Below are positions 1 through 64,000 of a stretch of 64,000 bases of DNA, one piece after another. Positions within the stretch are counted from its first letter, which is position 1; each line of letters starts with the position of its first letter. The notes below the pieces were generated by a model that was given only the letters and a program-made list of their open reading frames with translations, made no database searches and was not told the origin of the DNA. The DNA is from Dendrophyllia cribrosa (taxonomy: Eukaryota; Cnidaria; Anthozoa; Scleractinia; Dendrophylliidae): the NCBI GenBank assembly GCA_024195265.1, contig JAJLRJ010000006.1:4512407-4576406 (forward strand), written 5' to 3'. The position numbers were made by a program, and so were the translations under genes.

Positions 1-860
1 AACTAAAAGCAGAAAAACCCTTGAAAAGACTTAGAAATAAAAAAATACTTTGCGTTATTTTTTAATCGAATCGTGTTTAGCGGTGTTCAATGACAAGACA
101 GTTTCATACTACATAAAATACATACTAATGAGATTTAAAGCCACGTGCGCTTTGAAAAGGCTTGATGCTCAGATTGAAAGTCGAAGTGCTCCACACCTTT
201 AAAATTGTTTCCATACCGTAATGTGCAATTTTTGTCCAAATTGTCGCGGACAATTCAAAAGTTGTCTGCAAGTGCGATATGGGCCTAATTAATTCCTATT
301 TGGCTTTTTTCATTTTTCATTTTTCTATGACAACGTTACTGCAATTTGGTGTAGACGATAAATTGACCAAAGCAATTTAAAATACCTCGTCCATACTGCG
401 AAGGCAAACATTTATGGTGCTAACATCTACCTCACTCATTGCACTAACAAACGCAAAAACCGCGAAATAAGCTAAGACCAATTTACGACTACCCATAGTT
501 ACTTGCGGTCTCGTTGCGTACGCTTGAAGCTCTCATCCGACAACCTAAATTGAAATAGCTGTATTCACAAGTGATTATGAGACTGTAGCTCTTCAAAGCT
601 AAAAGAATCCGTTCCATAAATGATTTGTAGCCAAAGGTATCCGTACTAGTATGATCATCCGAGTTAGGATAGTTCTAAAATAGACAGTTGTTGGTAATAT
701 TGTCTAATAACAGACTGACGGAAAATCAAATAAAACAACACTAGACGCAATCAGGCTTAAATACTTTCAACCGGCTGACGATAGACTAATTTACATGACT
801 CTGAAGATGACGTCTGCTCAGGTTGTCGAAAGAGAAAGCAATGTCACCAAAAGTAGTCCT
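1..860. other. No gene recognised (presumed Dicer intron)
   Basis: AT-rich sequence with no exon that continues the Dicer reading frame and no clear repeat. It lies downstream of the last recognised Dicer exon on the minus strand, so it is probably intron. The RNase IIIb and dsRBD exons were looked for here and not seen. Confidence 0.5.
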
Positions 861-2082
861 ATAAACTCCCAAGAGTACTAAAAAAAATTCAAGAAAAATC
901 CCAATTTGTATTTTGTAAACTATTGAAAAACTAATAGTACCATGCAAAAGAACTGAAGAGGTTTCATTTGAATGGTCACACCATAGGATTTCATCCACGG
1001 ACTCAAAATTTAGAACAAATGGTACCATGCAAAAGTACTGCTGAAGAGGTTTCATTTGAATGGTCACACCATAGGATTTCATCAACTGACTCAAAAGTTA
1101 GAACAAATGGTACCATGCAAAAGTACTGCTGAAGAGGTTTCATTTGAATGGTCACACCATAGGATTTCATCAACTGACTCAAAAGTTAGAACAAATGGTA
1201 CCATGTAAAGGTACTGCTGAAGAGGTTTCATTTGAATGGTCACACCATAGGATTTCATCAACTGACTCAAAAGTTAGAACAAATGGTACCATGTAAAAGT
1301 ACTGCTGAAGAGGTTTCATTTGAATGGTCACACCATAGGATTTCATCCACGGACTTAAAAGTTAGAACAAATGGTACCATGCAAAAGTACTGCTGAAGAG
1401 GTTTCATTTGAATGGTCACACCATAGGATTTCATCCACGGACTCAAAAGTTAGAACAAATGGTACCATGTAAAAGTACTGCTGAAGAGGTTTCATTTGAA
1501 TGGTCACACCATAGGATTTCATCCACGGACTCAAAAGTTAGAACAAATGGTACCATGCAAAAGTACTGCTGAAGAGGTTTCATTTGAATGGTCACACCAT
1601 AGGATTTCGTCAACAGACTCAAAAGTTAGAACAAATGGTACCACGCAAAAGTACTGCTGAAGAGGTTTCATTTGAATGGTCACACCATAGGATTTCATCA
1701 ACAGACTCAAAAGTTAGAACAAATGGTACCATGCAAAAGTACTGCTGAAGAGGTTTCATTTGAATGGTCACACCATAGGATTTCATCAACAGACTCAAAA
1801 GTTAGAACAAATGGTACCATACAAAAGTACTGCTGAAGAGGTTTCATTTGAATGGTCACACCATAGGATTTCATCCACGGACTCAAAAGTTAGAACTACA
1901 TTACATGTCTCCATAAACTGACTTTGGAAGTGAAAGGGTGCGACACGCCTTACCGTGAGCACCCAACAAACTTTTTTACAAGTTAGCCAATCAGAGAGTG
2001 CGAATTCAATTGACAGGCACGTCTCCTCGCAAAGTTGAGCAAGGTCAAATGTAATCTTGACTCTGGGAGTGAAAGGGTTAAA
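861..2082 (-). mobile_element. TIR element with internal 88-bp repeats, long copy
   Basis: Non-autonomous DNA element. One end reads AACTCCCAAGAGT (864), the other, near 2060-2082, reads on the minus strand as TTAACCCTTTCACTCCCAG; these are imperfect terminal inverted repeats. The same two ends bracket the short copy at 9689-10058 in opposite orientation. The interior holds about eleven 88-bp units. The right end is partly duplicated: a second, diverged end (about 1905-1945) lies about 130 bp inside the outer one. The element lies in the Dicer intron after the RNase IIIa exon, its outer end starting about 15 bp from the splice donor at 2096. Confidence 0.75.
939..1893. repeat. 88-bp tandem repeat array, about 11 copies
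   Basis: The 14-mer GAACAAATGGTACC recurs every 88 bp (for example 1013 and 1101). Units differ by a few bases, mainly CATCCACGG versus CATCAACTG or CATCAACAG, and GCAAAAG versus GTAAAAG. Variants are intermixed, which points to repeated unequal exchange rather than one burst. Confidence 0.95.
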
Positions 2083-2096
2083 ACGAAAGTCTGTAC

Positions 2097-3858
2097 CTGA
2101 AGGTTCGTCCTGAACAAAAAGACTTCCATCTTCGTCTTCCTCCTCGCACTCTTGAGAGTTCTTATCTGGCATCAAAAAGAGTTGACTGTTGGTAAATGCA
2201 TCAGAATCGCTGTCATTATCCACGTAATAGAACCCAGGTGGCAGCCAGTTGACCAGGGGATTGAACATCCGGGTTATCATGTACGAAGGCACGCCTCGCT
2301 GCCGTGCGAGATAAAACAGCTGCCTGTTACTCACTCTAAGTCCTCGGGTAAATGACAACTTGCCCTCGTTTTCGTGCCGGTGCTCAAAGAAGACTAAGGA
2401 GGAGATAGCGTACTTCACGAACGAGTCTCCAAGCATCTCGAGTCGCTCAAGAGAAAACAGGTCCCCAGCAGAGCTGGTAGTGAGGGCGCGAAGTATTAAG
2501 GTTGATGATGGACCGCATGATTGGTATAAGCGGGACAACTGAGGGTCGGTCCAAATGGTGACTGGAGAAACTTTGCTGTCAACTGCTTCAAACGGCTTGT
2601 TATGATCAACAGGCAACGACGCCTCAGGGTCTACAAGAGTAGAAACTTGCTCACTTCCAGAAGTGTCCATGTTATTTCCACTGGGATTGTCTTCACTTGC
2701 TGGGATAGATGATGTTTCGTGCTTTGCCCTCAGGCCATAACAACTTGCAGATGAGGCCTCACTGCTGGAATGTATACCTTGAGAATGAAGGTTTTCTGCG
2801 ATCACCATCATATCAAGATTTTCCTCTCCAGAAATTCGTATATTTGTTAACGCTTCACATAACGCTGTAGAGTGTGATGAGATGGGTCCATCTGTACCTG
2901 CAATGCAAGAAAGATTGTCCTTTGATTTTTTGCACAACTGTGCGGAATGTGATGTCGTAGGTTTTTCTGTACCTAAGTCAGTGGGTTTGTCGTCTGAATT
3001 TTCTGTGACACAATCGGTTTGACACACAACTTCCTCGCCAGCTAAATCTGTGAATTGCGATGTGGTTGGATTAATCTGTGTAGCATTGTCCAAGGGTTTT
3101 GCATTGGATTTCTCTGTGACAGAGTTTGTCCAACGTCCATTCGCCTCGCACACAAACCCTGAAGAGTGTGATGTGAGAGGTTTACTTGTACCCAGATCAG
3201 GAAAGGGTTTGTCGCTTGTCAAATGCGTTGTGCCGAGATTCTCTTTACCCATTTCACAGGACTTCTCACTTGAATCCTTTGCGACAGAACCTCTTTGATT
3301 CATAATTTCATTACTCGCTAAATCTGGTGTGGCTGGCTTGCCCTCACCATCCATGTCAACACATTTATCATTTGATGCCTCTAAGACAGAATCTCTTTGA
3401 TTCACAATTTCCTCTCTCTTCAAATCTGTGATATATGGTGTGTTTTCCTTAATGTCTGTATTACTTGACTCCTGAGGAACATATCCTCTTTCACTTACAA
3501 TCTCCTCCCCCACCATCTCCCCCATAGTCAGGAGTGGTAGTGGGACATTTTTCGGCCACTCGACGGCTCCCCTGCCGAGGGCCATAGCAACAGAGATCCT
3601 AAACTCCTCAGCAACTAGAAACGATTCCATGCGATACAACACCGCTGGCAGAATGAACAGCTCTCGCCACAGATACCCAGGCAACGGATGAACAGAACAC
3701 AGCTCTGGAATCACAAAAACCTGTGACTTCTGTGAGCGTTTGGAATCTTTGCCGGGTACAGTGAGATATTGCCCCTTGATGTTCAGGTAGCGGGGAAGCA
3801 GGAAGTTCAATCTCCAGGAGATGTGATCAACATCCAACATGGGTTGGTCTAAAGTTAC
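2097..3858 (-). CDS. Dicer: Dicer exon 9 (PAZ end, acidic linker, RNase IIIa)
   Basis: Acceptor TTTGTTAG|GTAACT, chosen over an alternative 10 bp further in because only it keeps phase with exon 8 and has a good pyrimidine tract. Encodes LDQPMLDVDHISWRLNFLLP (PAZ end), then about 270 residues of acidic, Ser/Thr-rich linker with degenerate ~34-residue repeats, then RNase IIIa with ERLEMLGDSF and VNWLPPGF. It ends GAACCTTCAG|GTACAG in phase 1. The open frame that runs on past 2097 into the 88-bp repeats is intron. Confidence 0.9.
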
Positions 3859-6308
3859 CTAACAAACACAAACAATGAGAAAGATGTAATGTTCATCATA
3901 TCACGAGCGTGTGACAAAGAAAAAATAACTATGTCCCCGACAGCAATCGAACCTATGACCTTCCGTATACCGGTCGGATCCTAACCACTGAGCTACGAGA
4001 GACTCGTGGCGAGCTTGGCCATATACTAGGTTCAAACACTGGTCAGATGCTCTAACCACTGAGCTACGAGAGACTCGTGGCGAGGCAATTGTCCCTTTCG
4101 TAAACGGTCGATGCCATTTTAGCGACACTTAGAAAAATTTCCACCAATTTTAGAATTATTTTTTCTATCAGTAAAAGAAAATTGCAATTAATTACCTAGA
4201 ATCGAACCCAGAACCTCTGCATACTAACATTTCTTCTTTACCACTAGACCACTGGGTTGATCCGGCAAACCCAAGAAAAATTTAATTATAAAAGGTGCTT
4301 TTCTTAATATATATCAATAACGGGTCACCCTAACCCTAAATCTTACCTAACCGCGAATCTAGCTTAGATCTAATAATCGCTTTACCTAGGCCCAATTTTA
4401 TCTATTAATGATAGTCTACTTTCGTCCCAATCCAGGCATAAACTAAAGAGAAATAGCATCGACAATTACAAAAGACTTGGTTACTAATGAATGCTAATGA
4501 TGGCATCGACCTTTAAAAATGGCATCGACCGTTTACGAAAGGGAAATCAGCCGTGGCGAGCCAGGCCATATACTAGGTTTATATATGACATGCGTCCTGT
4601 GTACTGCTAGGATCAGCAATGTCGAAAGCGTCATGTGTGGTGATAAATAGAGAAAGATGGTGAATGTAAAGCTCGGTAATGAAAAGAGAAAGATGTAATG
4701 TTTATCATGTCACGAGCGTGGAACAAGGAGTTTTTCTTTGTCCCACGCTCGTGACACGATAAACATTCCATCTTTCTCTTTTCATTACCGAGCTTAAAGG
4801 GGCATTGTCACGCAAATTTTGCTGTGTTTTGGTCAAAATACACTAAATATATGACAAAGTACCTTTGCTCAAACATAAAATTGCTTTTAGAACACCAAGA
4901 AGATAATATCAAGTGCTTTCTTCAAGGAAGAACAAACTATAATAAGTTTTTCTGCGATTTTTCCACGACTCTTGGGAGGAACTTGAAAAAATTGGCCAAT
5001 TTTTTCAAGTTGCAATCCATTTCCATTCTGGACATCCGCAGCCTAAGATAACGAATACTAGTTTCTGTGCACTGATGGAGTATTTGTTAGCAAAACTGGA
5101 CCATTATTTGTAGGTTTCCATTGAAACAAATATGTTTTTTTGGCTTTTCAAAGTGATACTAAAAATAGGTGACAGTGTCCCTTTAACGTTTATCATTATT
5201 CTATATTACCACCAGAAAAAAAAGTTCCAAACTTCGTTTCTTTACGTTACGTTACACTAAGTTGCGTTAAGCTTCGGTACGCTACCTTAAACTACGTTAT
5301 GTTACGTTACGCCCCGTTATGTTGCGTTACCTTACACTTTTGAATACAAAATGAAGAAAGCAAGGCCATATAGTTAATTACACGATATTTTCAAATAAAA
5401 AACAAAAACGGTATTTAAAAAGGAGGACCGTGAGTTTACCCCTATTTTAGGTCCCCCAACTAACTAACTAACTAACTAACTAAATTAATAAACTACAAAA
5501 ATATATAATACAGATGGTTAATAATGCTTGTAGAAAATATAAAATCTAAAATTTTGAATATGAACATCAGGCACTGAAGCAGCAGAAAAATATAATGTAT
5601 AAATATGTAATCAGTTGATGTTCATCCACTTTTTTAAACTCATTTTAAATCTATTGATGTATTAATACAGTTCACAACAACTATGAGATAATTGCTTCCA
5701 ATTACAATTGGTAACAATTAGCGTTCCTTGAAGCTTTCTGCATCAAACATTTCAAGCCTAGCATTAACGAAAGACTGAAAGCCTCTAGAGAATTAGACCT
5801 GTTTCTCTGATTACCTAGAATTCTAGTTATTTTACGTAATGTTAACACGGCTAATTACCTATGATATTTAAGTTGCCCTTTTATAAAATATCATTACATG
5901 ACCATGACTGTCATAGAGTCGAAATATTGTAGGTTTCAATTATCTTGTAATAAACCAAAACTTGGTTTCTACAATGATATCAATTCTCGGCCTTGCTTTC
6001 TTCATTTTGTTACCTTACACTAAGGGACCGTCGACATTTTCACAAGTTCCCCGCTTAACGTCCACTGGACGTTTAGGAGGGGGGGGAGGGGGGGGGGGGG
6101 TTAGGGAGAGTCGAGATTTGGACGTTAGCGCGGGGCATTTGGAGCAAGTACGAAATTGTTACTTTTTAATCCTAGAAGTGCCACACTAAAGCCCATTTAC
6201 AAATAATGTTTGTTGTTTCACACATCAGTAGTCTCGCAAACTGTATTCACCCGACTATTAAAAAACGTCGCTCCAGGCGACGTCGGGACGGTGAAAAAAG
6301 AGGAGGAA

Positions 6309-6347
<39 letters not shown>

Positions 6348-7903
6348 CTGACCTTAACGTCCAGTGGATGTTAAGCGGGGAACTTGTGAATATGTCGACG
6401 GCCCCTAAACTACGTTATGCTTTGTTGCGTTGCCTTATCTTACACAAAATTATGTCACGATTGGCCAGGTTACTCTAATATGCTGCTACATTACCTTACA
6501 CTAAAGTACGTTATGTTATGATACGTTACGCCACGTTACGTTACAGTGCTACATCAAATTACGTTAAGTTACACTACGTCATACGTTGTTACGTTACGTT
6601 ATGTCACACTGCGTTGTGTTACGTTACGTTACACAACATTACGTTACGCTTTGCAACGTTATGTTTGCGTTAAATTACCTGTGTGCCGTATCGTACTTGG
6701 TAATTGTTCAGCGAATGTGGCTGCTGCTGCGTTGTGTAACGTTGCGTTACACAACGTTGCGTTACGCTTCATTATGTTACGTTACGTTATGTTTGCGTTA
6801 CGTCACCTGAGTGCCTTAGTAATATTCAGCGAATGTGGTTGCTGCTGGGTTGTGTTACATTACGTTACGTTATGTTTGCGTTACATTACCTGTGCGCCGT
6901 ATCGTGCTTGGTAATATTCAGCGAATGTGGTTGCTGCTGGGTTGTGTTACATCACGTTACGTTATGTTTGCGTTACATTACCTGTGCGCCGTATCGTGCT
7001 TGGTAATATTCAGCGAATGTGGCTGCTGCTGGGTTTGTGCTACATTACGTTACGTTATGTTTGCGTTACATTACCTGTGCGCCGTATCGTGCCTGGTAAT
7101 ATTCGGCGAATGTGGCTGCTGCTTCTGCGTTCGGGAATGGATCAGCAGGGCTGCGATCGTAACAGATGTCAGCTACATAATAACGAGGACATTTCTCACT
7201 GTAAACCGCTGTCACGACTGCATCTTTGAATACCTCCATATCTTGGATACCAGGAGGGGGTGGGTCAGTGGGATTGTCGAAGCTACCGAGCGCATGCTCA
7301 ATAGACTGAATAAAATCAAAGGCGATTTCTTTGTGGTCCGATCCATTAACAGGAAACAAGCTGCTACCTGGTGAATCCTTTAGAAGTACAACATAATACC
7401 CAGAGGAGGCAATGGTGGGGTCAAAATGCGGTAACGCCATTGCAGAAGAGCTTCTTGGTTTTGCAATGTCCTTGAAGATGTATCCGGTGAACCTCTGTAG
7501 CAGAGAGAGCTGATCAGAAGATGGGACAAAAGGCTTCGCACTGCACTCAGTTATTGTCGCAGTTACCTCTCCAGCTCTGTCAAATACTAACATCCCCGGC
7601 AACTGTGACATCAAATAAAAAATGAATATGATTACTTTATCCACTGAGAGTGTCATATCTGACAAAGTTTCTAAAATTTTCACTTGAGAAAACAGTAGAA
7701 ACGAACAGTACCATAGGAAAGTACTGCTCAGCAGCTTTCAGTTTTAGGGTCACACTTTAGGATTTCATCCAGACTAAACCGTTCGACCTGTATATTGTAT
7801 AAATGTAAAGAGTAAAGTCGCACATAAATCACAGGTGGCCCACACGACCGGAGCTTAACCCGGTTTCTGTAATATGGATCAACAAGGAGTGTTACTACTC
7901 CCC

Positions 7904-7943
<40 letters not shown>

Positions 7944-10900
7944 CCCCCCCAACCCCCCACCCCCGCCCTGTATGGGGTACTACTCCATCGCAGAATTACC
8001 CGCAGCATTTCGTCGCCGGTACCCATTTATACACCTTGGTGGAGAGAGACAATGTGGAGTTAAGTTTCTTGTCTGAGGAAACAACACGACGGCAGACACC
8101 AGGCTCAAACCACCGATCTTCGGGAGCGGGCACGAAGCTCTCGAAACACCTCACAGGATCGGCTGAGAAAACAAACAACAGAAGAATGGACCCTAGCTCT
8201 GAAAAGGTAGAGCTTCCGTTATACCCAGGGCCAATAAAATTAGAGGTTCCAAAGAGCTTCGTGGCACCTGACCTTCGGATCTGAGGTGCAACGCGCTAAC
8301 CACTACACCACCGTACATCTTAAAGTGTATATGACAGTGATTTTTTTATGTGCTTGATCGAATCTACATGATGTTCTGATAAGAAAATAGAAAAAAAATT
8401 TCGATATCGATTTTTCTTCTCTGCGTTGTAGCCGTCTAAAAACGTGAAATTTCACTTCCGGTGTGTTACAAAACCGCACAAGAAGAAAGACTGGAAATAG
8501 TCCGCTGTGACGTCAATACAAGAATGCCGGTGTCGAGGTTTCTCAGTTCCTCACATTTTTTGATGCGCCCTGAGGAAGAAACATGGTTCTATTAAGGTGT
8601 GTTGTCTATGGTTGTAGCAACACGCACCAAAAAACGGAGGAACTGAGAAATCGCGACACTGGCATTCTTGTATTGACGTCACAGCGGACTATTTCCAGTC
8701 TTTCTTCTTGCGCGGTTTTGTAACACACCGGAGAAGGAAAATCGATATTGAATTTTTTTTCCATTTTCTTATCAGAACATCATGTAGATTCGATCAAGCA
8801 AATAAAAAAATCACTGTCATATACACTTTAATAAATAGTTTTGTAAAATTCATTAATAATTCATAAGGGTACTAACAAATAGAAATGAGCCATTCCAATC
8901 ACATGATTACCCTGTATAGGCCGATACAATCTTGATACAACTCACGAGTGGTTGTATCTAATTTGCATTCCAGATACAACTCACGAGTGGTTGTATCTAA
9001 TTTACATGTGAATGTGAATTTCACAAGTTGTTTACTACATTCGCGTCCGTGTTGTATCGGCACTATACATTCACTCGCCTTCGGCTCGTGATTGTATAGG
9101 CCGATACAACACTCCCGCTCATGTAGTAAACATTACATACAATCGCACGAAAGCAGCTTCAGTTACTAAATACGCCCTCCATAGTTAATACTGCAATGCA
9201 TTGTCTGGCAAGGAGCCGTAAAATAAGTCTTTTAAGAACTACTGCGCTAAAACACTACAACATTTTGCCTGCAGTATAGTTTTGTGGTATTTTTCTAACC
9301 TTGGGCAAAGGCTTTCTGGAGAGAATTCCAAGACAATGAACAGCTTCTGTGGACTGAGGTTTTCTCTGAGACCTGACTGCTCGTTCAAAGGTCCATGGTT
9401 TGGTGAGTACCACGTTGATGGAATATACAAAGCTTGGCTCATCAGCAACTGGAAAATTGTTCTCCAAGATGGATGGAAACTGTGAAAACAAAATGATTTT
9501 GTGAGCATAAAAGTTACGAAGCTCTACGAAAATGATGCTGCAAAGAAAAAAAAAGAAGCTTTGTATATGGACATTTCATTTGGATCAACCGAACTTCGTC
9601 AGACGCAAAAATCTATGAATGACAAGAAAGAGCTTATATATACATTAAGTGTCAAAGGGGCTTGACTCTTAAAGTGAAGACTTTAACCCTTTCACTCCCA
9701 GAGTCAATTATGGAGACATAATTTAATCCTAACTTTTGAGTCTGTCGACGAAATCCTATGGTGTGACCATTCAAGTGAAACCTCTTCGGCAGTACTTTTG
9801 CATGGTACCATTTGTTCTAACTTTTGAGTCTGTTGATGAAATCCTATGGTGTGACCATTCAAATGAAACCTCTTCAGCAGTACTTTTGCATGGTACCATT
9901 TGTTTTAACTTTTGAGTCTGTTGATGAAATCCTATGGTGTGACCATTCAAATGAAACCTCTTCGGCAGTACTTTTGCATGGTACCATTTGTTTTCCAATA
10001 TTTTCTGGGATTTTTCTTGAATTTTGATGTTTGGCACTCTTGGGAGTTGAATGGTTAAAATACCTTTTTCTTGTATGCTCTGTTCCTCTTCACTGAGCCA
10101 TCCATTCCCATACCACTATCAGCAACTTCACAGTCACACTCTTCAGTCTCCGCAGTCAGACTCAACATTTTGAATCTGCAACAAACATAATAGAGCGGTT
10201 TTCAATTGAGTACAGAAAGTAATTTCGCGATTGCTTTGGTTTTGCATTGCCACAAACACGTACGCTTTGTGATTGGCTAAAAAATCTCGCGCCACCTTCT
10301 CAACCAATCAGAGGCAAAACTTTGACCTATTTTGGTAAAAACTATGATATAATACCTTTACTTAAGGTGATGTTACACGGAACGATTCGCAACGACGATT
10401 TTTAGTGCAACATGGGTGCGCGGACGATTTTCTTCGCAATGTTTGCGTTGCGAAGTTTTTGAATCATCTTTAAAAACTTGCAAAGCAAAACACGAATTTT
10501 ACTGAAGTTGTTTTGTGTAACATACCTGTCGTCAATTTTGTTGCGCTAAAAACCGTCGTTGCGAATCGTCCCGTGTAACATCACCTTTAGAACTTTTTTA
10601 AAAAAATACTATAATACCATGAGAAAGTAAGCAAGCAATTCTTGAAAGTGGAACAAATCATGGTCTGATCTATAACATTTTGGAAATAAAAATGTGAGAA
10701 CTTGAAAAAAGGTGAGGCTAACTTTTTTCAAGTTGCAATTCATTCAGACCTATGACTCGAGACACTCATCGACAGTTGGTACATATCACAAGACTAGACC
10801 ATTGTTTTTCGGATTCTGCTCATACAAAAGCATTTGTTGCTTTTTGAAATGACAACAAATCCCTGTGCAATGACCCTTTTAACTCCTGGAAGGTGCTTAT

Positions 10901-13900
10901 TTGGTGAAAAGCAGGGTTGTAGTGTTACATGTATGACTGCACCACAAGTTACCAACCCCGTCAAAATGGTGGGTTGAGCATAGAAACTCCTGGAGAAGGC
11001 TGCCAAAATAATGCAAGAAATGGGAGACAACAATGAAATGGCATTTTCAGCGGTCCATAAAGGGCCTACATGTATGTCACCATTTTTTGTGTTATTTTAA
11101 CCCTTTAAGCCCTAAGAGTGATCAGCATCAAATTTCTCCTTGAAATACCAATACCTTATCAATCAAAAAGGTCACGAGAATTAAGGACATGATCACACAA
11201 GATGAATTCTCTTGATAAACAATTTCTCCCCACTACTTTTATAGGAAAAGTACATTTATAGGGACAAGAAATGAGAATTTAAATTTTGATATTAGGGTTT
11301 AAAGGGTTAAAACGCTAAAAGACAAATTTTCATGTATATCAGTAAAAACCCAAAGATAATGGTCCAGTTTTGTTTAAAATTGCTTTATGAGCATAATGAA
11401 ACTATAAACAAGTGTCTCTGACTACAGATGGTCAGGGATGGAAATGGATTACAACTTGGAAAAATTGGCCAATTTTTTCAAGTTCATTCAATGTGTTTTG
11501 GAAAATTTGATAAAAACTGATTATGGTTTATTCTTTCTACAAGATATTTACTTGATATCTTGTTCTTGGTGTTTTAAGAGCATTTTGTGTTTGAGGTAAA
11601 TTGCTCAGTTTTAATTCTAGCACAGTCTGAGACAAAAACATAAAAACTGCCATGACATAGCTCCTTAAAGGCCTTTTCAGTGATTGGCAATGGTTTGTTT
11701 TCTGGTAATCTGAAACCATTGTTCAAACAAAACGAAGACATTTCATCGTGTTTTACATGAAGAAATGTCCCAGTATTTTTTAAGCATTTTGGCAACCTTG
11801 TCCAGGGGGGTTTCATGCTTGCCCCGCCATTTTTAAGTAGAGAAGGCCCTGGCGTGCGATTCTCAAAGGTCCCGAAGACATTTCGGGCCCGAAAGCCATT
11901 TAATTCTCAGTTTCTATCAAGTGGAGCTGAAGTTAATAGCCCACAAGCCTGCCCGACGTGTTTCGTCAACTACGAATTCTATTTCTAAGCTTTCAAAATA
12001 AACAAAAATTTATTTCTTGTCATTGACACTGTGCACAAAATAAGGCTTTTCGGGGCCTTTGAGAAACGCACGCCTGGGCACAAGGTTGACATGTTACTAT
12101 ATACATTGTATGACTTTATACCTGAACATAGGCTCAAGATCTTCACTCAGTTCCCCTGCGTTGTGTAACTGCCGACATGTCTCCAGGGCAGCATACATCT
12201 CAGATTTGATTTTAGCCTTCCTCGCTGTTTCTTTGTTCAATTCATCTCTCTTCAGTGTTACACTGCCCTTTAAGGCAAAATTAAAATAATAAGATGAGAA
12301 TTAGAACAAAGAGATTAGAGAGGTCCAGAAAAGCTGAAAAATTAATGCATCTCTGTCAGTTAATTCCATTTTTCTCACATTCGAATTCAGTGCAGGTTGG
12401 ACATTCCTCAAGATGGCCTATGCCCAGAACATACCAGGGCATTTGACATCACAAAGAATCCTAGTTTATCAACAGAGAGCAGAAATTTGTTGCCAACTTA
12501 AGCTATAAACAGATCATCATAATTAAATGTAAATCCATAGAGAGAAAAAAGCAATCACTAGAGGAACACATATGGAAAGCACTTCTCTTTTTCTTTTTAG
12601 TTTGTCATCAAATAACTTTGGGCAACTCTTGCACATCCTGCACCCCAGGACATTTGAACAGCTTTGTTGTCTCCACCATGGGGCATTTTGCAATTATTTT
12701 CACATTTTTTATTTTGTGATTATACGCGAAGCGTTGAGCGAGATATAGATGGGAACAGATGTGCAAATTTTCACTCATTCCATCATCCATAAACTTTTGT
12801 AATATTTCCCCAGCCTATTACTTGTTAAAAGATGATTGCTGTTTTTTTAAATTCCCCAGCACATTACATCATTCAGTTGTCTAGACAGACTTGTTTCACA
12901 CAATGCATAAAATGTCATGCTAAGATGTTTTGGTTGCTTTAAATCTGTTTTACTCAACAAATCTTTGACTTCAATGAATAATTAAAACAGATCTGTGGAC
13001 TTACCCTTACATTGTTTCGTATTCACAAGATGGTTCTTAAGAGCCCGCTGATTACATGTACAAACTGCTAATATCCAGGGGTTGGTAAAAGAAGAGGTAT
13101 ACTAGAGGGTTAATGGTTTCACTAGCCTGCATAGCTGGCAGTTTTGTTGGTGTGCATGATGCTGAATTGTTGGCGCATGTGATGTTGAGGGTCACAAGCG
13201 GCACACTCTCCTCCCGGCTTTGCCCCTCCAGAATTCAGCATCGCGCACACCAACCAAAAAAAGGCCAGCTACACAGGCTATGGTTTCACCCATAACCTAA
13301 CTAGAACACTGCTAATAATGTGTTTTATTACAAACCTTCATTGGCCAGTAAACTGGAGAATTTCGCGGCAGGTACAGGGTTGATGTAAATTCAACCTTGT
13401 TGTCAGACCACACTTCTTTTGTCTTGCAAACAGGAACAGCTGCACCCACCCCACTGCTTGGAAACTTGGAGCAAAAGCTGCAAAAAAAAAATGGGGACAG
13501 GAAGTAGCACATACAATGTTAGATACATATTATGTTGTGGTTCAAATGATTTTTATTAATTTTTGGTTTAAAAAATTCAAAACCAGTTTGATTTTTGTTT
13601 TCCTTTGTCTCAGAATATGATAATAAATCCAGGACAAAAGAAAAATAGAAATTAAACTTGCCTAAGTTTGAAAATTTTAAAACCAAAGAAAACTTGAACT
13701 ACAACACATACAAGTATTTACCAAGTAGAATATATCTGCAGCAAGTCAAGACATATCAATAATATTGAACAAAGACTCAGAATAAAAAAAAGTCAACAGA
13801 AAAGTTACACTACAGTCACTCATGGATCACTTGGGGGGATTATTTTGCAACAGACAAGAATATCTTTTGAAAAGATTTTTTAAACCTATCTGACATGTTT

Positions 13901-16900
13901 GTTTTTCACTAAATTTTCGGTGGCTTCTGTTCCCCCTTTAGAGTGGAGAAAGTTTTTTGGTGTTCACACACTTTCTCCAATTTGATAAAGGTGGACAGAA
14001 GCCAAGCCAAGCTGTTCACACTCCCTCCCTCTTCTCCCCATGTCTTTTGTTTCAGGCCTTGTTCTTGATGTCATCTGACCATTGAATAACCAACCAATCA
14101 GAGTACATTCAGTCCCATTTTTGGAATTGCCGACTGGGAAAAAACACTCCTGGCTAGTGGAAATAATTTATTCAACAGTCACATGACCTCAATAACAAGG
14201 TCTCAAACAAAGGACATGGGGAGAGAGGGAGCAAGTGAGAGCGACCTTGGACTGTCTGAAAATCAGGCTACTGGTAAAGTACCTGTTGACAAGTGAAATG
14301 CTGGACAGAAGATCCACCTTAGGTCCCCCCTCTCCATAAGGTTTATAAGCTGAATCTGGTTGATCCTCCTGGAAAAGTTTCTTTATTTCATAGCATGGTC
14401 GCCTGCTGTTAGGGCATCGCTCAGCTAAAACACTCTCTATCCTTTGAAAAACCTGGGTGATTAAAAAAACAAACATTTGCCATGATCCGATTAAAAAACA
14501 AACATTTGCCATGATCACATGCATACACAGCACTATGACCCCAGGGAGACCAGCGAATGTGAGTCAAAAGGCCTCCGGCAAAATACCTCCTACTGTAAGT
14601 TAGTTTAGAAAAAAAGAGATATTCTTCAAGAACTTCAAAATAAGTTAAATTCATTAAATCAGTTTACACATTCCTAATCTTCATGGTTAATTCATATTCA
14701 GCAATTCATGAATATGAATATGAATATTCACTAGCGAAAGTTAGAAATAAAACTAAGCTTAAATTCTAATAAGTGATTAAAGTGCCTATCACCCCTAGAA
14801 AGTTATTTTCAGAATCAACTCTATGTACATGTACATTGAACAGTTGAATGGTAAAATATTTCTTGTTTTGAACGTCGCGTTTGTGAGTTATAGCGATTTG
14901 AATTTACAAAATACTAATTAGATGACGTCAACCTGGGAATTTGCCATTATTTTTACGCCAATTTACAGTGCGCCGTTTACAGCTTGAGGTTAATTAATTT
15001 GATAAATACTAAAAATAAACTGTGGATAGTCAATTGATTCATAAAAAAAAATTTCTTGGAGGTAAAAACTGAAGTAGTTGTATAATAAATGATTCCCGGG
15101 TTGATGTCATCTAATTAGCATTTTGTAAATTCAAATCTCTATAACTCACTAACACAACATTCAAAACAGGAAATATTTTACCATTCAACTATTCAATGTA
15201 CGTAGAGTTGATTCTGAAAATAACTTTCTAGGGGTGATAGACACTTCAAAAATGTCTGTTCTGTACAAAACAGGCTGACTTACTGTACCTTAAAATTCTC
15301 CTCAGCCTTCGCCTCCTCTTCCTGCCTGACAAGAACAACAAATTTGGCCCCTGCAGATTTCAGTTTCCTTTTCACATTCAAATAATGCTTGTAGTCGTTT
15401 GGCATGCCTTGCCGAATCACAAGACTACATCTACGTGCATACAGCTCCTGCTCAACTTCAAATGTCGCAACAAGGACATTTATGGATCCGTCTTGTACAC
15501 ACTCCATAACGTTATCTTCTGTTTCATCACACAGACCTTGCTTAAGTATTCCTTGTTTTGTTTTGTTGCCGTGAACACATGCACTTTTAAGGAAACTAAA
15601 TTCAGGAATGGTATTTGACACCTTATTAATAAGTGAATTAAGTGCCTTTGCGATGATTGTACTAGGGACAAGAATGACGCACAAGGGATCACGGCATTGG
15701 CTCTTTCCACCATAATTTGTTTGTAAATTTGATGGTTGAGACCTCACTGTACAGTTTGTCTGATTTTGTGTAGAAGTTGCCATGGCAACAGGTTCTAATT
15801 CTGGGAGTTGATTTGAATTTGGACATAGTGAAATATCGGAAATTAGATGAGGTTGATCAGCACTTAAGGAGTCTGTCTCTACATCATCATGGCAACTGGC
15901 ACCCTGATAAGTGCAGCCATCTTTAAACGTAGGCTTTAAATGTGATGACATGTGAAACAGCAGTTTTTTGGTCAGATCAGTCAGATTACATTCACAACCC
16001 TCAACTTTATTATGCTCTGACAAGTTAACAATTAAATCCATTTGTGTTCTGCAAAACTGAAGAATGAGCATGTCACAGTTTTCAGCGCGCTTCTTTTCAA
16101 GCTTCTCGATTTCTTTCAATGCTATTCCAGCAATGTAAGCAGTGTGCTGTGGCCCAAACAATAAAAGAACTTTATGGCAGTCGGTAAAAATGTGTTTGAC
16201 AAACATGACACATTCTCGTGTTGCATCACATTCTGTAATGTCTTTCAGGAATAAAACAGTATTTTGAAGAATTTCCTTGAGTTGGTAAATAAGTTGATCA
16301 TCCCCAGGAGAACATGTATAGGAAACAATCTCTTCTTCAGAATGTTCTCCATATCTGTTTAAAGCTATCAGATCATGAGAAATAGACGCTTTACAGTTAA
16401 ACACATCCTCCAATGCATTAAGAAACCTTTCAAAGTCTTCTGGACGTGTTTGGCAATGTTGAATCCCTGAAGAAAGACCAACTATTTTTGGCCTTAAATC
16501 CACTTCACATGTCTCAATCTGCTTTAATATCAGTGAAAATGGATGGTCTGCATCACAAGCCAGATGACAAGTGTCAAAGACAATCAAACTAATAGACATT
16601 GCATTCATGATTCCAGCTTTTAAAATCTGCAAAAAGATGTTGGCCTTTGCAACAATAATGTCACAGTCAGTAAGAGAACATTGCCCTTTGTCTGTAACAT
16701 CTTCCTCGTCAAAATATGTTTTCACAGATAACATACTTTGGTTGGCAGTTGCACTCAGGAATGGCTTGACAATTTGTGCTAAAAATATAACAGAAAGTAG
16801 CCATGACCTTTAGTAAAATTATTTTTTTGCATCCAGCTTCCCTTTCAGTCAATAAGTACATAGTATCTGTTTCCTATACATTTGTTCTGGTTCAAATTTT

Positions 16901-18292
16901 TCTTTGTTTTAAAAATTTTCAAACCAGTTTGATTTTTGTTTTCTGTTGTACCATCATTTACACATTTGCACCACATCACGCGAAAAAACCCCGGACAACA
17001 TGACACCTTATTTTGAGTAATTTGCATTTAAAATCAGCTGCTTAAAATGGCGGAAGCCTTGCGGTATGTGCATTCAAGGCACGATTTTTACGGTTTTAAT
17101 TTTTATTTCCAGACTTTTTCACTTCCATCATATTATTTAGGGGTTGAAATGGGCAAAAAAGCTGAAAACTCAAAATCGAGAAAATATGTCATGCTGGCCC
17201 TTTTCACATAACGCAGCCCATTTTACATGGACTTTTCATTTCTCACATTGGTTTGAGTTAACATATTTTTTGGAAAGGGTGCCAGTTTATGGCTGAAATA
17301 GCTCACATTAATTTTTTCAACCAGGCATGAGAAACTGGCATGAGATTGAATTTTTCAACCCACAGGCATGAGACTCACGCTTTAAGGCTGGTTTTCACTG
17401 GCGATGGAGTCAGAGTCGTAAGAGCGCTTTTGACCTAGTGAAAATCGAAAATCAGAGTTGTAAGTGGAGTCATAAGCTCAACAGAATTGGAGTCCGAAGA
17501 ATCAGAACGGTTCCATTTCCTTCCGATTCCGCTTATGACTCCATCATCTTCTTCCGATTCCGTCTGTTTGATTTTCACTAGATCATATCGCTCTGTGCTT
17601 CTGATTACGACTCCGACTCCGTCAGTTAGTGAAAACCAGCCTTTAGTCATGAGAGTTGGCAGGTATACGTACATTTCAAGTGAAGCCCATGCCAAAGAAA
17701 GACCAAGACAATACAGAAAAGGGCACACATCCTTGCCAAAGATCTTGGGCATACCCTGTGGGTACCATACATGGAATGCACTCTGGCCCCCACCCCGTAT
17801 CTTCACGTCAGACTAATTGTAGCTTATTTGACCCCAAGCATCGTTTTGGGATTGTAAACATGAATTCCCACAGGAGTTCAGCAGAAAAGAATACCCATGC
17901 AAAAAAGTGCAAATGCGAAGAATTTTGTTCACAAACGAGACAAAGGAGGCTTGGGTTAATTTTAAATGCGGAAGAAAACGATTTACGGGTTTGCTATAGC
18001 TCAGAGTCAACTTTCTGGTTTCTGCGATAACATTTAAGCTTAAGTACTGTACTTTAAAAGCAATCAATCCAAGCTTACCATTCTCGTCATCTACCAAAAG
18101 AACAATTTTCCCAGCTTTCTTAATTCGTCGCCCAAACTCTTGGAACAACTGAAATGCTATGAACAGTTTGGATTCGTTATTTGCCACACAAGCAACACTC
18201 GCACCCTCAACGTCCAAAGCTCTTTCAACCAACTCAACGGCATGATGTGGACGCTGAAATGACATTTCTTTAGCCCGTTTACTTGGTTCCAT
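2097..18292 (-). CDS. Dicer: Dicer ribonuclease, 5' nine coding exons (gene continues off the left edge)
   Basis: Endoribonuclease that cuts hairpin precursors and long dsRNA into small RNAs in the cytoplasm. Nine exons join in phase: 18292-18079, 16778-15289, 14452-14283, 13477-13336, 12267-12122, 10175-10064, 9479-9300, 7602-7075 and 3858-2097, giving about 1581 residues. Domain order fits animal Dicer: helicase-like region (about 1-570), DUF283 (about 570-720), platform and PAZ (about 758-1100), a long acidic linker, then RNase IIIa with ERLEMLGDSF (about 1464). RNase IIIb and dsRBD are not in the window. The helicase looks catalytically dead: the Walker A position reads NNESKL instead of GSGKT, the DECH box reads DTCH (about 140), and the GRAR motif VI position reads KRKLK (about 541). 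Start chosen at ATG 18292, the first in-frame ATG, in context GACCATGG; a 20-codon upstream ORF precedes it. The family call is firm. Which cnidarian Dicer paralogue this is cannot be decided here. Confidence 0.93.
3880..3925. repeat. Single arm of the foldback element seen at 4669
   Basis: GAGAAAGATGTAATG followed by a CACGAGCGTG core matches one arm of the hairpin at 4669-4795. It is a solo arm close to the acceptor of Dicer exon 9. Confidence 0.6.
3931..4090 (-). repeat. tRNA-derived SINE pieces, two tRNA-like heads
   Basis: On the minus strand both copies contain GTAGCTCAGTGGTTAG, an A-box-like D-arm. The copy ending near 3940 also keeps GGTTCGATTGC, a B-box-like T-arm; the one at 4021-4085 ends in GTTTGAACC. 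Acceptor stems do not pair along their full length, so these are SINE heads, not functional tRNA genes. Confidence 0.7.
4186..4262 (-). repeat. tRNA-like SINE fragment, second family
   Basis: Minus-strand CAGTGGTCTAGTGGTAAAG and GGTTCGATTCTAGG resemble A and B boxes but differ from the neighbouring SINE, so a second tRNA-derived family is likely. Confidence 0.6.
4669..4795. repeat. Foldback element, ~60-bp arms
   Basis: AGCTCGGTAATGAAAAGAG at the left is mirrored by CTCTTTTCATTACCGAGCT at the right, around a short centre. The inner part of each arm is the CACGAGCGTGG/CCACGCTCGTG core. Few mismatches separate the arms. Confidence 0.85.
4796..5186. mobile_element. Short TIR element (TTAAAGGG.CA.TGTCAC ends)
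   Basis: Begins TTAAAGGGGCATTGTCAC and ends GTGACAGTGTCCCTTTAA, an imperfect terminal inverted repeat; no coding content. Diverged relatives of its interior lie at 10680-10880 and, inverted, at 11330-11490. Confidence 0.75.
5216..5343. repeat. Degenerate ACGTT pentanucleotide satellite, first block
   Basis: Run of TTACGTTACG-like pentamers with substitutions (TTGCGTTAAG, TTATGTTACG). It resumes after the inserted elements, from about 6407 to 7070. Confidence 0.85.
5344..6011. mobile_element. ~660-bp insertion with 22-bp inverted ends
   Basis: ACAAAATGAAGAAAGCAAGG near 5348 is matched by CCTTGCTTTCTTCATTTTGT near 5991. The satellite flank word TACCTTACACT occurs on both sides, consistent with a target-site duplication. 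Inside is a short (AACT)n run at 5458-5481. No ORF. Class uncertain. Confidence 0.55.
6024..6406. mobile_element. MITE with GGGACCGTCGACAT ends and poly-G tracts
   Basis: The left arm GGGACCGTCGACATTTTCAC...CTTAACGTCCACTGGA is mirrored at the right by TCCAGTGGATGTTAAG...ATATGTCGACGGCCCC, arms of about 45 bp. TAA on both sides could be a 3-bp target duplication, as in PIF/Harbinger relatives. Two long G runs (around 6078 and 6309-6346) lie inside and may be imprecise in the assembly. Confidence 0.75.
6407..6677. repeat. Degenerate ACGTT satellite, second block
   Basis: TTACGTTACG, TTATGTCACA and CTGCGTTGTG-type pentamers continue to the tandem exon-end copies. Open frames here translate to repetitive peptides and are not genes. 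Confidence 0.85.
6678..7121 (-). repeat. Tandem copies of the Dicer PAZ-exon end and splice donor
   Basis: The real exon end at 7075 is followed in transcript order by copies whose donors abut 6982, 6890, 6808 and 6678, spaced 93, 92, 82 and 130 bp. Each holds about 47 bp of exon coding sequence, and the complete ones read out AEYYQARYGAQ. The two nearest keep CAG|GTAATG. The nearest copy differs from the exon by GCC/GCT and CAG/CAA, both synonymous. The third copy has lost part of the exon block and the fourth carries a one-base insertion. ACGTT satellite fills the spacers. Confidence 0.9.
7075..7602 (-). CDS. Dicer: Dicer exon 8 (platform/PAZ)
   Basis: 176 codons, phase 0. It carries FDRAGEVTATI, YYVADICYD and FAEYYQARYGAQ, matching the PAZ-region pattern FYVADVYTD...FAEYYKTKYN. 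The last ~47 bp of this exon plus the donor are repeated several times in the following intron (see 6678-7121). Its donor CAG|GTAATG is followed by an in-frame stop two codons later, so readthrough gives a truncated protein. Confidence 0.9.
7710..7775. repeat. Diverged single 88-bp repeat unit
   Basis: GTACCATAGGAAAGTACTGC and GGTCACACTTTAGGATTTCATCC recall the units at 939-1893 but with many changes. It lies about 110 bp upstream of the Dicer exon 8 acceptor. Confidence 0.6.
7827..8320 (-). repeat. SINE-like element, complete copy
   Basis: Contains GTGGCCCACACGACCGGAGC, a pyrimidine block of C runs, CATCGCAGAATTACCCGCAG, and at the far end (minus strand) GGTGGTGTAGTGGTTAGCGC, which is a tRNA A-box-like head. 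A truncated copy sits at 28529-28641. Long C homopolymer runs (7903-7950) interrupt it. Confidence 0.7.
8320..8831. mobile_element. Long foldback element, ~200-bp arms
   Basis: TAAAGTGTATATGACAGTGA at the left mirrors TCACTGTCATATACACTTTA at the right, and pairing continues inward through GACGTCAATACAAGAATGCC / GGCATTCTTGTATTGACGTC. The loop is about 70 bp. Transcribed with the Dicer intron it would form a long, nearly perfect dsRNA stem. Confidence 0.9.
8915..9140. repeat. GATACAAC inverted/tandem repeat cluster
   Basis: GATACAACTCACGAGTGG occurs twice in tandem (8935, 8973), and GTATAGGCCGATACAA words recur at 8914 and 9096, with CGCCTTCGGCTCG nearby as a small palindrome. Probably a non-autonomous element; its ends are unclear. 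Confidence 0.6.
9300..9479 (-). CDS. Dicer: Dicer exon 7 (platform)
   Basis: Exactly 60 codons in phase 0 at both ends; acceptor TTTTCACAG and donor CCCAAG|GTTAGA. Encodes FVYSINVVLTKPW and HCLGILSRKPLPK, the counterpart of YLYVIGMVLTTPL and CFGILTAKPIP. Confidence 0.88.
9689..10058 (+). mobile_element. TIR element with internal 88-bp repeats, short copy
   Basis: Same family as 861-2082 but inverted and with only about three 88-bp units. Left end TTAACCCTTTCACTCCCAGAG; right end CTCTTGGGAGTTGAATGGTTAAA. The right end abuts the donor of Dicer exon 6, leaving only about 5 bp of unrelated intron. Confidence 0.85.
10064..10175 (-). CDS. Dicer: Dicer exon 6 (linker to platform)
   Basis: A 112-bp exon with acceptor TTTGTTGCAG and donor AAAAAG|GTATTT. 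Encodes an acidic stretch ending SVKRNRAYKKK, comparable with the basic GSTKRRQCY segment of vertebrate Dicer. The end of an 88-bp-repeat element begins at about position +4 to +6 of the following intron. Confidence 0.8.
10215..10325. repeat. Dispersed repeat (CGCGCCAC..TCTCAACCAATCAG)
   Basis: GATTGCTTTGGTTTTGC...TTGTGATTGGCTAAAAAATC is shared with 60420-60500 and, inverted, with 28790-28880. Lies in the Dicer intron just upstream of exon 6. Confidence 0.65.
10362..10590. mobile_element. MITE, ~229 bp, 35-bp inverted ends
   Basis: Left AAGGTGATGTTACACGGAAC then GATTCGCAACGACG; right CGTCGTTGCGAATC then GTCCCGTGTAACATCACCTT. No coding content. Confidence 0.88.
10680..10880. repeat. Diverged relative of the 4796-5186 element
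   Basis: TTTTTTCAAGTTGCAATTCAT...CTAGACCATTGTTTTTCGG follows the same order of words as 4990-5120. An inverted relative lies at 11330-11490. Confidence 0.5.
11098..11311. mobile_element. MITE, TTAACCCTTTAAGCCCTAAG ends
   Basis: Starts TTAACCCTTTAAGCCCTAA and ends TTAGGGTTTAAAGGGTTAA, 213 bp, no ORF. Its termini resemble those of the 88-bp-repeat elements (TTAACCCTTT-ACTCCCA), suggesting mobilisation by a related transposase. Confidence 0.8.
11847..12080. mobile_element. MITE, GGCGTGCG ends
   Basis: Left GCCCTGGCGTGCGATTCTCA then AAGGTCCCGAA; right TTCGGGGCCTT then TGAGAAACGCACGCCTGGGC. About 234 bp; it ends about 42 bp from the donor of Dicer exon 5. Confidence 0.8.
12122..12267 (-). CDS. 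Dicer: Dicer exon 5 (end of DUF283)
   Basis: Too short to stand out as an ORF; found from the splice signals TTAAAG|GGCAGT and TTCAG|GTATAA. Encodes KSEMYAALETCRQLHNAGEL, like the family segment with conserved Cys, Leu and His before GELDDHL. Phase agrees on both sides. Confidence 0.82.
13123..13280. mobile_element. MITE, 158 bp, with 9-bp target duplication
   Basis: Arms TAGCCTGCATAGCTGGC and GCCAGCTACACAGGCTA, flanked on both sides by TGGTTTCAC (13114-13122 and 13281-13289). A 9-bp duplication is typical of Mutator-like elements, among others. Confidence 0.9.
13336..13477 (-). CDS. Dicer: Dicer exon 4 (DUF283)
   Basis: Acceptor preceded by a long T tract ending TTGCAG; donor ATGAAG|GTTTGT. 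Encodes FCSKFPSS and STLYLPRNSPV, matching the family pattern FYSTLYLPINSPL. It joins exon 3 in phase 2 and ends in phase 0. Confidence 0.88.
13533..13709. mobile_element. AT-rich MITE in Dicer intron
   Basis: TGTTGTGGTTCAAATGATTT at the left and a mirrored AAACTTGAACTACAACA at the right, with TTTTAAAAATT-like inner arms. A related left-arm sequence (CAAACCAGTTTGATTTTTG) recurs at 16919-16937. Confidence 0.65.
13919..14006. repeat. Small foldback
   Basis: GTGGCTTCTGTTCCCCCTTTA mirrors TAAAGGTGGACAGAAGCC, with GGAGAAAGT / ACTTTCTCC inside. Confidence 0.65.
14283..14452 (-). CDS. Dicer: Dicer exon 3 (start of DUF283)
   Basis: Acceptor TAATCACCCAG and donor CAACAG|GTACTT. Encodes the segment leading into the dimerisation domain, including PYGEGGPKVDLLSSISLVN, which parallels the DDGGPRVTINTAIGHINRY region of vertebrate Dicer. 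Confidence 0.87.
14780..15246. mobile_element. Long foldback element, ~185-bp arms
   Basis: AGTGCCTATCACCCCTAGAA mirrors TTCTAGGGGTGATAGACACT; pairing runs in through GAGTTATAGCG and ATTAGATGACGTCA. It sits in the Dicer intron between exons 2 and 3, ending about 40 bp from the donor of exon 2. Confidence 0.9.
15289..16778 (-). CDS. Dicer: Dicer exon 2 (bulk of the helicase-like region)
   Basis: A 1490-bp exon from an acceptor in ATATTTTTAG to donor AAG|GTACAG. It carries VFDTCHLA (motif II site), GLSSGI (motif III site), an HEL2i-like Cys/Glu-rich insert, a polar low-complexity stretch, CVILVPS (motif IV site) and QGMPNDYKHYLNVKRKLK (motif VI site). The fold can be followed along its length but the catalytic residues are replaced. 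The reading frame is open throughout, so this is not a pseudogene exon. Confidence 0.9.
17040..17672. repeat. Older dispersed repeat split by a MITE
   Basis: GGCATGAGACTCACGC before 17383 and CATGAGAGTTGGCAGGT after 17647 are contiguous in the related copy near 52905-52945. The older repeat was therefore interrupted by the element at 17383-17646. Confidence 0.65.
17383..17646. mobile_element. MITE, ~264 bp, AAGGCTGGTTTTCACT ends
   Basis: Left AAGGCTGGTTTTCACTGGCG then GGAGTC; right GACTCCG then TTAGTGAAAACCAGCCTT. The interior is rich in GATTCCG/CGGAATC-like words. Nested in an older repeat. Confidence 0.85.
18079..18292 (-). CDS. Dicer: Dicer exon 1 (start, degenerate Walker A)
   Basis: Starts with ATG at 18292 and ends at donor GTAAGC in phase 1. 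It encodes the first 71 residues, equivalent to the start of HEL1. RPHHAVELVERALD matches the RKYQVELLEAALD segment of animal Dicers by position, but the P-loop that should follow reads ANNESKLF, without the glycines or the GK[ST] lysine-threonine. Confidence 0.88.
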
Positions 18293-18338
18293 GGTCAAAT
18301 CCTATAGAAATAGTGCGTTGTAGGTGAAAGATAAAGAT

Positions 18339-18401
18339 TTAAAAGCCATAAATCACATTGATTTGACGAGCGTTTGGAAAAACCGCCACGGAGGCGGCCA
18401 T
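18339..18401 (-). promoter_or_regulatory. Dicer 5' leader: TISU/YY1-like site and 20-codon uORF
   Basis: On the minus strand CAAGATGGCCGCC (18405-18393) fits the YY1/TISU type of start element, common at short 5' leaders of housekeeping genes. Its ATG opens a 20-codon frame ending in TAA at 18339, about 47 bp before the Dicer ATG. Either this is a translated uORF or transcription starts inside this region. The family knowledge is established; its use here is inference. Confidence 0.5.
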
Positions 18402-18895
18402 CTTGCCTTTCGTTCCCAATCTTCCCGGGTTGCGTCACAGAAATCCCAGCTGTAAGTACATTTATATTATAGCTTTAGCTTGCAAAATTCTTACCAGAAC
18501 GGTTCACAATTGCAAGTGCGAGAAAAATAATCAAAAAGTGCAATAAATAAAAAATATGAATACAGAGGTGTTTTCATACAGAGGTGTGTACAGTTCTAAA
18601 TAACAAAAGATAAAATAAAATAAAGTTAAAACAGGTAGGTAGACAGTCACTGCCGACTTGGGGCACTCCGTCGATTTCGTCGGTGGTATGTTTTTTTTTC
18701 TTTCTTTCTTTTCAGCACTACCGATAGATTAGTGTCTTTTTTTCTTTCTGTCGAAGCCCATAACATTTGCAAGATATTCAAATAAAGGGCTTTAATTCTT
18801 GTTTATTCGCCGCATATACTGCATGAAGCTTTTAAAAAAAACCGGCAATCCCGAACATAGGTTCAAGTGCAATGGTTATGAAACATGAGAAATGT

Positions 18896-18897
<2 letters not shown>
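18400..18897. other. Upstream region of Dicer, no gene seen
   Basis: Contains CCGGGTTGCGTCACAG near 18425, AT-rich sequence and a pyrimidine tract (18689-18715). No exon could be supported. Confidence 0.5.
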
Positions 18898-18944
<47 letters not shown>

Positions 18945-20735
18945 AATCTTTATTTCATCACGGTGTCACATTCACTATAAGTGGTCTTCCAGTGAGCCGT
19001 AAAAAATTAAGAAGACTTTTACAAAAATTACATAAATATTTAAAACTATAATAATTGGTGATCCTAAAATACAGCAATGGAAGCAGTACAACGAACTTAA
19101 TTAACAACATTACTTAATATTATATTACACGAGCCCCTAAAATTTGCATAGTAAAAAGTTATATAATTTAACTACAAGTTATATAAATTACTTAAATTTT
19201 ACTTAGTTTCACTTAGAGTATTTTCAAGGAATGATTTAAAAAGAGTAAGGCTTCCGTATTCTCTTGCCTCTAAAGAGATTTTATTCCAGAGGATCGATCC
19301 TCGGTAGTGAAGGCTATGTTTACCTGTCTCTAACTTAGGTTTAGGAATATACAAGTTACTTGATGAGTTTCGTAAGTTATGAGAGTGGACGTCGGAAATA
19401 CTCTGAAAGATATTTCGTAAACACGGCGGGGAGATATCATTAGTTGTTTTATACATCAGAATAGCGAGTTTTCTCATCCTCCTATCTACCAGTACTTCCC
19501 AACCCAGATCATCCAATAGATCCTTAGATCTTATGTCATAATTTGAGAGAGTCACAATTCTAGCAGCCCTATTCTGAAGTTGCTGGAGTTTTTCGGTTAA
19601 TCCTATCCCTATATAACCCCATACACAACTAGAATAATCAAAATAGGGCAAGACAAGTGCATCATGATTTGCCTAGTTTCAAATGGAATAGTTGGGCTTA
19701 AACGCTTTAAAACCGATAAGCCTGCTGATACCTTCTTTGAAATTTCTTCAATATGTGCTTTCCATGTAAGATTTTCATCAACTGAGACTCCAAGGGACTT
19801 ATAAACGGTCACCCTTTCAATGGGTGTGTTATCAACCTTAACTACAAAATTATTAGAAACCAAATCAAGTTTGGGGCGACTCCCAATCAACATGTATTTC
19901 GTTTTTTTTTTTTGACGTTTAAAGTCAATTTATTCACCTTTAGTTATGTCTGAATTTTGTCTAAATCAGAATTCATTTTAACTTGCAAAGTGTCAGTATC
20001 TTCGGCTGCGGATGTTAAAGTGGTATCGTCCGCGTACATTCTTGGCTTTGAAAGCACACCACATGAGGGAAGATCATTTATGTATAAAATAAATAACAAA
20101 GGGCCAAGAATTGATCCTTGAGGGATTCCACACGTTAATATACAAAAATCAGAGAGTTCTCCGCCTACTAGAGTTTTCTGTTTTCGACCAGTAAGATATG
20201 ACTGAAACCAGGCCAACGTTTGAGATCTAACTCCATAAAACGCAAGTTTCCGGAGAAGAATAGAATGGTCCATGGTGTCGAAAGCTTTTTTTAGATCTAA
20301 AAATATCACACCATTCACGAGAGATTTATCTATATTCTTAATCCACTCATTTGTTTCCTCCACTGAATAAGGTGGTTTCTGTTGAAAACCCTGGCGGTCT
20401 GAATCCTGATTGCAACTCCGTTAAAAGATTATTTTCATTTAGATAGCCATAAAACTGATTGAATATAACTCTTTCAATCAGTTTACTAACAACAGGTAAA
20501 ACTGAAATTGGCCTGTAATTATTAGGATCAGCCTTGTCACCATCTTTAAAAACTGGGGAGACTCTAGCATGTTTCCATTCATCCGGTACAATTCCAGTAA
20601 CAATTAAAAGATTGATTATGAAAGTCAAAGAATAAGTGATTATAGGTGCAGCTTCTTTCAAGAGGCGCATCGATATTCGATGTTTGATGTTATTGTTATC
20701 GTTTTTCGGCCTAAAGTGACCGTGCCAATACAATA
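18898..20735 (-). mobile_element. 5'-truncated, frameshifted LINE (CR1/L2-like) with TAG-type tail
   Basis: Minus-strand pieces of a non-LTR reverse transcriptase in several frames: VSPVFKDGDKADPNNYRPIS, VIFLDLKKAFDTMDHSIL, GIPQGSILGPLLFILYINDL and MYADDTTL, then the C-terminal region with ILWNKIS. Frames change near 20360, 19910 and 19630, so it is dead. The catalytic YADD is still readable. The 5' part, including any endonuclease, is missing. The 3' end is a (CTA)n run on the plus strand at about 18898-18942, as expected for tails of this LINE group. Confidence 0.9.
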
Positions 20736-20789
20736 AATGCTGATGTTTTGTTCGAGCAACTGACCAATAGAAGCGGTGCTATGAAGGCG

Positions 20790-21180
20790 GGGTTTTACCT
20801 GAATGCCATTTTCCCGCCTCTTAACATGGCTTTAATGAGAATATCTCGTTCACGTTTCAAGCGATCCAAAAACCCTTCATTCATATCATGAATCTATGTT
20901 ATGGGATGTTTTGTAAATTTTTGGTATTTTGGGGAGGAAACAGTTTTTCTCAAAGGATTTGTAAAATTTAAAGAAATAAGAAATATTGAAGATTTAGTGA
21001 AGTTTTAAAATAAGAATTTGTAGTTAATAATTAATAGACGGACACCAAGTTAGTCCACTAGCAACCCGGGGTACTCTTGCGTGGGTATCAACTGTCTGCT
21101 GGTGTTCCAAAAATCATTTTCTTTCTCCTATCCCTTCTTAAAACCTCTTAAAATTTCATTAAAATTCAGGTAAAATCCCC
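20790..21180 (+). repeat. Dispersed ~400-bp repeat, copy 1
   Basis: GGACACCAAGTTAGTCCACT, CTCGTTCACGTTTCAAGC and TTGAAGATTTAGTGAAGTTT occur in the same order at 38695-39108, with scattered changes and small indels. Non-coding; no terminal repeats seen. Confidence 0.88.
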
Positions 21181-21237
21181 CCCCTTAAGTTATTCATTCT
21201 TAGCGTGTGATCAATAAACAAAAGATGTGCACGGTCA

Positions 21238-21662
21238 AAGTACGGTTCAACCCGGGGGGGGGGGGGGGGGGGGGGGGGGTACTCCCTATAATGGGCTATA
21301 CGGGGATGCTCCGTCCGAAAGGGGTGCCTTTTTGAGCCTGGAGGTATATGAAAGGGTAGGGATTTCACGAGTTGAAGTATATGAAAGGGTAGGGATTTCA
21401 CGAAGTATAGGAAAGAGTAGGGAAAACTGCCATTTAAGTATTATAAAAAGGGCCTTTCAAAATATATCAAACAGACACACGTAAAAGGCTATTTGAAAGG
21501 GGTACCATTTTTAATGAAAGGTATATGAAAGGGGTACCTTTTCTGTCAAAAACGGTATATGAAAGGGTAAGGGTTTGGGCCTCGGGGCGGAGCATCCCCG
21601 TGTAAAACTTTGTTGAGTACCCACCCCCCCCCCCCCCCCCCCCCCCCCCCAGGGTTCAACAT
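21238..21662. mobile_element. TIR element with G/C homopolymer ends
   Basis: Left: GGTTCAACC, a G run, then GTACTCC...CGGGGATGCTCCG. Right: CGGAGCATCCCCG...GAGTACC, a C run and GGTTCAAC. The interior repeats TATATGAAAGGG five or more times. Homopolymer lengths are doubtful. No real ORF. Confidence 0.85.
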
Positions 21663-22080
21663 CAATTGTAGCTCCTTTGTTATCGCCAATGAAGTCAGCA
21701 AGGTTTCATAACCAGTCCCTAGATTAACTATGGTGACAGGCGGTCAAGAAATCAAAGTTGTTTTTTTTTCTGGTCGAATTTTGAATTTTGAGGTTTTGAG
21801 CCGTTATTTTGTTTGTTTGTTTTTAGTTCATATTTCTTCGTATTTATCACTTTTAGCTATATTTTTCCTTCCTATTTTGAGATAATAAAGCAAGCTTAAA
21901 ACAAGCTCCTGGCCATAATCAGATAAAAACACAATATTTCAGCCGGGACAGTGAACATTTCACAAAGGGCGTGTGCTCCCAATTTTTTTTAATTAATTTG
22001 TTTTGTTTTTGTCACGCTTGTGATGCAACAGGTTTGTCGACATACCATATACAGCATTTTTGTCTATTTAGCTACATTAT
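21663..22080. other. No feature recognised
   Basis: AT-rich spacer with T runs; no ORF or repeat could be supported. Confidence 0.5.
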
Positions 22081-22182
22081 CACACAATTGTCACGCTCAT
22101 GATGACAAGTTTGTCACACAACTGTCACGCTCATGATGACAAGTTTGTCACACAATTGTCACGCTCATAATGACAAGTTTGT
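22081..22182. repeat. 34-bp tandem repeat, three copies
   Basis: CACACAATTGTCACGCTCAT starts at 22081, 22115 and 22149; the units differ by single bases. Confidence 0.93.
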
Positions 22183-22441
22183 ATATTCCTATGAACCCCT
22201 TATGTATATCTCTAATCACTGATGATGTCATCCGCTAAAAATAGTAGAGAAAAGGATTCACCTGTGCTATCTTCCACCCTAATTCGAAACTGGAAGCTTT
22301 TTAGGACAATAATTTCATATTCATGCGCACGTCATTTCAAGGATTAATGTTTCATTTTTGAATCCAGCGTCGCCCGAGATTGTTCCTACTGCGTCGGTAT
22401 CAACTCAGCAAAAATATCAATTATTTTGACACGTTTGGTTG

Positions 22442-23826
22442 ATGGCCGTTTATTGGTTTATCGTTTGGTCCCATCTGTGTCTTTTGTTCTTTATTTTCGG
22501 CACCAGGGCAGGTTAGTAAAATAACTTTATGATACTTTATTACACTAGCAGAGCAATGATTAGTATTCAGATAATTTTGTTTTCTTCCAAAACGTTTTAG
22601 GTGCCCTCTGTACCGCTTTCTTGTAAAAACTGCCTGTACGAAGCTGATACTTCTAGAGAGTTTTCGCTCCCCAGTGGGTTTTTGTCGTTTAAACGTATGT
22701 CGGGGGCATAGCTAGAAGACGATCCTAAAATGCATGTGACTTCTTTCTTCTAGTCTTGAAAACTATCATTTATGACGGGTTGTGTTATTTTCTTATGAAA
22801 TTTAGCTTAAGAATGATTTAAACATTAAGGGCCGGTTATTTAAACGAAGTCTAACTTAGACCGCGGTTTAAGAAAATTGGTGGACCTCCATATCTGTTTA
22901 TAAGTTGGTTATTTTAAGTAAATAACTATTTTTTCTAGTCTGTGCTATATGCCTTCTTGACATTGTTTACAGTAAATAGCGTTTAAATATTAGGGTTGGC
23001 CAGATTGAAATTGGGTTAGACCGCGGTTTTGCTACGTACCGTCTAAACTTCGTTTAAATAACCGGCCTAAAGTGTTAAAGTGTGATCAAAACGTAGAACA
23101 TCAAACATGGTCGTTTCACTGACATAATCTACAGAAGGGAGGACGGAGTGAATGGGGAGGAGGGGTGAATAAGGAGGGTTGAATAAGGGGGGGTGAATAA
23201 CGGGGGTGAATAAGGGGGTTGAATAGGGGGGATCAATAAGGGGGGTGAATAAGGGGGGTGAATAAGGGGGAGTGAATAAGGAGGGTCAATAAGGGTGGTC
23301 AATAAGGGGGGTAAATAAGGGGGTGATTAAGGGGGGTGAACAAGGGGGGCGGGGTGGATTGAAGATATAAGAGACTGAAAAAATTCAAGGAAACTGAAAT
23401 GCTGGTTGATAAAAAATTAATATATAAGATGAAAATTAATATATGAGAAATATATATGTAAACTGCGGAAACGAATTAAACGATCGAATGATCTTCGCAG
23501 TGATGTACTTAAATAAAGAAATTGCCGTTTTCAGACTTAATGGCAATTTCTTTAATTGCGTACTTCACTTCGAGGATCATTTCGTCATTTGGTTTCATTA
23601 CACACTCTATTTCCATCATTTGGTTTCGCCCTTCACCCAACATTTATTTTATTTTTAAATGGCTTTAGTGCTTCGTTTTCAGGCACCGAGGTAAAGCGTG
23701 GACAAACAGGGGCGTAAAGCATTATGGGAAAGATCCAAAACGCGCCACCTTCTTTAGTGATCCATCCCACAATTCCACGCGCACCCGCGCTCGAAGAACG
23801 AGCGACGCCCGAGGTCTAGGCAGTTT

Positions 23827-23859
<33 letters not shown>

Positions 23860-26800
23860 CGGCTCGCCATTGTAAACGCCCATACAGATCGGACGCGAAT
23901 ATTTTATCGTACATATGAAATGAAACAATGAGTAGAGATCTGTATCAAAAGTTAATTCTACTATTTAATATTCTATTGGGGTTTACAGAGGTGTACATGT
24001 GACTCAAATATCGCCTATTGATTTGTCATAACTGTTATGAATTATAAGTGGAAATAAAATATGGAAGCAGAGACCGATACAACGTAGGTAGAAGTTTAGA
24101 AGGCGTACTATATTTCGGCAAGTCATCCGTTGTTACGTAAACGTAAAACAAACCAATGCAAATTTTACCTCATTGTACCTGAAGAAGGCTGGTTAGGCCA
24201 GCCGAAATATGGTAAACCTTCTTAAATTCTACCTGGGCTTCCATATTATATTTTCACTTGTTAAACTGATTAAATCGCTAGTTTGATCCAACGTGCACCA
24301 GCAGATTGTCGTCCACGGTTACTTGCTTGAACTTCTTAATTTAAATGGACAGTTAAAATTACCGCTTTGACTGTCTTTGTTTTCATATTTTCAGGATGTC
24401 TAGGGTGTCCACGAACTGTCCATGTTTCTTTATTCGGACACGACAATAACAATTGTGGCGCCAGAGAAAAACCATGTCGCACCATAGCTGTGGCAGTTTT
24501 GCGCGTGGTCAGGGGCGGGCGTGTTATTCTCAACGGCAGTGGAACGGAAAAACAACCGTACGATTGCAAGGAGTCAACCACGCAGGCGCATCATCCGCGA
24601 ATCCGGGTGACTAAAGACGTCACCATTACAAGCTTAATTCCAACAGAAGCTCGCGTGACTTGTCAAAACGGTTTTCATTTTAAAAAGGGGTTGCGTATAA
24701 CATTAAATGGCATAACGTTCCTGAAGACGCCTTTAACATTTAAAGACTGCAGCCACGTGGAGGTTATCAACTGCAAGCATCGAGACACGCATGAGAAATC
24801 GGCCGTTATTATTAATGTAGTAAATAATTGGAAAGTGAATGTTACCATACGCAACTGTCTCTTTCAAAACAACTCTCTCTGCGTTAAAATCCAGTTTGAA
24901 CAAGGTTTTCCGAATAATGCTGATGTAGAATTTGCTTTGAACATTGAAGAAACTAAATTCTTGAAAAATGGGTTTTACACGACTTTGCCTGCCAGAGGCG
25001 CTGTTGTGTTTTCGAATAAAACGAACTTTTCCCGCAAGATTAATCTACATATAACTGTCGAGAAGGTCCTTTGCATTGGAGGCGGAGGCCATTTCCTGGA
25101 CATTGATTTACCCACAGCTGTTACCAAGGAAACGTACAAGAACGTTGAACTAGAAGGAAATCATTTTAAATCTTCTCGTAGCCTTTACTATTCCAAAGTG
25201 AGGACTATCAAAGTAGCATTTTACCAGTTGAAGTGCAAGAATAACTCTGAAATAAGATGTGTGACAGTACAGAGTTTTGCTAGAGAAAAAGGAACGGTTG
25301 ATTTGAGTATTCACAACTCGCATTTCCAAGACAACAGCCCCAGAACTAACAGGACGAGGAATTTAGGAATGCCACAAGTGGCGATATTTCGGGTGACGGG
25401 AATTGAAGCACAATGTGGAGCCATCAACATTTCCAACACTTCTTTTGTTAGAAATTACGAATTTGCTGCAATCAGCCTAACTCCTAATTTCAAACTGCGA
25501 CTTGACAGTGTAACGGTGTCATCTTCGGGGCTTGCTGTTCGGATAGTGTCTTTTCACAAAAAGTCCATGAACGAAAGCAATTTTCATTTAGACGTGGAAA
25601 TCAACAAATGCATATTTCGAAATAATCATGTAGACTTACATGGATTACTCAACAGCACCGTTCACGTTCACTTCCGAATAATCCACACGCTTTTCGACGG
25701 CAAACTCATACAGAAGAAAGAGAATTCAACCGCTAGCATAAGCGTTATTATTCCTCCTTTATATGATAAAACAATATTTTCAGCTGCAAACATTGACATA
25801 GCGAATGTAACCTTTCAAGGTCGACCAGATAATTCGTTTGCGTTCTTTGCCAGGGGAAACAAGACGGTTAGAATACGCGGCTGCAAATTCCAGGACAGTT
25901 TTAGTCTACAGACGGATGAGTGGATATTAAGGAGATTTAAAAGCATGCCTAGTTATGTAACAGGACAGGGCGCGTTTCTATTTCTTTTCGACTCTGATGA
26001 GCTGATAGATAAAGGATGCGTCCATTCTGGAGTCAGAAACAATACTCATCCCACATGGCGGTACACAAGCCGTGTTTTGTTTGAAGACACTTTGTTTCAA
26101 AACAACCTCGGATATATGGCGGGTGCGATTCAAATCATCAATGGTTATGTGAAATTCCTGAGATGCAATTTCACAGATAACTTTGCCTTACGGCACACAG
26201 GGCATATCTACGTAGGATACGGAAGTGCGAAGGTTGAACTCAAGAGCTGTATTTTTAAACAAACAAGAAGAAAAGGAACCTACAAAGGCACCACTTTTGC
26301 AGTTAGCAGATTTCTGCATTCGGAAAGCGGAGGCGCAGTCGAGATCAAGAACACATCTTTTGCGACCTGTATTGCTCAAAGGCTAGTACATCAACCTATT
26401 CTGAGTATACTTTCAGGTGGATATTTCGATATCGACTTCAATTCTACTATTCAGTGCGCAACGGGAAGCTCACTTCAATTTGATAATTTCACCCACTTTA
26501 TTTACGACGGTGGGCAAGAAAACACATTTTGCCGTATAAACATTACGACTGAAATATTCACTTGCAGGATGTGCCCTCCTAAAATGTACAGTCTCCAGGG
26601 TGGATCTTCTAAAGGGTTAACGGTCCGTAAAGGCTTTAAATGTCTGAAATGTCCATTTGGTGCCCACTGCAATGAAGCCAGCAACATTGTGGCCAAACCC
26701 GATTTTTGGGGATACAAAGTTACTAACTCGAGCAATTTCTCGTCACTGTTATTTTTACAATGTCCCGAGGAATACTGTCGTACGCCAACAACCAATTCCC

Positions 26801-28341
26801 AACAAGAACAACAGGTCTACAACAGCTGCTATGGTAACAGGTCAGGTGTTCTTTGCGGGCGGTGTGCTCCTGGGTTTAGCGAAACACTATTCTCGTCGAA
26901 ATGTCGAAAATCGGAAGAATGTCGATGGAATTATCTGCTGTGGATATTAATGGCGCTTTATACTGCTGGCTTGAATGTGTATTTGTTGAAGAAACCTCCT
27001 CTCATGCGCTTTTTGAAGGAACAAATTTTGTGGTTTAAAAGAGATCGCCTGCGTGGAATACACGAAGGCCTTGGTCACGGGACCAAGGAGCAAGAAAATG
27101 GGTACCTCAAAATTACATTTTACTTCTATCAAGTGGTTGACTTGCTTAGCACCACTCCTATGGAGAATATGATGACACAAGTTCCATACATTTCCACGAT
27201 AGCCGCTGCTTTTAACTTTCAAGTCCACATCGTCGACGAAGGAATTGGCTGCCCATTCGCTGGACTGACAGCGGTCACGAAGGAAGTTTTTCTCTCTGGT
27301 CTGGTATTTGCTGCAATAGCTCACGTTTTCATAATCTACTGTCTTCACTTAGCAGTTAATCTGACACTGAAGAGAGGAAAACCATTTTTGGTACATTACG
27401 TGGCTGTTGCCATGGAAATCTTGTTGTTAGGTTACGAACGTCTTGCGGAAACGTCTCTAAGGTTGATGCACTGTGTATCGATCGGATCCGAATGGCATCT
27501 TTACTTCGATGGAAACATTGTTTGCTGGCAGTGGTGGCAATACGGTCTCCTGGCTTTTAACGCCATTTTTGTTGTCCCATTCGTCGGGGTTCTTTATTTG
27601 GGTTCTGGAAAGCTGTATAACAAGACCATATCCTGGAAAGAGTTTGTTTTCGCTTGTGTTGTTCCTCTGCCGTTTCTTGTTTACTGGCTTGTGAAAAGTT
27701 TATGCGCCAGAAAGAGTCGAAACCCAGCCATCCGCGAAGTATTATCCAGTGAATACACCAGCCTTTCATCGCTCCACGCCGGTGCAAGCGTTTCGAGCGA
27801 TAGCGATGCATGTATCAAAGAAATTTCCCATATTTTGCATGGTCCCTTCCGTCCGCCCAGTGCGCATGATCAAGGAACGCTCTACTGGGAAAGTGTTCTG
27901 ATTGGTCGAAGGCTTGTGCTTCTCACATTCCGCGCGTTCATCCCGAATACCATGATTTGTTTCCTGTGCATGTCAGTTGCATGTGTTCTCATGGTAGTTC
28001 ATCATTTAATCAAGAAGCCATTCCGTGACCGTGCAGCAGACAGACTGGAAACGTTGTCTTTGATAACTCTGTCCTGTATAGCGATCATAAATGTGACAGC
28101 GGCGACTCTCGCGTCCTCTGCCGTCCACCCAGAAGGACCTAACAAACACATCATTGTTGTTCTGCAGTGGATTCAGGTGGCCGCTCTCTGTTTTCCCCCT
28201 GCAGTGTTTGCTTTGTTGATCCTATTTGCACTCTTGTCTCAACTCGTACGCTTTGCCATGTTCCTTAACCGGAAAATTTGCAGTCGTTTTCACCCGCAAA
28301 GACAGTTCTACGAGGATTTAGATGACACTGAGAGTGCCTGA
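22442..28341 (+). CDS. Receptor-like gene A: beta-helix ectodomain, Cys-rich stalk, ~8 membrane spans
   Basis: Two exons: 22442-22511 (signal peptide, donor GCAG|GTTAGT) and 24395-28341 (acceptor ATTTTCAG), joined in phase 1 through a Gly codon; about 1338 residues, stop TGA at 28339. Residues 1-22 are a hydrophobic secretion signal. Residues about 30-740 show the periodic Asn-rich, beta-strand pattern of a right-handed beta-helix (pectin-lyase-like), opening with SLFGHDNNNCGAREKPCRTI and carrying many N-glycosylation sites. Residues about 740-865 are Cys-rich (CRMCPPKMYSLQGG, KCPFGAHC, VLCGRCAPGFSE), a TNFR/GCC2-GCC3-like pattern. Then come about eight hydrophobic spans from residue 866 to 1312, with GTLYWESVLIGRRLVLL and HHLIKKPFRDRAADRLETLS between spans. 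Probably a surface protein; ligand and signalling unknown. I do not recognise a named gene. Paralogue: gene B at 34356-38299, convergent. Confidence 0.85.
22828..23070. mobile_element. MITE in gene A intron
   Basis: Left AAGGGCCGGTTATTTAAACG and right CGTTTAAATAACCGGCCT, with GACCGCGGTTT present in both arms. Confidence 0.88.
23154..23350 (+). repeat. G-rich minisatellite, GGGGGTGAATAAG units
   Basis: About thirteen to fourteen imperfect 13-16-bp units (GGGGTGAATAAG, GGGTTGAATAAG, GGGGTCAATAAG). Every unit brings a run of three to seven G, so many overlapping G-quadruplex motifs exist on the coding strand of gene A's intron. Confidence 0.92.
23465..23600. repeat. Imperfect hairpin with precursor-like stem
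   Basis: AAAGAAATTGCC (23514-23525) pairs perfectly with GGCAATTTCTTT (23541-23552) across a 15-nt loop. Pairing extends outward with mismatches through GTAC, GTGA and ATGATC to arms of about 50 nt. It could be a foldback repeat or a small-RNA precursor. Confidence 0.6.
24054..24262. repeat. Inverted repeat just upstream of gene A exon 2
   Basis: AATATGGAAGC...ATATTTCGGC at the left mirrors GCCGAAATAT...GCTTCCATATT at the right, with internal pairing imperfect. Probably a MITE. Confidence 0.65.
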
Positions 28342-28528
28342 CTGACCAGTTAGACAATAAGCTATTTAAAGCACGAAAGTAACGCGTGCTAAGGCAAGGT
28401 CGCTAAAAAAAAGTGAATTTATATTTGCACTAAATATCTCGATTGATTCTTTATTCCAGCCTTTAAAACCTGCAGAAAGACATTTCCTTTTGTAACCATA
28501 ACAGGTAAAAAAAGGTAATTAAAAGTCA
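28342..28528 (+). other. 3' flank of gene A
   Basis: Presumed 3' UTR and downstream sequence. No canonical AATAAA was seen close to the stop, so the transcript end cannot be placed. Confidence 0.4.
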
Positions 28529-28665
28529 CACACGAGCCACTGATGGCCCACACGGCCGGAGCTTAACCCGGTTTCTGAAGCGTGAAGCAACTAGGAATAT
28601 TGCCACTCCCCCTGGATGGGATGCTAGTCCATCGCAGAGCGATGGGGGGGGGGGGGGGGGGGTTC
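28529..28665 (-). repeat. Truncated SINE-like copy with G run
   Basis: GGCCCACACGGCCGGAGCTT and ATGCTAGTCCATCGCAGAG match the element at 7827-8320. A G homopolymer (28646-28662) ends the match. Confidence 0.7.
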
Positions 28666-28689
28666 AAACGAGTTTAGAAATACCAAAGC

Positions 28690-28925
28690 CAAACGTAATT
28701 GGGCTGGCCAATCAGAACTGACGCAGTCAAATCAATGAACCAATCAGAACGCGAATTAAATACATGTACCCGCCAGAAGCGGGAAAACGCGTGCGATTGG
28801 TTTAGGTTTTTTTCTTGTTGGGTGACAAAGTGGCGCAGCAAAGTGGCGCGATTTTTTAACCAATCACAAAGCGTTGTTATGCAAAACCCAAACAAAAATA
28901 GAAAACTGCTCCATCGCAACGTACT
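28690..28925. repeat. Dispersed repeat with ATTGGTT/AACCAAT words
   Basis: GATTTTTTAACCAATCACAAAGCG shares words, inverted, with 10250-10320 and 60440-60500. Several ATTGG/CCAAT boxes occur in both orientations. Confidence 0.55.
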
Positions 28926-29104
28926 GTAAATGCTTTTCAATCTATTACCATTAATTGAGAAGTGAACACATCCCTTCACCGGTAAAAACGTACTTTCTCG
29001 CGTCAATATTTGCTTTTATAGACTTTATAGGCAGCTTACTCAGGAATGGATTTTCGATTTGCCCCAGAAAAGGTAACAGAAGAATGTTAAAAAAACACGT
29101 ACGA

Positions 29105-29850
29105 TGGATCATCATCATCATCATCATCTTTATTTAAAAACACGGTAAATACATCAGGCATTAACAATTTAATATAAAACTACAACTTGATATGAAACTA
29201 TGTATATAAATTAATCTTCTATAATTTAAAAAAAAATAGCTAACTATTAAAGAAAAATAAACTAAAATAAAGCCTGTTTTACATGAATGCCGTGTCGGAA
29301 TTAATTAAGAATCGTCGGAAATTAGTCAGAGATGTTGCTTGCCTAGCAGCTGAGGGTAGACTGTTCCAGAGGACTGCACCGCTATAGGCAAAACTATTTT
29401 TGTAATAGTTAGTACGTGGCAATGGTATTGCAAGCTTATTATCAGAATCACGCAAATTGTAAGAAGTAATCACATCACTCCGCTGAACAAATTTAGAGGA
29501 CAAATAATTCGGAGCGAGGTCGTTTAAGGACTTCTTTAAGTAATTGGTTGGCGTCAGTATCATAACTAGAATGGGTAAGGACGCGAACAGCACGATTTTG
29601 AAGTCTCTGTAATTTGTGGGATAATGTTTTGGCACAGTTACCCCAAACAACACTACAATAGTCAAAGTGCGATTGAACTAACCCATAGTAGATATTATGC
29701 AGAGTTGCAGGAGGAACACAGTGACTTAATAGATCCAATACCAGAAGAGATTTTTTTAGATATAGCGTTGATATGATTACTCCATGTTAGATTTTCATCA
29801 ATTAATACACCAAGAGACATACGTGATAGAAAAAATGCTGCGGTTTAAAT
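29105..29850 (-). mobile_element. LINE 3' fragment with GAT tail
   Basis: The minus strand encodes reverse-transcriptase C-terminal words SHFDYCSVVWGNCAKTLS, LQRLQNRAVRVLTHSSYD and SGAVLWNSLPSAAR, with a frameshift near 29560. The 3' end is a (GAT)n run (plus strand 29107-29128) next to TTTATTTAAA. Same kind as the 18898 element but a different copy and tail. Confidence 0.85.
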
Positions 29851-31451
29851 AACTTTGTACGTTTTAAAGCAATTAATCTTTTCAATATTCAAAACGTTAT
29901 ATATTTTGACTGGGTCAACATTTTCGAAAAATGTTTTTAGTTTTGAGATGCCCGTGACAAGGACATTCAGAAGCCCTCATTAGGGGGTAGGGGAGAAGTT
30001 CCTCTTTGACGTAATCTTGATTGAGATCCTCCCTGGCAGAAATACCCTCCGCCAATAGAGAATGAAAAGGAAAAGGGACAGAGCGGAGAAGACAAAAAAA
30101 GACTGGCACAACCTATCTTTCTAAATTGTGGGCTTTTGAGATGGCCACCCTTCTCAGACACATCAACGAAGCAGAATCGTTTGAAAAATCCAGACATATG
30201 TACAAGTGGTTTAGGCTACTAGCAGTTCCTATCTGGATAGTCGAGCGGGCGAGCAAATCACGCGATCGACGATCGACCGAACGAGCGAAAGTAATACAAG
30301 CCGAGGGGGCGCTGGCTAAGAATCGGGAAGAGAAAGGAGGAACGTTTTTTCCTCCCGCCTCATCTCCTTGCCTCGTTCGCTCGCTCGCTAGCTCCAGTTT
30401 CTCTGAGCTTGATTCATGATTCGCTTGTCTGCTCGACTGACTGAAATGGGACAGCTAGCAGTCTACAAGCGGTTGCTCAAGTTGAAGAAGTGGTGGTTTG
30501 CGAGAGGTGGATTCACAAGGTGATGCGACTGTATTTTTGAAATTTCTCCAAGATTGCATGCGCGCAGCGCCTCCTATTTCCTTGCATTGCATGTTGGGTG
30601 CTTGCTTACGAGAGGCCGGTTCGACTGCATTTTGTGAACGTTCCTCTCCTAGATCTTTCTTCCCTAATGAAAACCAGTCGTTGTGTTCTGTCGGTGAATC
30701 TGAGCGTTTCAGAGAGTACTACCTGTTGTTTACTGTAGTACTGTATGCATTTCCTACTTCGTCATTCACATTAATATTTATAATGTAAAACAGAACAAAC
30801 ACGAAACAGAATTTCAAACAAATAAATTGTGCAACATTCAAATTGGAAAAACCCATCGAAATTTTTCTATTTCTGCCCTGCCTTGTGATTGTTATTTATG
30901 TTCTAGTGCGGCGTGATCTTTGCCATGTTACTTTTTCATTCAACAAGGAATAAACGTTAACATGCTTTGTTTGGTTGCTCGATAAAATTAATAAAATTTC
31001 AATAACAACCTAGACGTACTGTTGTCAATGTTCTAAAACATATTCCTTGCTCAAGCTCTCAATAAGCCAGTTGTTTAGGCAGCCTGGTATGTAAGTGTGC
31101 TGATAAACCGATACCAACACAGTTCGTTGACTTCTCGTCTCTTCATGATTAGTGTCTCTTACCGACTGTTTATGGTACCCATGCATATTGAACGTTGAGC
31201 AATCGGGACTTAATTGTGGCATATTATCCGGTACTCAACTTGCGGGAGAACACTGTTGCGCAACTTTGTTTCTTTGTTCAAGCGTTTCTTGAAAATCTCG
31301 TAGAAAAATCGTATAAAATATAAAAAAAAGAAGTTCTTCCCTAATTGAAATTGTAATTGAACAATAAAACAAGACAAATGAATGTCCAATAATTCCCACA
31401 AAGGAATATTGTTTTCGTTAAAAGGGCAAATTTATTGGCGTTTATGAATCT
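29851..31451. other. Spacer between paralogues, no gene recognised
   Basis: Contains a GC-richer patch at 30230-30420 with CGCTCGCTCGCT and CGATCGACGATCG words. Short open frames here lack homology-like features and splice support. Confidence 0.4.
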
Positions 31452-32472
31452 TCGCACGTTGGTCAGAATGGGCGTTTTTTCTCCCACTCGGGTCGTAGAG
31501 ATACATTGAATATTCGTAATGAAACGAAGTTTGGCATAGACATAGTTCGCGGAATTCCACATTTAATGATAGTGGTTACGCACTTGTGATTGACAGTATG
31601 ACGTCACAAATGACGTTCAAACTTGGCGCCAAAATTTAGAATTTGGAAATTGATTTCGCAAACCGAATAAACATGTTCTATGATAAAAACGAATCTTTCC
31701 AGCGAAAACCCTACTTAAATCTGATAAAACCGGACAAAGTTATGGTTAATTAATGAAATTCGTATTTCCCGCCAAATGTGAAAGAATGTAAAGAATTCGC
31801 CATATTTAGTCAAAATTTAGGGGTTTTAAGCTCGAACACCATAAAGGAAATCAGTTAGAAACAAAGTGCACAACAGATAACAACAAATTTGTAGTTTTTT
31901 TTACTTAGGACATGGGGTGTCAGGTTGGGCATTACGTCATATGCGAACACATGTGACGTCATAATCACATTTTAATGACGTCAGAGGTGAATTAATTATA
32001 AGTCCTAAGTCAAAAAAACTACAAATTTATTTTCATCTGTTATGCACTTTGTTTCTTTCTGATTCCCTTTATTGTGTTCGAGCTTAAAACCCCTAAATTT
32101 TCACCATATATGGTAATAAAACAATTAAATTCCTTGAATTCCTTTCTTTTCGCGGGAAATATGAATTTCATTAATCAGCCATAACTTTGTCCGGTTTTAT
32201 CGGATTTAAGTAGGGTTTTCGCTGGAAAGCTTCGCTTTTATCATAGAACATGTTTATTCAGTTTGCGAAATCAATTTCCAAATTCTAAATTTTGGCGCCA
32301 AGTTTGAACGTCATTTGTGACGTCATACTGTCAATCACAAGTGCGTAACCACTATCATTAAATGTGGAATTCCGCGAACTATGTCTATGCCAAACTTCGT
32401 TTCATTACGAATATTCAATGTATCTCTACGACCCGAGTGGGAGAAAAAACGCCCATTCTGACCAACGTGTCG
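31452..32472. repeat. ~1-kb palindrome, arms ~460-480 bp
   Basis: CACGTTGGTCAGAATGGGCG at the left is mirrored by CGCCCATTCTGACCAACGTG at the right; pairing continues through GTATGACGTCACAAATGACG and AAGTAGGGTTTTCGCTGG. By eye the arms match at over nine in ten positions. The unpaired centre is roughly 31910-31995. No ORF; many TGACGTCA-like words. Confidence 0.92.
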
Positions 32473-32510
32473 TCTTCGTGCAAAAAACCTATGTTACCAT
32501 TGTTAGTGCC

Positions 32511-32662
32511 ACTTTAAAGGACCAGTATCACCCATTCGGCTTTGCGGTCGTTTGTTTTTGTTTTCAAATGACGAGCTCATTCGGGAATTTTCGACTGCGT
32601 TAAATTCAATCGTCGAGGCATTCGGCGCGCAATGCATTTTGGGTGATACTGGGCATTTAAAA
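32511..32662. mobile_element. MITE, ~150 bp, GTATCACCCA ends
   Basis: Left TTTAAAGGACCAGTATCACCC and right GGGTGATACTGGGCATTTAAA. Abuts the palindrome on its right side. Confidence 0.82.
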
Positions 32663-32884
32663 AGGCCAAAAGACATCTATATCAGTGGGAACCCAACAAA
32701 AATTGCTCCGTTTTGGATGGTGTCGCAGTGAACAAATTTTCGACCCTTCGGCCCTTTTTTCGGCAAGATAAGAGAGGAGGCACCCCCCGGACTTCCCAGA
32801 TCCGCCACTGATGAATAACAGAATTACCGGATTTCATGTCGTCGGGGACTGGTGCCTATCCCGACAAATAGATATCGCAAAAGG

Positions 32885-33058
32885 GAATTCACCACTTTAG
32901 AAACGAGAAGGAAACTGGGCCGAGTGAACTTTCGCAACGCCTTCTGGGATCGTTACAGGGGACGCTTCTTTTGTCTCTGTCCCCAGTTACAGTCCCAGAA
33001 GTTGTTGCGAAAGTTCACTCGGCCCAGTTTCCTTCACGTTTCTAAAAGTGGCGAATTG
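32885..33058. mobile_element. Foldback MITE, ~75-bp arms
   Basis: AAACTGGGCCGAGTGAACTT mirrors AAGTTCACTCGGCCCAGTTT, with pairing extended on both sides (TTAGAAACG / CGTTTCTAA). Confidence 0.9.
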
Positions 33059-33059
33059 A

Positions 33060-33890
33060 AGAGATTTGGTCATTTTTTCCTGTCCAAATTTATCGATCAG
33101 AGAAACTCTCTCCAGAAAACTTAAAACTTTCTTCCCTTCATCTATTGGTAGAATAAAGTGTACGAACACTTTGGAAATATCTGCAAGGGCCAACGGCCAA
33201 AAAAAAGAAAAAAAATATCTGCAATATCAATATTTGCAATATCTGCCATCAAATATTCCTCGGACTACGATTGTACACATATAGTTTCAAAACATTTTGC
33301 CATATCTTTTTAGATCCTAAAAGGCAGCGAGTCGGGTTATTTAGGGAAGTTTCATACAATTGCCTTTAGTCTTTCGATTTTGTCCATTTAGGTACATGTC
33401 CCTCACGACACGAAATTTAGAAAGTTAAGTATTGCTTCACATAAGAACTATAGTAAACTTAATTGTGTGTTCTGCGGCACTGGCTCTTTCCCACAAAGAA
33501 TATCTTTGATTTCAAGAATAGGTGAGGGTCTGATGGTTTAAAATTATATTTCATTATAAAAATACAGAAAATCCATTTGCGTCAAATATATTTTAGCAAA
33601 TGTTCGTGCTTAACCAATCAGAATAGCCGAAGACAATAACTACTAATTTTGCTTCTTTGATGAAGTTCCCCAAATACAATATCTTTAAAAAATTGCATGT
33701 TGTGCGATTGGGTCTCAAAATACTTGAAACCTTAAAAAAATTAGACTTTATGCACCTTGAACCTTAACTTTTTAACGGTTTTTGAGTCTAGGCCAATGAG
33801 ATCACCAGTTGTAACAATGAAAAAAGTTGACATTCCATCGTGCATTGCCGTTCAGCCCTATCCTTCTTATGCGGATCAGTTACTTAATCT
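33060..33890. other. No gene recognised
   Basis: AT-rich spacer with short chance ORFs only. Confidence 0.5.
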
Positions 33891-33894
33891 ATTA

Positions 33895-34225
33895 GGTTCC
33901 GAGTGGAACAAAGGGCGTCGACATGTACAGTGCTGCGCCAGCGGACTCTATTTGTAGCTGTTTTCTTGGCCGTGTGCCAGGCGATGTTGGCTTCTTTGAG
34001 CTCCTCTTCTACTGATCTCCTCCAGGTTTTCACTGGCCTTTCCACCTTTCTTTTAACCTGTGGATTCTATTCCAAGACCTGCCTGGTCGTGTCAGATTTG
34101 TCTTCCGCAAAGTGTGGCCGATCCAATTCCACTTCCGCCCGACGATCTCTGTTGGGATGCATTCTTGCTCTGCTCTTGCCCAAAGTTCCCTGTTGCTGAT
34201 TTTCTCTGGTCAGTGTATGGCTTTA
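33895..34225 (-). mobile_element. LINE 3' end fragment (second family)
   Basis: Minus strand reads RKWNWIGHTLRK, then after a frameshift TWRRSVEEELKEANIAWH and HVDALCSTR. WIGH-LRK...ALCSTR is the usual extreme C-terminus of a common metazoan LINE group. Broken, with no upstream domains. Confidence 0.85.
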
Positions 34226-34355
34226 GCAGCTTTCTTAGACAGTGGTTAGTTCCAAATTATTTCAGTTTATTGAAGTTGTTATTGCCGTATCTCTGTTGCG
34301 TTTGCTTGGACTTATGTGTTAATAAGTCAATGAGTTTGTACAGCGATATTGTCGT

Positions 34356-37300
34356 CTAAATACATATATATTGCCTGTTTTGTAGGGTGTAACGAAGAAT
34401 GCAAATTTTGTGGTTCAGGAACACGGCAAGACGAACGAGTTGAGACAAGAATGCAAATAGGACCAACAATGCAAACACTGCAGGAGGAAAACAGAGAACG
34501 GCTACCTGAATCCACTGCAGGACAACAATGATGCGCTTGTTAGGTCCTTCTGGGCGGACGGCAGAGGACGCGAGAGTTGCCGTTGTCACGTTTATCATTG
34601 CTACACAGGATAGAGTTGTCAAAGACAACGTTTCCAGTCTGTCTGCTGCACGGTCACGGAATGGCTTTTTGATTAAATGATGAACTACCATAAGAACACA
34701 TGCAACAGACATGCACAGGAAACAAATCATGGAATTCGGGATGAACGCACGGCATGTGAGAAGCACAAGTCTTCGACCAATCAGAACACTTTCCCAATAG
34801 AGCGTTCCTTGATCATGCGCACTGGGTGGACGGAACGGACCATGCAAAATATGGGAAATTTCATCGGCATGTTCATCGTTATCGAGCGAAATGCTTCCCT
34901 CGATGGGGAATGATGAGAGGCTGGTGTATTCACAGGATAATGCATCGCGGACGACTGGGTTTCGTCTCTTTCTGACGTATAAACTCTTCACAAGCCAGTA
35001 GACAAGAAACGGCAGAGGAACAACACATGCGAAAACAAACTCTTTCCAGGATATGGTCTTGTTATACAGCTTTCCAGAACCCAAATAAAGAACCCCGACA
35101 AATGGGACGGTAAAGATGGCGTTAAAAGTCAAGAGGCTGTATTGCCACCACTGCCAGCAAACAATGTTCCCATCGAAGTAAAGACGCTGTTCGGATCCGA
35201 TCGATACGCATTGCATCAACTTTAGAGACGTTTCTGCAAGACGTTCGTAACCTAGCAACATGATTTCCATGACAACAGCCATGTAATAAACCAATAATGG
35301 TTTACCTCTCTTCAGTGTCAGATTAACTGCTAAATGAATGCAGTAAATTATGAAAACGTGAGCTATTGCAGCAAATACCAGACCAGAGAGAAAAACTTCC
35401 TTCGTGACCGCTGTCAGTCCAGCGAATGGGCAGCCAATTCCTTCGTCGACGATGTGGACTTGAAAGTTAAAAGCAGCGGCTATCGTGGAAATGTATGGAA
35501 CTTGTGTCATCATATTCTCCATAGGAGTGGTGCTAAGCAAGTCAACCACTTGATAGAAGTAAAATGTAATTTTGAGGTACCCATTTTCTTGCTCCTTGGT
35601 CCCGTGACCAAGGCCTTCGTGTATTCCACGCAGGCGATCTCTTTTAAACCACAAAATTTGTTCTTTCAAAAAGCGCATGAGAGGAGGTTTCTTCAACAAA
35701 TACACAGTCAAGCCAGCAGTATAAAGCGCCATTAATATCCACAGCAGATAATTCCATCGGCATTCTTCCGATTTTCGACATTTCGACGAGAACAGTGTTT
35801 CGCTAAACCCAGGAGCACACCGCCCGCAAAGAACACCTGACCTGTTACCATAGCAACTGTTGTAGTCCTCGTGGTACAGAGTGTTGGTAGGTTTAAGGCA
35901 GTATTCCTCAGGACAGCGTGAAAATATCAGTGACGAGAAATTGCTTGAGTTAGTCACTTTGTATCCCCAAAAATCTGGTTTGGCCACAATGTTGTCGGGT
36001 CCGTTGCAGTGGGCACCGAATGGGCATTCAACACATTCAAAGCCTTCATGAACCAAAAGACCTCTGGAAAATCCACTTTGAAGACTATACATTTTAGAAG
36101 AGCACATTCTGCAAGTGAACATTAAAGTGGTCACGTTTAAACGGCAAAACGTGTTCTCTTGCCCGCCTTCGTAATGAAAGTGAGTGAAATTATCAAACCG
36201 AAGTGCACTTCCAGTTGCGCATCTAATGGTGGAGTTGAAGTCGATATCGAAATATCCACCAGACCATACACTCAGAATGGGTAGAGGTGCTCGTCTCTGA
36301 ACAATACTGGTCACAAAAGAAGTGTTCTTTATGATGATTGGGCCTCCGCTTTCCGAATGCAGAAATCTGCCAAATGCAAAAGTAGTGCCGCTGTAAGTCC
36401 CTTCTCTTTTTGTGCGTTTGAAGATGCAGCTGTTAAGTTCAATCATTGTGCTTCCGTATCCAACGTAGATATGCCCTGTATTTCTCAAATCAAAGTTATC
36501 TATGAAACTGCATCTTTGAAACTTCACATAACCGTTAATTAATTGAATCGCACCCGCCACATACCCCAAGTTGTTCTGAAATAAAGTGTCTTCAAAAATA
36601 AGGCGACTTGTGTAATTCCATTTGGCATGTGTGTTGTTTCCGTCTCCTTCTGTGACGCAGCCTTCGTCTATGAGCTCATCAGAGTCAAAAAGAAATAGAA
36701 GTGCTCCATGACCAGTTATATAATCAGGCACATTTCTGTATTTTGCGACTCTCCAATTATTTTTTTCTAGACTAAAACTATCCCGGAATGTACAACCACG
36801 TACACCGACTGTCTTGTTTCCCTTGGCAACTAACACAAACGAATTGGATGCTCGACCTTCAAAAGTGACATTCTCTATTTCAACGCTTATTTCTGGCTGA
36901 AAAATCATTTCGTCAGTTTGAGGTGGAATAATGATGCGAATACCAAATAATAATTTCTCGGAATATTTCTCTTGTATTTTTTTGCCGTCGAAAAGCGTGT
37001 TGGTTACTCGAAAGCGAACGTTAACGCTGCTGTTAAGCAAACCGAACAGGTCCATCAAGTTATTTCGAAATGTGCAATTGTTGACGCCTACGTCTGAATA
37101 AAAATTGCTTCCGTTCATGGGCACTTTGTGTAAATATTTTATCCGAAGACCAAGCTTAGAAGATTCCACCGTTACATTGGCAAGTCGAACTTTAAAATTA
37201 AGAGTTACGCTTATCGCTACAAATTCATTATTCCTGACAAACGAAGTGTTGGAAATGTTGATTTCTCCACATTCTGTTGCATTTCCCCACACTCGAAATA

Positions 37301-38299
37301 TTGACACATGTGGCAATATAGTTTCATTCACTCTGCATGTTCTGCATCCGTTATCGTAGAAATGCGAGTTGTGAATACTCAAGTCAACCGTACCTTTTTC
37401 TCTGCCAAAACTCTCGACTGTTATACATTTTGTTTCAGTGTTGTTCCAACACATCCAATGATTAAACGCGATGGAGGCCATCTTCACCCTGGAATAATAC
37501 AGGCTGCGAGAGGTCATAAAATGATTTCGCTCAAGACTTATGTTATTGTACGTTTCTTTTGTTACAGCTGTGGGCAAATTAACATTAAGAAAATGACCAC
37601 CACTTCCAAAGCATATGACCTTCTCGGCAGTTATATGCAGATAAATCTTGCGGGAAAAATTATTTGTTTGATTCGAGAACACTATAGCACCCCTTAGCAG
37701 TGAAGGTGTGTACAATCCATTTTCCAGGAATTTAGTTCTGTCGATGTTTAACGAAAACTCCAAATCGGTGTTCAGAAGCCATTGTTCAAACTGTATTTTC
37801 ACACAGAGAGAGTTGTTTTGAAATAGAGAATTTCGAACAGTGACATTCACTTTCGAACTGTTTTCTACTCGAATAATTACGGCTGATTCCATAAGCGTGT
37901 CTCGATGCGTACAGTTAATGAGCTCCACGTGGTTGCAGTCTTTAAATTTAAGAGGCGTTTTCAAGAACGTTATGCCACTTAATGCGATACGCAACCTCCC
38001 ATCTGATCGATTAAAATAAAACCCGCTTCGGCAGGTCACGTGGGCTTCTGTCGGATGTAAGCTGGTCATTGTGACGTTTTGTGTCACCCGGATTCCCGGA
38101 TGATGCGCCTGCGTAGTTAACCCCTTACAATTGTATGGTTGTTTTGCTGTTCCACTGCCGTTTAGGATAATACGCCCGCCACTCTTCACGCGGGAAACCG
38201 CCATTGCTATAGTGTGACATGGCTTTTCAATGGGGCCACAATGTTTGCTGTCGTTTCCGAACAAAGAAACATGGACGATTTTTCGATACTCGTGGCATC
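34356..38299 (-). CDS. Receptor-like gene B, paralogue of A (main exon; first exon not found)
   Basis: Single long exon of about 1314 residues from acceptor GTATTTTAG at 38300 to stop TAG at 34358-34356. The exon begins GA|TGC, the same phase and Gly-Cys junction as gene A, so the exon structure is conserved. Domains are as in A: beta-helix ectodomain opening VSLFGNDSKHCGPIEKPCHT, Cys-rich stalk (CRMCSSKMYSLQ, CPFGAHCNG, LCGRCAPGFSE) and about eight membrane spans. The ectodomain differs from A at roughly one residue in four, whereas the first membrane region is nearly identical even in DNA. The last residues diverge completely from A after FLNHKIC. The signal-peptide exon expected beyond 38300 was not recognised within about 3 kb. 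Without it the gene could be incomplete, or its exon 1 could lie further out. Confidence 0.82.
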
Positions 38300-38301
38300 C
38301 T

Positions 38302-38694
38302 AAAATACAAAGACAAAAAACATCTTTGTTAAGTATATATCCCTTTAATACATGAAATGTTTTATGCAGTAGCTTATTGCATTTTGGCTGTGATTACCTG
38401 TTGTCTTACCACCAACTGACTTTTTCACAGTCAAGATCTTTTAAAATCTTATAACAAAAAATTTGCTAAGTGGGCGTTGGTCGCAAAATTTCCAGAAGAG
38501 CAAGGAACTTTGCCTCAGTGCTGGAAACAACAGTTGGTCATCGGACATTGTCCGACCAAAATCCTAAACATAATGTCCGACTAATTTTACATCATGCTCG
38601 GACACCCAACGTTTAATAAGGCAAGTCCTACCAGCGACACAAATAGTTTCGTAAAATCTCTCGTATACGAGTGAAAGTCTGTGACATGCTATTG
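38302..38694. other. Upstream region of gene B, no exon seen
   Basis: Searched for a minus-strand signal-peptide exon ending in phase 1; none was convincing. A possible donor ACAACAG|GTAATC at 38399 follows a frame with stops. Confidence 0.4.
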
Positions 38695-39108
38695 GCGGGG
38701 GTAGACATGAACGCCATTTTTCCGCCACTTGACATGGCTTTAATGGAAATATCTCGTTCACGTTTCAAGCAATCCAAAAACTCTCTGCTCATCCCGTGAA
38801 TCTATGTTGTGGGGTGTTTTGTGAATTTTTGGGTGATTTTTGGGTATGTTTGGGAGGAAATAGTTTTTCTCAAAGGAGTGGTAAAATTAAGAGAAATAAG
38901 AAATATTGAAGATTTAGTGAAGTTTTAAAAATAGAATTTGTAGTTAATAATTAATAGGCGGACACCAAGTTAGTCCACTAGCAACCTGGGGTACACTTGC
39001 GTGGGTATCGACTGTCTCCCTGTTGGTGTTCCAAAAATCATTTTCTATCTTCTATCCCTTCTTTAAACCTCTTCAAATTTCATTCAAATTCATGTGTACC
39101 CCCGCCTT
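38695..39108 (+). repeat. Dispersed ~400-bp repeat, copy 2
   Basis: Same orientation and word order as 20790-21180. It lies just outside gene B, as copy 1 lies outside gene A. Confidence 0.88.
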
Positions 39109-39169
39109 AAAAACCTCTTGCAACAAATGTTTCATGCAGTTGCTAATTTTATTTAAAAATGTTTGGCGG

Positions 39170-39330
39170 GCGGAGTGAATAAGGAGGGGAAGGGGGTGTG
39201 GGGTAGTCGGAGTGAACACGTTTGTTTTTCGCAAGAAAAGGGGGCGGGGGGGCGGGGGGGGGGGGGGGGTACGGGGTAGAGGACGGAGGGCGGTGGGTGG
39301 GCCCCGCCCCGCCCCTAGATCCGCCATGGA
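39170..39330. repeat. G-rich low-complexity tract
   Basis: GGAGGGGAAGGGGG-type words and a G run at 39250-39268. No gene. Confidence 0.7.
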
Positions 39331-39422
39331 CTCAAACGTTAGAGTGTCATTACACTACTTACGTTTTGGACTCAAAGAAATGTCCTCTAAATTTGTTGTC
39401 CTACGCATGATGCAAGCTTGCT

Positions 39423-40145
39423 TAAGGTTACAGTGTACCTTCGGGGGTGTCTCCAGTATAACAGCTCTAGCGTCTTAAGATTACACTTAATATACCTAAA
39501 CCCAGATATCAAATTAAAGCTTATAGAGCTGGCTATCTAAATATGGAAACTATTTGGTAATAAAATGAATTGTCGAATTTTTTACGTCTAAATTCGAACG
39601 TCCGAATTAGCTTTAAAACGCTATAACTCAAAGCGATTATTGTATTTTGCTAATTTGATTTGTTCTCGGATTTCCGGACACGAAGCGCTAAAAAAACGTG
39701 TCGGCGATTTCCCATATTCAATTGCAGTGAAAAGTTACAGTATATTTTCGAAAAAGGGAGAAAAAAAAATTGGAGTGATCGCACGGAAATGGCTCTTGAC
39801 GAAAAAATTTTCGGAAATAAGAAATTCGCCGACACGTGTTTGTTGATTATATGTTAGCCTAGCTTCTGTCCAAATTTGAGGAAAATCGAACAAATTCCCT
39901 TTGAGTTGTAGCTTTTTAAAGTGTCCCCTACAAGCGAAAAATTAACTTTGAGAAAACAGCGCTTAAAAAAACGTATCGCTTCATAAACAAACTCCGCCCA
40001 CAAAAGTTATACCGTCATTTCTCCGTCAATTTTCACTATCTTTCGATAATTTTTTTTTGAATGAAAGTTCATTCTGTAAACTTTATTTTGACGCCAAAAA
40101 AAAAATTCCATAAATTTTCGATCTGAAGGTACACTGTAACCTTAA
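39423..40145. mobile_element. ~720-bp TIR element
   Basis: TAAGGTTACAGTGTACCTTC at the left and GAAGGTACACTGTAACCTTA at the right. Inside, AAAAAAACGTGTCGGCG and AACTCAAAGCG-like words, but no coding frame. Confidence 0.85.
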
Positions 40146-40309
40146 TAAACACAGGTTTGATCAGACACGTTGTCTTGCCTGCGACATTATGGTTTTAGAA
40201 AATATTTCGTATACCAGTGCTAGTCAAATGAATGCTATTGTTTTTTTTAATATTTTAACGTTTATTAAAATAAACGTATAAAAGCATGATATAACAAACT
40301 ATGTGAAAA

Positions 40310-40395
40310 TGTGGTTCACCGGCGAGGAATCTAACTCCAGTCTCCTGCTTACAAGGTAAACATGATCACCACTTCACCTTTGGCGAACCGATAAA
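40310..40395 (-). repeat. Degenerate tRNA-like SINE fragment
   Basis: Minus strand GGTGAAGTGGTGATCATG followed by GGAGACTGGAGTTAGATTCC has A- and B-box-like spacing but poor stems. Confidence 0.45.
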
Positions 40396-40787
40396 GATAG
40401 TGGGAAAAACAGTCACACTATTTACTTGTTACATCACTAAGATGACAAGGTCACTCACACGGGGAGTCTTATTGTAGGATCGACTTAGCGATTGTTGTTG
40501 TTTTGTGTGTGTTCCACAAGGTCTTTACTAGACTAATTAAGTTACCTGCTCTCAGCCCCAAGAAAAGAAGAGAGAGATGCCATGCACAGACAAACCAACA
40601 AAGAGCCATCACTAGAAAGCACCAAGAGGAGTATAACGCCGTTGTAGTGAGAACATTTCAAATGAAGCATCATTTTCGGCAGTTGTTAGTTCGAAAACGT
40701 AACATCACGTGCATACGAAAATGAAATTGTTCTCATAAATTAGAATAAACACATTTCAGTTTAAACATGCAGACATCCCCAAGGAGA

Positions 40788-40850
40788 AGTATAACAATAA
40801 CAACTTTATTTATAGAGGATAACATATGACAGTTTATACTTATAAAAGCC
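40788..40850 (-). repeat. Possible LINE 3' tail
   Basis: ATAACAATAACAACTTTATTTATAG reads on the minus strand as AATAAAGTTGTTATTGTTAT, a tail of the kind seen on CR1/L2 group elements. Confidence 0.45.
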
Positions 40851-41157
40851 TGGTTTCCATATAATCGCAACGATCGCAACGATCGCAGCGATCGACGATC
40901 GCTGCGATTCATGCGACCCTTGCGATCATATGGAAACCAAAACGTTGCGATTGCGATTGCGATCGCAGAGATAGAAATTTTTCTATCTCTGCGATCGCAA
41001 TCGCAAGGATCGCAACGATCGCAAGGATCGCAACGATCGCAAGGATCGCAACGTTTTGGTTTCCATATGATCGCAAGGGTCGCAAGAATCGCAGCGATCG
41101 TCGATCGTAACGATCGCTGCGATCGTTGCGATTATATGGAAACCAGGCTAAACTTGT
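40851..41157. mobile_element. Foldback MITE built from CGATCGCAA units
   Basis: Ends GCCTGGTTTCCATATAATCG and CGATTATATGGAAACCAGGC; an inner pair GGAAACCAAAACGTTGCGAT / ATCGCAACGTTTTGGTTTCC; a tip at AGATAGAAATTTTTCTATCT. Both arms are filled with 9-bp GATCGCAAC/G units. Confidence 0.93.
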
Positions 41158-41545
41158 GGCTCCCTGTCCTAAGTAATTAAAGAAAAAAGTTTAAATAAAT
41201 TAAAATAATATTACTTAAATAAACAATGTTACAAAATAAAATAGTTCTAACATACAAATAATGTCCTAAGTTATTACAATCCCAATCACTGGCTAGGAAT
41301 TTTTGTTTCCCTATATATATGCCATTCTCTGTTTTAAATCTTTATCGATCACGTATCTATCATTATTAACCTTTTAGATTCTAAAGTGTTACATTTTTTG
41401 TATCATCAAATTCCAATCAAATTTATTACATTTTCAAGAAATTATCCTCGCCTTTACTGTATATTCCGAAAACAGTGATTTTTCAATGTCACTGTTTCAA
41501 TTTGTGCAGTACCTCTATCTTTTAACTAAGCATTTATAGTATAGG
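41158..41545. other. AT-rich spacer, no gene seen
   Basis: About 70% A+T with no supported ORF. Confidence 0.5.
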
Positions 41546-41546
41546 T

Positions 41547-41720
41547 CAGGGGCGTAGCTACCTGTACGCACATAAGCACGTGCGTACTTGAAAAAGTCAA
41601 AAAAAAGAGAAAGATTTGGGAATTGAGGGTGGCGGGGGGGGGGGGGGGGGGGGGGGAAAGTAGGGGGATGTTTGAAAATTGATTGTGTGTACCTCTGAAA
41701 AAGTTCTGGCTATGCCCCTG
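41547..41720. mobile_element. hAT-like MITE, CAGGGGCGTAGC ends
   Basis: CAGGGGCGTAGCTAC at the left and GGCTATGCCCCTG at the right. A central G run (41631-41657) may be mis-sized. The target duplication is unclear, so the hAT assignment rests on the termini only. Confidence 0.7.
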
Positions 41721-42284
41721 TAGGTACAGGGTGAGATGAAAGTGAAAAAATCTGCTTGCTCTTCGGGCAAGCTGATACGTATAATAAGCTTACTACCCAA
41801 AGCACTGAGGAGCTAGCCCAAAAGTAAATAAGCAATTGCAACCAACTGGTCACCAGTGTGACTAAAAATTAAGTATACATGGCGACCAAAAATTTAGAAC
41901 TGTGGTTGGCTTCCTGCTGGAAGGGGGGACTGAGACTGAGCTGCACATACAATTTAATAGCAACAAATATGGTTTCATACCCGAAGGAAATGTGTCCTAC
42001 ATCTTAGGAAATGTGCTTCAGGAATCTCTGATTACTACTAGTCATAATAGTAATAATAATTCAAAAATCGATTAATAATTCATATAAGGAAAATACAAAA
42101 GAAATTATAACTTAATGAAGGTCTATAAATCCTGATACTGATACAGAATGCTACATGTAATAGAAATCCTAATGATTATAATTTAACCTTCATTGCTATT
42201 GTTGTTTTAGAAGTCAATTACAAAAAGTTGTAATTGGATAGCTGTAATTGGACACCCACGTGACCATGTGCCAATAATGAAAGA

Positions 42285-42377
42285 AAACCATTATTATTAC
42301 AATCGAGAATTTTGTTATCGATGCGATAATAATAATAACAATAATAATAATAATAATAATAACAATAATAAAAATAC
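42285..42377. repeat. (AAT)n microsatellite
   Basis: Interrupted run of AAT/AAC triplets, immediately past the 3' end of the BTB-TLDc gene. Confidence 0.9.
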
Positions 42378-42414
42378 CTATCATGCATGTATGCTGTGCA
42401 GTTTTTTTTACTCA

Positions 42415-45400
42415 CTAAATGTGGATGTTTTCAAACCTAAAGACTTCCATTTCGTTTAAATAAAAATTTTGGCTTCCAGTCAGGAAGGTGGTGGCATTCT
42501 GCCCAGCTGGTAGCTGGTAGCTCGTATTTAGACTTGTGGTGCAACAGCTTGAATTTGGGGAGTTAACAATCTGAAGATCATTGCCGTTTCCAAATACAGG
42601 CCCATAGCCACTGTGGCAATAAATGGCTGAACCCTCCTTGCCTGGTATCAGTGGCATCTTCATGGGTCCCAGGCCACTTAGATTGACCAGGGTGAACAGG
42701 AAGGAGTCTGAAGACCTTCTGTACATTCCACCTGAAACAGCTGTAAAAATGATGTATACCATAACATTAGCTTTGGATGAGAAAGCAGCAAACAAGATGT
42801 ATAAAAGTTTCATTGATCACCCTAACAAAATAAAGCATATGGACTAAATAGTTCTATTAAACAGCTTGTATGGGTACTAATACTTCAAAAACGCATTAAT
42901 AATTCATAAGCACATGAGCCTATCAGAGATGTCAAATTGATCAAGTGCATGACACTTTATACAGTCTGATAATCCATGGTCATCCTGAAAAGCCTGGGGA
43001 GGCATTTGATTTCAGTCCCTGGGGAAAATGGGGTTGAATGTGCAAACAATACAGTTATCGCTAAATTTTTAATGAGAATGATTTTAAAATGACCACCGTG
43101 ATCTTTATGTAAAGTTCACAAGTGCATGGTTAATTTAATATTTTTGTTCACGAGTACTGTTTTACAATATCTACATGTAGCCTTTTGCCATTTTATTAGG
43201 AACCTTCTCCAACAAAATAAGCTGCCAAAAGTTCAGCAAGTAAGCTGTTATTTGAATGACACCAGCGCCCACGTGGAAATTGGTAGGTAAGCGAGTGGTT
43301 CAGAGATGCAAGCTGTTTATTTCTACTCGTTCTCTACCACTCCAAAAAATTGTCAGACCTTTTATCCACCCTACCTGTCAACTTTAGTATACATGTAGTT
43401 TAAAATCCCAAAACTCTCGACAGGAGCTGGAAAGCCACTTCATTGAAGCAAGTTGTGGCACATTTAATCAATCTACTTGTTTTTCTTATATGTTAATGTT
43501 CTCTATGCACAAATGCACAGTACTTGTTTAATCTCCATAGGAACATGCTTTTTGTGGAATGTTTTTGAAATCATTCAACACAAACGATCTCCTCGCCATT
43601 ATAGGCTAACCACTCTGGAAACAAAACCCAGCAAGTTTGGTCGCAATAGCTTTTGATGGCCATAATTGTCCCAGAAACAGACCAGGTCACCCTGCTTATA
43701 TCAACTTGGTTTTTAATTTAACATAACAAAGTGAAATAAATACAAAACTTACATTCCCAGTCTCGCTCTGTGTAACCTCCAAATATATAATTCCCAGATT
43801 TAACAACAATCACAGTTGGTCCTTGGCAGTCACAACGACTGTGAAATGTGGAGGCATTCCAGCCATCACGAGAGGCACGATATATCAGGGAATAGCTGTG
43901 ACTGAGGCTTGTGAGTGTGCCTTTAAACCAATTGACCAAGGTTTGGCGCTGCTCTGTGGACAGAATGCAAGAACCTTCAAAGGGACGAGCTTTCATCTCA
44001 TCAATGATTCCTTCAATTTGATAAAACTCAGCTTCTGCAAGCAGTTCTCTCTTAACAAGTTTATCTTCAGGAATAACAAGCTGCCCTGTGCGAAGGTAAT
44101 TCAAGATATACCGGAAGTGAGTTCCATCGCGATCAATGAAGTATGATCCATCTTCGGCAGGCTTTGTATCAAATCGACATGAAAACATGGCATGCAACAT
44201 TGAACCTGGATTAAAACAACAAACAAACAAAATTGTTGGAAGCAAATATTATTTGTTATTCTCGACACTGTAAAATGAAACCGTTTTCAAAAATGGAGAT
44301 TTCCATATAGCCCCATACATGAATGTTTGTCTGGCTACGGCCCTGACAAAGCACCTCAAACTCTAAAACAATGCACCCCATCTAGAAAAACAAGCAGCCA
44401 AGACTTGAGAGTTGTTGGAATCACTGAATCTCGATCAAGAAACAGTTACAGAACACTATTTCAAGACAGTGCCTTCTTTGGTATATTATTAAAAAAAGCT
44501 TGCTATTTTAATGCACATTTTATTTATTCTTGATTTGTTTTCCTTGTTTCTTGGATATGTCTATACTTAACTATGGCCTGATCTCTTGTTAATTTATGTA
44601 GGAGTCGGTACTTTTGAGACACGTTGTTCAACGGGGTTATTTATATCTAGAATATTGTCCAGGTACCAAGGCTTTCAACCGACGAGACTTTTCGAAGAGA
44701 TAGTTTTCTTGACACGCCTTTCATCAAGTTTTTGGTATTTTTGACACATTTAGAGGAAGCAGCAATTGAACAGTACTGATCTCTTTTTACGAAGAGAAAA
44801 ATTTACAATAGTTAAGACTTACAATTACTTACGCACAGTACAAACGTATTTGAAATCATTATTAAATGATTACCATTGACAATCGATATAATCAATGAAA
44901 GTCGATGAAAATCGATACTCACAATTCTTTCGATCTTCATCGATTTCCGACATCAATTGATTAATTATTATTGATTAATATCGATTGCAATTGATTATTG
45001 AATTTCATTGATTGGGCAGGCCGGCCGGGAATACTGCCAGCTATACGTTTAGGGCCTATTTACATGGAGGGACGGTGACCCGGGTACCAGGGTCACCCTC
45101 CCAACCGGGCTAAAACATAGCCCTTTACATGGGCAGGCTATTAGGGCGGGCTATCACATAGGCAAGCTATCTTTATTTACACACGATAAACTGCATGGCT
45201 GTTATAGCCCGCCTAGGAGGGTGACCCTGGGGTGACCGTTTGCATGTAGAAAAGATAGCCCGCCTAGCAGGGTGACCTTGGGGTGACCGTTTACGTGCAG
45301 AAAAGATAGCCCGCCTTGGAGGGTGACCCTGGCAAGGAGACAGGGTGACCCGGGTAGGCGAATGACTCTGTCTATCATGTAAACACTTCACTGTGCTTTG

Positions 45401-45925
45401 TAAAGAAATGTATGTTTTAAAGAAATGTATGAGAAGTTGATCCTCACAGGGTAGCCCGGCTAGGAGGGTGACCCTGGTACCCGGGTCACCCTCCCTCCAT
45501 GTAAACAGGCCCTTAGTTTAGCCTGCGCACGGACGTGTCAATAGGAGACGTCTGCTTATTGAGACGTCTGCGAGCAGGCTGCATACATGTAGACTCTGAG
45601 GCCATATAAAGATTATTTTGGTGGTTATACGGAAATCTTGCCTCAAATACCAAATACCTGGATCTTTCATAATAGTATCTAGACTGGTGGAGAAAAACTG
45701 GCCGCCGACATTGAGCTTCAACGTTTTGGAGAAATGAGAGTGTTTGATTTTTTTTGCTACCGATTCAAAAGCATCCCGTTCCCTGCGAAGTTTCACCGTC
45801 TCGCGTTTCAGAATGTTGAAGGCTTCGTCAATGTGACTGTTCACCTCCTCGAGTGCTACATCGCTTTCTGGAGTCACTTCTTCCTCCGCGTTTTGGGATG
45901 ACGACGATGGAGACGACAATGCCAT
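42415..45925 (-). CDS. BTB (KCTD-type)-TLDc protein, complete, three exons
   Basis: Exons 45925-45658, 44205-43753 and 42731-42415 (or 42740 with the alternative acceptor) join in phase to 345 or 348 residues. The product has a charged helical region (about 22-62, LKRETVKLRRERDAFESVAKK), then a KCTD/T1-type BTB domain opening KLNVGGQFFSTSLDTI and continuing MFSCRFDTKPAEDGSYFIDR and RYILNYLRTGQL, then from about 165 a TLDc domain (FKGTLTSLSHSYSLIYRASR, GNYIFGGYTERDWE, FLFTLVNLSG, AIYCHSGYGPVFG, MEVFRFE). KCTD-type BTB domains form oligomers and often recruit cullin-3; TLDc domains occur in stress-related proteins such as OXR1. The combination is known in cnidarians and protists. The function of this protein is not known. 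Start is ATG 45925; stop TAG at 42417-42415. Intron 1 hosts a MITE. Confidence 0.9.
44865..45015. repeat. ATCGAT/AATCGAT-rich degenerate repeat
   Basis: Words such as AATCGATAT, GTCGATGAAAATCGAT and TATCGATTGCAATTGAT recur on both strands inside BTB-TLDc intron 1. Confidence 0.7.
45051..45516. mobile_element. TIR element, AGGGCCTATTTACATGGA ends
   Basis: Left AGGGCCTATTTACATGGAGG then GTGACCCGGGTACCAGGGTC; right GACCCTGGTACCCGGGTCAC then CCATGTAAACAGGCCCT. Three internal direct copies of AGCCCGCCTxGGAGGGTGAC, about 55 bp apart. In intron 1 of the BTB gene. Confidence 0.9.
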
Positions 45926-46171
45926 AACCTCGAAAAACAAACTCGCGGCTTGTCTTCGCTCGGACCATTCGACCCGAAACGCATTGACCGCGGCAATCTA
46001 AGTACTAGACTGTTTCCAGGGTTTCGTTTCCACTCCCTTCTTCCCGTCCCCTTTTTAAGGCGTGTGTTTGTAGCGTTGGTGGGACAGAGCTGAATAACGA
46101 CTGCGCAAGTCACAAACGCGCGCCAGGAAACTGGGGATGACAACTTAAAACCATAGCAACCCCTTACGAAA
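45926..46171. promoter_or_regulatory. Possible bidirectional promoter
   Basis: A 246-bp GC-richer gap between the BTB-TLDc ATG (minus) and a TISU-like ATG (plus). Contains GGCGTGTGTTTG and GCGCGCCAGG. No TATA box seen. Divergent use is inference. Confidence 0.45.
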
Positions 46172-46215
46172 ATGGCGGCATTTTCAAAAAAATTAAAAGC
46201 AGTCCGGTTTTTCAT
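46172..46215 (+). CDS. Candidate first coding exon with TISU-like start
   Basis: AAAATGGCGGCATTTTC fits the TISU consensus around an ATG. It encodes MAAFSKKLKAVRFF and meets a donor CAT|GTAGGT in phase 2. Its next exon could not be placed with confidence; small plus-strand exons at 55130-58759 are candidates. Unknown function. Confidence 0.35.
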
Positions 46216-46550
46216 GTAGGTCAAGAGTGGTCCTGCAAACTCAAGCTTGAAACTTTCCCAACATTTAGTCTAGTTAACGGGACGAAACATATCTTTTGTA
46301 CACCGAGGTTTTATCGTTGAACACCGCTTGAAAATTTACCGCGAAGTGACGAGTCCGCGACGCGACGCGAAAATGCAGTTCGTGTGGGTTGCGTTAAGCT
46401 TACCTTTAATTTCAATTTAACGAATTTTCCGATGGACAAACTTGCTGGTTCCACAAGAAGACTCGAACAGGAGAAGATTGAAGAGATTGTAGAGGGAAAA
46501 TGAGAAGATTCAGCAGTCAGCTATTTCGAGATATGTTGGCGGAAACACGG

Positions 46551-46599
46551 ATGGTTGGGTATGTATGCGGCACTCAGTGCCGCATACATACCCAACCAT
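46551..46599. repeat. Perfect 49-bp palindrome
   Basis: ATGGTTGGGTATGTATGCGG plus CACT, a single C, then the exact reverse complement. No mismatch in the 24-bp arms. Confidence 0.97.
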
Positions 46600-47184
46600 A
46601 AGGATTATTTCCGAATTATTCGAGAAACCAATGGGCCTGTCCACTCATAACACAGCCAAAACATTCCGGAATTTTTTTTCAATGTTTGACCGTATTGGAT
46701 CCCTTTACCTGCTTATCATTCTGGTGTGAGGTGGTACAAACAATGCTACAAAACGGCAGATGAGCTGTTCCAAAATGGAAAGATTATAAACCTCCTTAAA
46801 GGATGATGCCTTACTTTTATATTTTATTGATCACACTATAAAAGAAAAACATGTTCGACATAAATCTCTTTTAAGCCTGCTCAAACTAGTTTTTTTATTG
46901 GCTTTTGTTTGACAAGAGGCAGATTGGTTGATGGACTGAATACAAAACTAGACAATATGTAATATCTTTTTAAAAAAGGGAGATTCCCCTTTCTCTGGTA
47001 ACCAAATCAAACTGTACAGCATGTGGTTTTAATAAAATTTTTATTTTTTATTAAATACAAAACTGGTTTTTGTCAGCTGTTTAGTGCTCTGTATGTTGTC
47101 CTTTACCCTGCTTTCCTGGAGTAGGTTGCAAGTCCTTCATCCACCTAAAAGGGGAAATAAAATAAAAGCATGTCAGCATTTTTG

Positions 47185-47230
47185 CTAGTCTATATTAGTC
47201 TAGTCTATATTAGTCTAGTCTATATTACTA
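47185..47230. repeat. Short tandem TAGTCTATATTAGTC repeat
   Basis: About three 15-20-bp direct units of TAGTCTATATTAG. Confidence 0.8.
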
Positions 47231-47394
47231 GTTTGCCTTCCAGACATTTTAAGTTAGATATAAGGACAAACCTTATTTTTCTCTCTGCCTTCACATTTTT
47301 TTAAACCCTGTGCCCCTTTTATTTTTTACTTTCCAAGTACTTGCTCTCCATCAATGTGATGATTCTTAGCAAGTGGTCAGCAGCCTTACTAATA

Positions 47395-47600
47395 ATATTA
47401 AATAATAATAACAATAAATACAAATAATCAGAACATATCTAGCTTAGCTCAGAAAGAATATACAGTTTGTGCCTCAACAACATTCAGGGGTAGGCTATTC
47501 CAGTCCCTGATTGTATTAGGAAAAAAAGAAAACAAATGATAATTTGTTTCAGATGCCAGGACTTTATACGAAAATTTATGCATGTTCCTGCTAGAGTGAC
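47395..47600 (-). mobile_element. LINE C-terminal fragment
   Basis: Minus strand reads SFFPNTIRDWNSLPLNVVEA, the typical last segment of a LINE reverse transcriptase, then a stop and an AT-rich tail with TTATTATT units. Confidence 0.8.
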
Positions 47601-47869
47601 CAGTAGGCTCCAGATACTTTACCCAGGCTTTTAGCCAGAAATTGAAAAGTGGGCATCCTGAATATATTTCCTATCATAAATTTTTAAAGGATTAGGTGCA
47701 ATTTTCATGAATTTCTTCAAAAAGTGGGCGTTTACAGGACGCCTGGACACCCTATTGGCTAAAAGCTTGCCTCTACCCACTCCCAGAAGAAACTATTATA
47801 CCATTTTGTTAATACATTAATATTTTGTTATGTACTACCACTATCCCTGACTAATACTGGCTTGCATAT

Positions 47870-47998
47870 GTTACAGATCAAATTTGATTTCAGGTTAATT
47901 TTGATTTTTCTTTGTTTGATGTTCATTATCATAGATTAGCATAGAAAAGGACAATGGAAAATCAAAATTAACCTGAAATCAAATTTGACCTGTAACAC
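47870..47998. mobile_element. Foldback MITE, ~128 bp
   Basis: TGTTACAGATCAAATTTGAT and ATCAAATTTGACCTGTAACA at the ends; inner GGTTAATTTTGATTTT / AAAATCAAAATTAACC. Confidence 0.9.
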
Positions 47999-48027
47999 AT
48001 ACATGTATGATACACTGTAAAACCATT

Positions 48028-48845
48028 ATAATGTCACTGGCTGTTTTTTTATTGAACTGATGTTCCCCCCATACATCACATCTGTCCCCAATAATTGGGA
48101 CTATATTTCCTAGGATAATAGCTGTCCCTTGATTAATTGCCCTCCTCAAATAATTGTCCCCCTTCGGTGGAAATATTGGAAATAATCACCTCCCTCGATT
48201 AATCGCACTCCATCCCCTCCTTCTTCTTTCACCTCCTCTTAGTCAGGTTAAAAATTTTACTTCTTGTATAGGAAACAAGTTTTGATTTAATCGTTACAAT
48301 AACAATCATTACAGAAAAGTTACAAAAGCGCAGGTTTCATAGAGTGTTTCTATAGTGACATACACTGTACATGTATTTGTCACTCTTTCATTTATTTTTT
48401 GGAACTCCCTAACTATTAGCACATTAGCACTTCCTGCAAGCTATATTTGAAATAACCGCCCACATCCATTGATCACCTCCTCTCAAATAATTGCCCCTTT
48501 TTTAAGTGGAAAAATTAATAATTGCCCCTAGCTATTATTTGAGGACATATGGAATTGGTGTTAAAGAGCCAAAAAAATAAAACCATTATAATGTATATAT
48601 TTCTTTACAAATTCTTTATATGTTTAGACAAAAACTGTATACTTGATGTTAACGAATTTAGAAAATAGCTGTCGCCACTAAAAATTTTGCAGGACCACAA
48701 GATTGCTACTGACATTGAAGTCACTGAATTGTTGGATATCAAGCAGAGAAGAAGTTTCGAACAAGAGAAGCAGCGCTTGCTTATGAGTTCAGCACCAGAG
48801 AAGTCCCATAGTCATCATTTCACTGGCTGTTTTTTACTGAACTGA
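48028..48845. repeat. Degenerate repeat region with direct duplication
   Basis: CACTGGCTGTTTTTT..TGAACTGATGT appears at 48033 and again at 48823. Between them are AATTGCCC/AATCGC-type words in both orientations. A short open stretch at 48692-48790 (DHKIATDIEVTELLDIKQRR) follows an acceptor-like TTTTGCAG, but no donor is convincing. Confidence 0.4.
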
Positions 48846-49013
48846 TGTCTTTTCATTGTGTTTTACTCTGCATTTTTCTTGTTCGGATTCACAGCTGTTT
48901 AATAGATAGTGTAAATTAACAAATTCGGTTAATTTATTAAGCTTAAATAAGATAGTGTAACCTGTGTGATCATATCATTCTGTCAACTGGCACTACATCC
49001 CACAAGACTAATA

Positions 49014-49257
49014 CCCCATTCACACCAACGCTTAAACATGTTTAAATGTTGTTTAGTTTAAAACAGGTTTAGAAAAATACCTCCTAACCTCCCGTAATAT
49101 TTGGAGTGAAATCTTTACTAAAAGAAACTTTATTGACTTTATTACCATTCCAGGTAGTTTGAGTCATATACATTTCAAAACGTTCAAGATAGAGGCTAAA
49201 ACGTAGTTAAACTAAACAACATTTAAACATGTTTAACCGTTGGTGTGAATGGGGCAT
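49014..49257. mobile_element. MITE, CCCCATTCACACCAACG ends
   Basis: Left CCCCATTCACACCAACGCTT then AAACATGTTTAAATG; right CATTTAAACATGTTT then AACCGTTGGTGTGAATGGGG. About 240 bp. Confidence 0.93.
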
Positions 49258-49422
49258 AAGATGCTTAAATAAAAAAATTACGATTTCAGATCCAATAAAG
49301 TCTGATATGCGACTGGGAATTTTCTTCGGTACTGCTTGTATTCATTTTCTGTTGGAACAGTTGAAGTTTGCAGCATATTAAGCTTAAATAATCCTGAATG
49401 TATATTTATAGCTCAGGACCCG

Positions 49423-49560
49423 GTTCCTGAAAAGCCGATTAGCGCTAACCCACGATTAAATCAGCCTAATCGCGGGATAAAATTTATCCTTCGATTAGAT
49501 TCTGTTCCTGAAAGCACGATTAGCGCTAACCAAGGGATAAAATAAGGGTTAAATTTAATC
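49423..49560. repeat. Imperfect direct repeat, GATTAGCGCTAACC
   Basis: GTTCCTGAAAxGCCGATTAGCGC at 49424 and GTTCCTGAAAGCACGATTAG at 49503, each followed by GGGATAAAAT or similar. Confidence 0.7.
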
Positions 49561-49599
49561 CACCTAGCGAGGTCGATTAACTCACTAATCGGCGAAAAT

Positions 49600-50825
49600 T
49601 TTTTGTCAAAACAAACAAAATGGCGGAGTAAACTGTTCGTTAAGTTGGTCCAGGAAATATAGATAGCAACTTATACTAGAAACAGTCCCTCTTGGCGGCT
49701 TTAATGATAGATGAACGTTCTGTCCTTACAAATGTCGGAGAGAATAAACCGAGTTTTCGGCAGAAAAATGTAATTTGCAGTGAAAGGTGATCGAGCCAAG
49801 GCGGACAAACACCCGCAAACACGCAAATCTTGCAGTCTCGGTAATTTATACTCAAAACAATAAAGCTCTTGCTAAGCTTACAGCAATCTTACCAACTTTT
49901 TTGAACGGGAAGATTCAAGAGATGTAGTTTTTGTATTTAGCAGGGCTTTCACGAAGTAGAATATATGAAGCTTAGCTTTCAGTTATATTTTTGAAAAGCA
50001 AGATAGAAACAACACGCCATGAAATATTCTTTTAGCGCTCGCAATAGCGTAAATTTTAAAATGTCATATAAACTCTTTACATATCGTTTTACCGGTTTGG
50101 GGATTCTATCCAAGAATTCTTGAATTAAATAATTATTTGTGCAGCACTTGCAGTCTTAAAGGGTGGGAAAAAATCGCAAAAATAAGATATAAGCTTAAGC
50201 TTAAATTGATGCCAAATAGAAGATGAAAGACAACTTTCGATTTTTTAGCGTGAACTCTATACACAATCAAAGCTACGATGTTGGTATGAAACTATGAAAG
50301 CGCTTTCTCTGAAATTACTGCTTTATTGTTCAGATTTAATCAAAAGGTTACATGGCTGACAATTTAGCTAATTTGACAATTGAAATAATCGAAAGAACTT
50401 ACCGATTCGGTTTACAGCTTTATCAGTTAAGCTTATAATTTTCCTTCACGGAGTCAACATCGCTTTGAACTGAATCATTGATTTTCAGATTCCGTTTCCT
50501 TTGACCAAATCTCAAGAGTGTACGTTTCTTTTCTTCGACTAAAACAACCAATATGAAGGTTTGATTTGTATAATTTGTGACGAGACTTCAGAACGGATCG
50601 AAAACTAAGTCACCAATGAAAATGCGTGGTCATCGTGTCTTCCTTGACCATTGTTACCAGGGAAGGGATGGTGAAGTGCGAAAATATGACTAGCTCGATC
50701 GTGGTCTTCGCTTGATGCGCTTGTAAATATATTGGGATCGGAGCGATGTAATTAAGCGATATGATTGCTGAGCGATAAGGTAAGCATGTAATTGCAGTTT
50801 ATGCTATACTTTCTATCAATATTGG
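49600..50825. other. No gene recognised
   Basis: AT-rich sequence without supported exon or repeat. Confidence 0.5.
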
Positions 50826-51597
50826 GCCTCTTTACACTGGGCACTTAAGTAAGACTTAAGAGCGCCTAAGTTTTACTTAGCCAAAAAATTGTGTGTGATG
50901 GCCTAAGTAAAAACTGAACGCACTTGACTTAGCATCTCATTAAAGTCGGCAAACTGAAAGGATTCAAGTAAGACTTAAGGTTCTGCAAAACCATCCTTAT
51001 CGAAACTCAAGTCGACTTATCGTGCCGTGGGGCGGATCACCGTGCCAATCAAGCCAATTAACTCCATGCCTTCGCAAACATCGTGCATCGCTGTTTTCGA
51101 CTGTTTGGTAACCTTTGGTAATTGGTAGCAGCAAGTTGTTTTCGAAATTATCATGATCAAAATGTCAAACTATGGTCACGAAGGACACGGTTCACCAATT
51201 CCTTCGAATATGATCCTTGTGCATACGACAACGGTGTCTTTATCGGTCTTTATCGTTGGGTGTTTTCGCGCGAGACATCGTCATCAAAATTGAACATCTG
51301 AACAGCTAATTCTACAATTTTCAGCTTGTATTTCTTTTAACATGTTCTAAATCATTGGTTATCATGTTATTTATGTTATTCGTCCAAAAGTTTTACGTCT
51401 ACGGGCTTTCTCCTTTGAAGATACGGCGTTGTAAATTTGTTAACTTTCAAGCAGCGTCTTCGCTCGGCTAGCTCAAGTCAACTTAAGTTTTTGCATTTAC
51501 CCGTGTATGAAGAGCTAAGTAAGAGCTAAGTAAGAAAATCGTACTTTACTTGAGCGTTCGTTAAGTTTACTTGAGATCTAGTGTAAAGACTACCATT
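50826..51597. mobile_element. ~770-bp TIR element, CTTTACACT ends
   Basis: CTCTTTACACTGGGCACTTAAG at the left and, mirrored, CTTGAGATCTAGTGTAAAGA at the right. CTAAGTAAGA/CTTACTTAG words occur near both ends. No coding frame. Confidence 0.7.
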
Positions 51598-51599
51598 AT

Positions 51600-52500
51600 G
51601 ATATTCCATGTATCAGGACCATTGTCGGGTAAGCTTAAGAACTTAAGCTTACTGTAAACTGAAATTTTCAGTTCACTATTTGGCAAAGGACATCGATCTG
51701 GATCGATGCGGCAAATGCGAAGAATCCGTTATAAAATAAACTTACTAAAGAAGGTTTAGATTCCCTCATTTTGCTTCCAACACGTGGAACACGGAATTGT
51801 CTAAAATCCTAGCCTGTCGATCGAGCACAGCAACTGTCAACTTCTCAAAGGTTTCTTACGGTGGCCTGTAATTTCTAGCTTGGCATGCATGGGTGGGTAA
51901 ACGTTTCTTGATTGCAGCTACAAAATTTCTGAATGAAACAAGCAAGGCATGTGAACAAACATACATGAATGAAGGTTTCTATTGTTCACTCAAAGACAAA
52001 TGATCAATGACCATCAGAGGAGGCAAATTCAAAGGAATCTAAGGACTGTTGCTGAAATGATCTTTTTGACCAAAGATGTGTCCATCTATTTTGTGATCAT
52101 GAAAAAGTACAGCTCAGCAAAGTTCATTAAAAACTTTGGTTTTGAAAACCAATCATTTTTAGTTAAAAGATAAACAAAAGCGAGGCCAGGATCTTTCGAT
52201 TGAGCGAATGCACATGCACAATTGCCCACTCCAGAAACTATTAAAAATACCATAATACTCTTTATAGTGCAGGTTTGGGTGATGCTTGATGTAAAGCCTG
52301 ATTTTTCCAATTTTTTTTGTTTTCAGTACGAACTGCACGTGCTATGCTTCAACTTCGTGGCAATTTGCATACGGTGCACATTTGTATACGAACACACAAT
52401 GCTACGTCCTAGCATTCCTACATGTACTCTGAATTCCATTGTGCCATTCTAACAAAGGAGACTTAGATAATTACACTCCGGTGAGGCTGAGCCTGCACAT
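51600..52500. other. No gene recognised; one inverted pair
   Basis: GTAAGCTTAAG-AA-CTTAAGCTTAC (51629-51652) is a small palindrome. AAAAATACCATAAT (52243) is mirrored at 52506. Confidence 0.5.
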
Positions 52501-52519
52501 AAAAGATGATTATGGTATT

Positions 52520-52950
52520 TTTCGGAGTGGCCAATGAACAAGTTACATGACATTGTATATACCTGCCTTTTCCGAGTGATAGGTGTGAGAATTTTTTCGT
52601 AGGAGTGCCAAGATTTCCGAAGGCGACCCGACCAAATCCGAAGGAAACCCGATCTATTCCGAAGATGTCCGAAATTGTCCGAAGATGTTTCAAAGAATTC
52701 GGAAATTTAAATGGACCTCGGACCTCTGTAATTGCAACGTTCAGAACGATAAAAACCTACAAAAAAGTGCCATATTTTCATGAATGTAACTATATTTTAA
52801 ATTGGATCATGCGATCAGTTAAGGCTCATAGCTCAAATCTGTAATCAGGCGTGAGAAATTGCTCCATAGGCGTGAGTAGGAGTGAGATCGGAGTTTTGGA
52901 CTCGCAGGTGTGAGACTCACGCCTAAGGCGTGAGACTTGGCAGGTCTAAT
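52520..52950. repeat. Dispersed repeat, related to 17040-17672
   Basis: CCGAAGATGTCCGAAATTGTC-type words recur at 52660-52690, and GTGAGACTCACGCCTAAGGC closes the block. The latter marks the uninterrupted version of the repeat split at 17383. Confidence 0.65.
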
Positions 52951-55129
52951 TGTATTGCTGTGTGATGCCCTTGGACTACCATTGCTCGAATCATACATGT
53001 AGTTAGTAGTGGGGACTAACTATGCTCAAATGTAAGCCTTATAAAATCATTGTTATTAGTCCCCTCTACTAACTATGATAAAATATTGGATTTTAATCAA
53101 GTTCATAAATTCATCGGTCTACTAATGTTTTTGTGAGCCATTGCACAGGGTATTTTCTTTCTTTCCCATAGCTAGATAGACAGACACACACACAAACATC
53201 ATGTCTCATAAAGTCTGATCATGTTGTGTTAATGGCCGGTATTCCTCTTCTCCAACTAATTAAATGTCAATAAAACATCAAGAAATGAAGGGTGAAGTAT
53301 TGATCAACCTTTTTTCCCTTATTTCCAGCTTAGTTGAATAGTCCTTCCTTGACAAATTTCACATAACAGTAATAGAACCATTTGTGTATTTTCTGTCAAA
53401 TTTCAACATTAATATGCATGAGGTGATAAGCCTTTTTATACTACAAGGAGATACTGTAATTGGTCTCAGATTTTATTTCCATTGCTGTGTAGAACTATTA
53501 TTACTCATGTGCGAAGTGGCATGAGGTAAGGTTTTGGCTCCGTTTTTCTTGTTGTTATTTTTATATTTTGTGTCACGATTTTGCATGCAAATTTATGCAC
53601 GCATATTTTAAAATGTCAATTCCTGTTTAGTTACTTCCAGCTACTCTCACTTCTGGTATTTCCAAAACAATCAATAGTAAACAACATGGTTTGCAAGAAC
53701 GATGACTAAATGAAAGGAGTACTCTTCGCCATGTCAGACATCTTCTTATCATGTTTAAAATATATCCTAAAACTTTCTCACGCATGGCCATGCACATGAG
53801 TATAGGCTGCTTGGAGCCTCTTGTTATCTGTTTAAAAGGACAATACATGCCATTCTTTGTTCTGAATGTAAGGATTTTTACACAAACAGGCAAGGACTTG
53901 TACTGTCTCAGTTTTGTTAAGAGAAGCATGTGATTATTGACTCATGTGTATTGTGTCTTTGTTTTTTCTTGCCCATAAAAATCTTCCAACAAAACTCAAA
54001 CAAATATCAGCAAATATGCAAGATTACCATCCCAGACATAATTCAAGTGCTTTCCTTTTTTATGTATTCTATTATTTTGGCTTTAATTTGCATACATTTC
54101 AATATTAATGTGTATAGATTGGATAACTAGTGTATAGGGTTATATGGTAATCTTTCCTTTGAATTTCCTTAATTTGATTGAACTTGGTTATCAACTTCAA
54201 CTGTTTTGACTGGCTTTTATTCAATTTAAGTGATTTGTATCAACAAATCATAGTAACATTTTGGATTGGGTCTTTCAATTCTGCATCCCTCAATCTCCTT
54301 TATTATAGGTCAACAAACTTTTCAAGGTTTTTTGTGCTACTACATTCTTATAGCAATGAAGCATCATTCAGTTCTATGTCATTGTTACCCATCACCTACC
54401 TTCAATTACATGTAACTGGACAAAATTTTCATTTTTGTTACCTGTCACTTAAGTTCAGCATTACTGAGCGAAATGTTATTAAACAATACCTTTGTGTGCA
54501 CACACTCACTTTTGCCAACTGTATTTTTTAATAGAATACATACTATATATCCATCCTAAAAGTTTACATGTGTGGACTTCAAAGATGCCTCTTTGGGCCA
54601 AAACCAGGGGCAATTATGTAATTTGCTGGGTCTAATATTTAGGTATTTATAAATGGCAGAGTGAAGACCACGATAAAATTTCTACACAACCCCTTTAAAT
54701 GTATTACTAGTATAGATATATTAATTTTTTCTTCAGCCATTCTAAATTTTTCTTCAGTTGTTTACCTTGAGCCATTCTGATTAACTTTTTAGCCATTCAG
54801 CTGTTAACTATGGTAACCATTTGAAATGGCTCAGTCATTGATCCATTTGTCATCCATTCACTGGCTGTGCATTTTGCTGTTTGAATGGATATCTGTTAAA
54901 GTACATTTTCAGGCTTGCACTCACACCCTATTTACATGTATGTTCAGGAATACACTGCATGCTTAACTTACATGTATGGTGGGGCTGATCAAGAAGTACT
55001 CATCTCAGACGAGCAGACAAGTGGAAGATTTTTGCCCTGGTTTTATTCTCCTAAACCTGAGAGTAAAGTATGAAATTATATTAATATATCGAAATAGATT
55101 ACTCTAACATTAATTTTTTTCTAACACAG
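52951..55129. other. AT-rich spacer, no gene supported
   Basis: Contains chance ORFs up to 117 codons that are Phe/Leu/Ser-rich, as expected from AT-rich sequence, without splice or codon support. Confidence 0.5.
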
Positions 55130-55161
55130 ACATGGAGAAGAATCAAGAAGTGGATGAGCTG
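55130..55161 (+). CDS. Candidate small exon (MEKNQEVDEL)
   Basis: Good acceptor (TTTTTTTCTAACACAG) and donor CTG|GTAAGC. Phase 0 at its end, compatible with the exon at 58054. Could be internal to a gene starting near 46172, or carry the ATG itself. Confidence 0.4.
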
Positions 55162-55202
55162 GTAAGCTCAGTTTATGTACCAGTTTTCCAAACAATGCAT
55201 TA

Positions 55203-55891
55203 CAGTCAAAACCGGTCAAGCGTTCCCGCCAAGAATGAATTAATGAATTCATTATTGCAAATTTGATTTCATTACTCGTTTCAATAATCCGCTCTTCAAA
55301 TAAATAATGCAAAATTCAAAGTAAGTCTCGATTCAAAAATCGAATTTTGATTGGATTAATGAACAAAAGGTTTAGGCTTTACATCAATCGCAAATTGATA
55401 TAAACTCGTGGTTATTTGGGAAAATTCGTGGAAGAAGTATAGCGAGAGCCATGTAATTGTTGATATTTTTTTGTATCTCCGAAAGCCTTCTCATACAGCG
55501 CTCCATAAATCTGATTTTTCCAATACAAGTGTTTCTTTGTAACGGGATAAACTATAGCCATAATAGTTGCCATGCACTAATGCTTGAAAAGAGGAAAAGT
55601 TTCCCAACAAAATGGATTATAAACCTACTTTTTCCTCACACGAGGACGACGGAGATCTTGCCGCCATCTTTGTTGACGAGTCGCGGTCAACCTGGTGCTT
55701 AGTATTCCATATACAGCACAAACCTTTTGTTCATTAATCCAATCAAAATTCGATTTTTGAATCGAGACTTACTTTGAATTTTGCATTATTTATTTGAAGA
55801 GCGGATTATTGAAACGAGTAATGAAATCAAATTTGCAATAATGAATTCATTAACTCATTCTTAGCAGGAACGCTTGACCGGTTTTGACTGT
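55203..55891. mobile_element. TIR element with ~175-bp inverted ends
   Basis: ACAGTCAAAACCGGTCAAGC and its mirror GCTTGACCGGTTTTGACTGT bound it; pairing runs inward without a break as far as AACAAAAGGTTT / AAACCTTTTGTT, with very few mismatches. The ~340-bp centre has no transposase-like frame. Confidence 0.93.
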
Positions 55892-56185
55892 AACACTTGA
55901 CATACACAAGCTTTAACACACATTCATCTATTAATTAGTTCAGCATAGAAGAATTATTCAGATTGATTTCCTGTAAAATTCCGCTTATAAACTCCCCCTG
56001 TTAATTAGGCTGTATACCTGTAAACAAAAAATTTATTCTGATTTTAAGCCCCACTGAGTTAATATCTACACAGAACACTGTACAACAACTTCAAATAGAA
56101 AATTAGGAATGTATATTGGCAATAGATGACAGAACAATAAGTTTATTAATATTTTGTTGAATCCTATTAAACTGTTCAATGATTT

Positions 56186-56438
56186 AGGCCCTATTTACAT
56201 GGAAAGAGGATGATCCTAATGCTAGGATGATCCTAGAAGGTTCATTTGGTTTACATCCAAAAATGCGGCACTAGGATGATCCTAGCGCTGGCATCGTACC
56301 TCTCAGATAGGATGATCCAAGTGCTAGGATAATCCTAGCGTGCAACCATTCACACGAAACTGAACGCAGAAAACATGTCGCGCTTACTAGGATCATCCTA
56401 ACACTAGGATCATCCTCTTTCCATGTAAATAGGGCCTT
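56186..56438. mobile_element. MITE, GGCCCTATTTACATGGA ends and CTAGGATGATC units
   Basis: TAGGCCCTATTTACATGGAA at the left and TTCCATGTAAATAGGGCCTTA at the right. The interior repeats CTAGGATGATCCTA-like palindromic units. Termini match those of the element at 45051. Confidence 0.93.
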
Positions 56439-57189
56439 ACTAAATTGTACATCTGTTAATGGAACCCAGCATACAGAGCATCTCTATGCATTGGCTTAAT
56501 GTTTCTTCTTCGTTGTACATGTAGTTCAATTTATCCTTTGTTTTTAGGTATGGTAATGTAAAATAATGAGTTACAAAAAAGAAATTAAATTTGAACTGAG
56601 GATAAAATTGAACCACAACATTTATATGTTAAGTTAATCAACTATTTCTTGTCATATCATTTTGAAAGCTTTGTTTTTTATCCCACATATGGGCTTTCCT
56701 GATTTATAAGCCCACCCAAAACCCCTAATAAAGTTGTATAAGCCCAGGGCTTATAAGTGGAATTTGACAATATGCTTTTAGTATATATTTTCCTTATTTT
56801 ATTTGCCCAATAAAGAACTCAGGGCTGGAAATCAGTGATTAGTGGTTTTTTTTGCTGAATGAACTTAATGTAGTTTTGTCTAATTTTCGTTTAAAAGAGT
56901 TTTACATGTATATTACTATGTTGGCCACTGCTTTGAACGTTTTGCTAGAATAATTGAAAACGTGACTTTTATTTGTGCTTGGGGTTTTTTGCAGACTGCC
57001 TGTTAAATTTAATTAATTTGATTACATTGTTTATTTGCTGTACTCGGACAAATATACATGTACTCCAAAATGCAGAAAACTCCTTTATTTCAATAAAAGG
57101 TGAATGAACCCTGACAAAAGTTCAGTAAAAGTTTCCTTTTGTGAAGTCTCTGGGATTTATTTCCACTGTTTTAGTTTTCATGTGTCTTG

Positions 57190-57675
57190 CGTCTCCGACT
57201 CTAGTCTCCTACGCCACTGTCATTAGGGCTCGTCACGCAACGCTCAACCTTATGCCTTTGCACGATTTAGCCAATCACAGCTTCGCTCCCATAGCCAGGA
57301 GCCAATCGCGCCAAAACCACTTGTCCAATCACAGCTCGTGTTTTATTGTTGATTACTTTTGTACCAGCAGTGCAAACAGGATATCGTCGCTCGACAAAGC
57401 TTTTGATTTGACTGCTTCAAAGTTCAAAATTCCTGATTACTTTAGTGGGGCGGGTGAGTTTACGCAGGAAACTTATCATAGTCTGATGCACGATTGGTTT
57501 TATTGAAAACAAAGGTCAATCGCTGATTGGTGCAATCACTAATTATCACGTGCAAACGCCACGCGCTCAAAACAAAGGGAAAGGCATGTGGTTCAGATTG
57601 AAGCAGCCGTTGGTGGGGTAGGAGCGTTGCGCGATGAGCCCTAATAATCGCAGCGTAGGAGACTACTCCGACACG
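57190..57675. mobile_element. TIR element, TAGTCTCCTACG ends
   Basis: TAGTCTCCTACGCCACTGTC then TTAGGGCTCGTCACGCAACG; right, CGTTGCGCGATGAGCCCTAA then GCAGCGTAGGAGACTA. The open frame across its left half reads repeat DNA. Confidence 0.85.
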
Positions 57676-58053
57676 CACTGGTTTGAAATACCTGTGAACA
57701 TCATTCCTCAGTTTTCTGCTTTTATGAACACCTGCATGTATTCCCATCAATATTATTGTCTTTATTTTAATATTGCCATGTATTTTTGAATATTTTCAGT
57801 TTGATTTACAATTCTTCACTTGAAGGTTCAAAGAATAATTGTATTAATCAAATAACGAGGGCTGGTTTCTCTTCAGCACTGAATAATCCAAGAACAAGGG
57901 AATAAAATCCATTAACACTGTTGTTGTCATACATGTACATATCATGTATAAGATATACAGTGTAGAAGATTTTGGAGGAGACTTACCTCAAATTTCTGTT
58001 TAGTGATGTCTTGCTTAAATATTGAGTTAAGAATGCATTTATTTTCTCAACAG

Positions 58054-58096
58054 ACTATTAAAACAGAAAAGAAAGGTGAAAAACAGAAAAGTGGTG
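58054..58096 (+). CDS. Candidate small exon (TIKTEKKGEKQKSGG)
   Basis: Acceptor TTTTCTCAACAG and donor GGTG|GTGAGT; Lys-rich, ends in phase 1, matching the next exon. Confidence 0.5.
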
Positions 58097-58608
58097 GTGA
58101 GTAACAAACTTGATTTAGTTAATTATATTTATACACTGTATGTGTTTCTGATTTCTGCAAACACACAAATATTAAGCATATATGAGCCTCCATTTTGGTA
58201 CATGTATTTCTAATGAAAGTGAGCTGACAATTGAGCTGTCATTAAGAAATGATGATGTCATGACTTGAATAATACTAATTACTAAAATTAATGTACATAA
58301 AAATAAAGAATCATGTTGTTGTTGTTTCTGTTGTTAATGTGTTGTTTCAATGATGCTGTAACCTAGCTTATGCCCTGTTTATCTGTTGGTCAGTGGCTCA
58401 GTTTCCTCCAGACCAAATGTAATTGCAGTCCAACCTACATGTATTTAATACTGACACCAAATGGACAGTATGGCGTATTATAAATGAAGTAAGAGTTATC
58501 ATCGATTTTAGATCTTTTGGACCAGTGAAACTGTCCAATGTAAAGAGCTGTTCATGTTATACAGGTGTCCGTAAGATTAGGTGTGACTATGTTGTTTTCT
58601 CCCTTTAG

Positions 58609-58759
58609 ATGGATCCAAACAATGCCAAAAGTTGCGTACAAAAATATTATCAATCATCATCAAGCTTGGAGAAACGGTTGGAAAGTATAACAGACTCGCT
58701 GCCGCCAATGATTGCGTCGAAATAAAAGAAGTTGAAAAACAGAAATTTCCCCTGGAAAG
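58609..58759 (+). CDS. Candidate exon of an unrecognised gene
   Basis: Acceptor TTTTCTCCCTTTAG and donor GAAAG|GTAAAA. Entered in phase 1, the frame is open for 50 codons: LRTKILSIIIKLGETVGKYN, then AAANDCVEIKEVEKQKFPLE. Codon use and charge look protein-like. No family recognised; a helical, charged segment. Confidence 0.55.
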
Positions 58760-58980
58760 GTAAAATTTGTAATGGAGATGGTAAACACACTATTTTCTGA
58801 AAAATAATAGCAGGTTTATATCAAGTCGAACTTTACAGTAAAGAGATGATGTGATGGGTGATGATGTCTCACTCAAAATCTTGTAAGACTCAGTTTCTTT
58901 ATTTATCTATGTACCAATTTATTTATCTCCGTATTTTATTTGTAATGTGATTTCTTATTTATCTATTTATTTCTAAAAGC

Positions 58981-59090
58981 ACCCGCCTCGACTAGCTTGA
59001 TGCTACCTGCGGGTGCCTATAATTTTGTATATAATTTATTTGTTTAATAAAATGATGATGATGATGATGATGATGATGGTGACCAAGTAT
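58981..59090 (+). repeat. LINE 3' UTR end with (GAT)n tail
   Basis: GCCTCGACTAGCTTGATGCT...GCGGGTGCC is followed by AATAAAATGATGATGATGAT, a typical 3' end of a CR1/L2-group LINE in plus orientation. Confidence 0.65.
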
Positions 59091-59319
59091 AGGCTAGTAA
59101 ATTGTCGAAATGACCAGTGAGTTTAATGGCTCTTTGAATATTTGAAAAAAAAAATTGAGGAAAGTGTTTCTGGAAGGCAAGACCCTGCATTCTAATAATC
59201 TTCTTTATACAATTCCTAAAAAGTTTTCAAATATCCACACTTTCATAAAAACACAAACCTTATGAGCAGTGGCCTCAAACGTGGCCATTTTCCTAATTTT
59301 GCTATTATCTTTTCAAAGC

Positions 59320-60056
59320 ATAAATTAATGGCGATGAAGATGCTGAGGTGACAGGTGACGAGAGCAGTGAAATGGTTAGCGGGAGCGATTCTGGAGACAT
59401 TGTCCTGGATGTCCTTGCCAATATAGGTGCAGCCCCGATGTTTACAGCGCCTGCAGAGGAATATAATTTTCCGGTTGGTGAAAGGCGCTACAATGGCCGA
59501 AACGGCAGTAACGCATGCAGTTTGATTAGCATATTGACCGGTTACGCTTTAAGTGTGAGGAAGATCTCGCCCCACATTGCTTCTTACCTTTGTCAAGTAC
59601 CGTTATTGATGTTGTTTGCGGCAACCGGTGTACGACTTATGTCTGGATAGTTTAGCCTCAAGGTATCTATCCATTCAGAAAGCTGCCAGTGTGTTAGAAA
59701 TCTAGTTTGATATTGGCGTGGGATACAATTTGCCAGTACGACTGAAATTAAATTGGTGGTCAGTTACTGTACGAGAAGCTATCGTTCACTTCTCGTTCCT
59801 CTTTTGTCGGATGAATTATTTTGAACGAGAAAACCTCTTTGTTTTACATCACCAAGGGTTTCATAATGTGTGTCGACACCTATTCTCGTGACCCTAGCGG
59901 CCCGGGGTTAGACACAGCTGAAGTAAAGGATCTTGATGAATTTTGCAGAGCAGTTTGGAAACTTTTTGATCGGCGACTTTTAAATGTAAGAGCTTGGTTT
60001 CTTAAAAGCTACAACCGCACACAATGCTGTTGGAACAGTCCTAAGTGACATAGCTA
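59320..60056 (+). pseudogene. Broken 3' part of an unrecognised gene (GSNACSL segment)
   Basis: After a strong acceptor (TCTTTTCAAAG at 59320) a coding-like stretch reads GDEDAEVTGDESSEMVSGSD, then IVLDVLANIGAAPMF and YNGRNGSNACSLISILTGYA up to a stop at 59650. In another frame follow YLSIQKAASVLEI, a TAG, FDIGVGYNLPVRL, and in a third frame GFIMCVDTYSRDPSGPGLD and VWKLFDRRLLN. Phase from the exon ending at 58759 leads to an early TAA. Together this looks like one conserved protein broken by a stop and shifts, or mis-assembled sequence. GSNACS recalls the neighbourhood of a nucleophilic cysteine, but the family is not identified. Confidence 0.45.
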
Positions 60057-60409
60057 CGACCGTGATAATTACTGCTTTTCCTCTCGGAGATCGCGAGAAA
60101 ACAAAACACGTGAATCGACAGACATTCAAGACATTATTAAGTAAAGAGACAAAGTGTTTGAGGGGGTTGTTGAGTATTTGAAACGAATACAGAGATAATG
60201 CAAACCTTTTGCGTGTGTCGCAACAGGTTTTTTACAGGGTTGTAGCCTCTCGTATAGAGTCGTTAGTGTATTAGCGATATACTTGCAAGGGCGTATGTTT
60301 CGTAAATGGATTTAAGAAGCATATGTAGGTATTCGGTCTACTTGCTTGAAGCTATGCATTATATCAGAAGCTTACAGTATCTGTTATGAGCTACTGATTA
60401 TATAAATAT

Positions 60410-60510
60410 AGTAATTTTGCTATTGCTTTGGTTTTGCGTTGCTAGGCTTTGTAATTGGCCCCAAAAAATGTCGCGCCACTTTCTCAACCAATCAGAAGTA
60501 TTTTTATGTT
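60410..60510. repeat. Dispersed repeat, relative of 10215-10325
   Basis: TGCTTTGGTTTTGCGTTGC and TCGCGCCACTTTCTCAACCA match the Dicer-intron copy. Confidence 0.65.
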
Positions 60511-61106
60511 GTGTGTTGATCCTTACTGTAAATATGAAAAGTGCCCTTTACTGGCGCAAGGGTTCGAAAGCTTCACAAGAACTGGAAAAGTGATCCTTTA
60601 GGAGTTTAACGAAGCATAGGTTTTATAATCCCGTATCTTAGAAACAGGTTAATAATGTGAAGTAGTCTTCTCGTTTGAGTACTTAGGTACCTCGGCTACA
60701 GTTCATATAGTTATAAAATGGCTTTCTTGGCAAACAGTTGTTTGCCTTTCGTAGTGAATAAAGTGAAGTGGCAAATGTAATACTTATAATAAAGACACTG
60801 TCAAAACTTGTCTTTCTTTCTTTCTTGACTCCGGAGATCAAATGTTACTGTAATTAGTATTATGGTTAAAGCGACTGTTTCACGCTTTGCGCACTGCCTG
60901 CCCATATCTTTTCATTTCTCGGTAAAAGACGACAGGCTTAATTTCGAGGACGATTGAAACGGATTATAGATACGAATGTCAAACGGAATTTATTCTTTCG
61001 ATTCAAAGCATAAATAGCCAACGTACTTTGAGCCTTCACAGGTTTTCTGTCTAATGAAACCGTTCTGACCAACACGTGGTTGTTAAAAATTTCACTGGTT
61101 CAGCCC

Positions 61107-61480
61107 TGAAACCTACACCCCCCACCTTGCGTTAAGTTGTTGACCCCAATTTTCATTTATTTAATACTAGAGTCGATAAAACGGGGTCGATTTTACTAAT
61201 TTAGCCGGTTAACCTCTTGACCTTAAACCTTGCCTGAGGATATTGACCCCAATTACCCGATATTGACCTTCATTACATGAAATCAGGTTAAAGCATGGAT
61301 TTAGTGGGCGAGTTTAATATTCAGCTCAGCTCGTTTTACCGACTCTAGTATTAAACAAATGAAAATTGGGGTCAATATCCTAAGGCAAGGTGGGGGGTGT
61401 ATATGTTAACCGCCTGAACTAGTAAAATCGACCCCGTTTTACCCACTCTAGTATAAAATAAGGTGGAGAGGTATAGGTTT
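61107..61480. mobile_element. Complex inverted-repeat element
   Basis: ACACCCCCCACCTTGCGTTA (61113) mirrors AAGGCAAGGTGGGGGGTGT (61383), and TAGAGTCGATAAAACGGGG mirrors CCCCGTTTTACCCACTCTA. A third partial arm ends at 61480. Words are shuffled, suggesting rearranged foldbacks. Confidence 0.75.
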
Positions 61481-61764
61481 CACGGCTGAACTTCTGAAAT
61501 CGACGATAAGATTTTAGTTTATAAGGAGTATTGTTCCCATAAATTTTGCTCCGAAACGCGGTTGAAATTGAATATCTCTCTTTCTGTACGGCCAAACGCC
61601 ACTTCCATGGATAACAATGATGATTTTTCAAACAATATCATACCCTTCTGACGATCACCTGACAACAAACAATCACGAAACCTCGTGGAGAAGTAAATGG
61701 CAGGGAAGCCTATCCCATGGTGCAATGCTACGATGGTGGAATATTAGTTTATAGAGAGTCGCGA

Positions 61765-63113
61765 ACACGGCTGAAAAACGGGGTTCATTTGACAAGTTCG
61801 TCTTAGTAAGCTACATAACCCATCCACGGACATCCACTCTTCACCCCAATTTTAGTTTCTTTGAACGCGGATGAAAAACTGGGTTCATTTCGTAAGTTCG
61901 TCTTAGTAAGCTAAATACCCCATCCACGGACATCCGCTCTTCACCCCAAATTTAAATTATTTGACCATGGCTGAAAAACGGGGTTAATTTCGTAAGTTCG
62001 TCTTAGTAAGCTATATACCCCATCCACGGACATCCACTCTTCACCCCAAATTTGTTTTATTTGACCACGGCTGAAAAACGGGGTTCATTTGCTGAGTTCG
62101 TCTTAGTAAGCTATATACCCCATCCACGGACATCCACTTTTCACCCCAATTTAGTTTATTTGAACGCGACTGAAAAACGGGGTTCATTTCGTAAGTTCGT
62201 CTTAGTAAGCTATATATCACATCCACGGACATCCACTCTTCACCCCAATTTTAGTTTATTTGAACGCGGTTGAAAAACGGGGTTAATTTCGTAAGTTCGT
62301 CTTAGTAAGCTATATGCCCCATCCACGGACATCCACTCTTCACCCCAATTTTAGTTTATTTGACCACGGCTGAAAAACGGGGTTACTTTCGTAAGTTCGT
62401 CCTAGTAAGGTATATACCCCATCCACGGACATCCACTTTTCACCCCAATTTTAGTTTATTTGACCATGGCAGAAAAACGGGGTTAATTTCGTAAGTTCGT
62501 CTTAGTAAGCTATATACCCCATCCACGGACATCCACTCTTCACCCCAAATTTATTTTATTTGAACACGGCTGAAAAACGGGGTTCATTTGCTGAGTTCGT
62601 TTTAGTAAGATATATACCCCATCCACGGACATCCACTTTTCACCCCAATTTTAGTTTATTTGAACTCGACTGTAAAACGGGGTTCATTTCGTAAGTTCGT
62701 CTTAGTAAGCTATATATCACATCCACAGACATCCACTCTTCACCCCAATTTTAGTTTATTTGAACGCGGTTGAAAAACGGGGTTAATTTCGTAAGTTCGT
62801 CTTAGTAAGCTATATACCCCATCCACGGACATCCACTCTTCACCCCAATTTTAGTTTATTTGACCACGGCTGAAAAACGGGGTTAATTTCGTAAGTTCGT
62901 CTTAGTAAGCTATATACCCCATCCACGGACATCCACTTTTCACCCCAATTTTAGTTTATTTGACCATGGCAGAAAAACGGGGTTCATTTGCTGAGTTCGT
63001 TTTAGTAAGATATATACCCCATCCACGGACATCCACTCTTCACCCCAAATTTATTTTATTTGGACACGGCTGAAAAACGGGGTTCATTTGCTGAGTTCGT
63101 CTTAGTAAGCTAT
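61765..63113. repeat. 100-bp satellite, 13 copies, with a 500-bp higher-order period
   Basis: CATCCACGGACATCC recurs every 100 bp (61821, 61921, 62021, 62121, 62220 ... 63020). Diagnostic variants repeat every five units: CGACTG plus TATATATCACATCC at 62160 and 62660, GAACGCGGTTG at 62260 and 62760, GACCATGGCAG at 62460 and 62960, TTTGCTGAG at 62090, 62588 and 63088. Confidence 0.95.
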
Positions 63114-63261
63114 ATAAGTAGTATAGGAGTTGGGGGTACCAGAGCATTTTTTGTAAAAATACTCTGTTACCAAACCCAACTCATATCCTACTTTCCATCA
63201 AATGGAATAAACTTTCTGATCTCGATTTATGATTTCGACTTTTGATCTCAATTTCTGATTA

Positions 63262-63354
63262 ATCTATATGTTTCTATAAAATGATTAAACTATATGTTTT
63301 CCATAAAAATGATTAAACTATATGTTTCTATAAAATGATTAAACTATATGTTAA
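63262..63354. repeat. 26-28-bp tandem repeat
   Basis: CTATATGTTTCTATAAAATG units start at 63264, 63290, 63318 and 63344. Confidence 0.93.
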
Positions 63355-63370
63355 AAAAAACAAAGTGCGT

Positions 63371-63553
63371 TTATTTTATTGTGTGATTCCACATAATAGA
63401 ATCCTTTGCGTGACACAATTCTCGGAAACACAGGAAGTCTTTGATTCTTAGAAAAATAGGAAGTTGATGACAATATGCGCGCGTCTCTGGGTACTTCTTT
63501 ACAATTTCTTCAAAATAACCATAAACATCTTTCAGTAAATCGTTGACAGACAT
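63371..63553 (-). CDS. Small ORF, 60 codons, unknown
   Basis: Starts MSVNDLLKDVYGYFEEIVKK and ends in TAA. Codon use is balanced and the peptide is mixed-charge with four Cys, unlike the chance AT-rich frames nearby. No family recognised. Divergent from the ORF at 63812. Confidence 0.35.
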   Translation of the reverse strand: MSVNDLLKDVYGYFEEIVKKYPETRAYCHQLPIFLRIKDFLCFRELCHAKDSIMWNHTIK

Positions 63554-63596
63554 CCTTCAGTCGCTGGTCGCTTCGTTCCACTTATGTGAATAAACG

Positions 63597-63738
63597 GCTA
63601 ACGCGTTAGTGATAAAAGCTTGAGAAAAATTTCGTGTGAAGATCTGATTGGTTGTTGAAATATGCCAATCAAGTCTGGATTTACATATCAAGTGATTTTA
63701 GATAAAACAATGGGAAATATCGCTAACGCGTTAGCCGA
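63597..63738. promoter_or_regulatory. Pair of CTAACGCGTTAG sites in inverted surroundings
   Basis: GGCTAACGCGTTAGTGAT and ATCGCTAACGCGTTAGCC lie about 125 bp apart and mirror each other, between two divergent small ORFs; ATTGG and CCAAT words lie between them. Either ends of a tiny MITE or paired regulatory sites. Confidence 0.45.
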
Positions 63739-63811
63739 TTTCCGCATGATCGTCATATGGCTGTCTTGTAGGTAAAGAGATCTAGAAGTTTATGATTTAG
63801 TTTAATCTTAA

Positions 63812-63931
63812 AATGGCTGAGAGTGAAACTGGTTTATCTGATTTGTTCGATGTTAATGCAAATATTCTCAGGATTTTCGAATTTGCTAGTCGTGTGAAGA
63901 AGAGTATTTCATCTTTCACCAAACATACATA
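63812..63931 (+). CDS. Small ORF, 39 codons, or first exon running right
   Basis: MAESETGLSDLFDVNANILR, then RIFEFASRVKKSI; ends TAA. Acidic start and ATG context AAAATGGCTG are gene-like, but no splice donor is clear before the stop. Unknown. Confidence 0.3.
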
Positions 63932-64000
63932 ACTGAATGATGCATCATCCACCTTCTGATTGGTTGAAAAAATCATACGACTGACTCATGATCTGAAACA

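What the first reader, a model, noticed from the sequence alone, without database searches (positions are those of the whole stretch)
6678..7121. Tandem copies of the PAZ-exon end, each with a splice donor, in the Dicer intron
The last ~47 bp of exon 8 plus the donor occur in four further copies downstream in transcript order, at 82-130-bp spacing inside ACGTT satellite. The two differences between the exon and the nearest copy's coding block are both synonymous in the exon frame. Any use of a copy donor adds an in-frame stop just after the true exon end, which would yield a Dicer without RNase III domains. This looks like satellite expansion that captured a splice site, or a splicing decoy array.
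Basis: partly seen in the sequence, partly recalled or inferred. Interest (0 to 1): 0.75.

Follow-up and report, generated by a model that had tools for sequence, protein, structure and literature searches.

The report
Repeated exon-end array in coral Dicer
In the Dicer gene of what is probably a stony coral, the last 48 bases of one exon and its splice site have been copied four times into the following intron by ordinary repeat expansion; this looks like a rare but already described kind of DNA accident ("mirage" minisatellite), and nothing seen here shows that the copies affect how the gene is spliced.

Summary
On the minus strand, the last 48 bp of the Dicer platform/PAZ exon (7602-7075) plus about 40 bp of intron recur four times (donors at 6981, 6889, 6806, 6678) inside a degenerate GTAAC microsatellite. 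A second, near-identical stretch of the same assembly carries the same array with a one-base difference. The four copies share one junction that the exon lacks, so they probably descend from one duplication that then multiplied. c3 has a 9-bp deletion and an in-frame stop, c4 a frame-shifting base, and exonic and intronic parts of the unit diverge alike: neutral decay. The donor did not come from the satellite: read-through ORFs of relatives place the same phase-0 intron in a coral group including this species, and show it absent elsewhere. No RNA was available. Amphioxus has such arrays ("mirages": Adh3, globins, TnC, PGBD5), with regular splicing reported. Best reading: a cnidarian mirage, mostly silent, perhaps leaking a little nonsense mRNA. 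A splicing decoy or switch is untested and unlikely. New member of a known kind; modest interest.

The parts
7075..7602 (-).
   Evidence: Pfam Dicer_platform and PAZ, both just under the curated cut-off; PDB human Dicer 4ngb E 8.7e-14; acceptor TGTCACAG|TTGCC
7075..7122 (-). exon-end block that was copied (48 nt, 16 codons), followed by the real donor at 7074-7073 (CAG|GTAATG)
6982..7029 (-). copy c1, 46/48 identical; donor CAG|GTAATG at 6981
6890..6937 (-). copy c2, 45/48 identical; donor CAG|GTAATG at 6889
6807..6845 (-). copy c3, 9-bp deletion and in-frame TAA; donor CAG|GTGACG at 6806
6679..6727 (-). copy c4, 1-bp insertion; donor CAG|GTAATT at 6678
3859..7074 (-). intron 8 (3216 nt), CAG|GTAATG ... 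TTTGTTAG|GTAACT; absent in one coral group
   Evidence: joins GAQ to VTLDQP in frame, collinear with other corals
6407..7074 (-). degenerate GTAAC/ACGTT pentanucleotide repeat holding the array
5225..5345 (-). remainder of the same pentanucleotide repeat beyond two stretches with inverted ends
2097..3858 (-). Dicer exon 9: from VTLDQP to the first RNase III domain
   Evidence: Pfam Ribonuclease_3; tblastn with P0001, P0002, P0005

Best explanation
It is a mirage-type minisatellite. Intron 8 was already present, most simply gained once in this coral group. Its start became, or lay beside, a slippery GTAAC pentanucleotide repeat. One misaligned exchange or slippage event, helped by short shared runs between the exon (AACGCAGAAGCAGCAG) and the repeat (AACGCA), copied the exon end, the donor and about 40 bp of intron downstream. 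Unequal exchange then multiplied that 92-bp unit, and the more diverged copies decayed neutrally. The real donor at 7074 most likely remains the main one; any slip to a copy donor adds Val-Met-stop, with an exon junction 84 nt after the stop (copy 1), which would normally send the mRNA to nonsense-mediated decay. Shown: the copies, the shared junction, the decay, the stop; supported by relatives' proteins: the age of the intron. Inferred: the recombination mechanism, the order of events, the dominance of donor 7074, and the decay of any mis-spliced mRNA.
For: All four copies share a junction (repeat + GCA/CCA-GCA-GCA/ACC) that the exon lacks, which points to one founding event. Exon versus c1: 2 of 48 differences in the exonic part, 2 substitutions and 1 indel in about 42 intronic bases, so no extra constraint on the coding block; c3 has a 9-bp deletion with an in-frame stop and c4 a frame shift. 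The exon frame is intact and collinear with relatives. Six weaker own-genome matches are GTAAC-type repeats in which the exon block has no match better than E 1.7. The exon-end array was found only at the two copies of this Dicer region (a loose first look that scores only the best candidates). Matching published structures: amphioxus globins, Adh3, PGBD5, TnC.
Against: The four copies all keep CAG|GT, and five of the six strongest U1 matches among the 227 GTs scanned are the exon donor and the four copies, so silence is not self-evident. No RNA was available. The founding breakpoint is not uniquely placed because of the GCA repeats. Copy c4, read as a micro-exon from its CGCAG, is 48 nt and open, so not every use of a copy need be harmful.
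Confidence: 0.81

Rival explanations
1. Poison-donor array: copy donors are used often enough to divert Dicer pre-mRNA into nonsense transcripts, setting or regulating Dicer level.
For: c1-c3 donors equal the real one in U1 pairing (-9.4, -9.4, -9.5 against -9.4 kcal/mol) and c4 is close (-8.1); the exonic flank, with any enhancers, is copied too; stop 84 nt before the c1 junction.
Against: No RNA; amphioxus mirages were reported not to disturb regular splicing; blocks decay neutrally; the exon-8 ORFs of relatives do not continue with VM (0 of 7), so no sign of conservation, though no DNA of relatives was seen.
Confidence: 0.08
2. Dual-specific or recursive sites: the AG|GT cores of the copies serve as acceptor and then donor, so the array is removed stepwise without changing the mRNA.
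For: Every copy has an AGGT core; AGGT sites in tandem repeats can act both ways in human genes (PMC10809524, passages).
Against: Pyrimidine share in the 20 nt before the copy AGs is 0.40-0.50 against 0.60-0.85 near 11 of 12 Dicer exon starts tried (one gave no AG; the AG richest in pyrimidines was taken at each, which favours the contrast).
Confidence: 0.04
3. Copy c4 is an optional 48-nt micro-exon that adds 16 residues (QQPHSLNNYQVRYGTQ) in frame between exon 8 and exon 9.
For: From CGCAG (first base 6726) to CAG|GTAATT (6678) it is 48 nt, a multiple of 3, without a stop; the same reading of c1, c2 and c3 gives 47, 47 and 38 nt.
Against: Poor pyrimidine tract (0.45); one copy in three would be a multiple of 3 by chance; it would insert into the PAZ region; no RNA.
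Confidence: 0.02
4. Assembly artefact: the copies are a collapse or expansion error.
For: The region lies in low-complexity repeats; the second copy of the locus ends at a 500-N gap and has many single-base indels.
Against: Copies differ from each other by substitutions and indels and the second assembled sequence holds the same five units with one 1-bp difference at 7034.
Confidence: 0.03
5. The array is a remnant of how intron 8 was gained (intron gain by tandem duplication of an AGGT-bearing exon end), rather than a later event.
For: Intron 8 is a clade-specific intron with AGGTAA at both ends, and mirages have been proposed as a route to new introns.
Against: The intron position is shared by exon-8 ORFs of relatives at large protein distances, while c1/c2 are 94-96% identical to the exon end; the real acceptor region is not a copy of the exon end.
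Confidence: 0.02

Closest known systems
Amphioxus 'mirages' (Adh3, globins BflGb6 and BflGb9, TnC, PGBD5)
   Same: Minisatellite-like tandem copies of an exon/intron boundary with AG/GT signals; BflGb9 has the same edge, the 3' boundary of an exon; units of the same order (reported 10-72, 60, 108 and 150-160 bp; here 92); in BflGb6 too, some units are homogenised and edge units diverged; regular splicing reported.
   Different: Other phylum (a probable stony coral) and gene (Dicer); lies inside a pentanucleotide microsatellite; splicing and copy-number polymorphism not tested here.
[quoted passage not shown]
   Same: Tandem duplication across an intron/exon boundary, there too in an RNA-silencing gene.
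   Different: There the duplication made a new intron; here the copies lie wholly within an older intron and no new intron is evident. Only the abstract was read.
Dual-specific splice sites in tandem-repeat genes (polyubiquitin UBC, PMC10809524)
   Same: AGGT cores repeated in tandem.
   Different: In UBC the repeats are coding and used; here copies lie in an intron and lack pyrimidine tracts. Passages only were read.

Membership tests
mirage minisatellite | tandem repeat unit spans an exon/intron boundary of an intact gene | tested here: met
   exons 8 and 9 open and collinear with relatives
mirage minisatellite | copies carry AG/GT splice signals | tested here: met
   5 of 5 units keep CAG|GT
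mirage minisatellite | partly homogenised units, diverged units at the edge | tested here: met
   c1-c2 differ by 1 of 48 + 1 of 41 bases; c3 and c4 diverged
mirage minisatellite | copy-number instability between haplotypes or in soma | tested here: inconclusive
   two assembled sequences both have five units; they may not be independent haplotypes
mirage minisatellite | regular splicing undisturbed | not testable with these tools
   no RNA data held
intron gain by tandem duplication | splice sites of the new intron come from the duplicated segment | tested here: not met
   intron 8 acceptor region TTTGTGTTTGTTAG is not a copy of the exon end (by eye); copies lie inside an older intron
poison exon / unproductive splicing switch | transcripts using the copy donors exist | not testable with these tools
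   no RNA data held
poison exon / unproductive splicing switch | copies conserved between species | tested here: inconclusive
   only proteins of relatives seen: 0 of 7 exon-8 ORFs continue with VM; no DNA of relatives

The most novel reading that the evidence does not exclude
The array is a tunable brake on Dicer: each added exon-end copy supplies another equal donor, so copy number sets how much Dicer pre-mRNA is diverted into nonsense transcripts, and unstable copy number makes RNA-interference dosage vary between coral individuals.
Probability: 0.05. Interest if true: 0.75.

Novelty: new member of a known kind. Interest (0 to 1): 0.36.

Why it matters
It is a natural test of how the spliceosome picks one of several almost identical donors: five CAG|GT sites with copied exonic flanks within 400 nt, of which only the first, used alone, keeps the frame of Dicer. 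In the listings the papers that I recognised as describing such arrays all concern amphioxus; a cnidarian case would suggest that they can arise wherever a microsatellite touches an exon edge. That is no proof that none has been described elsewhere. It also sits in an intron apparently gained within stony corals, which gives a setting that can be dated.

Tried and rejected
Rejected: (1) satellite created the donor: the intron position and its phase-0 GT are shared by relatives. (2) Array as a remnant of the intron's gain: the intron is far older than c1/c2. (3) Micro-exons from c1, c2 and c3: 47, 47 and 38 nt, not multiples of 3; c4 gives an open 48 nt and is kept as a weak rival. (4) Synonymous differences as sign of selection on the copies: too few, and c2 breaks the pattern. 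(5) True second Dicer gene 116 kb away: the left sequence (main blocks 99.7-99.8% identical) ends exactly at a 500-N gap and has single-base indels, some in exon stretches (12153, 16302), so a haplotig or duplicated contig end is likelier; not proven.

Led nowhere: ACGTT density in the rest of the window (highest 102 per 500 bases at 6501-7000, next 28 at 5001-5500; elsewhere at most 16); paper searches for duplicated donors (listings; four papers opened); literature on Dicer splicing (listings only). Number of Dicer genes in this genome, genome-wide count of the microsatellite and other mirages: not done, because the own-genome search answered only once.

In some searches parts of the Dicer translation were out of frame; searches use the corrected coordinates (exon 9 from 3858). 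In one search exon 10 was placed at -3414; one search puts its start at -3436, so that edge was tested slightly off.

Full report
What is there. The minus strand of the window carries a Dicer gene (Pfam Dicer_PBD and Ribonuclease_3 above the curated cut-off, Dicer_platform and PAZ just under it; 9 of 9 PDB matches of exon 8 are Dicer). The join is phase 0 and collinear with other coral Dicers. The source is probably a stony coral: the two named relatives among the 16 hits are Oculina patagonica and Montipora capricornis. The window lies in a 627-Mb assembly of 22 contigs.

The array. Downstream in transcript order the last 48 nt of exon 8 and about 40 nt of intron recur four times, at 93-, 92-, 92- and 118-bp spacing. 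c1 and c2 match the exon block at 46 and 45 of 48 positions; c3 has a 9-bp deletion and an in-frame stop, c4 a 1-bp insertion. The units sit in a degenerate GTAAC pentanucleotide repeat that continues to about 6407 and reappears at 5345-5225 beyond two stretches with inverted ends. Such repeats occur elsewhere in this genome: the six weaker matches are of this kind (central parts viewed) and contain no match to the exon block better than E 1.7. Chance is excluded (BLAST E down to 1.2e-17). Of 26 Dicer exon edges, several placed only roughly, this alone has an array; one other has a lone weaker copy.

Not a simple assembly error. The same region exists a second time on the same contig, about 116 kb away, at 99.7-99.8% identity in the main aligned blocks, with the same five units; the only difference within the array is one T at 7034. 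That second sequence ends exactly at a 500-N gap and has several one-base indels, so it looks like a retained haplotig or duplicated contig end; it is support, but perhaps not independent support.

Origin. All four copies share a junction between repeat and exon block that the exon itself lacks (exon AACGCAGAAGCAGCAGCC; copies AAC-C/G-CAGCAGCAG/ACC), so one duplication probably founded the array. Short shared AACGCA and GCA runs suggest slippage or unequal exchange with microhomology; this step is inferred. Exonic and intronic parts of the unit diverge alike (exon-c1: 2 of 48 against 2 substitutions and 1 indel in about 42). The more diverged copies do not keep the exon's reading frame open. 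That is neutral decay. The two synonymous exon/c1 differences say little: about a quarter of random changes there are synonymous (35 of 144; 16 of 48 transitions), and c2 has a third, non-synonymous one.

The intron is older than the array. Many ORFs of relatives in the protein collection look unspliced: several read a pyrimidine-rich acceptor at their start (for example P0008 MYFFFSLQLPGM, P0010 MKKLFVFLLQLPCM, P0046 MYLYVFLFQLPG), many others start at the first Met of exon 8, and several run into non-homologous tails. Fifteen such ORFs (P0001, P0003, P0004, P0006-P0016, P0046) cross the exon 8-exon 9 junction without interruption. Seven exon-8 ORFs (P0017-P0023) instead leave the homology at the codon where our intron starts: the residue after the junction is V (GT) in 7 of 7, followed by T, V, KCDLNLM, W, TWHK.., I and I; ours reads VM-stop. 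Some of these lie on short contigs, so an end may be a contig end rather than a stop, and in two (P0019, P0021) the BLAST alignment ran 8 residues past the junction, so five are clear and two less so. P0030 and P0031 read a pyrimidine-rich tract straight into VTLNQP. On a tree of exon 8 the intron-bearing rows, with ours, form one group (support 77/74; so in 74% of 200 bootstrap trees), and the intron-less rows include more distant lineages (P0015, P0016), so one gain is the simplest history. Caveats: the root is a midpoint, 10 of 26 inner branches are open, P0015, P0016 and the outgroups are long branches, and two NCBI-annotated rows (P0002, P0005) were kept out of the groups because they are spliced models. 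Eight still more distant proteins (P0049, P0050, P0053-P0058) also cross the junction, but whether they are unspliced was not established. The second interruption (from 2096 to about -3435, in window numbering continued leftward) is likewise absent from the uninterrupted ORFs P0001 and P0015. Hence the satellite did not provide the intron or the position of its donor; whether it later rewrote the first intron bases cannot be said.

Splicing. By pairing to the U1 5' end (recalled sequence) the real donor scores -9.4 kcal/mol, c1 -9.4, c2 -9.4, c3 -9.5 and c4 -8.1; among the 227 GTs scanned one other site reaches that range (-9.4 at 4346). Use of any copy donor by extending exon 8 gives ...GAQ-VM-stop; for c1 the stop lies 84 nt before the new junction, so nonsense-mediated decay is expected from general knowledge. 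As acceptors the copies are poor: pyrimidine share 0.40-0.50 against 0.60-0.85 at 11 of 12 Dicer exon starts tried, where the AG richest in pyrimidines was taken. As micro-exons c1-c3 would shift the frame (47, 47, 38 nt); c4 would not (48 nt, open, 16 residues). Without RNA I cannot say how often the copies are used.

Comparison with what is known. [quoted passage not shown] passages) and in TnC and PGBD5 (PMC3902484, section 17 read). These papers report that regular splicing is not disturbed, that copy number varies, that copies could nevertheless act as cryptic sites, and that they might seed new introns. The original Adh3 paper is not held. A potato RdRp gene gained an intron by duplication across an intron/exon boundary (PMC4974935, abstract only). 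Human AGGT sites in tandem repeats can act as donor and acceptor (PMC10809524, passages). On structure the coral array meets the description of a mirage; splicing behaviour and instability are untested.

Verdict. A genuine, well-defined curiosity: a mirage minisatellite in a probable coral Dicer, most likely neutral. The decoy or dosage-brake reading is attractive, cheap to test with RNA, and improbable.

Noticed in passing
window 6023-6406: Stretch with 55-bp inverted ends (93% complementary) in the GTAAC repeat, TTA on both sides by eye, poly-G inside; resembles a PIF/Harbinger-type MITE (label recalled, not tested).
   Followed up: partly
window 5346-6010: Second stretch with 22-bp perfect inverted ends, also within the pentanucleotide repeat.
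   Followed up: no
window 929-1896 and 9730-9994: Same 88-bp tandem repeat family in two Dicer introns, in opposite orientation (11 and 3 copies); similar repeats recalled from other corals.
   Followed up: no
G000 C19:4366001-4413114 (L009-L011, L020, L021): Near-identical second copy of much of the Dicer gene about 116 kb away, ending at a 500-N gap; probably a haplotig; ends before the first Dicer exon.
   Followed up: partly
window numbering -22683 to -22714 (left of the window, in L022): A lone 32-nt, 87.5% copy of the end of a later Dicer exon plus its donor, 1.2 kb downstream (E 1.9e-7, 1.5e-6), 20 control blocks x 26 edges gave 12 hits at E 0.01 or better, best 2.3e-6 (the exon-8 edge, mostly its microsatellite part). 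Possibly a second, single mirage-like copy.
   Followed up: partly
window 7074-3859 and 2096 to about -3435: Two Dicer introns present in this coral group but absent from uninterrupted ORFs of the other group and of more distant relatives: likely clade-specific intron gains within one ancestral long exon.
   Followed up: partly
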